The notes beneath the pieces were generated by a model. That model saw only the letters and a list, made by a program, of their open reading frames with translations, made no database searches and was not told where the DNA came from. From contig NZ_JACHIH010000032.1 in the NCBI RefSeq assembly GCF_014203125.1, forward strand, positions 1-64,000: a stretch of 64,000 nucleotides of DNA, written 5' to 3'. Origin of the DNA: Rhodopseudomonas rhenobacensis (GTDB taxonomy: Bacteria; Pseudomonadota; Alphaproteobacteria; Rhizobiales; Xanthobacteraceae). Of the stretch, positions 1 to 64,000 are shown piece by piece. Each line of letters begins with the position of its first letter. Positions within the stretch are counted from its first letter, which is position 1. A program made the translations under genes and the position numbers.

Positions 1-12
1 CTTCTCGGCCAT
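1..12 (-). CDS. Possible start of a gene running off the left edge
   Basis: The first 12 bases read on the minus strand as an ATG followed by Ala-Glu-Lys and continue out of the window. A purine-rich AGGGAG lies about 8 bases upstream of this ATG and would serve as a ribosome binding site. Only four codons are visible, so no product can be named. Confidence 0.3.
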
Positions 13-137
13 CGCAGCAACTCCCTGATCGCTGCAAAATTGAATCATGCCAAAGCAGACATGCCAACCAAAATGAAAGATTCACAGGCTCTGAGAGGCC
101 CGTCGCAATCTTTTGCGCTGAGCCGCTGCCACGAAGC

Positions 138-330
138 CGAGCCCTCTGCTCCCCTCCCCCTTGCGGGGAGGGGTCGGGGGTGGGGGTCAACGGGCATGAC
201 CTACCCGGCCAATTTGTCCCAGCTGAATGCGTGAAACGCGTGTCGACGTCATCTCGTCACGGCAACGAAGCGTCGTCGCGCGGCACCCCCACCCCCGCCC
301 CCTCCCCGCAAGGGGGAGGGGAGCGCGCTG
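138..330. repeat. Inverted G-rich/C-rich intergenic repeat pair
   Basis: A C-rich to G-rich block at about 144-190 (ccctcccccttgcgggg core) reappears inverted at about 281-330, giving a large potential stem-loop. Similar blocks occur near 24700-24820 and 61110-61310. The rest of the gap between base 13 and 467 shows no credible gene; the short reading frames there run through the repeat and lack codon structure. Confidence 0.6.
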
Positions 331-467
331 CCGTTGCGTCAGGCGATGTGCTTTGCGTGCAAAGCTTGGCCTTAACGCCTGACGAAAATCCCCAGCAAAG
401 AAACTCCAATAAGATTCGTCTCGCGATTGCGCGGCCGTGATTGCCGATCACCCCGCCGGGCGGCGAA

Positions 468-899
468 TTACTTCGTCGGTGCCGCGCAGCCGGGCGACCA
501 TTGGGCGATCGGCTCTTCCAGCGGCTCGGTGCGATCCTCGAGCGGAAACTCGGCCTTGACCCGGTCGATCTCGCGCAGCGCGGCGGAGCCCGCCACCGCG
601 GTCAGGCTGATCTCGTCGAACAGCAGCGCCATCTCGGCGAACACGCTGCGGTCGCTTTCGTTCTCGTTGACGTGGTCGAGCTCCGACAACATGGTGACAA
701 TCGCCGCGATCCGCTCGCGCTGACCACGTACCCGCTGCAGCAGCCGCTTCGACAGCCGCCGCGCTTCCATGCTGAGAAAGCGGTCGAACGCCGAGGACAA
801 CATTTCCCGGCAATGGCCGTCCATGTTGGTGCCCTGGATGACGATCCGCATCCGCTCGACCAGTTCGAGCGCGTCGCCGTCGGCGCTTGGGTCGGCCAT
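468..899 (-). CDS. Conserved-looking hypothetical protein downstream of ubiV
   Basis: This 143-residue soluble, mostly helical, charged protein has no signal peptide or membrane segment, and I do not recognise its family. GAGGGGG just upstream of the ATG is a strong ribosome binding site. It sits 64 bases after ubiV on the same strand, so it is probably co-transcribed with ubiT-ubiU-ubiV. Only three cysteines or fewer are scattered in it and no metal motif is visible. A link to quinone synthesis is an inference from position alone. Confidence 0.75.
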   Translation of the reverse strand: MADPSADGDALELVERMRIVIQGTNMDGHCREMLSSAFDRFLSMEARRLSKRLLQRVRGQRERIAAIVTMLSELDHVNENESDRSVFAEMALLFDEISLTAVAGSAALREIDRVKAEFPLEDRTEPLEEPIAQWSPGCAAPTK

Positions 900-963
900 C
901 GCAAATCCCCCTCGAGGGTTCGACCCGACCGCGGCCGCCGCCTAAAACGCGGCGGCTGACGCG

Positions 964-1884
964 TCAGAGTGCCCTGGCGGTCCGTTGAGCCTCGGCGACG
1001 TTGTTGATGAACGTCGAGCCGGGCTTGGCGTAGAGAAAACCGTTGGCGACCGGGATCGGATAGATCGCAGTCAGCGCCGCGGCGCCCTCGGCGACGCTGC
1101 GCTTGCCGTCGATCACGTCGCGATACACCTTGGCGACTTCGACCATGTCGCATTGCTGCGGCGACAGCCGCAGCGAGCGCACCCCGGCTTCGGTCAGATC
1201 GTCGATCTCGCCGAGCACGCTGGTGCAGGCATAGGACAGCGTCTGCACGCCGTTCATCGCCAGGAACGGCTCGTTGTCGAGCGTGAACACCGCGAGCCCG
1301 TCGGGATCCTGCTCGCAGACGAACTTGCAGTTATCCTTCGACAGCTTGTTGAGCCGCGCATGATAGCAGCGCGCCGAGATCGCCAGCGGCGCGCGGCCGA
1401 AGCCGAACACCTCGAAGGTGACGTCGGGCAACGCCGCGGCGATGGTGCGGATCGCGGTCAGCGGCAATTCCGGCGGCAGACAAATACGCTTGGCGCCGTG
1501 CGAGGCGAAATATTTCGCGGTGGCCTCGTTGTAGATGTTGACGAACGGGCCGATGGCATGCGGCCGGTCGCCCAGCATCCCCAGGCAGGACAGGTCGTTG
1601 ACCTCCATGGTCAATTCGGGTGCTGCGGCCAATTCAGCCATCGCGTTGCGCTCGCGGGTCAGCGACATCAGCGTCAGCGACCCCATCACCACGTCCTTGC
1701 CGCAGGACGACAGCCGCTCGACCACCGCCGGAATGTGCTCGGCGATGAACGGCGAGCGCTTCGAGCAGACGATCTCGCCGACCACCACGGTGTCGATCGG
1801 GGCTTCCTCGGCGATGCGGAAGTAGAAGTCGCGCCACGCCTCGGGCTTCCAGTTGTAAAGCACCGGTCCAAGTGTGAGCTTCAT
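964..1884 (-). CDS. ubiV: UbiV, U32-family O2-independent ubiquinone hydroxylation protein
   Basis: UbiV forms a heterodimer with UbiU that hydroxylates ubiquinone precursors without oxygen, using iron-sulfur clusters. The 306-residue protein starts MKLTLGPVLYNW, the usual UbiV beginning, so I chose the internal ATG at 1884 over the in-frame start at 1920. Four cysteines fit the 4Fe-4S set of the family: C40, then C173, C186 and C190 with C-X12-C-X3-C spacing. It follows ubiU after about 110 bases on the same strand. Family knowledge: U32 peptidase fold repurposed for anaerobic hydroxylation. The residue numbering is counted from the translation. Confidence 0.9.
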   Translation of the reverse strand: MKLTLGPVLYNWKPEAWRDFYFRIAEEAPIDTVVVGEIVCSKRSPFIAEHIPAVVERLSSCGKDVVMGSLTLMSLTRERNAMAELAAAPELTMEVNDLSCLGMLGDRPHAIGPFVNIYNEATAKYFASHGAKRICLPPELPLTAIRTIAAALPDVTFEVFGFGRAPLAISARCYHARLNKLSKDNCKFVCEQDPDGLAVFTLDNEPFLAMNGVQTLSYACTSVLGEIDDLTEAGVRSLRLSPQQCDMVEVAKVYRDVIDGKRSVAEGAAALTAIYPIPVANGFLYAKPGSTFINNVAEAQRTARAL

Positions 1885-1997
1885 CTCCGGCCCCGCTTTG
1901 TGTTGGTTCGCTTCGCCCATCGCCGTGTCGCCAGTTCTATTGTCTCAAATCTTCGGTCGACGATCGCAGCGATCGCCGGCAGCTCATTGGCGCCAAG

Positions 1998-2975
1998 TTA
2001 TCGCCAGGTCTTCTTGTAGGCGCCGACCGTGGTCGACTGGCCCTCGCTGAGCCCGCGCAACGCATCGCTCGGCACCGGCAGCCCCTGGTCGAGCGCGGAC
2101 AGCGCCTGACGGAAGGTGCGCACCACCCGCTCGATATAGGCGCGGCCGCGCTGGCGTCCCTCGATCTTCAGCGCCGACACCCCGGCCTTCTTCAGCTCGG
2201 GAAGCATCGTGGTGGCGTCGAGGCTGGAAGGATCCTCGAACAGATAGCCGGCGCCCTCGGAGGTCTGGTAGCGGCCCTTGCACAGCGTCGGATAGGCCGC
2301 GGCCTCGCCATTGGCGAATTTGTTGATGGTGAACTCGCCGAGCCGCGACACCAGCATGCCGTTCTCTTCGCGATACTGGATGTGGCTGGCCGGCGAACAC
2401 ACGCCGTCCATGTTCGGCGACTTGCCGGTGGCATAGGACGACAGCGAGCAGCGGCCCTCTTCCATCACGCACAGCCCGCCGAAGATGAACACTTCGGTCT
2501 CGCACTTCACGGCTTTGGCGATCGCGGCGATCTCCGGCACGCTGAGCACCCGCGGCAGCACCACGCGCTTGGCGTTGAAGCGGTCGACATAAAACTGGAT
2601 GGCGTCCGGATTGGCGGCGGCGGCCTGCACCGAGACGTGCAACCGCTGCTGCGGATGGGCGCGCGCCACATATTCCATCACGCCGACATCGGCGACGATC
2701 AGGGCGTCGGCCTTGGCGTCGACGGCGTCGTCGACCGCGCGCTGCCACAATTCGAAGCCGCCGGCGCGCGCGAAGGTGTTGATCGCGACCAGCACCAACG
2801 CGCCCTCGTCATGGGCATGCGCAATCGATTCGGCCATTTCGGCGCGGCTGAAATTCAGCCCCGGGAAATTTCGCGCATTGGTTTCGTCGCTGAAGCCGCA
2901 ATAGATCGCGTCGGCGCCCGCCGCCACCGCATCACGCAAAGCCGACGGAGTGCCCGCCGGACAGATCAATTCCAT
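1998..2975 (-). CDS. ubiU: UbiU, U32-family O2-independent ubiquinone hydroxylation protein
   Basis: The 325-residue partner of UbiV begins MELICPAGTPSAL, a typical U32 N-terminus. The cysteines C169, C176, C193 and C232 fall at the positions described for the 4Fe-4S ligands of Escherichia coli UbiU. GGAGG about 7 bases before the ATG supports the start. Only three bases separate it from the ubiT stop, so the two are translationally close-coupled. The set ubiT-ubiU-ubiV is diagnostic for the anaerobic ubiquinone pathway. Expression is probably driven from the divergent ubiT/ubiD region, which carries a FixK/FNR-like site. Confidence 0.93.
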   Translation of the reverse strand: MELICPAGTPSALRDAVAAGADAIYCGFSDETNARNFPGLNFSRAEMAESIAHAHDEGALVLVAINTFARAGGFELWQRAVDDAVDAKADALIVADVGVMEYVARAHPQQRLHVSVQAAAANPDAIQFYVDRFNAKRVVLPRVLSVPEIAAIAKAVKCETEVFIFGGLCVMEEGRCSLSSYATGKSPNMDGVCSPASHIQYREENGMLVSRLGEFTINKFANGEAAAYPTLCKGRYQTSEGAGYLFEDPSSLDATTMLPELKKAGVSALKIEGRQRGRAYIERVVRTFRQALSALDQGLPVPSDALRGLSEGQSTTVGAYKKTWR

Positions 2976-2978
2976 GGA

Positions 2979-3521
2979 TTATCCTCCGCCACCGGCGCCC
3001 ATCTCGTGGCGGAGCGACGAAGAGCCGACGATGCTCCGCAAGAGCCGTTCGATCGGCGCTGCGAGCGGCCCGAGCCAGACCACCGATTCAGAGAGAAAAT
3101 CGACGCGCGAATCGTCGATCGCATTACGCAGCGCGACCACCGCCTCCATGTCGCCGTCGACATGGATGTCACGCGAGAAAAACAAAGCGTCGCCGTCATA
3201 GGAGCCGTCGGTCATGCCGATCAGCGCCGACAGCGGCCCGGCGATCCGGGCATCGAGATTGGACGGCAGCGTCCGCACCGCGGTGATCCGCGGATTCATC
3301 CGCCGCGGCTCCAGCACGAAGGCAATCGGCAGGTCGGTGGGCTCGAGCCCATACCGCTTGCTGGTGTGCGAACCGAGACGATCGAAAATGCGGGGATGCC
3401 GTGAACGGATTTCGCCGAGGCAGATATTCAGCAACACCTGCAATGGCAGCAACGGCAGGACGCGCGCCGCCAGCGCAAGCGGCACTGGCATCCTAGTGAC
3501 GGAGGAATTGGATACCGACAT
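2979..3521 (-). CDS. ubiT: UbiT, SCP2-domain lipid-binding accessory factor
   Basis: This 180-residue protein matches the SCP2 sterol-carrier family. UbiT binds isoprenoid quinone intermediates and is needed for oxygen-independent ubiquinone synthesis, as the counterpart of aerobic UbiJ. Hydrophobic N-terminal third (LPLLPLQVLLNICL) is followed by the SCP2 core with DALFFSRDIHVDGDMEAVVALRN. The ATG at 3521 is preceded by AAAGGTGG. A much longer reading frame in the same phase extends upstream through ubiD on the other strand and is not real. First gene of the ubiT-ubiU-ubiV transcription unit. Confidence 0.9.
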   Translation of the reverse strand: MSVSNSSVTRMPVPLALAARVLPLLPLQVLLNICLGEIRSRHPRIFDRLGSHTSKRYGLEPTDLPIAFVLEPRRMNPRITAVRTLPSNLDARIAGPLSALIGMTDGSYDGDALFFSRDIHVDGDMEAVVALRNAIDDSRVDFLSESVVWLGPLAAPIERLLRSIVGSSSLRHEMGAGGGG

Positions 3522-3569
3522 GGGCCACCTTTGAAAGACCTCGTTACCATCGCCGGGGAAGGAAGTTCT

Positions 3570-3583
3570 TTGCGCAGGATCAA
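3570..3583. promoter_or_regulatory. FixK/FNR-type box in the ubiT-ubiD divergent promoter
   Basis: The sequence TTGCGCAGGATCAA fits the rhizobial FixK consensus TTG(A/C)-N6-(T/G)CAA and sits in a wider CTTTG/CAAAG palindrome. Its centre is about 56 bases from both the ubiT ATG (3521) and the ubiD ATG (3633), so one dimer could serve both promoters. The match is to a consensus known from FixK/FNR/Crp regulators; binding is inferred. Confidence 0.65.
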
Positions 3584-3632
3584 AGACACCACTTGGTCTG
3601 CATGCTGACCAGAGCTGTCCCACGGAGACCAC

Positions 3633-5159
3633 ATGCTGAACCGCGTTAAACCGCCCTTCCCGGACTTGCGCGCGTTCATGGCGTATCTTGAGTCCCGCGG
3701 TCAATTGGTCAGAATCCGCAGACCAGTGTCTGTGGTGCACGACCTCACCGAAATCCACCGCCGCGTGCTGGCCGACAACGGCCCGGCGCTGTTGATCGAA
3801 AACCCCATCAAGGCCGACGGCACGCCGTCCGAAATGCCGATCCTGGTCAATCTGTTCGGCACCGTCGAGCGGGTCGCCTGCGGCTTCGGCATCACTCCCG
3901 ATAAATTGGGCGATCTCGGCGAGACGCTGGCCGAAATGCGCGCCCCGGTGCCGCCGCAGAGCCTGTCCGACGCCTTGAGCAAATTGCCGATGGCCCGCGC
4001 CGCCTTGGCGATGCGGCCGAAGACCGCGAAATCCGCATCGGTGCAAAGCGTGGTCTGGAGCGGCGCCGATGTCGACCTCGGCCGCCTCCCGGTGCAGATC
4101 CCGTGGTCCGGCGAGCCGGCGCCCTTGATCACCTGGGGTCTGGTGTTCACCAAGCCGCCGGAGCACTCTGGCGGCGCCGACAATGTCGGAGTCTACCGGA
4201 TGCAGGTGCTCGGCCGCGACCGCCTGATCATGCGCTGGCTGGCGCATCGCGGCGGCGCCAAGCATCACCACCAATGGCAGAAGCAGGGCCGCGACATGCC
4301 GGTGGCGATCGTGATCGGCGCCGATCCGGCGATGATTCTGTCAGCGGTGCTGCCGCTGCCGGAAGACCTGTCCGAAATCAAATTCTCCGGGCTGTTGCGC
4401 GGCGAGCGCCCGGTGCTGGCGCCGTGCGTCAGCGTCCCGCTGCAAGTGCCGGCGGATGCCGAGATCGTCATCGAGGGCTTCGTTTCGGCCACCGAGACCG
4501 CGCCCGAGGGGCCTTACGGCGACCACACCGGCTATTACAATTCGGTCGAGCAGTTTCCGGTGCTGACCGTCACGGCGATCACCACGCGCAAGGATCCGAT
4601 TTATCTGTCGACCTACACCGGGCGGCCGCCGGACGAGCCGTCGCGGCTCGGCGAAGCGTTCAACGACATCTTCCTGCCGGTGGCGAAGCGGCAGTTTCCG
4701 GAAATCGTCGACCTCTGGCTGCCGCCGGAGGCCTGCTCGTACCGGATCGCGGTGGCGTCGATCAAGAAACGCTATCCCGGCCAGGCGCGGCGGCTGATGA
4801 TGGGGCTGTGGTCGATGCTGCCGCAGTTCAGCTACACCAAGCTCCTGATCATCGTCGACGAGGACATCGACGTTCGCGACTGGGCCGACGTGATGTGGGC
4901 GGTGTCGACGCGCTGCGACACCTCGCGCGACATGGTGTCGATCACCGACACCCCGATCGATTATCTGGATTTCGCCTCGCCAAAGTCTGGCCTCGGCGGC
5001 AAGCTCGGCATCGACGCCACCAACAAGATCGGCGCCGAGACGCAGCGCGAATGGGGCGAGGTGCTGACGATGGATCCCGCGGTGGTGCAGCGGGTCGACG
5101 CGATGTGGTCGTCGCTCGGGCTCGGCCCGGCGCTGCCGCAGCGGAAGATGATACGATGA
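3633..5159 (+). CDS. ubiD: UbiD-family prenylated-FMN decarboxylase
   Basis: The 508-residue enzyme decarboxylates 4-hydroxy-3-polyprenylbenzoate in ubiquinone synthesis, using the prenyl-FMN made by UbiX. The family motif EGPYGDHTGYY appears at about residues 292-302, and a conserved FNDIFLPVAKRQFPEI segment follows. Length is normal for UbiD. The ATG at 3633 is preceded by GGAG. Its stop overlaps the ubiX start as ATGA, indicating translational coupling. It is transcribed divergently from ubiT, which places the decarboxylase next to the anaerobic hydroxylation genes. Another UbiD-clan substrate cannot be excluded, but the context favours ubiquinone. Confidence 0.92.
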   Translation: MLNRVKPPFPDLRAFMAYLESRGQLVRIRRPVSVVHDLTEIHRRVLADNGPALLIENPIKADGTPSEMPILVNLFGTVERVACGFGITPDKLGDLGETLAEMRAPVPPQSLSDALSKLPMARAALAMRPKTAKSASVQSVVWSGADVDLGRLPVQIPWSGEPAPLITWGLVFTKPPEHSGGADNVGVYRMQVLGRDRLIMRWLAHRGGAKHHHQWQKQGRDMPVAIVIGADPAMILSAVLPLPEDLSEIKFSGLLRGERPVLAPCVSVPLQVPADAEIVIEGFVSATETAPEGPYGDHTGYYNSVEQFPVLTVTAITTRKDPIYLSTYTGRPPDEPSRLGEAFNDIFLPVAKRQFPEIVDLWLPPEACSYRIAVASIKKRYPGQARRLMMGLWSMLPQFSYTKLLIIVDEDIDVRDWADVMWAVSTRCDTSRDMVSITDTPIDYLDFASPKSGLGGKLGIDATNKIGAETQREWGEVLTMDPAVVQRVDAMWSSLGLGPALPQRKMIR

Positions 5160-5752
5160 GCATCCCGCGCGTCATCGTCGGCATCAGCGGCGCCTCGGGC
5201 GCCGCGGTCGGCATCCGCATCGTCGAGCTGTTGGCTTCGACCGGCGCCTGCGAAATTCACCTCGTCGCCACCAGGGCGGCGGAGCGCACCATCGCCTATG
5301 AAGTCGGCGACCGCGCGCTGGCACGCGCCGCAGACCTGGTCGATCGCCACCACGACATCGACGACATCGGCGCCTCGATCGCCTCGGGCTCGTTCCGCAC
5401 CAGTGGGATGATCGTGGCGCCGTGCTCGATCGGCTCGCTGTCGGCGATCGCCACCGGCAATCTCGACACGCTGCTGACGCGGGCCGCCGACGTGCAATTG
5501 AAAGAGCGCCGCAAGCTGATCCTGATGGTGCGCGAGAGCCCGCTGCATCTCGGGCATCTGCGTTCGATGGCGGCCGTCACCGAATATGGCGCGATCGTCG
5601 CCCCGTTGGCGCCGGCGTTCTACCAGCGGCCGCAATCCATCAGCGAGATGATCGACCACATGGCGCTGCGCGCCATCGGCCTCTTGGGCATCGACGACCT
5701 CAGCGCCGCGCCGCCGGAATGGAGCGACGACACCCCGCCGACCTGCCCTTAA
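5156..5752 (+). CDS. ubiX: UbiX flavin prenyltransferase
   Basis: This 198-residue flavoprotein makes the prenylated FMN cofactor required by UbiD. The N-terminal GISGASGAAVGIRI nucleotide-binding loop and the C-terminal PAFYQRPQSISEMIDHM segment are typical of the UbiX/PAD1 family. It starts inside the last codons of ubiD (ATGA overlap). An internal segment RRKLILMVRESPLHLGHL matches the usual prenyl/phosphate-binding region. The gene ends just before an intergenic palindromic repeat, so the unit is probably only ubiD-ubiX. Confidence 0.93.
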   Translation: MSIPRVIVGISGASGAAVGIRIVELLASTGACEIHLVATRAAERTIAYEVGDRALARAADLVDRHHDIDDIGASIASGSFRTSGMIVAPCSIGSLSAIATGNLDTLLTRAADVQLKERRKLILMVRESPLHLGHLRSMAAVTEYGAIVAPLAPAFYQRPQSISEMIDHMALRAIGLLGIDDLSAAPPEWSDDTPPTCP

Positions 5753-5756
5753 AGGC

Positions 5757-5898
5757 CGTCATTCCGGGGCGCGAGGGCGAAGGCCCGAGCGAACCCGGAA
5801 TCTTGCTCCGAATGTACAGCTGCGGGGTGTCAGCGCCGGCACGTGTTGCGAGATTCCGGGTTCGCTCGCAGCAAAGCTGCTCGCGCCCCGGAATGACG
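5757..5898. repeat. Palindromic intergenic repeat, family A, copy 1
   Basis: The element begins cgtcattccggggcgcgag and ends with its inverse ctcgcgccccggaatgacg. An inner inverted pair (gcgaacccggaatc / gattccgggttcgc) encloses a variable centre. Three more copies lie at 30667-30789, 37404-37525 and 40414-40539. It fills most of the gap between the converging ubiX and lepB genes. Confidence 0.9.
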
Positions 5899-5981
5899 CG
5901 CCGTTGTATTGAGCGCATCAACGTCAGCTGAAAGGAGCTGGTCGGCCGCACGCGACGCGCGCCGTTTATCGCCGCCGCTGC

Positions 5982-6752
5982 TCAATGCACCCCGGTGAAA
6001 AACCGCGCGACGCGGAAGCCGGATAGCCAGGTGCTGACCGGCTGGCTGCGCACGCCGGGGTCCCAGGAGCCGACCACCGAATCGACGCGGCCGACCAGAT
6101 TGTCGAGCGGCAACAGCCCGACGCCGCCTTGGCTGACCGGCACCCGGCTGTCGGCGGAATTGTCGCGGTTGTCGCCCATCACGAACAGCCGGTCCGCCGG
6201 CACGGTGATCTCCGCGGTGTTGTCGAGCCGGCCGTTGTCGAACAGCTTGAACACCGGATGCGACACGCCGCCCGGCAGCGTCTCGATATAGCGCCGCGCC
6301 GGCTCGCTGCCGCCATTGTCGTCTTCGGCCGCGCCGATGCCGTCCGGCTTGGTCTCGGCCGCGACGCCGTTGATCCAGACCTGACCCTGGCGCAACTGGA
6401 TGCGGTCGCCGGGCAGCCCGATCACGCGCTTGACCCAGACCTGCGCGCGGTCGCCCGGCCAGCGGAACACCACGACGTCGCCGCGCGACGGCGTCGCGCC
6501 GAACACCCGGCCGGTCTGCGGCACCGCGATGTGGATCGGCAGCGAGGCCGAGGAATAGCCGTAGGGAAATTTCGACGCCAACAGCGCGTCGCCGATCAAC
6601 AGCGTCGGCTCCATCGAGGCCGACGGCACGTAGAACGGCTCGGCGATCGCCCCCTTGGCGAGCAGCACTACTGCGACCACCGCGGCGAGCTGCACCAGTT
6701 GCGACGACCAGTGCCGCGCCGCCGCCATCATCGGGTGCGTCTGCAAGCTCAT
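5982..6752 (-). CDS. lepB: Type I signal peptidase
   Basis: LepB cleaves signal peptides from exported proteins at the periplasmic face of the inner membrane. The 256-residue protein has one N-terminal membrane helix (about residues 17-37). The catalytic serine lies in PSASMEPTL (S46) and the general-base lysine in QVWVKRVIGLPGD (K108). The family box GDNRDNSADSR is also present. Length is normal for alphaproteobacterial LepB. The start codon directly abuts the tldD stop, so the two are probably one transcript. Confidence 0.95.
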   Translation of the reverse strand: MSLQTHPMMAAARHWSSQLVQLAAVVAVVLLAKGAIAEPFYVPSASMEPTLLIGDALLASKFPYGYSSASLPIHIAVPQTGRVFGATPSRGDVVVFRWPGDRAQVWVKRVIGLPGDRIQLRQGQVWINGVAAETKPDGIGAAEDDNGGSEPARRYIETLPGGVSHPVFKLFDNGRLDNTAEITVPADRLFVMGDNRDNSADSRVPVSQGGVGLLPLDNLVGRVDSVVGSWDPGVRSQPVSTWLSGFRVARFFTGVH

Positions 6753-8177
6753 CTAGCCGGTGCCTCCGACGGTGATGCGGTCCATCCGCAGCGTCGGCTG
6801 GCCGACGCCGACCGGCACGCCCTGGCCGTTCTTGCCGCAGGTGCCGATGCCCGAATCGAGCTGCACGTCGTTGCCGATCATCGAGATGCGATGCAGGTCG
6901 GTCGGGCCGTTGCCGATCAACATCGCGCCTTTCAAGGGTGCGCCGAGCTTGCCGTTCTCGATTCGGTAGGCCTCGGTGCACTGGAAGACGTATTTGCCCG
7001 AGGTGATATCGACCTGGCCACCGCCGAAATTCGCAGCAAAGATGCCGTTCTTCACCGAGGCGAGAATTTCCGCCGGATCGCGCGCGCCTTCGGTCATGTA
7101 GGTGTTGGTCATCCGCGGCATCGGCAGATGCGCGTAGCTTTCGCGGCGGCCGTTGCCGGTGGGCGCCATGTTCATCAGCCGGGCGTTCTGGCGGTCCTGC
7201 ATGTAGCCGACCAGGATGCCGTCCTCGATCAGCACGGTGCGACTCGTGGGAGTGCCTTCGTCGTCGATCGACAGCGAGCCGCGGCGTGAAGCGATGGTGC
7301 CGTCATCGACCACGGTGACGCCCTTGGCGGCGACCTGCTGGCCCATCAATCCTGCAAAGGCCGAGGTCTGCTTGCGGTTGAAGTCGCCCTCGAGGCCATG
7401 GCCGACCGCCTCGTGCAGCATCACGCCGGGCCAGCCGGGGCCGAGCACCACGTCCATCTCGCCAGCCGGCGCCGGCACCGAGTCCAGATTGACCAGAGCT
7501 TCGCGGATCGCGCCGTCGGCGGCCTCGCGCCAGGCCTTGGTGTCGATGAAGCGGGCGTAGCCTTCGCGGCCGCCATAGCCCTTGCTGCCGCTCTCCTGCC
7601 GATCGCCTTGGCCAGCGACGACCGAGATGTTGACCCGCACCAAGGGGCGGATGTCGCGATAGCTCTCGCCGTCCGGGCGCAAAATCTCCACCACCTGCCA
7701 GGTGGCGCCGAGCGACACCGAGACCTGCCGCACCCGCGGATCCTTTTCGCGGACGTAGGCGTCGATCTCGGCGAGCAGCTTGACCTTGGCTTCGAAGCCC
7801 GGGGCTTCCAGCGGATTGTCGTCGCCATAGAGCCGCACGTTGCTATGTGCCGGCGCCGCCGCCAGGTTGCCGCTATACCCGCCGCGCACCGCCGCCACCG
7901 CGTCGGCAGCGCGGATCAAGGCCTTCAGCGACATGTCGGAGGAATGCGCGTAGCCGACCGCGTCGTCCTTCACGGCGCGCAGGCCAAAGCCTTGCGCGGT
8001 GTCGTAGGTCGCCTGTTTGAGCCGGCCATTGTCGAACATCAGGGCTTCGGACTTTTTATATTCCAGGAACAGTTCGCCGTCGTCGGCGCCCTTCAGGCCG
8101 CGGGCGATTTCCCCGCGCACGGCGTCGCGGTCGAGCTTGGCGCGGTCGAGGAGCGAGGTGGTGGCGGATTGGGTCAT
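6753..8177 (-). CDS. tldD: TldD metalloprotease
   Basis: TldD pairs with TldE to form a zinc protease that matures modified peptides and degrades unfolded ones; the partner is not in this window. The 474-residue protein carries the zinc motif HEAVGHGLEGD with H255, E256 and H260. I chose the ATG at 8177 (MTQSATTSLLDRAKLD) because it matches the usual family length and has AGGGAAC upstream; the open frame extends further to 8321 without support. It is immediately followed by lepB. Confidence 0.93.
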   Translation of the reverse strand: MTQSATTSLLDRAKLDRDAVRGEIARGLKGADDGELFLEYKKSEALMFDNGRLKQATYDTAQGFGLRAVKDDAVGYAHSSDMSLKALIRAADAVAAVRGGYSGNLAAAPAHSNVRLYGDDNPLEAPGFEAKVKLLAEIDAYVREKDPRVRQVSVSLGATWQVVEILRPDGESYRDIRPLVRVNISVVAGQGDRQESGSKGYGGREGYARFIDTKAWREAADGAIREALVNLDSVPAPAGEMDVVLGPGWPGVMLHEAVGHGLEGDFNRKQTSAFAGLMGQQVAAKGVTVVDDGTIASRRGSLSIDDEGTPTSRTVLIEDGILVGYMQDRQNARLMNMAPTGNGRRESYAHLPMPRMTNTYMTEGARDPAEILASVKNGIFAANFGGGQVDITSGKYVFQCTEAYRIENGKLGAPLKGAMLIGNGPTDLHRISMIGNDVQLDSGIGTCGKNGQGVPVGVGQPTLRMDRITVGGTG

Positions 8178-8340
8178 GTTTGGTTCCCTGATGGCAGGCT
8201 TCCAAGATAGGTGCTTCGCCGGCGTTGTGCGAGGGGTTGCCAAGTGCGTGGGTCGCTCCGCCGAGACAGCGCACAGATCCCGCGCCATCTTCGAATCTGG
8301 CTGCACATGCAGCGACACCAATCACGCACTTCATCCAACA

Positions 8341-8430
8341 CGTCATGGCCGGGCTTGTCCCGGCCATCCACGCCCACAAGCGACGCCTTGCGTGTTTCCG
8401 TGGATGGCCGGGACAGGCCCGGCCATGACG
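8341..8430. repeat. Palindromic intergenic repeat, family B, copy 1
   Basis: A cgtcatggccgggc...cccggccatgacg inverted repeat of about 90 bases, with inner arms cggccatccacgc and gtggatggccg. A second copy lies at 53343-53432. It sits in the 323-base gap between tldD and the ialB-like gene, which shows nothing else. Confidence 0.85.
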
Positions 8431-8500
8431 CTGAGAGGTCGGTGCGCTTTTCGAACGCCAACGGCGCGGGCGCCGTTGACGTCAGCGGAAATGCCCCGCC

Positions 8501-9073
8501 CTACGGCAGCTTGTCGTAACCCTCGCCGATCCCGTTCAGGCTGAGCGGGAAGCCGATGCCTTCTTCCGGGGTCTCGAAGATGATGAAGGTCGCGGTCTTG
8601 GCGGTGCGCAGCTGACCTAAGAGCTTGTCGTCCATCACCACCTCGGCGACGCAGCCGTTCGGCAGGCAGCGCACGAAGCCGGCGCGGCCGACATCGGCGT
8701 TGTCGAGCTTGAGGCCCAGCCCCGACGGCAGCAGCACGCCGAGCGGCGCCACCACCCGCATCAGCTTGCTCTTCTGATCGGCGGTCTTCAGGATGATCAC
8801 GGTGAGGCCGGCGTTGGAGCGGTCTTCGGCTACCACGCTCTGGATCAGCGCGCATTGTTCGGACTGCGCGCCGGGCGGGGTGTCGCAGCGGATCTGCCAA
8901 TCGCCATGCACCGAGCGCACCGCGCCTTGGGCCTGCGCCGCCGACCCTCCGGCGATACCGGCCGCGAGCGCAAGACCGAGCGCGGCCGCGATCGACCAGC
9001 GCGTCCACGGCGCGGTCCGCCGTCCAAGGTCTGTGCGTTCAATCTTCGAAAGGCCCATCAGGGTCGATCCCAT
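8501..9073 (-). CDS. Invasion-associated locus B (IalB) family protein
   Basis: This 190-residue exported protein has an N-terminal signal segment (about residues 25-48, ending AAQAQ) after a 24-residue basic region. The mature part has the IalB-family layout: HGDWQIRCDTPPGAQSEQC near the start, and FVRCLPNGCVAEVVMDDKLLGQL later, with paired cysteines likely to be disulfides. The family is widespread in Rhizobiales and its molecular role is poorly defined, originally tied to Bartonella erythrocyte invasion. The true start might be a few codons later (MGLSKIERTD at 9058). Confidence 0.85.
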   Translation of the reverse strand: MGSTLMGLSKIERTDLGRRTAPWTRWSIAAALGLALAAGIAGGSAAQAQGAVRSVHGDWQIRCDTPPGAQSEQCALIQSVVAEDRSNAGLTVIILKTADQKSKLMRVVAPLGVLLPSGLGLKLDNADVGRAGFVRCLPNGCVAEVVMDDKLLGQLRTAKTATFIIFETPEEGIGFPLSLNGIGEGYDKLP

Positions 9074-9461
9074 GGCATGACGATCCGGTCAATGGACTGG
9101 TACGGTGGATACCGCAAACAGGGCGCCAGCAAGGCGCCTTTTGCACAGCCGCGCGCCCGCAGCGAATCAGGCTGCGCAGCGGAGCGCGTCCCGTGCCTAC
9201 AACGGGCGGCGCGCCTGTCAAGCATGGTTCACACATCGGCGTACCGATCGCAGCGCCGGAGCAGGCGCGGCGCGCCTTGCCACAAACCTCCGCGATCCTA
9301 CGCCTAAAGTCCAATCCTGCATTGCGAGGGGCCGTGAATTATGGTTTGAGAACAGGAATAAGAAGCGTTCGCATAAATCAAATTCGGCAGATTTGTGAGC
9401 GCACACGCAACTCTCGCGGCTCGGCGAGATTGAAGACGTGATTACAGGGAGTGCGCACGAC
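9074..9461. other. Non-coding region upstream of the cox operon
   Basis: About 390 bases between the divergent ialB-like gene and coxB. It becomes AT-richer from about 9300 to 9420, where the cox promoter is most likely, but no clear -35/-10 pair or FixK-type palindrome stands out. Confidence 0.4.
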
Positions 9462-12015
<2,554 letters not shown>

Positions 12016-12028
12016 GCTGCAAAGACGA

Positions 12029-12058
12029 CGCATCCGCCGCAGACGCGCGGCGGATGCG
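12029..12058 (+). terminator. Intercistronic hairpin between coxA and ctaB
   Basis: CGCATCCGCCG pairs perfectly with CGGCGGATGCG, an 11-base-pair stem with an 8-base loop. There is no T-tract, so it is more likely an mRNA-stabilising or processing hairpin, or a partial terminator, than a full stop. Confidence 0.55.
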
Positions 12059-12081
12059 GATAACCTAAAGGGAGTTGCGCT

Positions 12082-13023
12082 TTGTCGGTTGTTGAAAGCC
12101 ACGACATCGAGTTTGCCGCGCCGCGGATCTCGGAAGCCAGCGTCGCCGATTACATCGCGCTGTTGAAGCCGCGGGTGATGTCGCTGGTGATCTTCACCGC
12201 TCTGGTCGGGCTGTTGCTGGCGCCCGGGCATTTTCACCCGGTGCTGGCGTTCACCTCCATCCTGTGCATCGCGGTCGGCGCCGGCGCCTCCGGGGCGCTG
12301 AACATGTGGTACGAGGACGACATCGACGCCAAGATGACCCGCACCGCCAACCGGCCGATCCCGCGCGGCCGCGTCACCAAGCCCGAGGCGCTGACCTTCG
12401 GGCTGGTGCTTTCGTTCTTCTCGGTGGTGACGCTCGGCATTCTGGTGAACTGGTTCGCCGCAGGCCTGCTCGCCTTCACCATCTTCTTCTACGTCGTGAT
12501 CTACACCATCTGGCTGAAGCGCTGGACCGCGCAGAACATCGTGATCGGCGGCGCCGCCGGCGCGCTGCCGCCGGTGGTGGCCTGGGCCGCCGCCGCGGGC
12601 TCGCTGTCGGTCGAGCCGATGCTGCTGTTCGCCATCATCTTCTTCTGGACCCCGCCGCATTTCTGGGCCTTGGCGCTATTCCGCGCCGGCGACTACGCCA
12701 ATGCCGGCGTGCCGATGCTGCCGGTGACCGCCGGTCCCGACGCCACCCGGCTGCAGATCCTGCTCTACACCATCGTTCTGGTCGCGGTGGCGTTCGCGCC
12801 CTGGCCGCTCGGTTACTTCGACGCGATCTACGGCGTCACCTCGCTGGCGCTCGGCGGCTGGATGCTGCTCTTGGCGGTACGGGTATATCGGCAGCGCACC
12901 GGCAGCGCCGCGCTGCGCGCCAGCCGCAACCTGTTCAAGTTTTCGATCCTGTACCTGTTCGCGCTGTTCGCGGTGCTGCTGCTCGAAGTGATCGTCCGCG
13001 GCGTGATCGGGATGCCGGCGTGA
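12082..13023 (+). CDS. ctaB: Protohaem IX farnesyltransferase (haem O synthase)
   Basis: CtaB adds a farnesyl group to haem B to make haem O, the precursor of haem A for the oxidase encoded here. The 313-residue UbiA-fold membrane protein has the prenyl-diphosphate motif [19 protein letters not shown] near residues 75-92 and the second acidic motif around [18 protein letters not shown]. Translation appears to begin at a TTG (12082) because GGGAG lies 7 bases upstream and the sequence begins [10 protein letters not shown]; no ATG fits. Confidence 0.95.
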
Positions 13024-13034
13024 AGGAGGCGACG

Positions 13035-13214
13035 ATGATTGATCCGCAACGCGCGAACCCGCCCGTGATCGACGGCGTGGTGCTGACCCCGGCGCAGAAG
13101 AAATCGCAGCGCGAACGCTCGATCGCGATCGCTTTGGCGCTCGGCGTGCTGGTCATTCTGTTCTTCGCCGTCACCATGGTGAAGGGCGCCGGCGTGCTGG
13201 TCCGGCCGATGTGA
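13035..13214 (+). CDS. Small single-pass membrane protein of the cox cluster (CoxF-like)
   Basis: A 59-residue protein with a soluble N-terminus ([19 protein letters not shown]), a basic linker KKSQRERS and one membrane helix (about residues 32-50). AAGGAGG lies 7 bases before the ATG. It occupies the position between ctaB and ctaG where rhizobial clusters carry the small gene often called coxF. Its role is unknown beyond presumed oxidase assembly. Spacing to both neighbours is about 10-20 bases, so it is in the operon. Confidence 0.85.
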
Positions 13215-13233
13215 TGACGGAGCGCGCACAGCC

Positions 13234-13857
13234 ATGACCCAGCCATCGACCAGCAACCGCAACGACACGCCGCGCCGCGGGCTTGGCCGCGACGCCACGG
13301 TGGCGTCGATCTGCGGGCTGGTGGTGGCGCTGATGGTCGGGGCGTCCTACGCCGCGGTGCCGTTCTACAACTGGTTCTGCCGTGCCACCGGCTTCAACGG
13401 CACCACGCAGGTGGCGACCGCGGCGCCGAGTGCCGCGCCGCTGACGCGCAGAATCGCGGTGCGGTTCGATTCCAACGTCAACGGCTTGCCGTGGAAGTTC
13501 GAGCCCGAGCAGAACGAGATCGAGGTCGCGATCGGCCAGGTGGTGACGGTGTTCTACACCGTGACCAACCTGTCGAAACACGACACCACCGGCCAGGCCG
13601 CCTACAACGTAGCACCCCTGACGGTCGGCGCCTATTTCCAGAAGATCAACTGCTTCTGCTTCACCGAACAGACCTTCGCGGCCGGCGAGACCCGCGAGAT
13701 GCCGGTGGTGTTCTACGTCGATCCGGCGCTCGTCGCCGATCCGGAGAACGACGGCCTCAACACCATCACGCTGTCCTACACCTTCTATCCGGTCCTGAAG
13801 CCTACGCCGAAACCACTCGCGGCGAGCGAGCCGGACAAACGCAAGGGGGCGCTGTGA
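13234..13857 (+). CDS. ctaG: Cytochrome c oxidase assembly protein CtaG/Cox11
   Basis: Cox11 delivers copper to the CuB site of subunit I. The 207-residue protein has one N-terminal membrane anchor (about residues 25-45, followed by VPFYNWFC) and a periplasmic Ig-like domain. The copper-binding CFCF motif is in [11 protein letters not shown] near residue 140. Length and architecture are normal. It lies 19 bases after the coxF-like gene. Confidence 0.95.
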
Positions 13858-14017
13858 GGTCATGACCGATCACGAAACGCCCACGCCGTCCAATCTCAGC
13901 GCTACCGCCGCCGGCGCGTCGACTCACGCGAAGTCCGATCACCCTGCCCCGGTTCACACCACGCCCGCTTCCGATCATGTGCCGGCTCCGGCCGGCCCCG
14001 CCCACGGAGACACCGCA

Positions 14018-14875
14018 ATGGCCACGGCGCACGCCAAGCACCACGACTATCATCTCGTCGATCCGAGCCCCTGGCCGGCGGTCGGCTCGCTGTCCGCCTT
14101 CGTGATGGCGCTCGGCGCGATCGCCTGGATGCACAACATGTTCACCGGCGCGCCGTTCCTGTTCGGCGCCGGCACCATCGGCGTGCTCTACACCATGGCG
14201 AGCTGGTGGGGCGACGTGATCCGCGAGGCGCAGTACAAGGGCGACCACACCCGCGTGGTGCAGATCAGCCACCGCTACGGCATGATCCTGTTCATCGCCT
14301 CCGAGGTGATGTTCTTCGTCGCCTGGTTCTGGGCGTTCTTCAATTCGGCGCTGTTTCCCGGCGATCCGGTGCACGCCACCCGCGAGGCGCTGTTCGGCGG
14401 GGTGTGGCCGCCGAAGGGCATCGAAACCTTCGATCCCTGGCACCTGCCGCTGCTCAACACGCTGATCCTGTTGACCTCCGGCACCACGGTGACCTGGGCG
14501 CATCACGCGCTGCTGCACAACGACCGCAAGGGGCTGAAATGGGGGCTGATCCTCAGCATCGTGCTCGGCGTCACCTTCAGCTGCGTGCAAGCCTATGAAT
14601 ACAGCCACGCCGCGTTCTCCTTCGCCGGCAACGTTTACGGCGCCACCTTCTTCATGGCGACCGGCTTCCACGGCTTCCACGTGCTGGTCGGCACCATCTT
14701 CCTCACGGTGTGCCTGTTCCGCGCCTATGCGGGGCATTTCACCCCGACCCAGCACCTCGGCTTCGAATTCGCCGCCTGGTACTGGCATTTCGTCGACGTG
14801 GTCTGGCTGTTCCTGTTCGTCTGCATCTATGTCTGGGGCCACGGCGCCTCGACCATGGCGCACGGCGCGCATTGA
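14018..14875 (+). CDS. coxC: Cytochrome c oxidase subunit III
   Basis: Subunit III is the seven-helix structural subunit of the aa3 oxidase. The 285-residue protein from ATG 14018 begins [20 protein letters not shown], the usual alphaproteobacterial CoxC start, with GGAG 8 bases upstream. The frame is open back to an ATG at 13862, which would add 52 low-complexity residues rich in Ala, His, Pro and Thr; that ATG also has a weak GAGG. Conserved segments include [20 protein letters not shown] and [12 protein letters not shown]. The region 13862-14017 is either a leader or a poorly conserved extension. Confidence 0.93.
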
Positions 14876-14879
14876 ATTC

Positions 14880-15060
14880 TTGCTTGCGTGCCCCGGATTC
14901 CGTTTCGGCGCGTAGACGCGATCTGCTGCCCCGGACGCAATGCACTACGCCGCTCTTCGCGGCGTGGTGCATTGCAGAGCCGGGGCCGTAACGAAGGCAG
15001 TCTTCGTAACGGTCCCGGATCTGCGGCGCAGCACTTCGTGCTGCACCGCGTCCGGGACAC
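14880..15060. repeat. Intergenic palindromic repeat block between coxC and DUF983 gene
   Basis: Two nested palindromic units: ccccggacgcaatgcac...gtgcattgcagagccgggg at about 14930-14986 and gtcccggatctgcg...cgcgtccgggac at about 15010-15058. No gene is visible. Confidence 0.7.
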
Positions 15061-15098
15061 GGGGTTGATAGTCTCCCCCAGGGAGAAGGACGCCCGCC

Positions 15099-15500
15099 AT
15101 GATTGACCACCCATCCGATCTCCCCACCCCCACCGTCCTGCAGAGCGCGCTGCGTGGCCTCGCCTGCCGCTGCCCGCGCTGCGGCGAAGGCAAGCTCTAC
15201 GCCGGCTTCCTGACGCTGGCGCCGTCCTGCACGGTATGCGGGCTCGACTACGCCTTCATCGATAGCGGCGACGGCCCGGCGATCTTCATCATCATGATTG
15301 CGGGCGCCATCGTGGTGTTCTGCGCGCTGATCGTCGAGGTGAAATACCAGCCGCCGTTCTGGCTGCACGCCGCACTCTGGCTGCCGCTGATCCTCGCCAC
15401 CACGCTGCTGCCGCTGCGCTCGATGAAGGCGCTGCTGATCGCGCTGCAATTCTATCACAAGGCGCAAGAAGGCCAATTGGTGGATCGCGCACCGAAATGA
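15099..15500 (+). CDS. DUF983 family membrane protein
   Basis: This 133-residue protein has an N-terminal zinc-ribbon-like CPRCGEGKLYAGFLTLAPSC and CTVCG cysteine pairs followed by two membrane helices. DUF983 genes are usual companions of cytochrome oxidase genes in alphaproteobacteria, but their biochemical role is not established. Its stop overlaps the SURF1 start (ATGA), so the two are coupled. Confidence 0.9.
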   Translation: MIDHPSDLPTPTVLQSALRGLACRCPRCGEGKLYAGFLTLAPSCTVCGLDYAFIDSGDGPAIFIIMIAGAIVVFCALIVEVKYQPPFWLHAALWLPLILATTLLPLRSMKALLIALQFYHKAQEGQLVDRAPK

Positions 15501-16279
15501 GCAGCGTCATCCCGCGTCCCCGCGGCCGGCTTGGCCTGGGCTTGATCGCGCTGCTGATGGTGGCGGTGCTGGTCTCGCTCGGGGTCTGGCAGCTGCAGCG
15601 CCGGGTGCAGAAGCACGCGCTGATCGCGGCGCTGACCGAGCGGCTGGCGGCGCCGCCCGGCGCGCTGCCGGCGGTCGGCGAATGGCCGACGCTCAACCCG
15701 GCGCAGGATGAATTCCGCCGCGTTGCCTTCACCGCGACCTACCAGAACCAGCCGGACGCCATGGTGTATTCGTCCGGTTCGGCGATCCGCGACGACATCG
15801 CCGGCCCCGGCACCTGGGCCTTTCTGCCGGCGCGGCTGCCGAGCGGTCGGATCGTCGTGGTCAATGCCGGCTTCGTGCCCAACACCATGCAGCAACGCGC
15901 CCAGCAGGACCGCGCGGTGGCTCCGCTGCGCGGCGGCGAGGCGGTGACGCTGACCGGCTATCTGCGGTTTCCCGAGGCCGGCGGCGCGCTGACGCCCGCT
16001 CCAGATGCCGCCAAACGGCTGTGGTTTGCCCGCGACGTTGCTGCGATGGCGACGACGCTCGGCTGGGGTGAGGTGGCGCCGTTCTATATCGACCTGGAGG
16101 CGCCGGTCCCCGCGTCCGAGGTGCCGAAGCCCGGCCCGCTCGGCGTGCATCTGAAGGACGACCACCTGCAATACGCCATCACCTGGTTCGGCCTGGCCGC
16201 CGCGGTGGCGATCGCCTTCGCCGTCTGGCTCGCCGGGCAACGACGGCGGCGATGGGGCGGCGACGACATCGCCCGATGA
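15497..16279 (+). CDS. SURF1 family oxidase assembly protein
   Basis: SURF1 helps insert haem A into subunit I. The 260-residue protein has the typical two-helix topology: an N-terminal helix ending in GVWQLQRRVQKHALI and a C-terminal helix (about residues 220-245), with the periplasmic domain between. The motif TGYLRFPE is family-like. The gene overlaps the DUF983 gene by four bases and ends the cox cluster. After it the sequence character changes to an accessory insertion. Confidence 0.92.
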   Translation: MSSVIPRPRGRLGLGLIALLMVAVLVSLGVWQLQRRVQKHALIAALTERLAAPPGALPAVGEWPTLNPAQDEFRRVAFTATYQNQPDAMVYSSGSAIRDDIAGPGTWAFLPARLPSGRIVVVNAGFVPNTMQQRAQQDRAVAPLRGGEAVTLTGYLRFPEAGGALTPAPDAAKRLWFARDVAAMATTLGWGEVAPFYIDLEAPVPASEVPKPGPLGVHLKDDHLQYAITWFGLAAAVAIAFAVWLAGQRRRRWGGDDIAR

Positions 16280-16352
16280 GCCTCCCAGCCCGACCGAAAG
16301 GCAGAAGCGCGGCCCATACCCAGAGCCTGTTCACTATCTGAACCATTATTAC

Positions 16353-16389
16353 CTGACCCCTTGACCACGGGTCAGAATAGGCCTAGATG
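16353..16389 (+). promoter_or_regulatory. Candidate promoter with overlapping inverted-repeat operator
   Basis: A perfect inverted repeat CTGACCC-N9-GGGTCAG spans 16353-16375. It brackets a -35-like TTGACC (16361-16366), followed after 17 bases by a weaker -10-like TAGATG. It lies about 25 bases upstream of the next gene, which may encode a winged-helix protein. Autoregulation is an inference. Confidence 0.5.
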
Positions 16390-16413
16390 GGATAAGAGTT
16401 GAAAGGGTTAACC

Positions 16414-16890
16414 ATGGCCGATTCTGACATGCTCAAAGCGGCAAAGGCTGAGGTAGAGCGGCTTAAGGCCGAGCTATCCAAAACCCCTGCCTACCAGAAA
16501 TTGATGCTGGCTGAGCAGGTTGTTGAACTTTACGAAAAGGCTGAACAAGTTGCGACCTACCGGGGCGAGCACGCCGCGATGTTCGGAAGGCCAGAATATG
16601 CCTCTGAGCCTTTAAAATTCAAGTTCTTGGAGTCAAAGACGAAGACGGCACAAATCGAACGTGCTGCCGTTTCATTTCTAACAAAGGTTCAGCGGCGGGC
16701 CACATCGGGCGAGCTCCTGACCGCTATAACTGAGGCCGGAATCGAGGTTGGAGGCAAAGAGCCGAACAAGGCTCTTTCAGCATACCTCTCAGGTTTTAAG
16801 TCCCTGAACAACTCTCGTGAACACGGTGGGTATGGTTTGGTCGAGTGGGGCGATAGCCCCGGTCCTGATCAAGCAGGAGTTTTTGGCTGA
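16414..16890 (+). CDS. Accessory protein with coiled coil and possible winged helix
   Basis: A 158-residue protein I do not recognise as a named family. Residues about 5-50 form a charged helical segment (AEVERLKAELSKTP) likely to be a coiled coil. Residues about 95-150 (RRATSGELLTAITEAGIEVG, then SAYLSGFKSL and YGLVEW) resemble the winged-helix type found in HARE and restriction-associated domains. AAAGGG precedes the ATG at 16414. The gene is visibly less GC-rich than its neighbours and lies in a segment between surf1 and thrC, suggesting horizontal acquisition. Confidence 0.75.
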   Translation: MADSDMLKAAKAEVERLKAELSKTPAYQKLMLAEQVVELYEKAEQVATYRGEHAAMFGRPEYASEPLKFKFLESKTKTAQIERAAVSFLTKVQRRATSGELLTAITEAGIEVGGKEPNKALSAYLSGFKSLNNSREHGGYGLVEWGDSPGPDQAGVFG

Positions 16891-16908
16891 CGAGGTCATA
16901 AACGAAAC

Positions 16909-16928
16909 CCGGAGCCGCAAGGCTCCGG
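16909..16928 (+). terminator. Perfect 8-bp hairpin after the accessory gene
   Basis: CCGGAGCC-GCAA-GGCTCCGG forms a stem with a GNRA-type tetraloop 19 bases after the stop codon. No T-run follows, so it could equally be the first helix of the structured region downstream. Confidence 0.5.
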
Positions 16929-16929
16929 T

Positions 16930-17157
16930 GAATCTCTGCAAGGGGTGCCCGGCCTAGGAAACTGGCCCCCGAGCGGATCGTGCAACCCCGAATGAAACGG
17001 AGGTGCGTCGTGTGGCAAGCGACCCGTAGAAGATAGGTAGCCTCGCTTTGAGCGGTTGATCCAGTGGGAGACTGCTCTTAGCTCCGGGCCGGGGCTGGTG
17101 CCGCTAGCTGGATTCCCACCCCGCGACGCTTGGGTCCAATCCCCAACCGGTCCACCA
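16930..17157 (+). ncRNA. Unassigned structured non-coding segment ending in a tRNA-like 3' half
   Basis: The last 72 bases (17086-17157) resemble a shortened tRNA. GGGCCGG pairs with CCGGTCC (7 bp, including a G3-U70 wobble), there is a T-arm TTGGG-TCCAATC-CCCAA, and an encoded ACCA. The D and anticodon region is too short (37 bases instead of about 41) and shows no normal anticodon arm; a small GCTGG/CTAGC hairpin replaces it. Upstream, GTGGGA (about 17064) can pair with TCCCAC in the tRNA-like part as an alternative fold. No tmRNA tag codons, RNase P or SRP signatures were seen. Confidence 0.4.
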
Positions 17158-17379
17158 TTCTAGCGTAACAGAATCATCGATTCACGTCTAGCGCGAGATA
17201 GGGCAGTGGTTTTCAGCCCCCCCCCCCGGCGTGGAAGTCTTGGGCGAGAACCGCGGTGCCAGCGCTTCCTTGTGAAGCTCCGAGCGAGCTTGTAAGGTGG
17301 CCTTGAATCCCTTCGCGGATCGACGGAACATCTCACATTATCAAGGGCTTGGCGAAAACGCGCGCCTTTGGAGGACGTG
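17158..17379. other. Non-coding DNA with an 11-C tract before thrC
   Basis: No credible gene. A run of eleven C occurs at 17217-17227. The stretch completes the roughly 1.1-kb accessory block between surf1 and thrC. Confidence 0.6.
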
Positions 17380-18798
17380 TTGACGCAGTATATTTCGACG
17401 CGGGGCGAGGCCCCCAAGCTCGGCTTTTGCGATGTCATGCTGACCGGGCTGGCCCGCGACGGCGGGCTCTATGTGCCTGAGGTCTGGCCGCAGATTGCGC
17501 CCGACGCGATCGCGGGCTTTTTCGGCCGGCCGTATTGGGAGGTCGCCGTCGAGGTGATCCGGCCGTTCATCGGCGGCGAAATCTCCGACGCCGATCTCGG
17601 CCGCATGGCCAACGAGGCCTACGCCACCTTCCGGCATCCCGCTGTGGTGCCGCTCGACCAGGTCAGCCCCAGCCAGTTCACCCTGCAGCTGTTTCACGGC
17701 CCGACGCTGGCGTTCAAGGACGTCGCGATGCAGCTGTTGTCGCGGCTGATGGACCACGTGCTGGAAAAGCGCCAGCAGCGCATCACCATCGTGGTTGCGA
17801 CCTCCGGCGACACCGGCGGCGCCGCGGTCGATGCGTTTGCGGGCCGCGACAATGTCGATTTGATCGTGCTGTTTCCGCACGGCCGGATCTCCGACGTGCA
17901 GCGCCGGATGATGACCACCTCGGCGGCCGCCAACGTCCATGCGCTGGCGCTGCAGGGCAATTTCGACGATTGCCAGGCGATCGTGAAGGGGCTGTTCAAC
18001 CACCACAAATTCCGCGACCGCGTGGCGCTGTCCGGCGTCAACTCGATCAACTGGGCGCGGATCATCGCCCAGGTGGTGTACTACTTCACCAGCGCGGTGG
18101 CGCTCGGCGCGCCGGGGCGCAGCGTCGATTTCACCGTGCCGACCGGCAATTTCGGCGACATCTTCGCCGGCTATGTGGCGAAGCGGATGGGGCTGCCGAT
18201 CCGCAAGCTGAAGATCGCCGCCAACGTCAACGACATCCTGGCGCGCACCCTGAAGACCGGGATCCACGAAGTCCGCGAAGTGCACGCCACCGCGTCGCCG
18301 TCGATGGACATCCAGGTGTCGTCGAATTTCGAGCGGCTGCTGTTCGAGGCGTCGGGCCGCGACGCCGCCTTGGTGCGCGGGCTGATGGCCTCGTTGCAGC
18401 AATCCGGCCGCTACGTGCTGCCGGATAAAGTGCTGGCGGCGATCCGCGAGCAGTTCGACGCCGGGCGCGCCGACGAGGAGGAAACCGCCGCCGCGATCCG
18501 TACCGCCTGGCGCGAGGCCGGCGATCTGGTCGACCCGCACACCGCGGTGGCGCTGGCGGTGGCCGATCGCGACCAGACCGACTCGCACGTTCCCAATATC
18601 GTGCTGTCCACCGCGCATGCGGCGAAATTCCCAGACGCGGTCGAGGCGGCCTGCGGCGTGCGGCCGGACCTGCCGCTGTGGCTGGAAGGGCTGATGACGA
18701 AGCCCGAACAGATCACCACCATGAAGCCCGATCAGGTGGCGGTGGAAAACTACGTGCTTGCGGTCAGCCGCGCCGCGAAACAAGGAGTTGCCGGATGA
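17380..18798 (+). CDS. thrC: Threonine synthase
   Basis: ThrC converts O-phosphohomoserine to threonine with PLP. The 472-residue protein begins TQYISTRGEAPKLGFCDVML, typical of the long proteobacterial form. The PLP lysine lies in GPTLAFKDVAMQLL near residue 112, and the phosphate-binding loop is TSGDTGGAAVDAF. GGAGG with 5-base spacing supports TTG 17380 as start; an in-frame TTG at 17368 overlaps the binding site itself. The stop overlaps the next gene's start (ATGA). Confidence 0.95.
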   Translation: MTQYISTRGEAPKLGFCDVMLTGLARDGGLYVPEVWPQIAPDAIAGFFGRPYWEVAVEVIRPFIGGEISDADLGRMANEAYATFRHPAVVPLDQVSPSQFTLQLFHGPTLAFKDVAMQLLSRLMDHVLEKRQQRITIVVATSGDTGGAAVDAFAGRDNVDLIVLFPHGRISDVQRRMMTTSAAANVHALALQGNFDDCQAIVKGLFNHHKFRDRVALSGVNSINWARIIAQVVYYFTSAVALGAPGRSVDFTVPTGNFGDIFAGYVAKRMGLPIRKLKIAANVNDILARTLKTGIHEVREVHATASPSMDIQVSSNFERLLFEASGRDAALVRGLMASLQQSGRYVLPDKVLAAIREQFDAGRADEEETAAAIRTAWREAGDLVDPHTAVALAVADRDQTDSHVPNIVLSTAHAAKFPDAVEAACGVRPDLPLWLEGLMTKPEQITTMKPDQVAVENYVLAVSRAAKQGVAG

Positions 18799-20084
18799 GC
18801 GTCGAGGTCACCAAGCTTCCCTCCGGATTGACGGTGGTCACCGACACCATGCCGCATCTGCAGACCGCGGCGCTCGGGGTGTGGACCGGGGTTGGTGGCC
18901 GCGATGAGAAGCCCGACGAGCACGGCATCTCGCATCTCCTCGAACACATGGCGTTCAAGGGCACCACCAAGCGCTCCTCGCGCGAAATCGTCGAGGAGAT
19001 CGAGGCGGTCGGCGGCGATCTCAACGCCGGCACCTCGACCGAGACCACCGCCTATTACGCCCGGGTGATGAAGGACGACGTGCCGCTGGCGCTCGACGTG
19101 TTGAGCGACATCCTCGCCAATCCCTCTTTCGTGCCCGACGAGCTCGAACGCGAGAAGAGCGTGATCGTGCAGGAAATCGGTGCTGCGCAGGACACCCCCG
19201 ACGACGTGGTGTTCGAGCATCTCAACGAGCTGTGTTATCCGGAGCAGCCGATGGGCCGCTCGCTGCTCGGCACGCCGCAGACTCTGAAAGGCTTCGATCG
19301 CGACACCTTGCAGGGCTATTTGTCGAAGCACTACCGCGGCCCCGACATGGTGGTGGCCGCCGCCGGCGCGGTCGATCATGCCCGCGTCGTCGAAGAGGTG
19401 CAGCATCGTTTTGCCAGCTTCAACGGCCAGCCGGCGCCGGCGCCGTTGCCGGCGCTGTTCGGCCCCGGCGGCTCCAAGGTGGTGCACCGCGACCTCGAAC
19501 AGGCGCATCTGACGCTGGCGCTGGAAGGCCTGCCGCAGACCGACCTGTCGCTGTTCAGCCTGCAGGTGTTCACCAACGTGCTCGGCGGCGGGATGTCGTC
19601 GCGGCTGTTCCAGGAGGTCCGCGAGAAGCGCGGGCTGTGCTACTCGATCTACACCTTCCACGCGCCCTATACCGACACCGGCTTCTTCGGGCTCTACACC
19701 GGCACCGATCCCGCCGACGCGCCGGAAATGATGGAGGTGATCGTCGACGTCATCAACGACGCGGTCGACACCTTGACCGAAGCCGAGATTTCCCGCGCCA
19801 AGGCGCAGATGAAGGCCGGCCTGTTGATGGCGCTGGAGAGCTGCAGCTCACGCGCCGAGCAGCTGGCACGGCATATGCTGGCCTATGGCCGGCCGTTGCC
19901 GGTCGAGGAGCTGGTCGCCAAGATCGACGCCGTCAGCGTCGAGTCGACCGGCAAGGCGGCGCGCGCGCTGCTGTCGCGCAGCCGCCCGGCGGTGGTCGCG
20001 CTCGGCAGCGGCCGGGGGCTGGACACGGCGGTGAGTTTTGCCGAAGGTTTGACTCAAGGGAAGGCCAAGCCGAGCTATCACTGA
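18795..20084 (+). CDS. M16 family zinc peptidase (processing-peptidase-like)
   Basis: The 429-residue protein has the inverted zinc motif HLLEH near residues 47-51 (HGISHLLEHMAFKG) and the downstream glutamate region ELEREKSVIVQEIGAAQDTPDD. This is the mitochondrial-processing-peptidase-beta-like form of M16 found beside thrC in many Rhizobiales. AAGGAG is 8 bases upstream. It has no signal peptide and so is probably cytoplasmic. Substrate unknown. Confidence 0.92.
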   Translation: MSVEVTKLPSGLTVVTDTMPHLQTAALGVWTGVGGRDEKPDEHGISHLLEHMAFKGTTKRSSREIVEEIEAVGGDLNAGTSTETTAYYARVMKDDVPLALDVLSDILANPSFVPDELEREKSVIVQEIGAAQDTPDDVVFEHLNELCYPEQPMGRSLLGTPQTLKGFDRDTLQGYLSKHYRGPDMVVAAAGAVDHARVVEEVQHRFASFNGQPAPAPLPALFGPGGSKVVHRDLEQAHLTLALEGLPQTDLSLFSLQVFTNVLGGGMSSRLFQEVREKRGLCYSIYTFHAPYTDTGFFGLYTGTDPADAPEMMEVIVDVINDAVDTLTEAEISRAKAQMKAGLLMALESCSSRAEQLARHMLAYGRPLPVEELVAKIDAVSVESTGKAARALLSRSRPAVVALGSGRGLDTAVSFAEGLTQGKAKPSYH

Positions 20085-20138
20085 ACCGGGCCGCCGCTTT
20101 CGGCGACGGGTCGGTCACGGAATCGGGAGTTTCGGTCC

Positions 20139-20726
20139 ATGGCACTGTTTCGCATGCCATCGAGCGGGCCGGCGGCATTGGCCCCGCGCGGCAACGGGCT
20201 GTTGCTGCGCGCACCGCAGATGGGCGACTTCCCGCAATGGGCGCAGCTGCGCGAGCAGAGCCGCGCCTTCCTGACGCCGTGGGAGCCGATCTGGCCGTCC
20301 GACGACCTCACCCGCTCCGGCTTCCGCCGCAGGCTGCGGCGCTACGCCGAGGACATCGCCGGCGACCGCGCCTATCCGTTCATCGTGTTCCGGGAAGCCG
20401 ACGGCGAGATGATCGGCGGGGTGACGCTGGCCAATGTGCGCCGCGGCATCGTGCAGGCCGGCACCATCGGCTATTGGATCGGCCAGCCGCATGCCCGGCG
20501 CGGCTACATGACCGCGGCACTGCGGGTGCTGCTGCCGACGCTGTTCGGCGAACTCAACCTGCACCGCGTCGAGGCGGCCTGCATCCCGACCAACGCCGCC
20601 TCGATCCGGGTGCTGGAGAAATGCGGCTTCACCCGCGAGGGGATGGCGCGGCGCTATCTGTGCATCAACGGGGTCTGGCAGGACCATTTGCTGTTCGGCC
20701 TCTTGCACGAGGATTTTCGCGGCTGA
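20139..20726 (+). CDS. GNAT N-acetyltransferase, RimJ/RimL type
   Basis: The 195-residue protein has the RimJ/RimL layout: an N-terminal LRAPQMGDFPQWAQLREQSR, the acetyl-CoA loop region GQPHARRGYMTAALRVLLP, and C-terminal NLHRVEAACIPTNAASIRVLEKCGFTREG. This group acetylates protein N-termini, notably ribosomal proteins; the actual target cannot be read from sequence. It is 55 bases after the peptidase, same strand, possibly one transcript. Confidence 0.88.
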   Translation: MALFRMPSSGPAALAPRGNGLLLRAPQMGDFPQWAQLREQSRAFLTPWEPIWPSDDLTRSGFRRRLRRYAEDIAGDRAYPFIVFREADGEMIGGVTLANVRRGIVQAGTIGYWIGQPHARRGYMTAALRVLLPTLFGELNLHRVEAACIPTNAASIRVLEKCGFTREGMARRYLCINGVWQDHLLFGLLHEDFRG

Positions 20727-20877
20727 CCCCTGCTCTGCAATCCGGCGCATCGATGCCTTTGGTTCGCCGCCATTGCTTTGTTATAAGGCGGCGGCAACCT
20801 AGATTGAGCGTGATCTCTCCCGAAAACCGGGATCCACGGATCAGGCTCTGGACAGTGCGTAACGCCGGGGATTTTCG

Positions 20878-21549
20878 ATGCGGGACCAAGCTCTGACGAC
20901 AACCGCCGCGGCATCGCTGAGGCGGCGCGGCGCGATGCGGCGCGCTGCCGTTGCGATGACCATTTGTGGCAGCCTGCTGGCGGCGCCGGCCTCGGCGCAA
21001 TCGATCACCGACCGTTTCAAGAGCCTGTTCGGCGGCTCCTCCGATACGGCGCCGAGCGGCAATGCGGTGACGACCGCGCCGGGTTCGGAAGCCGACGTCG
21101 AGCTGACCTGCCCGGAGGTCACCATCCGACCCGGCGCCTCGACCTACGCCGTCGGGCTGCCCGGCAAACCCGCGGCAGGCAACGACCTGAAGTTTCAGGC
21201 GACGATCGGGCGCACCGCCCGCGAGTGCAATCTCGGCGACGGCCTGATCAAGGCCAAGATCGGCATCCAGGGCCGGGTGATCGCGGGGCCCGCCGGCGCG
21301 CCGGGCAATGTCGACGTGCCGCTGCGCGTCGCCGTGGTGCAGGAAGGCGTGCAGCCGAAGACGATCTTCACCAAGCTCTATCAGACCAGGGTGGCGATGA
21401 CCGCCGACGGCAACGAAGCGTTCAGCCTGGTCGCCGAGGATATTATCTATCCGGCGCCGCCGGCGGCGATCGGCGACTCTTACATATTCTACATCGGTTT
21501 CGACCCGCAGGGCCTGAAGCCTGAGCCGCCCGCAAGGAAGCGCAAGTAG
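20878..21549 (+). CDS. Exported hypothetical protein
   Basis: This 223-residue protein has a signal peptide (basic start, hydrophobic core to about residue 41, ending PASAQS). The mature part is beta-rich, with two cysteines (ELTCPEVTI and ARECNLGD) likely to form one disulfide, and a basic tail PPARKRK. I cannot name a family. The in-frame ATG 19 codons later (MRRAAVAM) would give a more standard signal peptide and could be the true start. Converges on ybgC with only one base between stops. Confidence 0.75.
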   Translation: MRDQALTTTAAASLRRRGAMRRAAVAMTICGSLLAAPASAQSITDRFKSLFGGSSDTAPSGNAVTTAPGSEADVELTCPEVTIRPGASTYAVGLPGKPAAGNDLKFQATIGRTARECNLGDGLIKAKIGIQGRVIAGPAGAPGNVDVPLRVAVVQEGVQPKTIFTKLYQTRVAMTADGNEAFSLVAEDIIYPAPPAAIGDSYIFYIGFDPQGLKPEPPARKRK

Positions 21550-21550
21550 C

Positions 21551-21994
21551 TCAGCCGAGATCCGCCGCCATCGCGATGCGCAGCGGCTTCGGGATCGGCC
21601 GCGCCCGGCCGCCGGCGACGAAGGCGACCTTGACCTTGGCCTCGATCAGCACGTCGTCGCCGCGCTTGACCTGCTGATGCATGGTGATCGAGGCGCCGCG
21701 CACTTCGAGCGGCCGCGTCACGATCTCCAGCACGTCGTCCATCTTGGCCGGCTTGAGAAAATCCAGTTGCATCGCCCGCACCACGAAGGCGAAGCCCGGG
21801 GCTTCGCTCTGCGCTTCGGCGAACAGCGCGCTCTGCTCGGCGCCGAGCAGCCGCAGATAGTTGGTCCGGCCGCGCTCCATGAAGCGCAGATAATTGGCGT
21901 GATAGACGATGCCGGAGAAGTCGGTGTCTTCGTAGTAGACGCGGACCTGCATGCGATGCAGGCCGTCGCCGATCGCGCCGTCGAGAGAATTCAT
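21551..21994 (-). CDS. ybgC: YbgC-type acyl-CoA thioesterase (Tol-Pal associated)
   Basis: A 147-residue hotdog-fold thioesterase. The active-site motif YYEDTDFSGIVYHANYLRFMERGR is clear, with the catalytic aspartate in DTDFSG. YbgC usually heads the Tol-Pal cluster, acting on acyl-CoA near the envelope; here the tol genes are not visible upstream, only hicB and ruvB, so tolQ would have to lie elsewhere. Confidence 0.9.
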   Translation of the reverse strand: MNSLDGAIGDGLHRMQVRVYYEDTDFSGIVYHANYLRFMERGRTNYLRLLGAEQSALFAEAQSEAPGFAFVVRAMQLDFLKPAKMDDVLEIVTRPLEVRGASITMHQQVKRGDDVLIEAKVKVAFVAGGRARPIPKPLRIAMAADLG

Positions 21995-22076
21995 AATGGA
22001 TCAATCCTGAAAGTTACCGCGCGATCTATCACCAGATCGGCGCCAGACCAAGGCGCTGCAACGAGACAGCAACCTC

Positions 22077-22298
22077 TTAACCGGCACGCGCCAAGGGCGG
22101 CGCAGGCGCGGGGACCGGTTGCTTCCACTCTTGTGCGGCTTCGATCCAGGACACGATCGCCTCCTGAATATTCCGCAACGCCTCTTCCGGCGTCGCGCCG
22201 TCGGACATGCAGCCGGGCAGCTCGGGCGCGGTAGCGAGATAGCCGCCGCCGTCGCTCTCCGCGAGCCGTTCAATCCGAATGGCATATTCGAGCGTCAT
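22077..22298 (-). CDS. HicB-family antitoxin-like protein
   Basis: The 73-residue protein has the HicB fold signature: MTLEYAIRIERLAESDGGGY, then LPGCMSDGATPEEALRNIQEAI. In intact pairs HicB binds and neutralises the HicA RNase. Here the upstream hicA is frameshifted, so HicB may be an orphan. Its ATG overlaps the hicA stop (ATGA). It lacks an evident C-terminal DNA-binding domain and ends in a Pro/Ala-rich tail. Confidence 0.85.
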   Translation of the reverse strand: MTLEYAIRIERLAESDGGGYLATAPELPGCMSDGATPEEALRNIQEAIVSWIEAAQEWKQPVPAPAPPLARAG

Positions 22299-22536
22299 GG
22301 TTGGCCTCCGTGAACATCAATATAGTGCACGAGCTTGCGGATGTAGACCGGCTTGATCGGTCGTCGCGCCGGAATGGTCAAGATTTCGACCGCGGCGGGG
22401 TGCTTGGCGTGGCAATGCGAGGTTCCCTTGCCTGCCCGAACAGCAGGCCATGTGCACGGCAAAGTCTTTCCACATCTGCGATGGTCCAGTCTGCAGCCGG
22501 ATTGCGCCTCATCCGCTCCAGCAAGTCGGCGGCCAT
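22295..22536 (-). pseudogene. HicA-family toxin gene broken by a frameshift
   Basis: Translation from ATG 22536 gives MAADLLERMRRNPAADWTIA and continues to LCRAHGLLFGQ, then leaves the family pattern and stops at 22378. The expected C-terminus (GKGTSHCHAKHPAAVEILTI, then IKPVYIRKLVHYIDVHGG) is in another frame that runs to the hicB start. The two parts together equal one HicA-like protein, with the shift close to GGGCAGGCAAGGG (about 22428-22440). The start follows the ruvB stop with no gap. A sequencing error cannot be excluded. Confidence 0.75.
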
Positions 22537-23586
22537 CTACCCCTCCTCGCCGCCCTGCCCGAACAGCCCAAACTGCGCCGGGTCGCGCGTGGGCTCGGCG
22601 AGACCGAGATGCTTGAAGGCGTGGCTGGTCAGCAGCCGGCCGCGCGGGGTGCGCTGCAGGTAGCCGCATTGGATCAGGAACGGCTCGATGATGTCCTCGA
22701 TGGCGTCGCGCGGCTCCGACAGCGCCGCCGCCATGGTTTCGACGCCGACCGGGCCGCCGCCGTAGTTCATCGCGATCGTTGTCAGGTAGCGGCGGTCCAT
22801 CGCGTCGAGCCCGGCGGCGTCGACCTCGAGCGCGGAGAGCGCGTGATCGGCGATGCCGCGATCGATCGCCGACTTGTCAGCAGCGGAGGCGAAGTCGCGT
22901 ACCCTTCGCAGCAGGCGGCCGGCAATCCGCGGCGTGCCGCGGGCGCGGCGCGCGATCTCGTTGGCGCCGTCCGGCGTAATGCCGATCGACAGCACTCTCG
23001 CGCCGCGGGTGACGATGCTTTCGAGTTCTCCGATGGTGTAGAAGTTCAACCGCACCGGAATGCCGAAGCGGTCGCGCAACGGATTGGTCAGCAGACCCGC
23101 GCGGGTGGTGGCGCCGACCAGCGTGAACTTCGACAGTTCGATCTTCACCGAGCGCGCCGCCGGCCCCTCGCCGATGATCAGATCGAGCTGGAAATCCTCC
23201 ATCGCCGGATACAGCACTTCTTCGACCGCCGGGCTCAGCCGGTGGATCTCGTCGATGAACAGCACGTCGCGCTCTTCGAGATTGGTCAAGAGTGCCGCGA
23301 GATCGCCGGCCTTGGCGATCACCGGGCCGGACGTGGCGCGAAACCCGACGCCGAGCTCGCGCGCCACGATCTGCGCCAGCGTGGTCTTGCCGAGCCCCGG
23401 AGGACCGACGAACAACACGTGATCCAGCGCCTCGCCGCGTTTTCGCGCGGCGTCGATGAAGATCTGCAGATTGGCGCGGGCCTGCTGCTGGCCGACGAAT
23501 TCGGCAAGCAGCTGCGGGCGCAGCGCGGTGTCGCCGACATCGTCGCTGCGGCGCTCCGGGGTGACGATGCGGGAGGGCGTGGTCAT
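22537..23586 (-). CDS. ruvB: Holliday junction helicase RuvB
   Basis: RuvB is the AAA+ motor that drives branch migration with RuvA. The 349-residue protein has Walker A in [12 protein letters not shown], Walker B in [10 protein letters not shown], the sensor region [20 protein letters not shown], and the C-terminal winged helix ending [13 protein letters not shown]. It is separated from ruvA by the cytidine deaminase gene, which is unusual. Strand and spacing suggest one transcript ruvA-cdd-ruvB-hicA'-hicB. Confidence 0.97.
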
Positions 23587-23587
23587 C

Positions 23588-24013
23588 TCACAAATTCCGC
23601 TCCCGGCTGTATTTGTTCGGCAGCAGCTCGGCGATGCCGACCGCCACCACGCCGTCGGGGCTCGGCACCAGAACGCGGGCGCCGGGGTCGTAGTCGTAGA
23701 TCAATTCGCGGCAGGCGCCGCAGGGCGACACCACGTGGACATCGCGGTCGGTCTCGTGCGGCTTCGGATGCCGCACCGCGACGATGCTCTCGATGCCGGC
23801 TTCGCCGAGTTCGGTGATCATCTGGCCGAGCGCCACGCCCTCGGCGCACACCGCCATGCGGCCGAGATAGGCGTCGAGATTGACGCCGGCGAAGATCTTG
23901 CCGGTGCGGGTCACGAGCGCGGCGCCGACTTCCTGCCAGTCGTTGCGATAGCGCTGCCGGATCGCAGCGGCCGCCACCTCGATCAGCGCGCGGTCGGCTT
24001 CGGTCAAACTCAC
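23588..24013 (-). CDS. Cytidine deaminase-like protein
   Basis: A 141-residue zinc deaminase: the catalytic CAE motif is C56-A57-E58 and the zinc pair is C98-X2-C101 in [13 protein letters not shown]. This is a single-domain form like the blasticidin S deaminase/tetrameric CDA group. A cysteine replaces the histidine of longer CDAs. Translation starts at a GTG that overlaps the ruvA stop (GTGA), implying coupling. Substrate is probably cytidine/deoxycytidine; position between ruvA and ruvB is the odd feature. Confidence 0.88.
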
Positions 24014-24627
24014 TTCGACAACTCCTTCAGCCCGAGCTTGATCAGCTGCGCGGTTTCGGCGCCTTCGCCGGCGCTGCGCGAAGCCGCGGCGATGGCGGCG
24101 GCGGCCTGCGGCTGACCATAGCCGAGATTGACCAGCGCGGAGATCGCGTCGGTCACCGGGCGCGGCGCGTTGCGATCGTCGAGCGCGCCGGACAGCGCCA
24201 CCACGGCTGGATCGACGCTGGCGAAGGCCGGCGCCTTGTCTTTGAGTTCCGTGACGATGCGTTCGGCGACCTTGGGGCCGACGCCCGAGGTGCGCGCCAC
24301 CGCGGCCTTGTCGCGCAGCGCGATGGCGTTGGCGAGATCGGCCGGCGGCAATGTGCTCAGCACCGCCAGCGCCACCTTGGCGCCGACGCCCTGTACGGTC
24401 TGCAAGAGCCGGAACCATTCGCGCTCCAGATCGCTACGAAAGCCGAACAGCTTGATCTGGTCCTCGCGCACGTAAGTCTCGATCGACAGCACCGCGGCCT
24501 CGCCGGCCGCCGGCAGCGCCTGCAGGGTGCGCGACGAGCAATGCACCTGATAGCCGACGCCCTGCACGTCGAGGATCACATAGTCCTCGCCGTAGCTGTC
24601 GATCAGGCCTTTCAGTTTACCGATCAT
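24010..24627 (-). CDS. ruvA: Holliday junction DNA-binding protein RuvA
   Basis: RuvA tetramers bind four-way junctions and load RuvB. The 205-residue protein starts [20 protein letters not shown] (OB fold), has helix-hairpin-helix segments ([16 protein letters not shown] and [16 protein letters not shown]), and ends in the mobile RuvB-binding domain. I chose ATG 24627, the standard family start; the open frame upstream runs into repeat DNA. It ends in a 4-base overlap with the deaminase gene. Confidence 0.96.
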
Positions 24628-24639
24628 CGGGCCTCCAAT

Positions 24640-24830
24640 GCGGGGACTCTCTCCTCCACCTTGCGGGGGCAGAGCGCTTCGGGTGTGGAGTGAGCGCGAG
24701 CACAGGCGGCAACAGAACTCCCCTCCCCCTTGCCGGGCGGGGTCGGGGGTGGGGGGCCCCAAGCAAAGCTTCGCCTCGGATTACCCCCCTCCCCAACCCT
24801 CCCCCGCAAGGGGGGAGGGAGCACGCCGTG
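24640..24830. repeat. Inverted G/C-rich intergenic repeat between ruvC and ruvA
   Basis: Blocks ctccaccttgcggggg, ccctcccccttgccgggcgg and ccctcccccgcaaggggggag form a nested set of inverted repeats related to those at 138-330. They fill most of the 279-base gap between ruvC and ruvA; no gene is seen. Confidence 0.65.
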
Positions 24831-24906
24831 TTCGCCGCGCGGGCGCGTAGCATGCCTTGGGCGCGAGAGCATGCCGGCTTGCCTGATGCCAGCATCACTC
24901 CGCCGC

Positions 24907-25434
24907 TCATGCCTGCACCGCCTTCAGCCGCAGCAATGCGCCGCCGCGATGATGGGCGTGGGTGATGGCGATCGCCAGCGCGTCGGCGGCGTCGGCGGTT
25001 TTCGGCTCGGCCTTCGGCAGAAGGATCTTCAGCATCATCTGGATCTGCGCCTTGTCGGCGTGGCCGGCGCCGACCACGGTCTTCTTGATCAGGTTCGGCG
25101 CGTATTCCGAAACCGCGATGCCGACCAGCGCCGGGGCCAGCATGGCGATGCCGCGGGCCTGGCCGAGCTTCAGCGTGGCGCCGGCGTCCTTGTTGACGAA
25201 GGTCTGCTCCACCGCGGCCTCGGCCGGCGCAAACTCCGCCAGCACTTTGGCGAGCCCGTGGTGAATCTCCAACAGCCGGCTCGCCAGCGGCAGGTCGTCG
25301 TCAGGCTCGACCGAGCCGCAGCCGATGAACACCAGCCGATTGCCACAGCTCTCGATCACGCCCCAGCCGGTGCGGCGCAGCCCGGGGTCGATGCCGAGAA
25401 TACGGATCGGTTGGCGAATCGGCGGAGCACTCAT
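24907..25434 (-). CDS. ruvC: Holliday junction resolvase RuvC
   Basis: RuvC cuts four-way junctions. The 175-residue protein carries the RNase-H-fold acidic residues, the first in [16 protein letters not shown] (D16), then [20 protein letters not shown], and C-terminal D/H residues in [15 protein letters not shown] chose ATG 25434 for normal family length; its ribosome binding site is weak. Separated from ruvA by repeats, so it may have its own transcript. Confidence 0.95.
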
Positions 25435-25544
25435 GATGGAGTGATAACGCCACAGCAAAGTGAACGAAACAGAAACAAAGGTGCATCCCCGGCAAAGCGG
25501 TTGAGGACTGCCCCCGATGGCGCGGCGCCTCAAACAACACCAGC

Positions 25545-25645
25545 CGTCGTCCCCCGCGAAAGCGGGGGATCCAGTACGCCGCGGCGTTGCGGCGTACCAC
25601 GGACGCTCTGGAATACTGGGTCGCCCGCTTTCGCGGGCGATGACG
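25545..25645. repeat. Palindromic intergenic repeat, family C
   Basis: cgtcgtcccccgcgaaagcggggg is mirrored by cccgctttcgcgggcgatgacgg, with an inner ccagtacgccg.../...ggaatactgg pair. It fills the gap between ruvC and the YebC gene. Confidence 0.8.
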
Positions 25646-25687
25646 GTTCGGGATGCCGCCGTGCGTCGGACCCGACGCAGCGTCGCG

Positions 25688-26434
25688 TCAGCCGCCCATC
25701 TTCGCCATCAAGGCGTCGGACACCTCGAAGTTGGCGTAGACGTTCTGCACGTCGTCGTGCTCGTTCAACAGGTCGATCAGCTTCAACAGCTTTTCGCCGG
25801 TCTCGTCGTCCACCGCCAAGGTGTTCTGCGGCTTCCAGGTCAGCGCCGCCTTGCGGGCCTCGCCGAACTTCGCCTCCAGCGCCTTCGCCACCTCGCGGAA
25901 GCTCTCCTGCGAGGCATAGACCTCGTGGCCGGCGTCGGACGACAGCACGTCGTCGGCGCCGGCTTCGATCGCGGCATCCAGCATATCGTCGGCCGAGGCC
26001 GCTTTGGCGTCGAATTCGATGATGCCGGTGCGGTCGAACATGAAGGCGACCGAGCCGGTTTCGCCGAGATTGCCGCCGGATTTGGTGAAGTAGGAGCGGA
26101 TGTCGGACGCCGCGCGGTTGCGGTTGTCGGTCAAGGCCTCGACGATCACCGCGACGCCGCCGGGGCCGTAGCCCTCGTAGCGGATCTCGTCGTAGTTCTC
26201 GCCTTCGCTGCCGATCGCCTTCTTGATCGCGCGCTCGATATTGTCCTTCGGCATGTTTTCCTGCCGCGCCGCGATGATCGCGGAGCGCAGCCGGGCGTTC
26301 ATCGCCGGATCCGGCGTGCCGAGCTTGGCCGCGACGGTGATTTCCCGCGCCAGCTTGGAGAACAGCTTGGACTTCTGGGCATCCTGCCGGCCCTTGCGGT
26401 GCATGATGTTCTTGAACTGGGAATGTCCGGCCAT
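25688..26434 (-). CDS. YebC/PmpR family transcriptional regulator
   Basis: A 248-residue protein beginning [20 protein letters not shown], the invariant YebC/TACO1 N-terminus, followed by [19 protein letters not shown] and [20 protein letters not shown]. Members bind DNA or assist translation of polyproline stretches; the role differs between species. It lies upstream of ruvC on the same strand, as is common in proteobacteria. Confidence 0.94.
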
Positions 26435-26633
26435 GCGGTCTCTCTACAGGTTTCGTCGGAATGTCATTATCGGCGCGCGGCCTTATAGGCTGCGATCAGG
26501 CCAAAATCAAAATCGCTGTCCGCCGGAACGGGGTGGTATTTAGGCTGATATTCACCTCAGGCGGGAAAAATTAACCGTCATTTCACGGAGCGATGCCAGA
26601 GTAGCCCAGACGCGCCCCCATCAAGAGAGTGCC

Positions 26634-28388
26634 ATGGTGTTTGCTGTGTTTCGTCGGCCGCGACAACTCCCGCCCGTGCCGCAGGTCCAGCAGGCACCGT
26701 CGATCGTTGCGCCGCCCGCGCCCGTGCCGGAAACCGCGGCCGCCGATTCGGCAAGCGATATCCTCGGCCTTCTGGAGCTCGAGCTCGGCGGGTTGATCCG
26801 GCAGCTGGAGCGCGCCGCCAATTCGGTGGCCGGCGGAGCGCAGTCGACCGCCGCCACGCTGCACACCATCCGGGAGCGAAGCGACGCGCTGACCGGGCGC
26901 ACCAGCGCCGCGCAATCCACCGCCACAACGTTCTCGCAGGCCGCCGACAAATTCACCCATTCGGCCGAGGGCATCGGCGCCCAGGTGCGGCAGGCCTCGA
27001 CACTGGCCGATCAGGCCAGCGCCGCCGCCGCCGAGGCCAGCGCCAATGTCGACCGGCTGCGCGACTCCTCGGCGGCGATCGGCAACGTGGTCGACCTGAT
27101 CGCCAAGATCGCCAAGCAGACCACGCTGCTGGCGCTGAATTCCACCATCGAGGCGGCGCGCGCCGGCGCCGCCGGCCGCGGCTTCGCGGTGGTGGCGACG
27201 GAGGTCAAGGCGCTGGCGGTGCAGACCCAGGCCGCCACCGAGGAAATCAAGCAGAAGATCGACGCGCTGCAGAAGGACGCGGCGAGTTCGGTCGCCGCGG
27301 TGCATCGGATATCGCAGGCGATCGAGGCGATCCGCCCGGTGTTCGAAAACGTCAACGGCGCCGTCGCCGAACAGAACCGCACCACCAGCGACATGTCGAA
27401 CAACGCCGCGCAGGCTTCCAACTTCATCGAATCGGTCGGCGACAGCGCCGCCGAGATCGTCAGCGCGACCCGCGAGGCTGAGAGCCACGGCGAGGAGGTG
27501 GCGCGCGCCGGCGCCAGCGTCACGCTGTTCGCGGAGAAACTGAAAACCCGCACCGCCGTGCTGCTCGGCCGCAGCGGCAGCGATCACGGCCGCAAGCCGT
27601 TGCCGTGCCATCTCGGCATCGAAATCGACAAAAAGGGCCTGCCGATCAAGGCGCCGGTCTACGAAATCTCGATGGAGGACATCCTGATTTCCGGGCCCGC
27701 CGCAGCAGGGCTGCCGGCCGCCGAAATCCTGGCCGCGACGCTCGACGGCGTCGGGCCGTGCAAGATCCGGATCGGCGAGCATAGCTCGGCCGGGGTGCGG
27801 GCGCGCTTCCACGCCCCCGACGCCGCGCTGCGCGACCGCATCGAGGACAAGCTCTGGGAGCTGCACGACGAGAACACCGAATTCGTCACCCGGGCGATGG
27901 AAGCCGGCGTTGCGCTGACCAAGATCTTCGAAGACGGCGTGACCAGCGGCGCGATTTCGCTGGAGGACATGTTCGACGAGACCTACGTCGAGATCGCAGG
28001 CTCCAACCCGCTGCAGCATCGCACCAAGATTCTCACCTGGGCGGATCGCGCGCTGCCGCCGTTCCAGGAAGCTTTTCTGGCCAAGGATTCCCGGATGGCG
28101 TTTTGCGCGATGATCGACCGCAACGGCTATCTGCCGGTGCACAACACGATCTACTCGCAGCCGCAGCGCCCCGGCGACGTCGCCTTCAACACCGCGAACT
28201 GCCGCAACCGGCGGATCTTCAACGACCCGGCCGGGCTGGCGGCTGGGCGCAACACCCGCAGCTACCTGATCCAGAGCTACGCCCGCGACATGGGCAACGG
28301 CAACACCATCATGATGCGCGAGATCGACGTGCCGATCCGGGTGCGCGGCCGGCACTGGGGCGGCTTCCGCACGGCGTACAGGCTGTAA
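26634..28388 (+). CDS. Soluble methyl-accepting chemotaxis protein with C-terminal sensory part
   Basis: A 584-residue cytoplasmic chemoreceptor with no convincing membrane helix. The Pro/Ala-rich start is followed by a coiled-coil signalling domain with the hairpin tip around [20 protein letters not shown] and [20 protein letters not shown] (residues about 155-205). A PilZ-like beta segment follows at about 320-400. The final part has [33 protein letters not shown] and [12 protein letters not shown], a C-terminal domain seen in many soluble receptors. The sensory part therefore follows the signalling domain, the reverse of classical receptors. No che genes are nearby. Confidence 0.9.
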
Positions 28389-28781
28389 GCCTGCGAACGG
28401 CTTTTCGTCATTGCACAGCGGCTCGGGCGCGACGGCCGGCGACGGAACCGGCATCGTCAGGCTCGCCTGCAACCGCGTATCAGGTCCATCCGCAGCGAAT
28501 GTGCGGCTGCCCCGCCATGCCGGGGGCTTGCAAATCGTCCCGGCTTTGCGCCACATTGCAGAAAGCCTGCTGGTCCTACGTGGAACCAGCTTGAATTGTG
28601 ATTTGATTTCCGACTGCTGATTGCTTCGGTCATTTTCTGACCGCCACGACTTGATAGCATCGCACCAGACTGAGCGTGACTTCGCCGGCGATCGGCCGGC
28701 GCACCAGACGACGACCCAACGAGGCCATCGCACCTAGCGCCGCCAAATATCTGCAGCCCTATCGACGGATTGGAGATTGGT
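28389..28781. other. Non-coding region upstream of the radical SAM gene
   Basis: About 390 bases with no convincing gene, repeat or RNA. A TTGAATTGTGATTTGATTT stretch near 28590-28608 is AT-rich and may hold the promoter of the following gene. Confidence 0.35.
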
Positions 28782-30605
28782 TTGACCGCATCGCAGATTT
28801 CATCGCCGCAGTTCGCAGCAACCGCCAACGCTCCGCCCAAGCGTTTCCAGGTGGCGCTGATCAAGCCGTCGCATTACGACGACGACGGCTACGTGATCCA
28901 GTGGTTCCGCTCGTTCGTTCCATCGAACTCGCTGGCGGTGGTGTACAGCCTGGTCGAGGATTCCAGGCAGCGCGGCGCGATCGGCGACGACGTCGCCATC
29001 GACATCACCGCCGCCGACGAGATCAACACCCGGATCAAGCCGGCCGCGATCATCGAGCGGTTTCGTACGCACGACAATTTCGGCCTGGTATTCCTGGTCG
29101 GCGTGCAATCCAATCAGTTCCCGCGCGCGCTCGATATCGCGCGGCCGCTCCGCGCGGCTGGCGTGCCGGTCGCGATCGGCGGCTTTCATGTCTCGGGGTG
29201 TCTGGCGATGCTGCCGGGAATTCAGCCGGATCTGCAGGAAGCGCTCGATCTCGGCATCACGCTGTATGCCGGCGAGCTTGAAGGCCGCTGCGACGCGCTC
29301 TTGCAGGACGCCACGCGCGGCGAACTGAAGCCGATGTACAATTATCTCAACGAGCTGCCGTCGCTGGAGGGCGCGCCGTCGCCGATCCTGCCCAAGCAGT
29401 TCCTGCAGCGCACCTACAACTATCAAACCAGCTTCGACGCCGGCCGCGGCTGCCCCTACCAGTGCTCGTTCTGCACCATCATCAACGTGCAGGGCCGCAA
29501 GTCGCGCGGCCGCAGCGCCGACGACATCGCGCGGCTGGTGCGGGAGAACCTGGCGCAGGGCGTCAACTGGTTCTTCATGACCGACGACAATTTCGCCCGC
29601 AACAAGGATTGGGAATCCATCCTCGATCGGCTGATCGAACTGCGCGCCGAGTTCGCCGCGCAAGGCGGCAAGGACATCAAGCTGGTGATCCAGGTCGATA
29701 CGCTGTGCCACAAGATCCCGGGCTTCATCGACAAGGCCAAGGCCGCCGGCGTGGTCCGGGTGTTTCTCGGGCTGGAAAGCATCAACCCGCAGAATCTCGC
29801 CTCGGCCAACAAGCGGCAGAACAAGATCACCGAATATCGAGGGATGCTGCTGGCCTGGAAGAGCGCCGGCGTGTTGACCTATGCGGGCTACATCCTCGGC
29901 TTCCCGCACGACACCCCGGCCTCGATCGCCGAGGACATCGCCATCATCCAGAACGAACTGCCGCTGGACATCCTGGAGTTCTTTTGTCTCACGCCGCTGC
30001 CGGGCTCGGAGGATCACCAGACTCTGTTCAAACAGGGCGTGGCGATGGATGCCGACCTCAACCGCTACGACATCGAACACGTCGTCACCGCGCATTCGAA
30101 GATGAGCCGCGCCGAGTGGGAAGGCGCTTATCTGGCGGCGTGGGGCGCGTACTACACGCCCGAGCATGTCGAGCGGATGCTGCGCCGCGCCGCGGCCACC
30201 GGCGGCGGCATCTCGCGGCTGGCCTCGATGATCTATCTGTTCTCGTCGATGGTGGTGATCGAGAAGGTGCATCCGCTGCAGGGCGGCATCCTGCGGCTGA
30301 AGCGACGCACCGACCGCCGCTCGTCGCTGCCGCTTGAGCCGGTCTGGCGGTTCTATCCGAAGCTTTTGCTCGAGGGCGCGAGCAAGCTGTACCGCAGCGC
30401 CGCACATTGGCTGTGGATCGACGCGCTGCGCCGCAAGGTACGCAATGACCCCGACCGGATGAGCTACACCGACACCGCGCTGACTCCGGTCGGCGACGGC
30501 GACACCGAGGAACTGGAGCTGTTTACCCACAGCGCCGCGGCGCAACAGGCGGTGCAGCACGCCCGCAAGATTAAGGAGCTGACAACGGTGAAGTCGGTGG
30601 CGTGA
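28782..30605 (+). CDS. B12-binding-domain radical SAM protein
   Basis: A 607-residue class B-like radical SAM enzyme. An N-terminal cobalamin-binding-like Rossmann region (VALIKPSHYDDDGYVIQWFR, then IGGFHVSGCLAMLP) precedes the iron-sulfur motif CPYQCSFC at C224, C228 and C231. The SAM barrel follows to about residue 430, then a helical C-terminus. I chose TTG 28782 because GGAG lies 6 bases upstream; TTG 28770 is also open. Related proteins methylate or rearrange unactivated carbons, for example in hopanoid and bacteriochlorophyll pathways; the substrate here cannot be read. Confidence 0.85.
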   Translation: MTASQISSPQFAATANAPPKRFQVALIKPSHYDDDGYVIQWFRSFVPSNSLAVVYSLVEDSRQRGAIGDDVAIDITAADEINTRIKPAAIIERFRTHDNFGLVFLVGVQSNQFPRALDIARPLRAAGVPVAIGGFHVSGCLAMLPGIQPDLQEALDLGITLYAGELEGRCDALLQDATRGELKPMYNYLNELPSLEGAPSPILPKQFLQRTYNYQTSFDAGRGCPYQCSFCTIINVQGRKSRGRSADDIARLVRENLAQGVNWFFMTDDNFARNKDWESILDRLIELRAEFAAQGGKDIKLVIQVDTLCHKIPGFIDKAKAAGVVRVFLGLESINPQNLASANKRQNKITEYRGMLLAWKSAGVLTYAGYILGFPHDTPASIAEDIAIIQNELPLDILEFFCLTPLPGSEDHQTLFKQGVAMDADLNRYDIEHVVTAHSKMSRAEWEGAYLAAWGAYYTPEHVERMLRRAAATGGGISRLASMIYLFSSMVVIEKVHPLQGGILRLKRRTDRRSSLPLEPVWRFYPKLLLEGASKLYRSAAHWLWIDALRRKVRNDPDRMSYTDTALTPVGDGDTEELELFTHSAAAQQAVQHARKIKELTTVKSVA

Positions 30606-30666
30606 GGGATGTCGTGGCGCGCGGCAGAGGTGCTTTCTGTCGACCGGGAGCCAACGAAAGCGAAAC

Positions 30667-30789
30667 CGTCATTCCGGGGCGCGAGGGCGAAAGCCCGAGC
30701 GAACCCGGAATCTCGCAACTGGCGTGGGGCCGGTACTTGCGGCGCGATTCCGGGTTCGCTCGCCCAAGGGCTCGCGCCCCGGAATGACC
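30667..30789. repeat. Palindromic intergenic repeat, family A, copy 2
   Basis: cgtcattccggggcgcgagg at the left and gcgccccggaatgaccg at the right, with inner gcgaacccggaatc/gattccgggttcgc arms. Located between the radical SAM gene and the convergent phosphoesterase gene. Confidence 0.9.
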
Positions 30790-30829
30790 GCCTGTATCAA
30801 TCATCTGAACCAGCCAATCCGACGCCGAG

Positions 30830-31660
30830 CTACTCCGCCGCGGCCCAGAACCCCGGCACCGCCGGCTCCAGCCGGCCGCCGAGCCGCACAGGCGCAATGC
30901 GCAGCGCGAGGCCCGTGGCGTCGTCGGTCTCGACGCCGACGCCGCTCAGCGTCGCAGCCCCGTTCGCCGGCTCGAACCGGCCGGACGGAATCCCGGTGAC
31001 GAAGCGGCGCAGCGGTTCGTCCTTGTGCATGCCGATCACCGAATCATAGTCGCCGGTCATGCCGGCGTCGGTCATATAGCCGGTGCCGCCGGGAAGAATC
31101 TGATGGTCGGCGGTCGGCACATGGGTGTGGGTGCCGACCACGAGGCTGGCGCGGCCGTCGCAGAAGAATCCCATGCCCTGCTTTTCGCTCGAGGCTTCGC
31201 CGTGGAAATCCAGCACGATGGCGTCGGCCGCCTCGACCAGCGGGCAGGCTTCGAGTTCGCGGCCGACCGCGGCGAACGGATCGTTCAAGGGCTCCATGAA
31301 CACCCGGCCCATCGCGTTGATCACCAGCGCGCGGGCGCCGTTCTTGGCGTCGATCAGCGCCGAGCCGCGGCCCGGCGTGTAGCGCGGAAAATTCGCCGGA
31401 CGAATCAGCCGCGGCGCGCGCTCGATGAACACCAGCGCCTCTTTCTGATTCCAGGCGTGGTTGCCGAGCGTCACCGCGTCGACGCCGACATCGATGAAAT
31501 CGTTGTAGATCGCCTCGGTGATGCCGAAGCCGCCGGCGGCGTTCTCGCCGTTGACGACGACGAGATCGAGCTTCCAGTCGCGGATCGCGCCGGGCAGATA
31601 GTCGGCGATCGCGGTGCGGCCGGTCTTGCCGACCACGTCGCCGATGAACAGGATGCGCAA
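30830..31660 (-). CDS. YmdB-type metallophosphoesterase
   Basis: A 276-residue enzyme of the TIGR00282/YmdB family, dinuclear-metal phosphodiesterases acting on 2',3'-cyclic nucleotides in Bacillus. Motifs: MRILFIGDVVGKTGR, VVNGENAAGGFG, TLGNHAWNQKE, VGTHTHVPTADHQIL with metal ligands, and TDAGMTGDYDSVIG. Length is normal. It follows ygfA by four bases on the same strand, so they are co-transcribed. Confidence 0.93.
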   Translation of the reverse strand: MRILFIGDVVGKTGRTAIADYLPGAIRDWKLDLVVVNGENAAGGFGITEAIYNDFIDVGVDAVTLGNHAWNQKEALVFIERAPRLIRPANFPRYTPGRGSALIDAKNGARALVINAMGRVFMEPLNDPFAAVGRELEACPLVEAADAIVLDFHGEASSEKQGMGFFCDGRASLVVGTHTHVPTADHQILPGGTGYMTDAGMTGDYDSVIGMHKDEPLRRFVTGIPSGRFEPANGAATLSGVGVETDDATGLALRIAPVRLGGRLEPAVPGFWAAAE

Positions 31661-31664
31661 AATC

Positions 31665-32249
31665 TCAACTCCGGAAATCGATCGTCTCGGCTTCCGTTAG
31701 CACAAGATCGAGCCGGGCGTCGTGCGCCAGCGCCGGAACCAGCGGGATTTCCTGCACCGCGAAGCCGAGCCCGATCGCGGTCACGACGCCGTCGCGGCGC
31801 AGCGCTTCGAGGCTGCGGTCGTAATAGCCGCCGCCATAGCCGATGCGGTGGCCGGCGCGGTCGAATGCCGCCAGCGGCACCAGCAGGGTGCGCGGGGTCA
31901 GGGCCGGCGCGGCGGCGGCGGGCTCGGGAATGCCGAGCTGGCCCTTCACCAACGGCTCGCCCGGGTGCCAGGCGCGGAACGCCAGCGGCCGGTCGGGGCC
32001 GACGATCGCCGGCAGCGCCAGCCGCGCGCCCTGCTCTGCCAAGGCTTGCAGCAACGGCCGCGGATCGAATTCGCCGCGCAGCGGGAAATAGCCGGCGACC
32101 ACGTCGCCCGCAGTGATGGCCAGCGGAAACGGCCGGCCGAGCAGCGCCTGCGCCGCCGCCGCGCGCGCGGTCTCGCTCAGGGCCGCCCGCCGCGCCAAAG
32201 CTGCGGCGCGGAGTGATGTCTTGGATCGGTCGAGAGAGATCAGAGGCAT
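31665..32249 (-). CDS. 5-formyltetrahydrofolate cyclo-ligase
   Basis: The YgfA/MTHFS enzyme converts 5-formyl-THF to 5,10-methenyl-THF with ATP. The 194-residue protein has LRAAALARRAALS at the N-terminus, GYFPLRGEFDPRPLL with folate-binding residues, and the signature RIGYGGGYYDRSLE. In many proteobacteria this gene lies directly downstream of the 6S RNA gene, and a 6S-like structure is present just upstream here. Confidence 0.93.
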   Translation of the reverse strand: MPLISLDRSKTSLRAAALARRAALSETARAAAAQALLGRPFPLAITAGDVVAGYFPLRGEFDPRPLLQALAEQGARLALPAIVGPDRPLAFRAWHPGEPLVKGQLGIPEPAAAAPALTPRTLLVPLAAFDRAGHRIGYGGGYYDRSLEALRRDGVVTAIGLGFAVQEIPLVPALAHDARLDLVLTEAETIDFRS

Positions 32250-32347
32250 CCGTCGTTATAGAATGCGGTCATCGGCCACGAAAGCGGGCCGCTCCGAACT
32301 TGCAGCGCCTGCCGCTTGCGCCGCGTGGCGGGACGCGGCGGCGCCCC

Positions 32348-32508
32348 AAGAAAAGCGCGAAGCCACAGATGCCGTTGAAGCGCTCGATCCCGGAGTTCCC
32401 TACGAAAGTAGGTGGGCACCATATGACCGGGTCCACGGACCCGGCCAGGGACAGTTCCCGTGAGGATCGATAAGGCCCCGGGGATATTGGCTCCTGACGC
32501 GCAACGCA
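32348..32508 (-). ncRNA. ssrS: Candidate 6S RNA upstream of ygfA
   Basis: On the minus strand the segment folds as a rod. An outer GCGC/GCGC and GGAGCCA/TGGCTTC stem is followed by an inner TCGATCC/GGATCGA stem. Then comes a large central bubble, and a terminal hairpin CCGGGTC-CACG-GACCCGG. The 3' side of the bubble holds a small CCTAC-tttc-GTAGG hairpin, as in known 6S RNAs. This closing stem/bubble/apical stem plan and the position directly upstream of the cyclo-ligase gene on the same strand match the 6S family, which binds the housekeeping RNA polymerase. A T-rich TTTTCTT follows the 3' end. Exact ends are estimates. Confidence 0.7.
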
Positions 32509-32605
32509 GCCTCGCCGGATCAATCTAACCACGATGGGCGGTCACCGCCAGCCTCGCGGGTACGATCATCCCGGGACAATGTGTGGCGGCTAGCAAACGC
32601 CCAAA

Positions 32606-32641
32606 CGACAACAGCCGGCGCGAGGCGCGCCGGCTGTTGTT
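32606..32641 (-). terminator. Terminator of the atp F0 operon
   Basis: ACAACAGCCGGCGCG pairs with CGCGCCGGCTGTTGT across a 3-base loop, a 15-base-pair stem 21 bases after the atpF stop. On the minus strand it is followed by a modest T-containing stretch. Confidence 0.8.
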
Positions 32642-32661
32642 CAAAGAGATAGAAGCTTGGC

Positions 32662-33156
32662 TCAGTTCAGCTTGGAGCGAACTTCCTCGATGCCGCGTTG
32701 CACCAGGCCTTCGGCGACCTGGCCCTGCACCGACTGCGACAGGATGGTCGAGGCGGCGGCGACCGCGGCGTTGGCTGCGGCGGCGCGGACATCCGCCACC
32801 GCCTGAGCCTCGGCGAGCGCGATCTTGCTCTCGGCGGTCTTGGTACGGCGCGCGACGAAATCTTCCAGCTTGGCCCGGGCTTCCGCCGCGATCCGTTCGG
32901 CGTCGTCCTTGGCGCTGGCGATGATGTCCTGCGCTTCGCGCTCGGCGCTGGCGCGGCGAGCCTTGTATTCCGCGAGCAGCTTCGCGGCTTCGTCTTTGAG
33001 CCGGCTGGCCTCGTCGAGTTCGGCCTTGATGCGATCGCGGCGCTTGTCGAGCGAGTTCAGCACCGTGCGGTGCACCCCGACATAGGCGAACACGCCCATC
33101 AGGATCACGAAGGCGACGGCGACCCAGGTTTCCGGTTCGGCGAGAAACTCGGTCAT
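32662..33156 (-). CDS. atpF: ATP synthase F0 subunit b
   Basis: The 164-residue peripheral-stalk subunit has one N-terminal membrane helix ([17 protein letters not shown]) and a long charged coiled coil. Together with the adjacent b' subunit it forms the heterodimeric stalk typical of alphaproteobacteria and phototrophs. Its start overlaps the b' stop by four bases (ATGA). Last gene of the F0 unit, followed by a strong terminator hairpin. Confidence 0.93.
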
Positions 33157-33764
33157 GCCTGCGATCCCTTCAAGCTGGAGTCGACGGCGGTCTCGAGCGC
33201 CTTGCCGTCGGGCACGATGCCGGACAGCCGCTGCACGATCGCCGCGGCCGCGTCGGCGGCGATGCCGCGGACGTTGCTCATCGCGGTTTCACGCGTCGCG
33301 GCGATGGTCTTCTCGGCATCGGCGAGCTTGACCGCAAGCTTCTCTTCGAGAGTCTTGCGCTCGGCTTCGGAGGCCGCGTTGAGGCGCTCGCGCGTCTCCG
33401 CGCCGATCGCCTGCGCCCGGGCGCGGGCCTGCGCCAGCTCGGTCTCGTAGGCCTTCAGCGCGTCGTCGGATTCGCCCTTCAGCCGTTGCGCCGCGGCGAA
33501 ATCGTCTTCGATCCGCTTGGCACGCTCGTCGAGCACGCTGCCGACCCGCGGCAACGCGATCTTGGAGACGATCAGATAGAGCGCCACGAACGCGATCAGC
33601 AGCGACACCAGCTGCGAAGCGAAGGTGTCCTTCTGGAACGGCGGAAACGCGCGTCCATGGGCCGCAGCATCCGCTTCGGTGTGGGCGGTGGTGCCCGGTG
33701 CGTTGCCATGACCTTCAGCCACGGGATACTCCTGTTCGGACGATCCGGGCCCCTGCGGGCCCAA
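33153..33764 (-). CDS. ATP synthase F0 subunit b'
   Basis: The 203-residue second b-type subunit has a soluble extension of about 45 residues ([20 protein letters not shown]...), then a membrane helix ([19 protein letters not shown]) and a coiled-coil stalk. In rhizobia it is annotated as atpG or atpF2. The N-terminal extension could be shorter in reality, but no better start with a binding site is obvious. Overlaps atpF. Confidence 0.92.
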
Positions 33765-33803
33765 ACGCTAGCGTCTCGAGACTCGACGTCTCTTAGACTT
33801 GGC

Positions 33804-34031
33804 TCAGAGGGCGAACAGCAGCAACAGCGCGATCAGCAGCGAGAAGATGCCGAGCGCTTCGGTCACGGCGAAGCCGAAGATCAGGTTGCCGAACTGGCCC
33901 TGAGCGGCCGAGGGATTGCGCACCGCAGCGGCGAGGTAGTTGCCGAAGATGATGCCCACGCCGGCGCCGGCGCCACCCATGCCAATGCAGGCAATACCAG
34001 CACCAATGTACTTCGCGGCAATCGGATCCAT
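33804..34031 (-). CDS. atpE: ATP synthase F0 subunit c
   Basis: The 75-residue rotor-ring subunit forms two membrane helices. The Gly/Ala-rich first helix ([21 protein letters not shown]), the polar loop RNPSAAQGQ and the second helix with the proton-carrying glutamate in AVTEALGIF are all present. AGGAG lies upstream. High expression is expected, since many c subunits are needed per complex. Confidence 0.96.
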
Positions 34032-34069
34032 GAAACGCTCCTGTTGGGGTTTGGCTTGAGAGATCGGGC

Positions 34070-34819
34070 TTAGTGGCCCGCGTGCAACGCATCGTTGAGA
34101 TAGATGCAGGTGAGGATGGCGAAGACGTAGGCCTGGAGAAACGCGACCAGCAGCTCGAGCGCGGTCAGCGCGATCACCATGCCGAGCGGCAGCACGGCGC
34201 CGAAATAGCCGGCGATGCCGAGGCCCGCCAACAGCGGAATGAAGCTCGCGAACACCTTCAGCGCGATATGGCCGGCCAGCATGTTGGCGAACAGACGCAC
34301 CGAATGCGAGATCGGCCGCAGGAAGAAGGAGAACACCTCGATGAACACCACCAGCGGCAGGATGAACACCGGCACGCCGGAGGGCACGAAGATTTTGAAG
34401 AAACCCAGGCCGTTCTTGTAGAAGCCGTAGATCACCACCGTGAAGAACACCAGGAACGCCAGGGCGGCGGTGACGATGATGTGGCTGGAAATGGTGAAGG
34501 TGTAGGGGATGATCCCGACCATGTTCGAGACCATGATGAACATGAACAGCGAGAACACCAGGGGGAAGAACTTGAGGCCCTCGACGCCGGCGGTCGACCG
34601 GATCGTGTTGGCGACGAATTCGTAAGACAACTCCGCCAGCGACTGGATCCTGCCCGGCACCATCTGCCGGCCCGCCGAGCCGCCGATCATCAGCAGCGAA
34701 ATCAGCGCCACCGCGACCAGCATGTAGGCGGATGAATTGGTAAAGGCGATCTCCTGATTGCCGATATGGCCGATCGTGAAGATCTTCTCGACGTTGAACT
34801 GGTGAATCGGATCAATCAT
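34070..34819 (-). CDS. atpB: ATP synthase F0 subunit a
   Basis: The 249-residue channel subunit has five to six membrane helices and the essential arginine in [20 protein letters not shown], which faces the c-ring carboxylate. The C-terminal [26 protein letters not shown] is also conserved. It sits between atpI and atpE, as expected. Confidence 0.96.
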
Positions 34820-34916
34820 CCGCGCGGCATCTCTCGGTCCACCGGCAAGGCCGGCACAGTGACATCAATCGTCAAGCAAAATCGTCAAGCAGCGCGTCCG
34901 TCGGCGCGTGGCCTGG

Positions 34917-35285
34917 TCAGGAGCCGCGCCTCGCGGACCGTATCAGGTTGATCATGCCGGCCAGGAAGCCGAGCAGGAAGAACACGATCAGTCCGAAGGG
35001 CGAAGTCGACAGCAAACGGTCGAAACCCCAACCAATTCCAGCCCCAGCAACAACACCCACGACCAGTTCGGAGGAAAGCTGAAAGCCGCGCGCCAAGGCC
35101 GAGGCCCGGGCTTGTGCGTTCTCACTTCCTGTTCCGGATTGGTCCGCCTGGATTTTTCGGCTGTCCCGGGATTGGGCCAACCGTTGCTCCAGGCTTCCGA
35201 GCCTTGCGGAAAGCGCAGCTTCCTCGGGGGACGGAGTGTCGTGGCTTCCATCGCGTCGTCCGCCGTGACCCGTGTCGTCCGTCAT
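34917..35285 (-). CDS. atpI: AtpI-family ATP synthase assembly protein
   Basis: The 122-residue protein has a charged N-terminal half and two C-terminal membrane helices (SELVVGVVAGAGIGWGFDRL and FGLIVFFLLGFLAGMINLIR), the AtpI/AtpZ layout. AtpI assists c-ring assembly. It heads the atpI-B-E-b'-b unit; the promoter presumably lies in 35286-35562. Confidence 0.9.
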   Translation of the reverse strand: MTDDTGHGGRRDGSHDTPSPEEAALSARLGSLEQRLAQSRDSRKIQADQSGTGSENAQARASALARGFQLSSELVVGVVAGAGIGWGFDRLLSTSPFGLIVFFLLGFLAGMINLIRSARRGS

Positions 35286-35562
35286 GATGTGGAGACCCGA
35301 ACCAAGCCGCGGTTGATGGAAATAACGCCCCGTTCACCCTCAAAAGCCGCGCGGACCATACTGACCGCATAAAGCCAAGTCAAGATTGCCGGACAACCGT
35401 GTAGTTCGTTGATTTGCTTGATTTTATTGCGGAAAATCGAAAACGCCCGGCGCCAAACGTCGCACTGCAGCAGTTGCACCGCGACGGCATCCGCCTTGCA
35501 CGTTGCGATCGGCTCTGCTCGGATGAAGCCGGACTTTTACTTCCATCGCTCCGGACCCCCGC

Positions 35563-36189
35563 ATGTCTCAAGCCATCGACTATTATTTCTCGCTGCCGTC
35601 GCCGTGGGCCTATCTCGGCCATGGGCCGTTTGCCGAGCTCGTAAGTGCCTACGATCTCAAGGTGAATTACAAGCCGGTGGTGCTGGTCGAATTGTTCGCG
35701 GAAACCGGCGGGATGCCGTTGGGGAAGCGCCATCCGGCGCGGCAGCGCTACCGGATGCTCGAGCTGCAACGTTGGCGCGCCAAGCGCGGGCTGGATTTTC
35801 ACCTCCACCCCAAGCACTGGCCGTTCGATTCGCGGCTCGCCGATGGCGTGGTGATCGCGGCGTGCGAAGACGGCCGCGATCCCGATGGATTTCTGCGGAG
35901 GGCCTACGCCGCAGTGTGGGAAGCCGAGCTTGATCTGGCCGATCCGGCGACGCTGATCGAGCTTGCCGATCAGGCCCGCCTGCCCGGCGCGGCCCTGGTC
36001 GAGCGCGCCGCCAGCGCGGCGATCGGCGGGATCTATGACCAGAACCGGCAGGATGCGATCGCCGCCGATGTGTTCGGCTCGCCCGCCTATGTGCTGAACG
36101 GCGAGGTGTTCTGGGGCCAGGACCGCATCGCGCTGTTGGCCGACGCGTTGAAATCCGGCCGCGCCCCCTTCCACTGGCAGGCTGTCTGA
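35563..36189 (+). CDS. 2-hydroxychromene-2-carboxylate isomerase-like (DsbA-fold) protein
   Basis: A 208-residue thioredoxin-fold protein of the HCCA isomerase/kappa-GST family. It begins IDYYFSLPSPWAYLGHGPF, where the SPWAYLG segment holds the active serine and glutathione-binding residues, and has FGSPAYVLNGEVFWGQDRI near the end. Homologues act in naphthalene degradation, but stand-alone copies like this one are common and of unknown substrate. Divergent from the atp operon. Confidence 0.88.
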   Translation: MSQAIDYYFSLPSPWAYLGHGPFAELVSAYDLKVNYKPVVLVELFAETGGMPLGKRHPARQRYRMLELQRWRAKRGLDFHLHPKHWPFDSRLADGVVIAACEDGRDPDGFLRRAYAAVWEAELDLADPATLIELADQARLPGAALVERAASAAIGGIYDQNRQDAIAADVFGSPAYVLNGEVFWGQDRIALLADALKSGRAPFHWQAV

Positions 36190-36225
36190 CCCAGATTGAA
36201 GCCAGGGGCGAGCGGAGGTGTGACG

Positions 36226-36819
36226 ATGACGGCAAAGCCAACGCTGGTACAGTTGCCCACAGCTAGATTTCGCGGCGGCGTGCTGGCCGGCGCGCTGCTG
36301 GTGCTGCCGGCCGCAGCGGCGGCGCAGTCGGCGCCCGACACCGAGAACGGCCGCTACACGCTGTCGCCCGCCCGCGATGGGGTGATTCGGCTCGACACCC
36401 GGACCGGAACGGCGTCGATCTGCGCGGACAAGGGCAATGGCTGGGCCTGCCAGGTGATGCCGGACGAGCGCGCCGCGTTCGATACCGAGATCGGCCGGCT
36501 GCAGCGCGATGCCGATCGGCTCAAGGCCGAGCTCGACACCGCCAAGAGCGACAATCAGCAGCTGCGGCAGGACAACGAGGCACTCAAGGCCCAGCTCGCG
36601 CAGCGCGAGCCGCCCGGCAAGATCGACGAGTCGTTGCCGAAGGGCGATTCCCTGAAGACACCGGGGATCACCTGCAAGGACGGCGAACGCAAGCTGGAAA
36701 TCCCGCTGCCGAGCGACCGCGACCTCGACCGCCTCACCGCGTTCATCGAGCACGCCTGGCGGAAGCTGATCGACCTCGCCAACCGGATGCAAAAAGACAC
36801 CGGCGACGGCAAGATTTGA
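36226..36819 (+). CDS. Exported hypothetical protein with coiled coil
   Basis: A 197-residue protein with a signal peptide ending near AAAAAQSAPD, a small N-terminal module with two cysteines (GTASICADKGNGWACQVM), a coiled coil (residues about 85-130, LQRDADRLKAELDTAKSDNQ) and a helical C-terminus. AGCGGAGG lies about 7 bases before ATG 36226; the frame opens 30 bases earlier without a binding site. I do not recognise the family. Confidence 0.78.
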   Translation: MTAKPTLVQLPTARFRGGVLAGALLVLPAAAAAQSAPDTENGRYTLSPARDGVIRLDTRTGTASICADKGNGWACQVMPDERAAFDTEIGRLQRDADRLKAELDTAKSDNQQLRQDNEALKAQLAQREPPGKIDESLPKGDSLKTPGITCKDGERKLEIPLPSDRDLDRLTAFIEHAWRKLIDLANRMQKDTGDGKI

Positions 36820-36862
36820 GCGGCGATCGCGCCGATTTTCCCAGCGGAGCCGCGAGGACATC

Positions 36863-37336
36863 ATGACATCTCCGAAAGCCCTGTCGCGCGCGGTGCTGTC
36901 GCGCGTCGTCGCCAATGTGGTCGCCTCGACCGTGCTGACGGTGCGAACGCAGGGCTCGGGCTTCGTCGATATCACCAGCGAGGTCGGCAAATTCATCGCC
37001 GAGGCGGAGGCGCGCGAAGGCACCGCCTCGCTGTTCATCCGCCACACCTCGGCGTCGCTGACGGTGCAGGAAAACGCCGATCCCTCCGTGCTCACCGACC
37101 TGATGACGGTGTTGCAGACATTGGCGCCGGAAGCCGCGAACTGGACCCATGACAGCGAGGGTCCCGACGACATGCCGGCGCATGTCAAAACCATGCTGAC
37201 CGCGACCTCGCTGCAGATCCCGGTGCTCGCAGGAAAGCTCGCGCTCGGCACCTGGCAGGCGATCTACCTGATCGAGCATCGCCGCCGGCCGCACGCCCGC
37301 GAGGTGGTGCTGCAGTTCGTCGGCGCGGGGCGCTGA
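36863..37336 (+). CDS. YjbQ (UPF0047) family protein
   Basis: A 157-residue protein with the UPF0047 core: ASLFIRHTSASLTVQENADP, then DDMPAHVKTMLTATSLQIPV and LGTWQAIYLIEHRR. Members show weak thiamin-phosphate synthase activity in vitro and are often named secondary thiamine-phosphate synthase; the cellular role is uncertain. The histidines that cluster in the trimer interface are present. Confidence 0.9.
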   Translation: MTSPKALSRAVLSRVVANVVASTVLTVRTQGSGFVDITSEVGKFIAEAEAREGTASLFIRHTSASLTVQENADPSVLTDLMTVLQTLAPEAANWTHDSEGPDDMPAHVKTMLTATSLQIPVLAGKLALGTWQAIYLIEHRRRPHAREVVLQFVGAGR

Positions 37337-37403
37337 GCTGCTCATGGGTTACGCGGCGCGATAAGCGGCTCATGGGTTAGCTGGCAACCAACTTTCTCCA
37401 CGC

Positions 37404-37525
37404 GGTCATTCCGGGGCGCGAGCCCTTGGGCGAGCGAACCCGGAATCTTGCCGCGGGATCGGTGTCAGCACCTGCCGCGAGATTCCGGTTTCGCTCGCGC
37501 TGACGCTCTCGCGCCCCGGAATGAC
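37404..37525. repeat. Palindromic intergenic repeat, family A, copy 3
   Basis: ggtcattccggggcgcgagc at the left, gctctcgcgccccggaatgacgg at the right, inner arms cgaacccggaatct and gagattccggtttcgc. Lies between yjbQ and the transporter gene (gap 37337-37688). Confidence 0.9.
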
Positions 37526-37613
37526 GGCTGATGATCGTGAACCGCTCGAATGCTCGTTCGTTGCCCGTCATCATTTCTGATCGCGCGACCATTTCGCCAC
37601 GATGCGCAAACGC

Positions 37614-37680
37614 AAAACGGCCGCGGATTGCGCCGCGGCCGTTGCAAATCTTGCAGTGATCCGGCGGCACGCCGCCGGAT
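37614..37680 (-). terminator. Double-hairpin terminator of the MHS transporter gene
   Basis: The stem AACGGCCGCGG/CCGCGGCCGTT (37616-37643) is followed on the minus strand by TTTTGCG, a plausible intrinsic terminator. Closer to the gene, ATCCGGCGGC/GCCGCCGGAT forms a second hairpin at 37659-37680. Confidence 0.8.
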
Positions 37681-37688
37681 CGTTGCGC

Positions 37689-39353
37689 TCAGCGGTGGCT
37701 GATATCGACGTTCTTGGTCTCCGGCATGAAGATCAGGCCGACGACGAAGGTGATCGACGCGAAGATGATCGGGTACCACAGGCCGGCGTAGATATCGCCG
37801 GTCGAGGCCACGATCGCGAACGCGGTCGCCGGCAGCAAGCCGCCGAACCAGCCGTTGCCGATATGGTAGGGCAGCGACATCGAGGTATAGCGGATCCGGG
37901 CCGGGAACAGTTCGACCAGCATCGCCGCGATCGGCCCGTAGACCATGGTGACGAACAGCACCAGGATGAACAGCAGCCCGATCACCGCAGCCGCCTGCGG
38001 CTTGAAGATGTCGAACGGGTTCGACATCTTCACGATCTCGGCGTTGCCCGCCTTCGGATAGCCGGCGCCCTGAACCGCCGCCAGCACCGCCGGGTTGGAG
38101 GTCTTGGCGTCGACATAGGGAACCTCGGTGCCGTTGACCATCACCTTGACGCCCGAACCGGCCGGACCATACGAGGTCGAGTACTTCACCGAGGACTGCG
38201 CGAGGTAGGCGCGGGCGGTGTCGCAAGGCGCGGTGAACACCCGGGTACCGACCGGGTTGAACAGATCGCCGCACAGCGCGGGATCGGACACAACCTCGAC
38301 CTTCACCGACTCGATGGCCTTTTCCAGCGCCGGGTTGGCGTTGGACGTGATCATCCGGAAAACCGGGAAGAAGCTCAACGCTGCAATCAGGCAGCCCGTC
38401 AGGATGATCGGCTTGCGACCGATCTTGTCCGACAGCCAGCCGAAGAAGATGAAGAAGCCGGTCCCGAACAGCAGCGACCAGGCAATCAACAGGTTGGAAG
38501 TGTAGCCGTCGACCTTGAGGATCGATTGCAGGAAGAACAGCGCGTAGAACTGACCGGTGTACCACACCACGCCCTGGCCCATGGTGCCGCCGATCAACGC
38601 GATCAGCACGATCTTGGCGTTGCCCCAGTTCGCGAAGGCTTCGGTCAAGGGCGCTTTCGAGCTCTTGCCTTCGTCCTTCATCTTCTGGAAGATCGGCGAT
38701 TCATTCAGCTTCAGCCGGATCCAGACCGAGACGCCGAGCAACAGCACCGAGACCAGGAACGGAATTCGCCAGCCCCAGGCGGCAAATTCAGGCTCGCCGA
38801 GAATCGTGCGGGTGAACAGGATCACGATCAGCGAAAGAAACAGTCCGAGCGTGGCCGTGGTCTGGATGAACGAGGTGTAGTAGCCGCGCTTGCCGGGTGG
38901 CGAATGCTCGGCGACATAGGTTGCCGCACCGCCATACTCGCCGCCGAGGGCGAGACCCTGCAGCAGCCGCAGGCCGATCAGGATGATCGGCGCCGCGATG
39001 CCAATGGTCGCCGCATTGGGCAGCAGGCCGACGATGAAGGTCGAAATGCCCATGATCAGGATGGTGATCAGGAAGGTGTATTTGCGGCCGACGATGTCGC
39101 CGATCCGACCGAACACGATCGCCCCGAACGGGCGGACCAGGAAGCCCGCGGCAAAGGCGAGCAAGGCGAAGATGTCGCGGGTGGCGGGCGGATAGGCGCT
39201 GAAGAATTGCGCGCCGATGATGCTGGCCAGCGAACCGTAAAGGTAAAAATCATACCACTCGAACACCGTGCCGAGTGATGACGCGAGAATGACGAAACGT
39301 TCGTCCTTCGTCATTCCTCCCGTACGGGCTGGTGCAACCGCAATCGTCGACAT
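37689..39353 (-). CDS. MFS transporter, metabolite:H+ symporter (MHS) type
   Basis: A 554-residue twelve-helix transporter with the MHS signatures TVFEWYDFYLYGSLASIIG and RPFGAIVFGRIGDIVGRKY. It is longer than usual (about 430) because of a 120-residue extracytoplasmic insertion at about 320-440, between helices near ITSNANPALEKAIESVKVEV and FKPQAAAVIGLLF. MHS proteins import organic acids, betaine or osmolytes. It diverges from the response-regulator gene that pairs with the symporter-kinase at 40547, so an organic acid substrate is plausible. Confidence 0.9.
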   Translation of the reverse strand: MSTIAVAPARTGGMTKDERFVILASSLGTVFEWYDFYLYGSLASIIGAQFFSAYPPATRDIFALLAFAAGFLVRPFGAIVFGRIGDIVGRKYTFLITILIMGISTFIVGLLPNAATIGIAAPIILIGLRLLQGLALGGEYGGAATYVAEHSPPGKRGYYTSFIQTTATLGLFLSLIVILFTRTILGEPEFAAWGWRIPFLVSVLLLGVSVWIRLKLNESPIFQKMKDEGKSSKAPLTEAFANWGNAKIVLIALIGGTMGQGVVWYTGQFYALFFLQSILKVDGYTSNLLIAWSLLFGTGFFIFFGWLSDKIGRKPIILTGCLIAALSFFPVFRMITSNANPALEKAIESVKVEVVSDPALCGDLFNPVGTRVFTAPCDTARAYLAQSSVKYSTSYGPAGSGVKVMVNGTEVPYVDAKTSNPAVLAAVQGAGYPKAGNAEIVKMSNPFDIFKPQAAAVIGLLFILVLFVTMVYGPIAAMLVELFPARIRYTSMSLPYHIGNGWFGGLLPATAFAIVASTGDIYAGLWYPIIFASITFVVGLIFMPETKNVDISHR

Positions 39354-39677
39354 GTCTGAACGTCCTCCCCATGGTGTTTCGAGTCAAAGCTCTTATCTGC
39401 GCGCCCGATCTCAGCCGGAGTGATGCGCAGAATTGCGAGCACGGTATCATCGGGTCTAAATTTCGCCCAATACGACTTTCGGCCCGGTAGCCCGCCCCTG
39501 AAAGTTGTGATGCAGTGCAGCAGATTCCGCGCTGCAGCGCGAAGATCAACATACCACGTTAAGTGTAGAAAATTGTTTGCTTGCCAGACGTGTGCGGTCG
39601 GGCGAGTATTGCACACATGTGATTTTCCCCGCGTCTTGCGTGCGGGACGCGCGCAGTTCTAACCGCCGTCAGAGTAA
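39354..39677. other. Divergent regulatory region between transporter and response regulator genes
   Basis: A 324-base gap, AT-richer than its surroundings at about 39540-39640, expected to hold two outward promoters. No clear operator palindrome was found. Confidence 0.4.
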
Positions 39678-40349
39678 ATGACCCCCACAGCCAGCACGCA
39701 CCTCATCATCGCCGATGATCATCCGCTATTTCGTGACGCCCTGCGTCTCGCCGTCGCAAGCGTCGTTCCGACCGCCAAGATCGGCGAGGCCGGCACTTTC
39801 GAGGAGCTGACCGCGATCCTGGAGCAGGATGCCGACGTCGACCTGGTGCTGCTCGACTTGTCGATGCCGGGGATCAGCGGGTTCTCCGGACTAATTTACC
39901 TGCGGGCGCAATATCCGGCGATCCCGGTGGTGGTGGTGTCGGCCAGCGACGACGTCGGCACGATCCGCCGCTCGCTGGATTTCGGCGCCTCCGGCTTCGT
40001 GCCGAAGCGGTTCGGGGTCGAAAAGCTCAAGGACGCGATTCAGAAGGTGCTGGACGGCGACGTCTGGGTGCCGCCGGATATCGACCTCAACGCCGCCGCC
40101 GACCCGGAAATGACCAAGCTGCGCGACCGGCTGATCACGCTGACCCCGCAGCAGGTGCGGGTGCTGATGATGTTGTCGGAAGGGCTGCTCAACAAACAGA
40201 TCGCCTACGAACTCGGCGTCTCGGAAGCCACCATCAAGGCCCACGTCTCGGCGATCCTGCAGAAGCTCGGGGTCGAAAGCCGGACCCAGGCGGTGATCGC
40301 CGCCGCGAAAATCTCCGGCAGCCAATGGCGCCAGGATACCCCGCAGTAA
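39678..40349 (+). CDS. LuxR-type response regulator, CrbR/ErdR-like
   Basis: A 223-residue regulator with a receiver domain (phosphoacceptor aspartate in DLVLLDLSMPG, near residue 59) and a C-terminal LuxR helix-turn-helix (LTPQQVRVLMMLSEGLLNKQ, then ELGVSEATIKAHVSAIL). Regulators of this type pair with solute-symporter hybrid kinases (CrbS/MxtR) to control acetyl-CoA synthetase and acetate use. Such a kinase is encoded convergently just downstream. Confidence 0.9.
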   Translation: MTPTASTHLIIADDHPLFRDALRLAVASVVPTAKIGEAGTFEELTAILEQDADVDLVLLDLSMPGISGFSGLIYLRAQYPAIPVVVVSASDDVGTIRRSLDFGASGFVPKRFGVEKLKDAIQKVLDGDVWVPPDIDLNAAADPEMTKLRDRLITLTPQQVRVLMMLSEGLLNKQIAYELGVSEATIKAHVSAILQKLGVESRTQAVIAAAKISGSQWRQDTPQ

Positions 40350-40413
40350 GCTGCCCCGCCGCAGTTTGCGCGCAGGCTTTCAACTTCATTCGACGGCAAA
40401 CCACCGTTTCCGC

Positions 40414-40539
40414 GGTCATTCCGGGGCGCGGGCCGCCTTGGCGGCGAGCGAACCCGGAATCTTGCGGCAGGCAAGAGGTCGCCGGCGCGGCGAGATTCCG
40501 GGTTCGCTCGCAGCTTCGCTGCTCTCGCCCCGGAATGAC
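40414..40539. repeat. Palindromic intergenic repeat, family A, copy 4
   Basis: ggtcattccggggcgcgggc at the left, ctctcgccccggaatgacc at the right, inner arms gcgaacccggaatc/gattccgggttcgc. Separates the convergent regulator and kinase genes. Confidence 0.9.
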
Positions 40540-40546
40540 CGGGTGA

Positions 40547-43500
40547 TTATTCCGCCGCCGCCACGTTCTGCTGCGCCCGCCATTGCCCGAGCAGCGCGCG
40601 CAATGACGCCGCCTTCACCGGCTTGTTCAACACCGAGATATTGTCGTCGCGCGCCGCAGCCCGCACCCGCGGACTGCGATCGGCGGTGATCAGGATCGCC
40701 GGGATCTCCTCGCCGAATCGGTGGCGGATGTCGCGGATGCCGGCGATGCCGTTGCCGCGATCGAGGTGATAATCGACCAACAGGCCGGTGACCGGCCGGC
40801 CAGCGGCCTCGATCGCCTTGATGGCGGCTTCCGGGTCAGCCACCGCGATCACCTCGGCGCCCCAGGTGGTCAGCAGCGTCTTCATGCCGTCGAGGATCGC
40901 CGGATCGTTCTCGATACAGGCCACCAGGATGCCGGCCATCGAGGCCCGCGACAGCGGGGTGGCGCTGGTCACCGCGGCGGTGTGGTTGACCATGTCGGCG
41001 ATCTGCACCGTCACCGAGAAGAACGAGCCGCCGCTCTTGTTGGAATCGATCGCGATGCCGTGGTTCAGCACCCGCGCCAGCCGCTCGACGATCGATAGCC
41101 CCAACCCGAGCCCGCGGGCGATCCGCGCGCCCTGCTCCAGCCGGTGAAACTCCTTGAAGATCTCGCCGCGTTTCAGGATCGGGATGCCGACGCCGGTGTC
41201 GTAGATGCCGATCTGCAGCGACTGGCCGCGGCGCCGGCAGCCGACCAGCACCTTGCCCTGCGGGGTGTATTTGATGGCGTTGGAAATCAGGTTCTGCATC
41301 AGCCGGCGCAGCAGCAGCCGGTCGGATTCCACCGGCAGCAGGCACGGCACGAAGGTCAGCTTCAAGCCCTTGGCGCGGGCGATCGGGGCGAATTCGATTT
41401 CCAGCGAGCGCATCAGATCGCCGATCACGAAGCTCGACAGCGACGGCGTCATCGCCCCGGCATCGAGCCGCGAGATGTCCAAGAGCGCGCCGATGATCTC
41501 CTCGATCGCCTCCAGCGATTCGTCGATGTTCTCCACCAGTTTGGCGTCGTCGCCGCCGCTCTGGCGTTCGACCAGGCTGGTGACGTAGAGCCGCGCGGCG
41601 TTGAGCGGCTGCAGGATGTCGTGGCTGGCGGCGGCGAGAAACCGGGTCTTGGAGATGTTGGCCTCTTCGGCCGTGCTCTTGGCGAGAGCCAGCGCCGAAT
41701 TCAGCCGCGTCAGTTCCTCGGTGCGGTCGCGCACCCGCTTTTCAAGCGTGGCGTTGGCGCGCTCCAGCGCCTCGGCGGCCTCGAAGCTCGGGGTGACGTC
41801 GGAGAAGGTGATCACGAGGCCGCCGTCGGGCATCCGGTTGGCGCGCACCTCGATCACCAAATGGCGATCCTGCATCCGCTCGATATAGGGCGCGCCTTCG
41901 GTGGTGTAGGCGGCGAGCCGGATCTGCGTCTGCAGTTCGCTGTCGCTGAAGCCGGGCGCGCTGAGCGAGAGGAATTCCAGAATCTCGGTGAGCGGAATGC
42001 CGATCTGCACGATATGCGGCGGCAGCCCGAGGATCTCGCCGAACTGCCGGTTGGAGCAGATCAGCTGCAGATCCGGGTTGAACACCGCGATGCCCTGCCG
42101 CACGTGGTTCAGCGCGGTCTGCAGGATCTCGCGGTTGAAATGCAGCGCGGCGTGGGAATCGTCGAGCAGTTTCAGCGCCGCTTCCGCCGACACCGTGCGC
42201 TTGCGCAGCAGCAGCGACAGCACCAGCCGCGACGACGCCGCGCCGATCGACGAGGCGATTAGATGCTCGGCGTGCTGCAGCAGCTCGAAATCGGCCGGCG
42301 CCGTCGGCTCGATATTGACCCGCCGGCTCGCCGCGAACGCGCGGAACGCCTCGCCCGCCCGCTCCGGCCCGAGATATTGCGCGACCGCGCCCAGGATATC
42401 CGCCACCGTCACCGTCGAGCGCCAGCGCCGGAATGCCGGCGCCATCGGCTTCAGCGCCGCCGGCACGAACACCGCGGCCTGCAGCCGTTCGATCGAGGAC
42501 GGCTGCTTCCACAGCGACAGCGCCACATAAGCCAGGATGTTCAGCGACAGGCTCCACAGCACGCCGTGCAGCAAGGGCGGCAGATCGGCGCCGAACAGCG
42601 CCCGCGGTCGCAGCGCTTCGATGCCGAACGGGCCATGCTGCAGCAGCAGCACGCCTGCGGTGTTGCCGTCGAGGAAGCTCGGCATGAACAGCGTATAGGC
42701 CCAGACCGCAAAGCCGATCAGCATGCCGCCGATGGCGCCGCGCGCGGTTGCCCGGCGCCAGATCAGCCCGCCGAAAAACGCCGGCGCGAACTGCGCGATG
42801 GCGGCGAACGACAACAGCCCGATTGCCGCCAGTTGGGTGTTGCCGAGCGCGCGGAAGTACAAATACGCCATGATCAGGATGGCGAAGATCGCCACCCGCC
42901 GCACCGTGAGCAGGAACGAGCCGTAGTTGCGCTCGTCGTCGCGCGGGGTGGCGCCGCGCTTCAGCACCAGCGGCATCACCAGGTCGTTCGACACCATCAC
43001 CGCCAGCGCCACGCATTCGACGATCACCATCGCGGTCGCCGCCGACAGCCCGCCGATGAACACCGCGATGCTGAGATACGGCGCGTTGGCCTCAAGCGGC
43101 AGCGCCAGCACGTACATGTCGCTGTCCACCGCGCCGAACGGGAAGGTGATCAATCCGGCCAGCGCGATCGGGATCACGAACAGGTTGATGGCGATCAGAT
43201 ACAGCGGGAACAGCCAGCGGGCGCGGCTGACCTCGGCGCTGCTCGAATTCTCCACCACGCTGACGTGGAACTGGCGCGGCAGCAGCAGGATGGCGAAGGA
43301 CGACAGCAGCACCATGGTGAGGAAATTGCCGCTGGACGGCACGTAGTCGATGGCGCGGACCGCCTCCGGGGTCTTCATCGCCCGTTCGATCAATTCGTGC
43401 GGGCTGAACATCCAGAAGGTGACGAAGGCGCCCGCGGCGATGAAGGCGACCAGCTTGACGATCGATTCGGTGGCGACCGCGAGCATCAGGCCGTGCTGGT

Positions 43501-44056
43501 GTTCGGTGGCGTTGGTCTGCCGCGTGCCGAACAGCACCGCGAACAGCGCCATGGTCAGCGCCACGATCAGCGCGATGTCGCCGACGATCGGCATGCTCGA
43601 CATCACCTGATCGTCGCCGAGGATGGTCTGCAGCGAGGACGCCACCGCCTTGAGCTGCAGCGCGATGTAGGGCACCGAGCCGACGATGGCGATGATCGCC
43701 ACGGTCGCCGCCACCGCCTGGCTCTTGCCGTAGCGCGCGGCGATGAAGTCGGCGATCGAGGTGATGTTCTGCGACTTGGCGAGATCGATCACCCGGCGCA
43801 GCAGCGGCGCGCCGAACGCGACCATCAGAATCGGGCCGATATAGATCGCCAGGAAATCGACGCTGCTGCGGCTGGCCACGCCGACCGATCCGAAGAACGT
43901 CCACGACGTGCAGTAGATTGCCAGCGAGAGCGGATAGATCAGGGTGCCGAAGCGCTGGCGCTGCGCCTGCGACAGCCGGTCGCCGTAGCTCGCAACCAGA
44001 AACAGGAAGCCGATATAGCCGAACGCGGCCGCGATCACGCCCCAATCGTGCAGCAT
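40547..44056 (-). CDS. Sodium/solute symporter-linked hybrid histidine kinase, CrbS/MxtR-like
   Basis: A 1169-residue membrane kinase. Residues 1 to about 490 form a sodium:solute symporter domain (GSVGVASRSSVDFLAIYIGP; many helices), followed by a helical linker, a PAS domain (about 650-770), a coiled coil, the H-box AASHDILQPLNAARLY near residue 805, an ATPase domain (NLISNAIKYTPQGK and GLGLGLSIVERL), and a C-terminal receiver with aspartate in GLLVDYHLDRGNG. It fits the CrbS family that senses acetate or related carbon sources and signals to the LuxR regulator encoded at 39678. Whether the transporter domain moves substrate is unknown. Confidence 0.92.
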   Translation of the reverse strand: MLHDWGVIAAAFGYIGFLFLVASYGDRLSQAQRQRFGTLIYPLSLAIYCTSWTFFGSVGVASRSSVDFLAIYIGPILMVAFGAPLLRRVIDLAKSQNITSIADFIAARYGKSQAVAATVAIIAIVGSVPYIALQLKAVASSLQTILGDDQVMSSMPIVGDIALIVALTMALFAVLFGTRQTNATEHQHGLMLAVATESIVKLVAFIAAGAFVTFWMFSPHELIERAMKTPEAVRAIDYVPSSGNFLTMVLLSSFAILLLPRQFHVSVVENSSSAEVSRARWLFPLYLIAINLFVIPIALAGLITFPFGAVDSDMYVLALPLEANAPYLSIAVFIGGLSAATAMVIVECVALAVMVSNDLVMPLVLKRGATPRDDERNYGSFLLTVRRVAIFAILIMAYLYFRALGNTQLAAIGLLSFAAIAQFAPAFFGGLIWRRATARGAIGGMLIGFAVWAYTLFMPSFLDGNTAGVLLLQHGPFGIEALRPRALFGADLPPLLHGVLWSLSLNILAYVALSLWKQPSSIERLQAAVFVPAALKPMAPAFRRWRSTVTVADILGAVAQYLGPERAGEAFRAFAASRRVNIEPTAPADFELLQHAEHLIASSIGAASSRLVLSLLLRKRTVSAEAALKLLDDSHAALHFNREILQTALNHVRQGIAVFNPDLQLICSNRQFGEILGLPPHIVQIGIPLTEILEFLSLSAPGFSDSELQTQIRLAAYTTEGAPYIERMQDRHLVIEVRANRMPDGGLVITFSDVTPSFEAAEALERANATLEKRVRDRTEELTRLNSALALAKSTAEEANISKTRFLAAASHDILQPLNAARLYVTSLVERQSGGDDAKLVENIDESLEAIEEIIGALLDISRLDAGAMTPSLSSFVIGDLMRSLEIEFAPIARAKGLKLTFVPCLLPVESDRLLLRRLMQNLISNAIKYTPQGKVLVGCRRRGQSLQIGIYDTGVGIPILKRGEIFKEFHRLEQGARIARGLGLGLSIVERLARVLNHGIAIDSNKSGGSFFSVTVQIADMVNHTAAVTSATPLSRASMAGILVACIENDPAILDGMKTLLTTWGAEVIAVADPEAAIKAIEAAGRPVTGLLVDYHLDRGNGIAGIRDIRHRFGEEIPAILITADRSPRVRAAARDDNISVLNKPVKAASLRALLGQWRAQQNVAAAE

Positions 44057-44200
44057 CGCGTTTGCTCCCTCCAGAGAACGTCGGCGGACATGGCCACCGC
44101 CCGGCCCGCGCCAGGACTCTCTAGCGCGTCGGACCAGCGCAGGCGACAGGCATTTTGCCTATCGCGGCTGCGGACGTCAGGAAGGCTGCGATCGCTGCGA

Positions 44201-44280
44201 GGCGGCCTATTCGGCCGCCATCAAGCCGCGCGGCGGCCTATTCGGCCGCCATCAAGCCGGAGGCGGCCTATTCGGCCGCC
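44201..44280. repeat. Three tandem copies of a 19-bp palindrome at the hemA 3' end
   Basis: GGCGGCCTATTCGGCCGCC occurs at 44201-44219, 44232-44250 and 44262-44280, spaced 31 and 30 bases and joined by atcaagccg linkers. Each copy is itself a hairpin (GGCGGCC/GGCCGCC). The copy nearest hemA includes its last codons and stop, so the others look like tandem duplications of the gene end. They probably act as serial terminators or RNA-stabilising hairpins. Confidence 0.9.
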
Positions 44281-45497
44281 ATGGACTTGGCGCCGAGCGG
44301 CAGATCGAGCTGCTCCCACACCATCACCAGCGCTTCGGCCAAGCGATCGATCAGGCCGTCGTCGTGATACGGCGACGGCGTGATGCGCAGCCGTTCCTTG
44401 CCCTTGGCGACGGTCGGATAGTTGATCGGCTGCAGATAGATGCCGTGCTCCTCGATCAGGATATCGCAGGCCTTCTTGCAGCGCTCGGCGTCGCCGACGA
44501 ACACCGGCACGATGTGGGTGTCGGTCGGCATCACCGGCAGGCCGGCGGCGCTGAGGATCGCCTTGACGCGCGCGGCGCGGTCCTGGTGACGCTCGCGCTC
44601 CCAGCTCGAGGTCTTCAGGTGCTTGATCGCGGCGGTCGCGGCGGCGCAGATCGCCGGCGGCAGCGCGGTGGTGAAGATGAAGCCCGGCGCGTAGGAGCGC
44701 ACCGCGTCGACCACCTTCGACTTGCCGGCGATGTAGCCGCCGAGGCAGCCATAGGCCTTGGCCAGCGTGCCTTCCAGGATGTCGATGCGGTGCATCACGC
44801 CGTCGCGCTCCGCGATGCCGGCGCCGCGCGGGCCGTACATGCCGACCGCGTGGACTTCGTCGCAATAGGTCATCGCGCCGTATTTCTCGGCGAGATCGCA
44901 GATCTTGGCCATCGGCGCGACGTCGCCGTCCATCGAATACAGGCTCTCGAACGCGATCAGCTTCGGCCGGTCCGGACCGGCGGTCTTCAAGAGCTCTTCG
45001 AGATGCGCGACGTCGTTATGGCGCCACACCACGCGCTCGCAGCCGGACTGCCGGATGCCTTCGATCATCGAATTGTGGTTGAGGGCGTCGGACAGGATCA
45101 GGCAGTTCGGGATCAGCTTGGTCAGCGTCGAAATGCCGGTCTGGTTCGAGACGTAGCCCGAGGTGAACAGCAGCGCGGCTTCCTTGCCGTGCAGGTCGGC
45201 CAGTTCGGCCTCCAGCTGCACCAGCGGGTGATGGGTGCCGGCGATGTTGCGGGTGCCACCGGCGCCGGTTCCGAGCCGCGTCGCGGTCTCGACCATCGCG
45301 CCGACCACCTTCGGGTGTTGTCCCATCCCGAGATAATCGTTGGAGCACCAGATCACGACGTCGCGGGGCCCCGCCGGGGAATGCCACACCGCGTGCGGGA
45401 AACGGCCTGCCACGCGCTCGAGATCGGCGAACACGCGATAGCGGCGTTCATCATGCAGGCGGTCAAGCGCGTCACCGAAGAACTTTTCATAATTCAT
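44268..45497 (-). CDS. hemA: 5-aminolevulinate synthase
   Basis: ALAS condenses glycine and succinyl-CoA, the first step of the C4 haem and bacteriochlorophyll pathway. The 409-residue PLP enzyme has [36 protein letters not shown], the [18 protein letters not shown] cofactor region and the PLP lysine in [18 protein letters not shown] chose ATG 45497 ([11 protein letters not shown]), the standard start. A FixK-type box lies 141 bases upstream, suggesting induction at low oxygen. The 3' end runs into tandem hairpins. Confidence 0.97.
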
Positions 45498-45637
45498 CAC
45501 AATGAGACCTGATGCGGACATTCGCGACCTAGCGTCGCAACCCTATTAGAGCCCTTCCAGCTTTGATGTCGAGCCGAATCAGCCCGTTGAGAATGCACAC
45601 TTCGACCAAGTGGTTTGCCCAGGTCGCAGGACAAAAC

Positions 45638-45651
45638 TTGACCCATATCAA
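45638..45651 (-). promoter_or_regulatory. FixK/FNR-type box upstream of hemA
   Basis: TTGACCCATATCAA fits TTGA-N6-TCAA exactly, the consensus recognised by rhizobial FixK and FNR-type regulators. It lies 141 bases before the hemA ATG and 39 bases after the stop of the upstream hydrolase gene, so it belongs to hemA. Confidence 0.75.
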
Positions 45652-45689
45652 TGCGGTAGCTGGTATTATTTGCCTTGCCTATCGGCCGA

Positions 45690-46754
45690 TCAGATGCTTT
45701 TGAAGCGCAGCAGACCGTCGCGGCGCTCGACCACCTTCAGCCGGTTTTCCGCCAGCATATAGTTGACATGGGCGATCAATTCGCCGGCCGCAAAGCCGGT
45801 CTGATGCGCGTCCAGCACATGCTTGTTGAACACCACCGGCACCAGATCGGCCGAGGTCATCGCGGTTTTGCGGCAGGCCTGCGCGATCAGATCGCAGCGC
45901 TCCTGATGATGCTCCGACAATTGCGCGATCCGCGCCTTGACGCCGTAGAACGGCACGCCATGGCCCGGCAGCACCAACACGTCGTCCGGCAGCGTGTCGG
46001 CGAGGTGCTTCAGGGAACGCAAATAGGCCCCCAGCGCATTTTCGTCCGGCTCATGCGCCCAGACGCTGACATTGGGCGAAATCTTGCTCAGCACCTGGTC
46101 GGCCGACAGGAACAGCTTGTCGGCGGCGCAATACAGCATCACCTGATCCGGTGAATGGCCAGCGCCGGTGATGATCCGGAAACTGCGCGCGCCGATCGCG
46201 ATCTCGTCGCCATGCGACAGCCGACGATACGCCGCCGGCATCGCAGCGGTCTTCTTCAAATAATCCTGGCCGCGACCGACCAGCTGCATGGCGATCGAAT
46301 CGTCCATGCCGTGGCGGCGGAAAAACCGCAGCGAGTTCTGCACCCGCTCTTCGGTCCGACGGTTCTGATGATAGACGCCCTGCAGATATTCGATCTGCGA
46401 CATGTAGAACGGACATTGGAACCGCTCGACGATCCAGCCGGCCAGACCGAGATGATCGGGATGCGCGTGGGTGACGATCAGGCGGCTGATCCTGACCTTG
46501 GCCAACGCCCCCTCGAACAGCGCGGTCCACGCCGCGATGGTCGCCTCATTGCCGAAACCGCTGTCGATCATCGCCCAGCCGTCGCCGTCGGCGACAAGGT
46601 AGATGTTCACATGGTTGAGGCGAAACGGCAGCTTGAGCCGCAGCCACAACACGCCGGGCGCGACTTCGACCACCTGCTCCGCACCGGGATGGCTGTCCCA
46701 GGGGTAGCGCAGGGCTTCGACCGACTCTGGGATGGTCTCAGTTTTTGAATGCAT
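45690..46754 (-). CDS. MBL-fold metallo-hydrolase
   Basis: A 354-residue metallo-beta-lactamase-fold enzyme with the metal motif THAHPDH near residues 93-99 and the later metal histidine in GHSPDQVML and GHGVPF. A C-terminal helical domain (about residues 270-354) resembles the winged-helix tail of LACTB2/glyoxalase-like members. I chose ATG 46754; a TTG at 46790 is in frame. Substrate is unknown. It precedes hemA on the same strand but the FixK box between them suggests separate control. Confidence 0.88.
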   Translation of the reverse strand: MHSKTETIPESVEALRYPWDSHPGAEQVVEVAPGVLWLRLKLPFRLNHVNIYLVADGDGWAMIDSGFGNEATIAAWTALFEGALAKVRISRLIVTHAHPDHLGLAGWIVERFQCPFYMSQIEYLQGVYHQNRRTEERVQNSLRFFRRHGMDDSIAMQLVGRGQDYLKKTAAMPAAYRRLSHGDEIAIGARSFRIITGAGHSPDQVMLYCAADKLFLSADQVLSKISPNVSVWAHEPDENALGAYLRSLKHLADTLPDDVLVLPGHGVPFYGVKARIAQLSEHHQERCDLIAQACRKTAMTSADLVPVVFNKHVLDAHQTGFAAGELIAHVNYMLAENRLKVVERRDGLLRFKSI

Positions 46755-46930
46755 TCGATAGGCGCGCTCTTGGATCGCGGTTTCTCCCAATTACCGGCTT
46801 AGCGGTGCAAAGCCGGCCGCGCCAGCCGAAACTCGCCGCCATCGCGGCGCCACGCGCCGTGGGTCAGCATAGGAGCCATGCGTTAAACAAGAAGCCAGCT
46901 GGCCTTCCGCGACGCGGAATGCCGACAACA

Positions 46931-46958
46931 AAAAGGGCCGGCGCGAGGCCGACCCTTT
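46931..46958 (-). terminator. Intrinsic terminator of the outer-membrane protein gene
   Basis: On the minus strand AAAGGGTCGGC...GCCGGCCCTTTTTG forms a stem ending in a T-run, about 40 bases after the stop codon. Confidence 0.8.
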
Positions 46959-46996
46959 CCGTCTGTTCGATCCGGTGAAGGACCGATTAGTTCAGA

Positions 46997-47689
46997 TCAA
47001 TACTTGGCGACGACCGGGCCACCCCAGTTGAAGCGGTAGTTCAGGCCGGCCTTGACCACGTGCTCGTCGTTCTTGAACGAGAAGCCGCCGAAATCGACGT
47101 TGCCGAAGTCATAGTACTGATATTCGATCTTGCCCGACCAGTTCTGGGCGAACAGGTATTCCAAGCCGGCACCGACGGTGTAGCCGTCGCTCTTGCTGGA
47201 GACAGCGGCGCCAATACCACCCAGGGTGACAGTGGTGTCGTAGTCGGCGAAGGCATAACCGCCCTTGGCGTACAGCAGCGCCGGACCCCAGGTGTAGCCG
47301 ATGCGGCCGGTGACCGAGCCGAGGCCCTTCTGCTTGTCGCTGAACGAGTAGGGGCCGACGAGAACCGGATCGGTGCCCTGATCGAGCCAGCTGTACTGGG
47401 CTTCAACACCGAGCACCCAGTTCGGGGCGAACTGATAGTCGTAGCCGCCCTGCACACCGCCGAGGAACGTGCCGTCGGAACCGCGGGTTGCGCCGGTGCC
47501 GATGCTGTCGTCGCCGACGAAGGCGCCGCCGACGTGACCACCGATGTAGAAGCCGGTCCAGTTGTAGATCGGGGCGGCGACGTAAGCCGGGGCCTTGGTG
47601 TAGGTGCGGGCGCCGAGGTCGGCGGCGAAGGCCGGGACCGTCGCGGCCATGGCGACGAGGGCCACGGTACCAAGCAGGAACTTCTTCAT
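46997..47689 (-). CDS. Outer-membrane beta-barrel protein (OMP25/RopB-like)
   Basis: A 230-residue barrel with a clear signal peptide (MKKFLLGTVALVAMAATVPA, cleaved near AFAAD). The mature part has NWTGFYIGGHVGG at the first strand, alternating aromatic strands, GAGLEYLFAQNWSGKIEYQY and a C-terminal LNYRFNWGGPV. It belongs to the eight-stranded porin-family proteins abundant in Rhizobiales. GGAGAAAG precedes ATG 47689; the open frame extends further upstream but is not coding. It ends in a good terminator, suggesting a monocistronic, strongly expressed gene. Confidence 0.92.
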   Translation of the reverse strand: MKKFLLGTVALVAMAATVPAFAADLGARTYTKAPAYVAAPIYNWTGFYIGGHVGGAFVGDDSIGTGATRGSDGTFLGGVQGGYDYQFAPNWVLGVEAQYSWLDQGTDPVLVGPYSFSDKQKGLGSVTGRIGYTWGPALLYAKGGYAFADYDTTVTLGGIGAAVSSKSDGYTVGAGLEYLFAQNWSGKIEYQYYDFGNVDFGGFSFKNDEHVVKAGLNYRFNWGGPVVAKY

Positions 47690-47984
47690 TATCTTTCTCC
47701 AGATCACTTGCAGAGGAGCCGTCGGTGGCTCCGTCTCACAAATGCATAAACGCCTTTGTCTAAAAATGCTGTCACCCATCCGCCACAGTGGATTTCGAAG
47801 TAACCTCATGAGGGACCTGAAAAATTTGTGCTTAATGGAGCCCTAAACAAACCTTAATGACGCCTTAATTTGCGGCCCTCCGGCCGCCTTGGAACTGGGC
47901 ATTAACTCATTTTGCCTGCCGCGACGGCAACTTCGCGCGACGTCTTCTGCATTCTCCGCGGCGTCGGGGCGATTTTGCCTTGTA
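47690..47984. other. Divergent regulatory region between the outer-membrane protein gene and the zinc locus
   Basis: AT-rich stretch (about 47740-47860) consistent with a strong promoter for the outer-membrane protein gene. No other gene or RNA is visible. Confidence 0.4.
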
Positions 47985-48001
47985 ATGTTATATTATAACA
48001 T
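47985..48001 (+). promoter_or_regulatory. Zur-type zinc operator
   Basis: ATGTTATATTATAACAT is a perfect 17-base palindrome matching the TGTTATA-N-TATAACA pattern of proteobacterial Zur sites. It lies 30 bases before the first gene of the zinc locus. Zur with zinc would repress the transcript. Confidence 0.85.
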
Positions 48002-48030
48002 CTAGCTTCGCCGCCGTCAGAGGATTTACG

Positions 48031-48218
48031 ATGTCGCCGCCCCATTCGCACAGCCATTCGGAGGCCGGATCTGCCGGCCATCACCACGCAGCGGCCGCGC
48101 CGCACCCCTCGCAATCCCCGCCGTGGTCGATTCTCCGCATGACGGTGGCGGCGAGGCTCGGCGTCGCACTCGTTATGAGTGCGATGCTGTGGGCTTTCGT
48201 TTTGACGGCGATGCGCTG

Positions 48219-48219
<1 letters not shown>
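48031..48219 (+). CDS. His-rich single-pass microprotein of the zinc operon
   Basis: A 62-residue protein with a histidine-rich N-terminus (HSHSHSEAGSAGHHH, eight or more His in the first 25 residues) and one C-terminal membrane helix (LGVALVMSAMLWAFVLTAM). Its stop overlaps the znuC start as TGATG, so translation is coupled. The Zur-type box is immediately upstream. A metal-binding tether for the ABC importer is an inference; I know no named family. Confidence 0.75.
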
Positions 48220-48977
<758 letters not shown>

Positions 48978-48979
48978 CC

Positions 48980-49855
48980 ATGGATACGCTTTATCAAGCG
49001 CTGATCGCGCCGTTTACCGAATTCGAATTCATGCGCCGCGCGCTGGCGGGCGTGCTGGCGCTGGCGCTTGGCGGCGCGCCGATCGGCGTGTTTCTGATGT
49101 TGCGGCGGATGTCGCTGGCGGGCGACGCCATGGCGCACGCCATCCTGCCCGGCGCCGCGGTCGGCTTCCTGCTGTCAGGCCTCAATTTGTTCGCGATGAC
49201 GTTCGGCGGCTTGATCGCCGGCTTCGCGGTGGCGATCCTGTCCGGCGTGGTGTCGCGCGCCACCGAACTCAAGGAAGACGCCTCGCTGGCGGCGTTCTAT
49301 CTGGTGTCGCTGGCGCTCGGCGTCACCATCGTCTCGATGAAGGGCAGCAACATCGATCTGTTGCACGTGCTGTTCGGCAACATCCTGGCGATGGACGATC
49401 AGACCCTGTTGGTGATCGCCTTCAACGCCACGTTGACGCTGTTGGTGTTGGCGGTGATCTTCCGGCCGCTGGTGATCGAATGCGTCGATCCGGTGTTTTT
49501 GCGCAGCGTCAGCCGCTCAGGTGGCCCGGCGCATCTGATCTTTCTGGCGCTGGTGGTGATCAATCTGGTCAACGGCTTCCACGCGCTCGGCACGCTGCTC
49601 GCGGTCGGCTTGATGATTCTGCCGGCGGGAATCGCGCGGTTCTGGTCGCGCGACATCACCGGCATGATCCTGATCGCGGTCGCGAGCGCCATGGTCTCCG
49701 GCTACGCCGGGCTGGTGCTGTCGTTCCAGAGCAAAGTGCCGTCGGGGCCCGCGATCATCCTGATGGCGGCGCTCATCTATCTCTTCTCGGTGCTGTTCGG
49801 CTCGGCCGGCGGCATCCTCCGGCGGCTGTTTCCCGGCCGTCATCTCGAAGCCTGA
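48980..49855 (+). CDS. znuB: Zinc ABC transporter permease
   Basis: The 291-residue membrane permease of the ABC-3 family has eight or so helices, with RMSLAGDAMAHAILPGAAVGF (the cytoplasmic coupling helix) and HALGTLLAVGLMILPAGIARFW. Length is normal. It directly follows znuC and precedes the binding protein by 11 bases. Confidence 0.93.
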   Translation: MDTLYQALIAPFTEFEFMRRALAGVLALALGGAPIGVFLMLRRMSLAGDAMAHAILPGAAVGFLLSGLNLFAMTFGGLIAGFAVAILSGVVSRATELKEDASLAAFYLVSLALGVTIVSMKGSNIDLLHVLFGNILAMDDQTLLVIAFNATLTLLVLAVIFRPLVIECVDPVFLRSVSRSGGPAHLIFLALVVINLVNGFHALGTLLAVGLMILPAGIARFWSRDITGMILIAVASAMVSGYAGLVLSFQSKVPSGPAIILMAALIYLFSVLFGSAGGILRRLFPGRHLEA

Positions 49856-49866
49856 ACGGAGACACC

Positions 49867-50748
49867 ATGCGACGCTTTTGGCAGACCGCAACGCTCGTCC
49901 TGACCGCGCTGACCGCGGCAATTCCCGCTCATGCGCAGGACCGCATCAATGTGGTGGCGAGCTTCTCGATCCTCGAGGATTTCGTCCGCAACGTCGGTGG
50001 CGATCGCATCCAGCTCGCCACGCTGGTCGGCCCGGGCGGCGACGCGCATGTCTATACGCCGACGCCGGCGGACGCCAAGAAGATCACCGATGCCAAGCTG
50101 GTGATTATCAACGGCCTCGGCTTCGAAGGCTGGTTGCCGCGGCTGGTCAAATCCTCCGGCGGCAAGGCCGAGGTCGCCACCGCCAGCAAAGGCATCACAC
50201 CGCGCAAGCTCGAAGGCCACGCCGATCCGCACGCCTGGCAGGCGGTGGGCAACGCCAAGATCTACGTCGCCAACATCCGTGACGCGCTCGCCGCCGCCGA
50301 TCCCGCCGGCGCCGACGCCTACCGCACCAACGCCGACGGCTACCTCGCCAAGCTCGACGCGCTGGACGGCGAGGTCCGTGCCGCCATCGCCCAAATCCCG
50401 CCCGCGCGTCGCAAGGTGATCTCCACCCACGACGCCTTTGGCTACTTCGCCGAGGCCTACGGCATCGCCTTTATCGCACCGCAGGGCGTTTCCACCGAAT
50501 CCGAGATCAGCGCCAAGGACATCGCCCGCATCATCAAACAGGTGAAGGCGGAGAAACTGCCGGCGGTGTTCCTGGAGAGCATCAGCGACCCGCGGCTGAT
50601 GCGCCGGATCGCCGCGGAGACCGGCGCCAAGGTCGGCGGTTCGCTGTATTCCGACAGCCTGACCGATGAAAAGGGCGAAGCCCCCACTTACATTGATATG
50701 GTCAGGTACAATATAAAGACGCTGACGAGCGCGCTGACCACCGAGTAA
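49867..50748 (+). CDS. znuA: Zinc ABC transporter periplasmic binding protein
   Basis: A 293-residue cluster A-I binding protein with a signal peptide ending AIPAHAQD. Metal ligands are recognisable: the histidine of GGDAHVYTP, of DPHAWQAV and of STHDAFGYF, and the aspartate of LYSDSLTD. It lacks the long His-rich loop of enteric ZnuA, like AztC-type proteins. Manganese cannot be excluded from sequence, but the Zur box and neighbouring CobW protein favour zinc. Confidence 0.9.
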   Translation: MRRFWQTATLVLTALTAAIPAHAQDRINVVASFSILEDFVRNVGGDRIQLATLVGPGGDAHVYTPTPADAKKITDAKLVIINGLGFEGWLPRLVKSSGGKAEVATASKGITPRKLEGHADPHAWQAVGNAKIYVANIRDALAAADPAGADAYRTNADGYLAKLDALDGEVRAAIAQIPPARRKVISTHDAFGYFAEAYGIAFIAPQGVSTESEISAKDIARIIKQVKAEKLPAVFLESISDPRLMRRIAAETGAKVGGSLYSDSLTDEKGEAPTYIDMVRYNIKTLTSALTTE

Positions 50749-50796
50749 GGGACTGCCCTGGCTCCGGCGCGACTCAACCAGAATCCCGCCGGAGTC

Positions 50797-51852
50797 ATGA
50801 TGTCTGAACTCACTACTGCAAAAATTCCCGTGACCGTGCTGACCGGCTATCTCGGCGCCGGCAAGACCACCCTCCTCAACCGCATCCTGTCGGAAAACCA
50901 CGGCAAGAAATACGCGGTGATCGTCAACGAATTCGGCGAAATCGGCATCGACAACGATCTCATCATCGGCGCCGATGAAGAAGTGTTCGAGATGAACAAC
51001 GGCTGCATCTGCTGCACCGTGCGCGGCGATCTGGTGCGCATCCTCGGCGGCCTGATGAAGCGCAAAGGCAAGTTCGACGCCATCATCGTCGAGACGACTG
51101 GCTTGGCCGATCCCGCTCCGGTGGCGCAGACCTTCTTCGTCGACGAGGACGTGCAGAACGCAGCGCGGCTCGACGCCGTGGTGACGGTGGCGGACGCCAA
51201 ATGGCTCAGCGAACGGCTGAAGGACGCGCCGGAAGCCAAGAACCAGATCGCCTTCGCCGACGTCATCGTGCTGAACAAGACCGATCTCGTCAGCAAGGCC
51301 GAGCTCGCCGAAGTCGAAGCGCGGATCCGCGCCATCAACCCCTACGCCAAGCTGCATCGCACCGAGCGCTGCCAGGTCGCGCTCGCCGACGTGCTGGAGC
51401 GCGGCGCCTTCGATCTCGACCGCATCCTGGAGCTTGAGCCGCAATTCCTCGAAGCCGGCGACGATCATGACCATGATCATCACGATCACGATCATCACCA
51501 CCATGATCACGGCCACGACCACAACCATGGCGGCCTGAAGCACTATCACGACGAGGACATGCAATCGCTGGCGCTGAAGAGCGACAAGCCGGTCGATCCC
51601 AAGAAATTCATGCCCTGGCTGCAGCAGCTGATCGCCGCCGAAGGCGGCAAAATCCTGCGCTCCAAGGGCATTCTGTCGTTCAGCGGCGACGACGACCGTT
51701 ACGTGTTTCAGGGCGTGCACATGATGCTGGAAGGCGATCACCAGCGCGCCTGGAAGGACGGCGAAGCGCGGCAGAGCCGGCTCGTCTTCATCGGCCGCGA
51801 CCTGCCCGAGCAGGTGATCCGCGACGGCTTCGAACAATGCATCGCCGCGTGA
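50797..51852 (+). CDS. CobW/COG0523 family GTPase, zinc metallochaperone type
   Basis: A 351-residue G3E GTPase with Walker A TGYLGAGKTTLL (residues 16-27), the metal site GCICC (C70, C72, C73), LNKTDLV, a remarkable His/Asp-rich loop at about residues 224-250, and a C-terminal CobW domain. Members of this class (ZagA, ZigA, YeiR) hand zinc to client enzymes under deficiency. Two adjacent ATG codons exist; the second has better spacing to GGAG. In the Zur-controlled operon. Confidence 0.92.
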   Translation: MMSELTTAKIPVTVLTGYLGAGKTTLLNRILSENHGKKYAVIVNEFGEIGIDNDLIIGADEEVFEMNNGCICCTVRGDLVRILGGLMKRKGKFDAIIVETTGLADPAPVAQTFFVDEDVQNAARLDAVVTVADAKWLSERLKDAPEAKNQIAFADVIVLNKTDLVSKAELAEVEARIRAINPYAKLHRTERCQVALADVLERGAFDLDRILELEPQFLEAGDDHDHDHHDHDHHHHDHGHDHNHGGLKHYHDEDMQSLALKSDKPVDPKKFMPWLQQLIAAEGGKILRSKGILSFSGDDDRYVFQGVHMMLEGDHQRAWKDGEARQSRLVFIGRDLPEQVIRDGFEQCIAA

Positions 51853-52871
51853 TGGACGAGTTCGACCCCGCCGGACCGGCAGACTCCATCGCCTCGGTCA
51901 CCGACCGGGTGCGCAGTTTCGATATTGGCGCGCCTGCAGGCGCCGTGTATTTTCTTGGGACCACGCTGGCCGTGGTCGGCGCCGAGGAAACCGTCACGCT
52001 GATCGACCGCGCCGGCGAGACTTCGCGCGTCGACGTCGGTAGCGGCGCGCTGTTGTGCGCGGCGTCCGACGGCAAGCGCCTGGTGATCGGCGGCGACGAC
52101 GGCAAACTGAGCGCGCTGGATTCTTGTGGCAAACTTCAGGCACTCGCCACCGACCCGAAACGGCGCTGGATCGACAACGTCGCGCTGCATCCCGACGGCG
52201 CGATCGCCTGGTCGGTCGGTAAGGTCGCGTTCGTCCGCGGCACCAAGGGCGACGACAAATCCTTCGAGGTGCCGTCAACCGTCGGCGGTCTGGCGTTTGC
52301 GCCGAAGGGCATGCGGCTTGCGATTGCGCACTACAACGGCGTGACGCTGTGGTTTCCCAACATGGCGGCGAATGCCGAAATGCTGGAATGGGCCGGCTCG
52401 CATCTCGGCGTGGTGTTCAGCCCGGACAACAAGTTTCTGGTCACCACCATGCACGAGCCGGCAATGCACGGCTGGCGGCTCGCCGATCAGCAACACATGC
52501 GGATGAGCGGCTATCCCGGACGGGTGCGCTCGATCTCCTGGACCGCCGGCGGCAAGGGTCTCGCCACTTCGGGGGCCGACAGCGTGATCGTCTGGCCGTT
52601 CGGCTCCAAGGACGGACCGATGGGCAAGCAGCCCTCGATGCTGGCGCCGTTGCAGGCGCGGGTCTCGGCGGTGGCCTGTCATCCCAAGCAGGACCTGCTG
52701 GCCGCGGGTTACAGCGACGGCACCGTGCTGATGGCGCGGATCACCGACGGCGCGGAAATTCTGGTGCGCCGCAACGGCAAGGGCGCGGTGTCGGCTCTGG
52801 CCTGGAGCGGCGACGGCGAAACGCTGGCGTTCGCGGCGGAAGACGGCGAGGCCGGCGTGCTGACTCTGTAG
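51852..52871 (+). CDS. WD40-type beta-propeller protein of the zinc operon
   Basis: A 339-residue cytoplasmic protein (no signal peptide) made of seven-ish WD40-like blades: LLCAASDGKRLVIGGDDGKL, LGVVFSPDNKFLVTT, and ALAWSGDGETLAFAAEDGEA are recognisable repeats. Its ATG overlaps the CobW stop (TGATG), so the two are translationally coupled. WD40 genes follow COG0523 genes in several Rhizobiales; a scaffold role for the GTPase or its clients is an inference. Distinct from periplasmic AztD, which has a signal peptide. Confidence 0.85.
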   Translation: MDEFDPAGPADSIASVTDRVRSFDIGAPAGAVYFLGTTLAVVGAEETVTLIDRAGETSRVDVGSGALLCAASDGKRLVIGGDDGKLSALDSCGKLQALATDPKRRWIDNVALHPDGAIAWSVGKVAFVRGTKGDDKSFEVPSTVGGLAFAPKGMRLAIAHYNGVTLWFPNMAANAEMLEWAGSHLGVVFSPDNKFLVTTMHEPAMHGWRLADQQHMRMSGYPGRVRSISWTAGGKGLATSGADSVIVWPFGSKDGPMGKQPSMLAPLQARVSAVACHPKQDLLAAGYSDGTVLMARITDGAEILVRRNGKGAVSALAWSGDGETLAFAAEDGEAGVLTL

Positions 52872-52960
52872 GGCGGCGCTTAACCGATTGTTAACGCCTG
52901 CTGGCCAGGGGAACTTTGCGGTTCGGCGCTCGTTGAATCCCGCACATCCGAGTGCAGGAT

Positions 52961-53293
52961 ATGACGAACCTCGAAAGGACACGCGCCTTGAAACGGGATT
53001 TGGTGCTCGCCGGACTGATGGTTGCGGCGGGACTGTCGATCTCTGCCGTGTCGTTTGCGCAATTGGCGGCGCAGTCTCCGAAGCTGGCGCAAGCGACCCA
53101 GCCGCTGCAATCGACGCCGGGCGCGGAAACCAAGCCGTCGGCGCCGAGCCAGCCGACCACCACCGGCGCCCGGCCGCACGAGACCGCGCCGCAGCCGGCA
53201 AGGCCCGATGCCGAGGCAATTGACTCCGGCGCCAAGCCGGCGCTGCCGCCGGCGCCCGCCGAAAAGGTCGGCGAACCGATTCCGGCGAAGTAG
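52961..53293 (+). CDS. Exported Pro/Ala-rich small protein
   Basis: A 110-residue protein with a signal-like hydrophobic segment (LVLAGLMVAAGLSISAVSFAQ) and a disordered mature part rich in Pro, Ala, Gln and Thr. No family is recognised. AGGAT lies close to ATG 52961; the true start could also be a TTG at 52988 immediately before KRDLVLAG. Low complexity makes it a weak but plausible gene. Confidence 0.6.
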   Translation: MTNLERTRALKRDLVLAGLMVAAGLSISAVSFAQLAAQSPKLAQATQPLQSTPGAETKPSAPSQPTTTGARPHETAPQPARPDAEAIDSGAKPALPPAPAEKVGEPIPAK

Positions 53294-53342
53294 TAGAGCT
53301 ACTCTACGCAGCGGGCGCGTCGACAGCTGCCAGCCATCGCCA

Positions 53343-53432
53343 CGTCATGGCCGGGCTCGTCCCGGCCATCCACGTCAACATTGATGGCGTCACTTGTCGG
53401 CGTGGATGCCCGGGACAAGCCCGGGCATGACG
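53343..53432. repeat. Palindromic intergenic repeat, family B, copy 2
   Basis: cgtcatggccgggctcgtcc at the left and gggacaagcccgggcatgacg at the right, with inner ggccatccacg/cgtggatgcc arms. Same family as 8341-8430. Confidence 0.85.
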
Positions 53433-53479
53433 AGGTGAATTCACTGCCCCATCATCCACGCTGACTTCGCAGCGCCGCC

Positions 53480-54916
53480 TCACCGCACCAGCACGTTGCG
53501 GAACTGCCAGGGATCGGACGTGTCGATGTCTTCCGGGAACAGGCCGGGGCGATCGGTGAGCGGGGTCCAGTCGGTGTAAAACCCTTTCACCGGGCCGAGA
53601 TACGGCGTCTGCACTTCGAGGCAGCGGCGGAAGTCCAATTCGTCGGCTTCGACGATGCCGGCATGCGGATTTTCCAGCGCCCAGACCATGCCGGCCAGCA
53701 CCGCGGAGGACACCTGCATGCCGGTGGCGTTCTGATACGGACAGACCTCGCGGGTTTCCTCGATCGACAGCTGCGAGCCGTACCAATAAGCGTTCTTGGC
53801 ATGGCCGTAGACCAGCACGCCCAATTCGTCGATGCCGTCCTCGATCTCGTTTTCATCCAGGATGTGCCACTTCGGCTGCATCTTGCCGGTGGCGCCGAAC
53901 ATTTCGTGCAATGACAACACTGCATCGTTGGCCGGGTGATAGGCGTAGTGGCAGGTCGGGCGATACACCACGCTCTGGCCGTCGCGCACCGTGAAGTAAT
54001 CGGCGATCGAAATCGATTCGTTGTGGGTGACCAGGAAGCCGTATTGCGCGCCGGGGGTCGGGCACCAGGAGCGCACGCGGGTGTTGGCGCCGGGCTGCAG
54101 CAGATAGATCGCGGCGCCGCAGCCTTCGGTATGGGTGCGGCCGTTGTCCGGCATCCAGGTCTCGTGCGTGCCCCAGCCGAGTTCGGCCGGCTGCATGCCC
54201 TCGGAGACGAAGCCTTCCACCGACCAGGTGTTGACGAACACGTTGATCGGCTTCGGCTTCTTGGAACGCTGGGTGTCGCGCTCGGCGATGTGGATGCCCT
54301 TGACGCCGAGCTTCTGCGCCAATTGGCCCCAGCCTTCGCGGCTCTTCGGCTCGTTGATCTCGGTGCCGGTGTCCTTGGCGATGTCCAAGAGCGCCTGCTT
54401 GACGAACCACGACACCATGCCGGGATTGGCGCCGCAGGTGGAGACCGCGGTGGTGGCGCCCTCGCCGGCCTTGGCCTTGGCGGCGAGCAGGGTCTCGCGC
54501 AGCGCGTAGTTGGAGCGCTTCTCGGGGCCGGCGCTCTTGTCGAAATAGAAGCCCAGCCACGGCTCGACCACGGTGTCGATATAGAGCGCGCCGATTTCCT
54601 GGCACATCGTCATGATGTCGACCGAGCCGGTGTCGACCGACAGGTTGACGCAGAAGCCCTGGCCGCCGCCTTCGGTCAACAGCGGGATCAGCAGTTCGCG
54701 GTAATTGTCCTTGGTCACCGCCGAGCTGATGAAGCGCACATCGTGCTTCTTGGCGAGTTCGCCGTCCTCGTGCGGATCGATGATGACGAAGCGCTGCTTG
54801 TCATAGTCGAAGTGCCGCTCGATCAAAGGCAGCGTGCCTTTGCCGATCGAGCCGAAGCCGATCATCACGATGGGGCCGGAAATCTTGGCGTGGATCTTGG
54901 CGGCGGGAGCGGGCAT
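53480..54916 (-). CDS. hss: Homospermidine synthase
   Basis: The NAD-dependent enzyme makes sym-homospermidine from putrescine, the main long polyamine of many rhizobia. The 478-residue protein has a Rossmann start (VMIGFGSIGKGTLPLIERHF), the DPHEDGELAKKHDVRFI region, and the conserved TCGANPGMVSWFVKQ and WGTHETWMPDNGRTH blocks. Length is normal. It lies downstream of an ornithine decarboxylase (56644), which would supply the putrescine. Confidence 0.95.
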   Translation of the reverse strand: MPAPAAKIHAKISGPIVMIGFGSIGKGTLPLIERHFDYDKQRFVIIDPHEDGELAKKHDVRFISSAVTKDNYRELLIPLLTEGGGQGFCVNLSVDTGSVDIMTMCQEIGALYIDTVVEPWLGFYFDKSAGPEKRSNYALRETLLAAKAKAGEGATTAVSTCGANPGMVSWFVKQALLDIAKDTGTEINEPKSREGWGQLAQKLGVKGIHIAERDTQRSKKPKPINVFVNTWSVEGFVSEGMQPAELGWGTHETWMPDNGRTHTEGCGAAIYLLQPGANTRVRSWCPTPGAQYGFLVTHNESISIADYFTVRDGQSVVYRPTCHYAYHPANDAVLSLHEMFGATGKMQPKWHILDENEIEDGIDELGVLVYGHAKNAYWYGSQLSIEETREVCPYQNATGMQVSSAVLAGMVWALENPHAGIVEADELDFRRCLEVQTPYLGPVKGFYTDWTPLTDRPGLFPEDIDTSDPWQFRNVLVR

Positions 54917-54991
54917 CGGCGAAATCTCCAGGAACAGCTATGGCGGCGACGCGATCGTCACCGCGCGGGATTGGGATAGGTGGGTTGAGGC

Positions 54992-55381
54992 TCAGGCCGC
55001 GCGGCGCTTGGCGGTGACTTCGATCTCGATCTTCATCTCCGGCTTGAACAGCGCCGCCACCGTGACGATGGTGCAGGCGGGACGGATCTCGCTGAGATGC
55101 TCGCCGCACACCGCGAACACCGCGTCGGCATCCTTGGGGTCGGTGATGTAGTAGGTCGCCCGCACTAGGTCGGCCAGCGCGAAGCCGGCTTCGACCAGCA
55201 CGCCTTCGATGGTCTTGAACGCATTCTGTGTCTGCGCGGTGACGCCCTCCGGCAGCGTCATGGTGGCGTAGTCGAAGCCGGTGGTGCCGGAGAGGAAGAC
55301 GAAATCGCCGTCGACCACGGCGCGGCTGTAGCCGGCGGTCTTCTCGAACGGCGATCCGGTGGAAATCAGGCGGCGGGACAT
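54992..55381 (-). CDS. RidA/YjgF-family protein
   Basis: A 129-residue member of the Rid family (MSRRLISTGSPFEKTAGYSR start; FLSGTTGFDYATMTLP; late RPACTIVTVAALFKPEMKIEIE). RidA proper deaminates reactive enamines using an arginine in this late motif (here in IRPACT). It may protect from by-products of amine metabolism; the substrate is not evident. Located 75 bases upstream of hss on the same strand. Confidence 0.9.
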   Translation of the reverse strand: MSRRLISTGSPFEKTAGYSRAVVDGDFVFLSGTTGFDYATMTLPEGVTAQTQNAFKTIEGVLVEAGFALADLVRATYYITDPKDADAVFAVCGEHLSEIRPACTIVTVAALFKPEMKIEIEVTAKRRAA

Positions 55382-55510
55382 GTCAGGAACCTTGCAACAG
55401 GGCGGGATGGGTTGGCGCAGGCAATGCCGCGTCTGCGCCGCCAAATCAAGCCGGAGATCGGGCTATTCGGCGGTTTCCGGCGGCAACGGCGGGTCGGACG
55501 ACCTCAATGC

Positions 55511-55619
55511 CGTCATCGCGAGGAGCTCTTGCGACGAAGCAATCCAGGGCTCCACGCGAGGCCCCTGGATTGCTTCGCTGTCGGCCGGCGCTGTGCGCCG
55601 ACCTCGGCTCGCAATGACG
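55511..55619. repeat. Intergenic repeat, cgtcatcgcgag...ctcgcaatgacg type
   Basis: Outer arms cgtcatcgcgag/ctcgcaatgacg and inner arms gaagcaatccagggc/cctggattgcttc. The gcgacgaagcaatccag core is familiar from many proteobacterial intergenic repeats. Lies between the RidA gene and the microprotein gene. Confidence 0.85.
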
Positions 55620-55639
55620 AAAGCCACGGATTTTGTCGG

Positions 55640-55825
55640 TCAGGAGGGGTCCGAAACCGCCGCCGATCGCCGCCGCGCCAGCACGTCGATGACGATCTTG
55701 ATGGCGATCATGATCAGGATGATGGTCGTGATCGCCGGGCGGGTTTCACGGCGGCTGCGCGCGGCGAGACGCTCGCAATACATCTCGCCGCCGATCGGCT
55801 GCATGGCGTCAGCATCCCAGGCCAT
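55640..55825 (-). CDS. Membrane microprotein coupled to a GNAT gene
   Basis: A 61-residue protein: 30 soluble residues with one cysteine (GGEMYCERLAARSRRETRP), a membrane helix (AITTIILIMIAIKIVIDVLA) and a short basic tail. Its ATG overlaps the stop of the preceding acetyltransferase gene (TGATG on the minus strand), strong evidence of translation coupling. No family recognised. Confidence 0.6.
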   Translation of the reverse strand: MAWDADAMQPIGGEMYCERLAARSRRETRPAITTIILIMIAIKIVIDVLARRRSAAVSDPS

Positions 55826-56415
55826 CACGCCGCCCGACGCAGTTGCCGACGACCGGCGCGCGCCGGCTTGGCGGCACGAACCGGCAGGCCGGTCGGCACG
55901 ATCAGGCCGCAGGCGCCATCGAGCGCGCCGGCCCGCAACTCCAGGCCGAGCAGCCGGTGCCGCTCGAACGGGCCGGGCAGCGACAGCGCCTCGGCGACGG
56001 CGCGGGCGAAGCCGAATTTGGCGTAATACGGCTCGTCGCCGAGCAGGATCACCGCGCCATGGCCGAGCGCCTTCGCGGCCGCCAGCGCGTGCTGCATCAA
56101 CGCCGCACCGATGCCGAGCGCGCGTACCGAGGGATCGACCGCCAGCGGGCCGAGCACCAGGGCGGAGCGGCCGCCGGCGTCGACGTTCCACAGCCGCACC
56201 GTGCCGACCAGCCGGCCGCGATGCATCGCCGAAAAGGCGAGGCCTTCGGCGGGCAAACGGCCGTCGCGAATCCGCTGGCAGGTGCGGGCATTGCGGCCCA
56301 GGCCGAAGCAGGCGTCGAGCAGCGCTTCGCGCGCCGCGACATCACTGGCGCGCTCGGCGCGGATCGCGACGGCCTGGTCGGAACGTGAAACGGCAAGCGT
56401 GGTCAATGCGGTCAT
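55825..56415 (-). CDS. GNAT family N-acetyltransferase
   Basis: A 196-residue acetyltransferase with the motif A loop in LAVDPSVRALGIGAALMQHAL and a YhbS-like C-terminal half (GDEPYYAKFGFARAVAEALSLP). The C-terminal 25 residues are basic and Ala-rich. Such YhbS-type proteins acetylate small molecules; substrate unknown. It lies between ornithine decarboxylase and RidA/homospermidine synthase genes, so a polyamine substrate is possible but unproven. Confidence 0.85.
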   Translation of the reverse strand: MTALTTLAVSRSDQAVAIRAERASDVAAREALLDACFGLGRNARTCQRIRDGRLPAEGLAFSAMHRGRLVGTVRLWNVDAGGRSALVLGPLAVDPSVRALGIGAALMQHALAAAKALGHGAVILLGDEPYYAKFGFARAVAEALSLPGPFERHRLLGLELRAGALDGACGLIVPTGLPVRAAKPARAGRRQLRRAA

Positions 56416-56643
56416 GGCGGCCAGTCCCCACCCCGGGAACGCGTTTGAAAAAGCGGGGAATCCGCTGAGCGTGCGATTTGGAAGGCGCCAACGATAGGCG
56501 AGCGACTTCGTTCCCGCAGCACAGGGTCCCGCCTCGCCAACGCGGCGCGGCGTGTTGTCATCCGGATGGAAGGTGACGGGATGGGAGCCGGAACACCGGC
56601 TCCCGATTTTCTCGTTACGATCGTGGACCGATCGCGCGCGGCC

Positions 56644-57786
56644 TTAGATGTGGTAGGTCCGCAACGGCGGGAAACCGTTGAAGGCCACCGACGAGTAGGT
56701 CGACGTATAGGCCCCGGTGCCTTCGATCAGCAGCTTGTCGCCGATCTCGAGCGTCACCGGAAGCGGATACGGCAGCTTCTCATACATCACGTCGGCCGAA
56801 TCGCAGGTCGGGCCGGCGAGCACGCAGGGCGTCATCTCCGCGCCGTCATGGCGCGACTTGATCGCGTAGCGGATCGACTCGTCCATCGTCTCGGCGAGAC
56901 CGCCGAACTTGCCGATGTCGAGATAGACCCAGCGCGTATCGTCGTCGTCGCTCTTGGTCGAGATCAGAACGACTTCAGTCTCGATCACGCCTGCGTTGCC
57001 GACCATGCCGCGGCCCGGCTCGATGATGGTCTCCGGAATCGCGTTGCCGAAGTGCTTGCGCAGCGCCCGGAAGATCGAACGGCCGTACTGCACCACCGCC
57101 GGCACTTCCTTCAGGTACTTGGTCGGGAAGCCGCCGCCCATGTTGACCATCGAGAGATTGATGCCGCGCTCGGCGCAGTCACGGAACACCGACGACGCCA
57201 TCGCCAGCGCACGATCCCACGCCTTCACCTTGCGCTGCTGCGAGCCGACATGGAACGAGATGCCATAGGCTTCCAGGCCGAGACGCTTGGCGAGGTCGAG
57301 CACGTCAACCGCCATCTCCGGATCGCAGCCGAACTTCCGCGACAGCGGCCACTCGGCGCCGGCGCAGTCGTACAGGATGCGGCAGAACACTTTCGAGCCG
57401 GGCGCGGCACGGGCGATCTTCTCGACTTCCGCGGTGCAATCCACCGAGAACAGCCGAATCCCGAGCGCGAAGGCGCGGCCGATGTCGCGTTCCTTCTTGA
57501 TGGTGTTGCCGAACGAGATGCGGTCGGGGGTGGCGCCGGCATCCAGCGCCATCTGGATCTCCTGCACCGAGGCGCAGTCGAAGCACGAGCCCATCGAGGC
57601 CAACAGCGACAGCACTTCCGGCGCCGGGTTGGCCTTCACCGCGTAGAACACGCGGCTGTCCGGCAGCGCCCGGGCAAAGCTCTGGAAGTTGTCGCGCACG
57701 ACTTCGAGGTCGACGACCAGGCACGGCTCGACGTCCTGACCTTCGTTGCGGCGCGCGCGAAGGAATTCCTGAATGCGATCGGTCAT
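56644..57786 (-). CDS. Ornithine (lysine/ornithine) decarboxylase, PLP fold III
   Basis: A 380-residue alanine-racemase-fold decarboxylase that would make putrescine from ornithine. The PLP lysine is K51 in VFYAVKANPAPEV; HVGSQQ, NMGGGFPTKY, EPGRGMVG and the cross-subunit GPTCDSADVMYE cysteine motif are all present. GGGAGCG precedes ATG 57786. It has a very long non-coding leader (to about 58540), which in alphaproteobacteria often carries the speF RNA element. Confidence 0.94.
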   Translation of the reverse strand: MTDRIQEFLRARRNEGQDVEPCLVVDLEVVRDNFQSFARALPDSRVFYAVKANPAPEVLSLLASMGSCFDCASVQEIQMALDAGATPDRISFGNTIKKERDIGRAFALGIRLFSVDCTAEVEKIARAAPGSKVFCRILYDCAGAEWPLSRKFGCDPEMAVDVLDLAKRLGLEAYGISFHVGSQQRKVKAWDRALAMASSVFRDCAERGINLSMVNMGGGFPTKYLKEVPAVVQYGRSIFRALRKHFGNAIPETIIEPGRGMVGNAGVIETEVVLISTKSDDDDTRWVYLDIGKFGGLAETMDESIRYAIKSRHDGAEMTPCVLAGPTCDSADVMYEKLPYPLPVTLEIGDKLLIEGTGAYTSTYSSVAFNGFPPLRTYHI

Positions 57787-58250
57787 AGCACGCTCCCACG
57801 GCCCAGCGACGGGCTCGTTCAAACCAAAAACGTCTGATCCGAGCGCTGCAAACCCGACGCGCGATGGAGGCGCGACGAGCCTAAGAGCTCAGACAAACTG
57901 TGCTGCCGTTGGATTGGTTGGGAGATGCTCCCGCCCGCTCACCTGGCAATGAAGGACAAGCCTCTTCGGTAATCGCGCCGGCTGGTGGAAAGCCGGCAGA
58001 GACCAAAAAAGCCCGATCCGTCGTTGCTTTAAGTCGCGTCCCCCGTTGAGAGCGAGGTGCGCCGGTTCGCCTCCGGCTGCCAGTCACGGTTGCAAAAGAC
58101 AAAGTCACCTTCAACGGCATCCCTTGAGAGAGATGCTGGCCACCCGATCTTTCGATCCGATGACCCTCGGCTTCTTCATCCCTTGGCGGCTGTCCGGCCT
58201 CTTGTCCGGATACCTACCGACTGACACACGACCACAGGCACGTGCGAAAT
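57787..58250 (-). promoter_or_regulatory. Long structured leader of ornithine decarboxylase, candidate speF-type element
   Basis: More than 400 bases without a gene precede the decarboxylase ATG. On the minus strand the leader contains a GCCGGCT/AGCCGGC hairpin (57977-57997) just after a TTTTTT run, and other short stems. A cis-acting RNA motif called speF is known upstream of ornithine decarboxylase genes in alphaproteobacteria and has about this length. I identify it by context, not by a motif match. The region 58251-58538 shows nothing further. Confidence 0.5.
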
Positions 58251-58491
58251 TGGGCAAGACCGGAGATAGGTGCTTTAGTCCGGCTTCGCAAGATTTTTTT
58301 TGCCCTGACGATAAATTTCCCCGAGACGGCGCGACAGCGTTGCGCGCGCGCCACGAAAGCCGCCGCGAACATGAACGGATGTTCAAAGTACTTAACGTGT
58401 GATGAAGGAAACCAGCGCCCGCCAGGGGTTTCTTGCGCTATGAGGCCCGCGCGCGCGGCGCCGGCTGCGATCAGCTAAGCGCGGCGGGTGA

Positions 58492-58556
58492 GCGCGCCTA
58501 AGCGCGCCTGGTAAACGCGCCTAGGCGCGCCTGGTAGCCTAGGCGCGCCTGGTAAA
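58492..58556. repeat. Tandem palindromic repeat at the 3' end of a small membrane protein gene
   Basis: AGGCGCGCCTGGTA-type units recur three times (around 58500, 58523 and 58541), with inserted CCTAGG. The unit nearest the gene contains its final Arg-Arg-Ala codons and the stop. The arrangement copies that at the hemA 3' end. Confidence 0.85.
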
Positions 58557-58841
58557 AGGCTCGACGTGGTGGGCGTGGCGGACAAACGCCACCATGACGA
58601 CGACGCCGGCCACGAACAGCACCACCTGCACGATGTGCGCGGCGGTGTCATTGAGGCCGAACAGGATGGCGAGCGCCCAGCCGCCGGCGAACGCCGCGCC
58701 GAACACCTCGGCGCCGATCAAAATCGCGGCACTCATCACGGTGACCACGGTCGACCAGACGATCCGGCGGGGGCCTTGCGAGCCCTGGCGGGGGCCCTGA
58801 GAGGCCTTTCGGGGGCTGGCGGATGCGGGCTGCTTGCTCAT
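58539..58841 (-). CDS. Small two-helix membrane protein
   Basis: A 100-residue protein with a basic, Ser/Gln/Pro-rich cytoplasmic start and two membrane helices (VVTVMSAAILIGAEVFGAAFAGG and HIVQVVLFVAGVVVMVAFVRHA). No family recognised. ATG 58841 is chosen over an upstream in-frame ATG because the extra sequence is not protein-like. Its 3' end is duplicated in tandem just outside the gene. Confidence 0.7.
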   Translation of the reverse strand: MSKQPASASPRKASQGPRQGSQGPRRIVWSTVVTVMSAAILIGAEVFGAAFAGGWALAILFGLNDTAAHIVQVVLFVAGVVVMVAFVRHAHHVEPFTRRA

Positions 58842-58981
58842 CGGGTAAATGTCCTGGTTGCGGCGGCAATCTCTCTGAAAATGCCCGCTGCGGCAAGCAT
58901 CAAGCACGAACAAGGCTCAAAAAAGCCCGATCGCATGTTATATGTCGCAGGGCACCTTCCCTTTCGAAGCAGGACCTCTCG

Positions 58982-61072
58982 ATGCAAGACTCCTCGGTCG
59001 CGACGGCCACCACCGACAGCCTGGACAATCCGTTGTTGCAGGGCTGGACCACGCCGTTCGAGACCCCGCCGTTTCAGGAGATCGCCCCGGAACACTTCCT
59101 GCCTGCGTTCGAGCAGGCCTTCGCCGACCACGCCGCCGAGATCGCAGCGATCACCAACGACCCCTCGGCGCCGGATTTCGCCAACACCATCACCGCGCTG
59201 GAGCGCTCCGGCCGGTTGTTGAACCGGGTCGCCGCGGTGTTCTACGACCTGGTGTCGGCGGATTCCAACCCGGCGCTCTTGGAGATCGACACCGAGGTGT
59301 CGCAGCGGATGGCGCGGCACTGGAATCCGATCATGATGAACGCCGCGCTGTTCGGCCGCATCGCCCTGCTGTACGGGCTGCGCGCCAAGCTCGCGCTCAG
59401 CGGCGAAGAGAAGCGGCTGCTGGAGCGCACCTATACCCGTTTCCACCGCTCCGGCGCCGGGCTCGACGACAAGGCCAAGGCGCGGATGGCGGAGATCAAC
59501 GAGCGGCTGGCCGAACTCGGCACCGCGTTCAGCCATCATCTGCTCGGCGACGAGCAGGACTGGACCCTGCAGCTCGGCGACAATGATGTTGACGGGCTGT
59601 CCGACAGCTTCGTCGCCGCCGCCAAGGCGGCGGCCACCGAGCGCGGGCTGCCCGGCAAGGCGGTGGTGACGCTGTCGCGCTCCTCGGTCGAGCCGTTCCT
59701 GAAGAGTTCGGCGCGGCGCGACCTGCGCGAAAAGGTGTTCAAGGCGTTCACCGCGCGCGGCAACAACGGCAACGCCAACGACAACAACGCGGTGATCAGC
59801 GAGATCCTGCGGCTGCGCGAGGAGACCGCCAAGCTGCTCGGCTTCCAAACCTTCGCCGAATATCGGCTGGAAGATTCCATGGCCAAGACCCCGCAGGCGG
59901 TGCGCGGCCTGCTGGAACGGGTGTGGAAGCCGGCCCGCGCCCGCGCCTTGGCGGATCGCGACGCGCTGCAAGAGCTGATCGCGGAGGAAGGCGGCAACTT
60001 CAAACTGGCCGCCTGGGACTGGCGTTATTACGCCGAGAAGCTCAGGCAGCGCCGCGCCAATTTCGACGACGCCGCGATCAAGCCATATCTTTCGCTCGAC
60101 AATATGATTCTGGCCGCCTTCGACACCGCGACCAAACTGTTCGGCGTCACGTTCAGCGAGCGCAAGGACGTCCCCGTCTGGCATCCCGACGTCCGGGTCT
60201 GGGAGGTCAAGGATGCCAACGGCGCCCATAAGGGGCTGTTCTACGGCGATTACTATGCGAGGCCCTCGAAGCGCTCCGGCGCCTGGATGACCTCGCTGCG
60301 CGACCAGCAGAAGCTGGATGGCGCGGTGGCGCCGCTGATCATCAACGTCTGCAACTTCGCCAAGGGGTCGAACGGCGAGCCGTCGCTGCTGTCGCCGGAC
60401 GACGCCCGCACCCTGTTCCACGAATTCGGCCACGGCCTGCACGGCATGCTGTCCGACGTGTTCTATCCGTCATTGTCCGGCACCGCGGTGTTCACCGATT
60501 TCGTCGAGCTGCCGTCGCAGCTCTACGAGCATTGGCAGGAACAGCCGCAGGTGCTGCGGCAATTCGCGACGCATTACCAGACCGGCGAGCCGCTGCCCGA
60601 CGATTTGCTCAAGCGCTTCCTCGCCGCGCGAAAATTCAACCAGGGCTTCGCCACCGTGGAGTTCGTCTCCTCGGCGCTGATCGACCTCGAATTCCACACC
60701 CAGCCGGCCGCCGCGATCGGCGACATCGCCGCCTTCGAGCGCCGCGAGCTGGAGAAGATCGGCATGCCGGAGGAAATCTCGCTGCGGCACCGGCCGACCC
60801 AGTTCGGCCACATCTTCTCCGGCGATCATTATGCCTCGGGCTATTACAGCTACATGTGGAGCGAGGTGATGGACGCCGACGCCTTCGGCGCGTTCGAGGA
60901 GGCCGGCGACATCTTCGATCCGCAAGTGGCGAAGCGGCTGCACGACGACATCTACGCCGCCGGCGGCTCGCGCGATCCGGAGGCCGCCTATGTGGCGTTC
61001 CGCGGCCGCCCGCCGGAGCCCGACGCGCTGCTGCGCCGCCGCGGCCTGCTCGATGCGCCCGAGGCGGCGTAA
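58982..61072 (+). CDS. M3-family oligopeptidase (oligopeptidase A-like)
   Basis: A 696-residue cytoplasmic zinc metallopeptidase that degrades short peptides, including cleaved signal peptides. The zinc motif HEFGHGLHGML is near residues 480-490, with a typical GDYYARPSKRSGAW and SGDHYASGYYSYMWSEVMDAD at the substrate-binding region. Length matches PrlC/OpdA. I chose ATG 58982 (MQDSSVATATTDSLDNPLLQ); the open frame extends 159 bases further without support. Confidence 0.94.
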   Translation: MQDSSVATATTDSLDNPLLQGWTTPFETPPFQEIAPEHFLPAFEQAFADHAAEIAAITNDPSAPDFANTITALERSGRLLNRVAAVFYDLVSADSNPALLEIDTEVSQRMARHWNPIMMNAALFGRIALLYGLRAKLALSGEEKRLLERTYTRFHRSGAGLDDKAKARMAEINERLAELGTAFSHHLLGDEQDWTLQLGDNDVDGLSDSFVAAAKAAATERGLPGKAVVTLSRSSVEPFLKSSARRDLREKVFKAFTARGNNGNANDNNAVISEILRLREETAKLLGFQTFAEYRLEDSMAKTPQAVRGLLERVWKPARARALADRDALQELIAEEGGNFKLAAWDWRYYAEKLRQRRANFDDAAIKPYLSLDNMILAAFDTATKLFGVTFSERKDVPVWHPDVRVWEVKDANGAHKGLFYGDYYARPSKRSGAWMTSLRDQQKLDGAVAPLIINVCNFAKGSNGEPSLLSPDDARTLFHEFGHGLHGMLSDVFYPSLSGTAVFTDFVELPSQLYEHWQEQPQVLRQFATHYQTGEPLPDDLLKRFLAARKFNQGFATVEFVSSALIDLEFHTQPAAAIGDIAAFERRELEKIGMPEEISLRHRPTQFGHIFSGDHYASGYYSYMWSEVMDADAFGAFEEAGDIFDPQVAKRLHDDIYAAGGSRDPEAAYVAFRGRPPEPDALLRRRGLLDAPEAA

Positions 61073-61109
61073 GATGCCCGAAGACGTCAAATTTGATCGA
61101 AGCGATGCG

Positions 61110-61310
61110 GCATCGGCCCCCTCTCCCCGCGCGCGGGGAGAGGGTGGCCCGGCGGAGCACCCGGATCGGCGCTTCGCGCCGTCCGAGCACACGCTCCGCG
61201 AAGCCGGGTCGGGTGAGGGGGCGTCGCATTTGAACTCCGGCGCCCCCTCACCCGACCATCGCCGCTGCGCGCCGATGGTCGACCTCTCCCCGCGCGCGGG
61301 GAGAGGTGAG
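61110..61310. repeat. G/C-rich palindromic repeat between the M3 peptidase and DUF1007 genes
   Basis: cccctctccccgcgcgcgggga at about 61118 and a near-identical gacctctccccgcgcgcggggag at about 61281 flank an inverted gtgagggggcg/cgccccctcac pair. The repeat extends into the only ATG available for the next gene. Confidence 0.75.
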
Positions 61311-61982
61311 ATCAGTGCGCGCGGCAGTCGCGCGCGCGCAGCTTCCAGCCACGGGTTCGTTAGCTGTCTGTTGTGCGTTTGTTGGCTGATCTTTGGCACC
61401 ATCACCGCTTCCGCGCATCCGCATGTCTGGATCACCGCGCACAGCGATCTGGTCTATGCCGCCGACGGCACCGTCACCGGGGTGCGCCACGCCTGGAGCT
61501 TCGACGACATGTTCTCGACCTATGCGCTGCAGGGGCTCGAGACCAAGACCAAGGACGTCTACACCCGCGAGGATCTCGCGCCGCTGGCGCAGACCAACGT
61601 CGAATCGCTGAAGGAATTCGGCTTCTTCACCTTCGCCAAGGCCGACGGCAAGAAGCAGAAATTCCTCGAGCCGGTCGACTACTATCTGGTCTACGACAAG
61701 AGCGTGCTGACGCTGCACTTCACGCTGCCGCTGAAGGTTCCGGTGAAGAGCAAGGAACTGGCGGTGGAAGTGTTCGATCCGACCTATTTCATCGATTTCG
61801 CCTTCGAAGAGAAAGACCCGGTCAAGCTGGTCAACGCTCCGGCCGGCTGCGCCATCACCTTCCAACGCCCCAACGACGGCACCGCCGATGCCACCCGTCT
61901 CGGAGAACAGAACTTCATGAATGGCGACAATTCGAATTACGGCGCGATGTTCGCCAACAAGATCCAGGTCAGTTGCCCGTAA
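61275..61982 (+). CDS. DUF1007 family exported protein
   Basis: The C-terminal 190 residues match DUF1007: SAHPHVWITAHSDLVYAADG, RHAWSFDDMFSTYALQGLE, then FFTFAKADGKK. Signal segment: VSCLLCVCWLIFGTITASA. The start is uncertain: ATG 61275 lies within an intergenic repeat, and the TTG at 61371 would give a short signal peptide without a ribosome binding site. DUF1007 genes commonly precede NicO-type metal exporters, as here (TAATG overlap), suggesting a periplasmic metal-binding partner. Confidence 0.85.
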   Translation: MVDLSPRAGRGEISARGSRARAASSHGFVSCLLCVCWLIFGTITASAHPHVWITAHSDLVYAADGTVTGVRHAWSFDDMFSTYALQGLETKTKDVYTREDLAPLAQTNVESLKEFGFFTFAKADGKKQKFLEPVDYYLVYDKSVLTLHFTLPLKVPVKSKELAVEVFDPTYFIDFAFEEKDPVKLVNAPAGCAITFQRPNDGTADATRLGEQNFMNGDNSNYGAMFANKIQVSCP

Positions 61983-63175
61983 TGCCGCCCTCCCGGATCG
62001 CCGCCATTTCGCGCGGCTTGCTGATCGTTGGAGCCGTGCTGACGCTGGCGCCGCTGATCGATGCCGCGCTGAGCCACGCGCTGGCGCAAAATCCGTTCGG
62101 CGGGCCTCGCCCTCCCGCATCGCCGCAAGTCGGCGGCGTGGTCGGTTGGCTCTTGGAACAGCAGTCGCTGTTCTATCGCCAGATGTCGGCGACGATCCGC
62201 GCCGCGAAATCCGACGGCAGCGCGGTGTGGACGTTGCTTGCGATCTCGTTCGCCTACGGCATCTTCCACGCCGCCGGCCCCGGCCACGGCAAGGCGGTGA
62301 TCTCGTCCTATCTGGTCGCCAACGAGGAAACCGCGCGGCGCGGCATCGTGCTGTCGTTCGTCTCGGCGCTGCTGCAGGCGCTGGTCGCGGTCATCGTGGT
62401 GGGGATCTGCGCCTGGCTGCTCAACGCCACCGCCAAGACGATGTGCGGCGCCGAGCGGGTGATCGAAATCGTCAGCTACGCGCTGATCGCGGCGTTCGGC
62501 GCGCGACTGGTGTGGAGCAAGGGCGGCGGCTTCTTCCGCGCGCTGTCGGCCTCGCGGCACCGGCCGGAACCGGCGTTCGCGCCGGCGTCGGCGGCAGCGC
62601 AGCATGACCACCACCATCCTCACGCGCATGAACCGCATGTGCATCATCATGATGCGGCGCACAGCCACGCGCATCAGGCTCATGCCGAGCTTGCGCATTC
62701 GCACGATCACGCCCATCTGCCCGGTCACGGAGATCATCATGATCATCATGATCACGGCCACGGCGAACCGGGACACGTCCACGACGCGCATTGCGGCCAT
62801 AACCACGGCCCGCAACCGCAGCAACTCGCAGGCCCCGGCGGCTGGCGGCGCGGCTTCGGCGCGATTCTCGCGGTCGGGTTGCGGCCGTGCTCCGGCGCCA
62901 TCCTGGTGCTGGTGTTCGCACTTGCACAAGGCATGTTCTGGGCCGGCGTCGCCGCGACCTTCGCGATGGGCGTCGGCACCGCGATCACGGTGGCAACCAT
63001 CGCCACGTTGGCGGTTTCGGCCAAGGGCCTGGCACGTCGGCTCGCCGCGGGCCGCGAAGGCGGCGGGGCGTTGATCATGCGCGGCATTGAGTTCAGCGCG
63101 GCCGGACTGGTGCTGCTGTTCGGCCTCGGGCTGTTACTGGGCTATGTTGCCGCAGAGCGGGTGACCTGCCTATGA
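61982..63175 (+). CDS. NicO-family nickel/cobalt (RcnA-like) transporter
   Basis: A 397-residue membrane protein with six to seven helices. The first conserved motif is SFAYGIFHAAGPGHGKAVISSY, and the second GLRPCSGAILVLVFALAQGMF. Between them is a long His-rich cytoplasmic loop (about residues 208-285, more than 30 His, interspersed with Asp and Ala). NicO/RcnA proteins move Ni or Co. The start overlaps the DUF1007 stop, so the two are coupled. Metal direction cannot be read; the neighbouring DUF1007 suits either import or export. Confidence 0.9.
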   Translation: MPPSRIAAISRGLLIVGAVLTLAPLIDAALSHALAQNPFGGPRPPASPQVGGVVGWLLEQQSLFYRQMSATIRAAKSDGSAVWTLLAISFAYGIFHAAGPGHGKAVISSYLVANEETARRGIVLSFVSALLQALVAVIVVGICAWLLNATAKTMCGAERVIEIVSYALIAAFGARLVWSKGGGFFRALSASRHRPEPAFAPASAAAQHDHHHPHAHEPHVHHHDAAHSHAHQAHAELAHSHDHAHLPGHGDHHDHHDHGHGEPGHVHDAHCGHNHGPQPQQLAGPGGWRRGFGAILAVGLRPCSGAILVLVFALAQGMFWAGVAATFAMGVGTAITVATIATLAVSAKGLARRLAAGREGGGALIMRGIEFSAAGLVLLFGLGLLLGYVAAERVTCL

Positions 63176-63263
63176 GCAAGGCTTGCTTATGACCAAGGCT
63201 CGATTTCGGCGAATGTTGCCTTATCTTGACAACATTATGCCAACGCGCGAAGCCAACCGTCTC

Positions 63264-64000
63264 ATGACAGTCATTGTCCCGATTCACGGCACCAAGGCCA
63301 TTGCCGATCAGGCGCCCGAACGGGTCGGCGTGCTGTTGGTCAATCTCGGCACGCCGGACAGCGCCGACACCAAGGGCGTGCGGGATTATCTGCGCGAGTT
63401 CCTGTCGGATCCGCGCGTCATCGAGAACCAGGGCATCGTCTGGAAGCTGGCGCTGAACGGATTGATCCTGCGCACCCGCCCGGCGCGCAAGGCGCGGGAC
63501 TATCAAAAGATCTGGAACAACGAGGCGAACGAATCGCCGCTGAAGACCATCACCCGCGCGCAGTCCGACAAGCTCGCCGCGACGCTGACCGCGCACGATC
63601 ACATCGTGGTCGATTGGGCGATGCGCTACGGCAACCCGTCGATGCGGTCGCGGATCGACGCGCTGGTGGCGCAGGGCTGCAGCCGGCTCCTGGTGGTGCC
63701 GCTCTATCCACAATATTCCGCGGCGACCTCGGCGACGGTCTGCGACCAGGCGTTCCGGGTGCTCAGCGAGATGCGCGCGCAGCCGACGCTGCGGGTGACG
63801 CCGCCGTATTATCGCGACGCCGCCTATATCGACGCGCTGGCCAATTCGATCACCAGCCATCTGGCGACGCTGCCGTTCGAGCCCGAGCGCATCGTCGCCT
63901 CGTTCCACGGCATGCCGCAGGCCTACATCAACAAGGGCGATCCCTACCAGTCGCATTGCATCGCCACCGTGGATGCGCTGCGCGAACGCATGGGGCTCGA
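63264..64000 (+). CDS. hemH: Ferrochelatase, truncated by the right edge
   Basis: The visible 245 residues start MTVIVPIHGTKAIADQ and match HemH, which inserts Fe2+ into protoporphyrin IX: GVLLVNLGTPDSADTKGVRDYLREF, WAMRYGNPSM, LLVVPLYPQYSAATSATV, and the active-site histidine in VASFHGMPQAY. The frame is open at the end of the window, so the C-terminal third is missing here. It is 88 bases after the NicO gene. Confidence 0.95.
   Translation, partial: MTVIVPIHGTKAIADQAPERVGVLLVNLGTPDSADTKGVRDYLREFLSDPRVIENQGIVWKLALNGLILRTRPARKARDYQKIWNNEANESPLKTITRAQSDKLAATLTAHDHIVVDWAMRYGNPSMRSRIDALVAQGCSRLLVVPLYPQYSAATSATVCDQAFRVLSEMRAQPTLRVTPPYYRDAAYIDALANSITSHLATLPFEPERIVASFHGMPQAYINKGDPYQSHCIATVDALRERMGL

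Follow-up and report, generated by a model that had tools for sequence, protein, structure and literature searches.

A conserved FNR/FixK-type box between divergent ubiTUV and ubiDX in Rhodopseudomonas rhenobacensis probably serves two back-to-back promoters

Can one regulatory site control two divergent sets of ubiquinone genes? In the R. rhenobacensis window (the whole stretch of DNA that was analysed, 64,000 nucleotides), ubiT, ubiU and ubiV are contiguous, and each product scored above its family cut-off, making up the O2-independent ubiquinone module (ubiTUV). Transcribed away from them are ubiD and ubiX (ubiDX), in which the start of ubiX overlaps the stop of ubiD by 4 bp. A single FNR/FixK-type box lies between the two units. 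The features are:

964 to 1884, minus strand: ubiV, NCBIfam NF047965 at 358 bits (cut-off 275)
1998 to 2975, minus strand: ubiU, NCBIfam NF047963 at 500 bits (cut-off 440)
2979 to 3521, minus strand: ubiT, SCP2-domain accessory factor, NCBIfam NF047962 at 61.8 bits (cut-off 46.9)
3525 to 3530: Shine-Dalgarno-like AGGTGG of ubiT
3570 to 3583, no strand: FNR/FixK-type box TTGCGCAGGATCAA, half-sites TTG...CAA
3624 to 3627: Shine-Dalgarno-like GGAG of ubiD
3633 to 5159, plus strand: ubiD, 4-hydroxy-3-polyprenylbenzoate decarboxylase type, TIGR00148 at 476 bits (cut-off 245)
5156 to 5752, plus strand: ubiX, flavin prenyltransferase type, Pfam Flavoprotein PF02441 at 129 bits

Against the PRK10922 model, UbiD of the window scored 616 bits, under the cut-off of 788. 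Just downstream of ubiV is an open reading frame of 143 amino acids (468-899, minus strand) that had no Pfam or NCBIfam match; it has relatives in only 3 of 17 named loci (70% identity in L053, 52% in L062/L063).

The box is real and sits almost exactly midway between the two units. It lies inside the 111-bp intergenic gap (3522-3632), and its edges are 48 bp from the ubiT ATG (3521, minus strand) and 49 bp from the ubiD ATG (3633, plus strand). The sequence-only reading had placed it at these positions, about 56 bases from both start codons, a distance that is right for the centre of the box (55.5 bp for ubiT and 56.5 bp for ubiD). The box has the form of an FNR/FixK-type site, a 14-bp TTG-N8-CAA palindrome, and in Rhodopseudomonas the half-sites are extended to tCTTTG-N8-CAAAGa. 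We also take it to fit the FixK2-type consensus TTG(A/C)-N6-(T/G)CAA.

The pattern alone is not significant. There were five oriented matches to TTGN7TCAA in the window compared to 3.6 expected from shuffling, and the genome (5.18 Mb) had 283 and 276 oriented matches, approximately one per 10 kb, which gives a chance of about 1% for a match in a 111-bp gap. A second canonical FixK/FNR box (TTGACCCATATCAA, 45638-45651) is found elsewhere in the window, approximately 117 bp upstream of an open reading frame (45521, minus strand) that by eye resembles 5-aminolevulinate synthase (hemA). In R. sphaeroides, FnrL is known to target hemA.

The significance of the box comes from its conservation. We searched for UbiT in 392 genomes of the host's family and the named genome collection, and gathered the DNA upstream of ubiT irrespective of the presence of a box, yielding 61 distinct divergent ubiT-ubiD gaps of 200 bp or less. 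TTG-N8-CAA was present in all 61. The same half-sites were not found at spacings of N4-N7 or N9-N11, and were found in five gaps at N12. In shuffled gaps, TTG-N8-CAA occurred in a mean of 2.28 and a maximum of 7 of 61. The sequence-only reading had staked its proposal in advance on the box being kept by relatives with the divergent gene order, and it was.

The gap sequences fell into approximately 30 clusters (70% identity), and the cores of the boxes varied between clusters (GCGCAGGA, GAGCCGGA, TTCGAGAA, TCCTATAT and others), indicating that the half-sites are retained while the remainder drifts. Among 18 sequences of the Rhodopseudomonas group, 86% of the columns in the box were invariant, in contrast to 11% in the flank on the ubiT side and 26% on the ubiD side. 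Named carriers of the box include R. faecalis, R. palustris, R. pseudopalustris, R. infernalis, Chelatococcus and Blastochloris. We conclude that the box is probably functional.

The box is tied more closely to ubiT than to ubiD. In 22 of 30 clusters, ubiD was spaced 45-52 nt from the box. However, in some relatives (L012, L041-L044, L047-L050 and L065) the box was 44-51 bp from ubiT and ubiD was 61-582 bp away, and in two others (L015 and L020) the box persisted near ubiT with no ubiD. Genus g26 (L012, L041-L043 and L094) has an extra small gene for an XRE-type helix-turn-helix protein separating the box from ubiD and oriented like ubiD, with the box still 48-51 bp from ubiT (gene content was read in L012 and L043).

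Sequences resembling -10 elements are found at similar distances on both sides of the box. We aligned the sequences on the box and scored each offset against 2000 shuffles. The predicted promoter features in the window are:

approximately 3535, minus strand: predicted start site of ubiTUV
3541 to 3546, minus strand: predicted ubiT -10 element TAACGA, 23 nt from the box edge
3603 to 3611, plus strand: predicted extended ubiD -10 element TGcTGACCA, with the hexamer 22 nt from the box edge
approximately 3618, plus strand: predicted start site of ubiDX

On the ubiT side, 15 of 30 clusters had a TA dinucleotide 22 nt from the box edge, and 24 of 30 had one at 21-23 nt, compared to approximately one cluster expected per offset, and the mean -10 score was reached by none of the 2000 shuffles. 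On the ubiD side, the offset of 22 scored best of all (reached by at most 1 of 2000 shuffles), and all but one base of TGcTGACCA was invariant in the 18 Rhodopseudomonas-group sequences. The hexamers there are weak (TGACCA in Rhodopseudomonas), only 4 of 30 clusters have TA where it is expected, and the signal was weaker without the Bradyrhizobium-like clusters (p = 0.047 over all offsets).

In the class II position, the centre of a regulator's site is at about -41.5. Because the -10-like elements are approximately 22 nt from both edges of the box, its centre would be at about -41.5 for both promoters; on the ubiT side, where the predicted -10 element sets the position, this is the class II geometry. 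Start sites far from the box had been named as an observation that would count against the proposal, and those predicted here are close by on both sides.

Two proteins encoded in the genome are candidates for the regulator. One (L071, C51) is FNR/AadR-like, with an N-terminal cysteine cluster of the Fe-S type and an E..SR recognition helix. The other (L069, C41) is FixK-like, without the cysteine cluster and with an E..SR motif on inspection. These names are approximate because both proteins scored under the NCBIfam FnrL and FixK cut-offs (L069 had 229 bits with the Caulobacter FixK model; cut-off 300). Neither ubiT nor ubiD appears in the R. palustris FixK target lists of one FixK study. In R. 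palustris TIE-1, expression of AadR depends on FixK (PMC3050613), and therefore both regulators could act at the box. R. palustris FixK acts at pioABC from a box at -44.5 (PMC3050613).

We propose, with a probability of roughly 0.85, that one FNR-type dimer at the box, located between two back-to-back class II promoters, co-induces ubiTUV and ubiDX at low O2, and that ubiDX is probably dedicated to the anaerobic route. The box would be the sole site of the dimer (FNR/AadR-like, FixK-like, or both), with its centre approximately 41-43 bp upstream of each predicted start site. When O2 drops, the bound dimer would recruit RNA polymerase to either side, and ubiTUV (O2-independent hydroxylation) and ubiDX (the decarboxylase and the enzyme for its cofactor) would then increase jointly. 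With the promoters 83 bp apart, two polymerases would probably compete for the one dimer, one promoter being served at a time. Binding, activation and O2 dependence at this box are expected by analogy with R. sphaeroides. The sequence-only reading had likewise suggested that one dimer could switch both units, and it is supported by chromatin immunoprecipitation (ChIP) and expression data from R. sphaeroides (PMC2908626, PMC4263372).

It is unlikely that the box serves only ubiTUV, with ubiDX expressed constitutively from a separate promoter and the equal distances a consequence of the compact intergenic region. The constant distance to ubiT where ubiD is farther away fits this alternative, as does the stronger -10 signal on the ubiT side. 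In addition, FnrL binds at ubiD in R. capsulatus with no change seen in ubiD mRNA (PMC4634722). However, a -10-like element recurs at the class II spacing towards ubiD as well, albeit with weak hexamers, and the narrow range of ubiD spacing in 22 of 30 clusters argues for a link to ubiD. FnrL has a peak at ubiD in both Rhodobacter species (PMC4634722). Furthermore, FnrL and CrpK were each scored as activating both R. sphaeroides units, and gain and loss of ubiD track ubiT in the host's family.

We give equally little weight to the possibility that the regulator is another member of the Crp/Fnr family, for example an NO sensor of the Dnr/NnrR type, rather than the FNR/AadR-like or FixK-like protein. 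Approximately 15 proteins with a Crp-type helix-turn-helix (HTH) scored over the cut-off in the genome, and the half-site arrangement TTGCG..ATCAA differs from the perfect TTGAT..ATCAA. A comparative study had placed RSP0466 and RSP0465 in the DNR regulon, although R. sphaeroides is without DNR (PMC2908626). On the other hand, the sites of FNR, FixK and DNR overlap with one another, and on inspection the E..SR motif was lacking in most of the remaining HTH proteins. The identical 14-mer, TTGCGCAGGATCAA, is the site bound by FnrL at hemN of R. sphaeroides (PMC2908626). Lastly, we rejected a functionless chance match, which the genomic frequency of the pattern and the lack of excess in the window might suggest, based on conservation in 61 of 61 gaps over some 30 diverged clusters with differing cores and flanks.

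The sequence-only reading had called the decarboxylase shared, which is unlikely in the host's family. We defined a close UbiD as one with E <= 1e-100 and compared 120 family genomes, 34 with UbiT and 86 without. A close UbiD was found in 27 of the 34 genomes with UbiT and in none of the 86 genomes without it (Fisher p = 1e-20, uncorrected for shared ancestry). R. capsulatus uses UbiN in place of UbiD under aerobic conditions, and its ubiD-X deletion mutant grows aerobically and fails to grow anaerobically; ubiD is expressed aerobically there (PMC10626278). Based on the co-occurrence in the family and the R. capsulatus data, it is more likely that ubiDX is reserved for the anaerobic route than that both routes share it, and the box most likely switches the complete O2-independent module. 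This is a statement about the family only: dedication across the class was rejected because 137 of 344 genomes without UbiT carry UbiD.

Our searches do not name the aerobic ring decarboxylase of the family. There was no UbiD-domain gene in 42 of the 120 family genomes, and Coq4 (PF05019), with no match in any of the 120, was rejected for this role. The other UbiD-family genes of the host (C16 and C28) are unlikely to encode the ubiquinone enzyme, with scores of 161 and 172 bits against the ubiquinone decarboxylase model compared to 616 for the window copy; C16 (L088, G000:C16) is part of another ubiX-ubiD-like pair, located away from this locus, that is of non-ubiquinone type by model scores. 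A search for a UbiN homologue among FAD monooxygenases gave L134 as a tentative candidate, which is salicylate-hydroxylase-like (159 bits, under the cut-off of 446 for the salicylate 1-monooxygenase model). Three genomes (G003, G020 and G070; loci L015 and L020) have UbiT and gave no UbiD-domain gene in the PF01977 search, indicating that anaerobic decarboxylation is done there by something else or that the genomes are incomplete. In its fullest form, our proposal is that in the host's family ubiDX is dedicated, one FNR/FixK dimer drives the entire O2-independent set through two competing class II promoters, and aerobic decarboxylation is done by a different O2-dependent enzyme (UbiN-like or other). 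We consider the odds of this fuller version to be about even.

The arrangement would provide a sequence-level rule for the induction of O2-free ubiquinone synthesis in purple bacteria and their relatives: one box, two promoters, and approximately 22 nt to each -10 element. It further suggests that the decarboxylase belongs to the anaerobic module, and thereby makes the aerobic ring decarboxylase of the family a directly testable question.

The closest known system is that of R. sphaeroides, in which we take RSP0464 to be ubiV and RSP0468 to be ubiX. The mechanism is not new, as the same arrangement has been shown there experimentally. FnrL binds in vivo to one site (TTGATGTAGGTCAA) flanked by RSP0466-0464 on one side and RSP0467-0468 (ubiD) on the other, and both units were scored as activated; the annotations of RSP0466 (lipid carrier) and RSP0465 (peptidase U32) correspond to UbiT and UbiU (PMC2908626). 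CrpK, a cysteine-less relative, also binds there and activates both units (PMC4263372). In both organisms, a single FNR-type site separates ubiT/ubiU-type genes from a divergent ubiD, and both encode an FNR-like protein of the Fe-S type and a cysteine-less paralogue, which in R. sphaeroides both bind in vivo. The host differs in belonging to another alphaproteobacterial order, in its box (TTGCGCAGGATCAA versus TTGATGTAGGTCAA), in having a FixK-like paralogue rather than CrpK, and in that its arrangement is known from sequence alone.

Other systems share parts of this arrangement. Escherichia coli also has Fnr-type control of anaerobic ubiquinone genes, with ubiT and ubiUV activated from class II-like sites that precede the start sites by 33-36 nt; however, it has two Fnr sites, one per promoter, its divergent pair is ubiT/ubiUV, and ubiD is elsewhere (PMC10470549). 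In R. palustris TIE-1, from the closest studied genus, pioABC is likewise anaerobically induced with a FixK box near -41 to -45, but has two boxes and a single operon with no divergence (PMC3050613). Hyphomicrobium denitrificans shares the adjacency of ubiX, ubiD and ubiTUV: ubiXDTUV are co-regulated with anaerobic metabolism, and another enzyme is thought to do the aerobic decarboxylation, although regulation there was studied through sulfur-responsive repressors (PMC12423496). A survey of Pseudomonadota found FNR-type sites upstream of ubiT/ubiU in 87% of triplets, a conserved box before O2-independent pathway genes as seen here, and in its text neither ubiD, ubiX nor a divergent ubiDX unit comes up (PMC11707229). 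Because the R. sphaeroides FnrL/CrpK site precedes it and FNR boxes are general in Pseudomonadota, we regard the box in R. rhenobacensis as a well-conserved instance of an arrangement that was already known.
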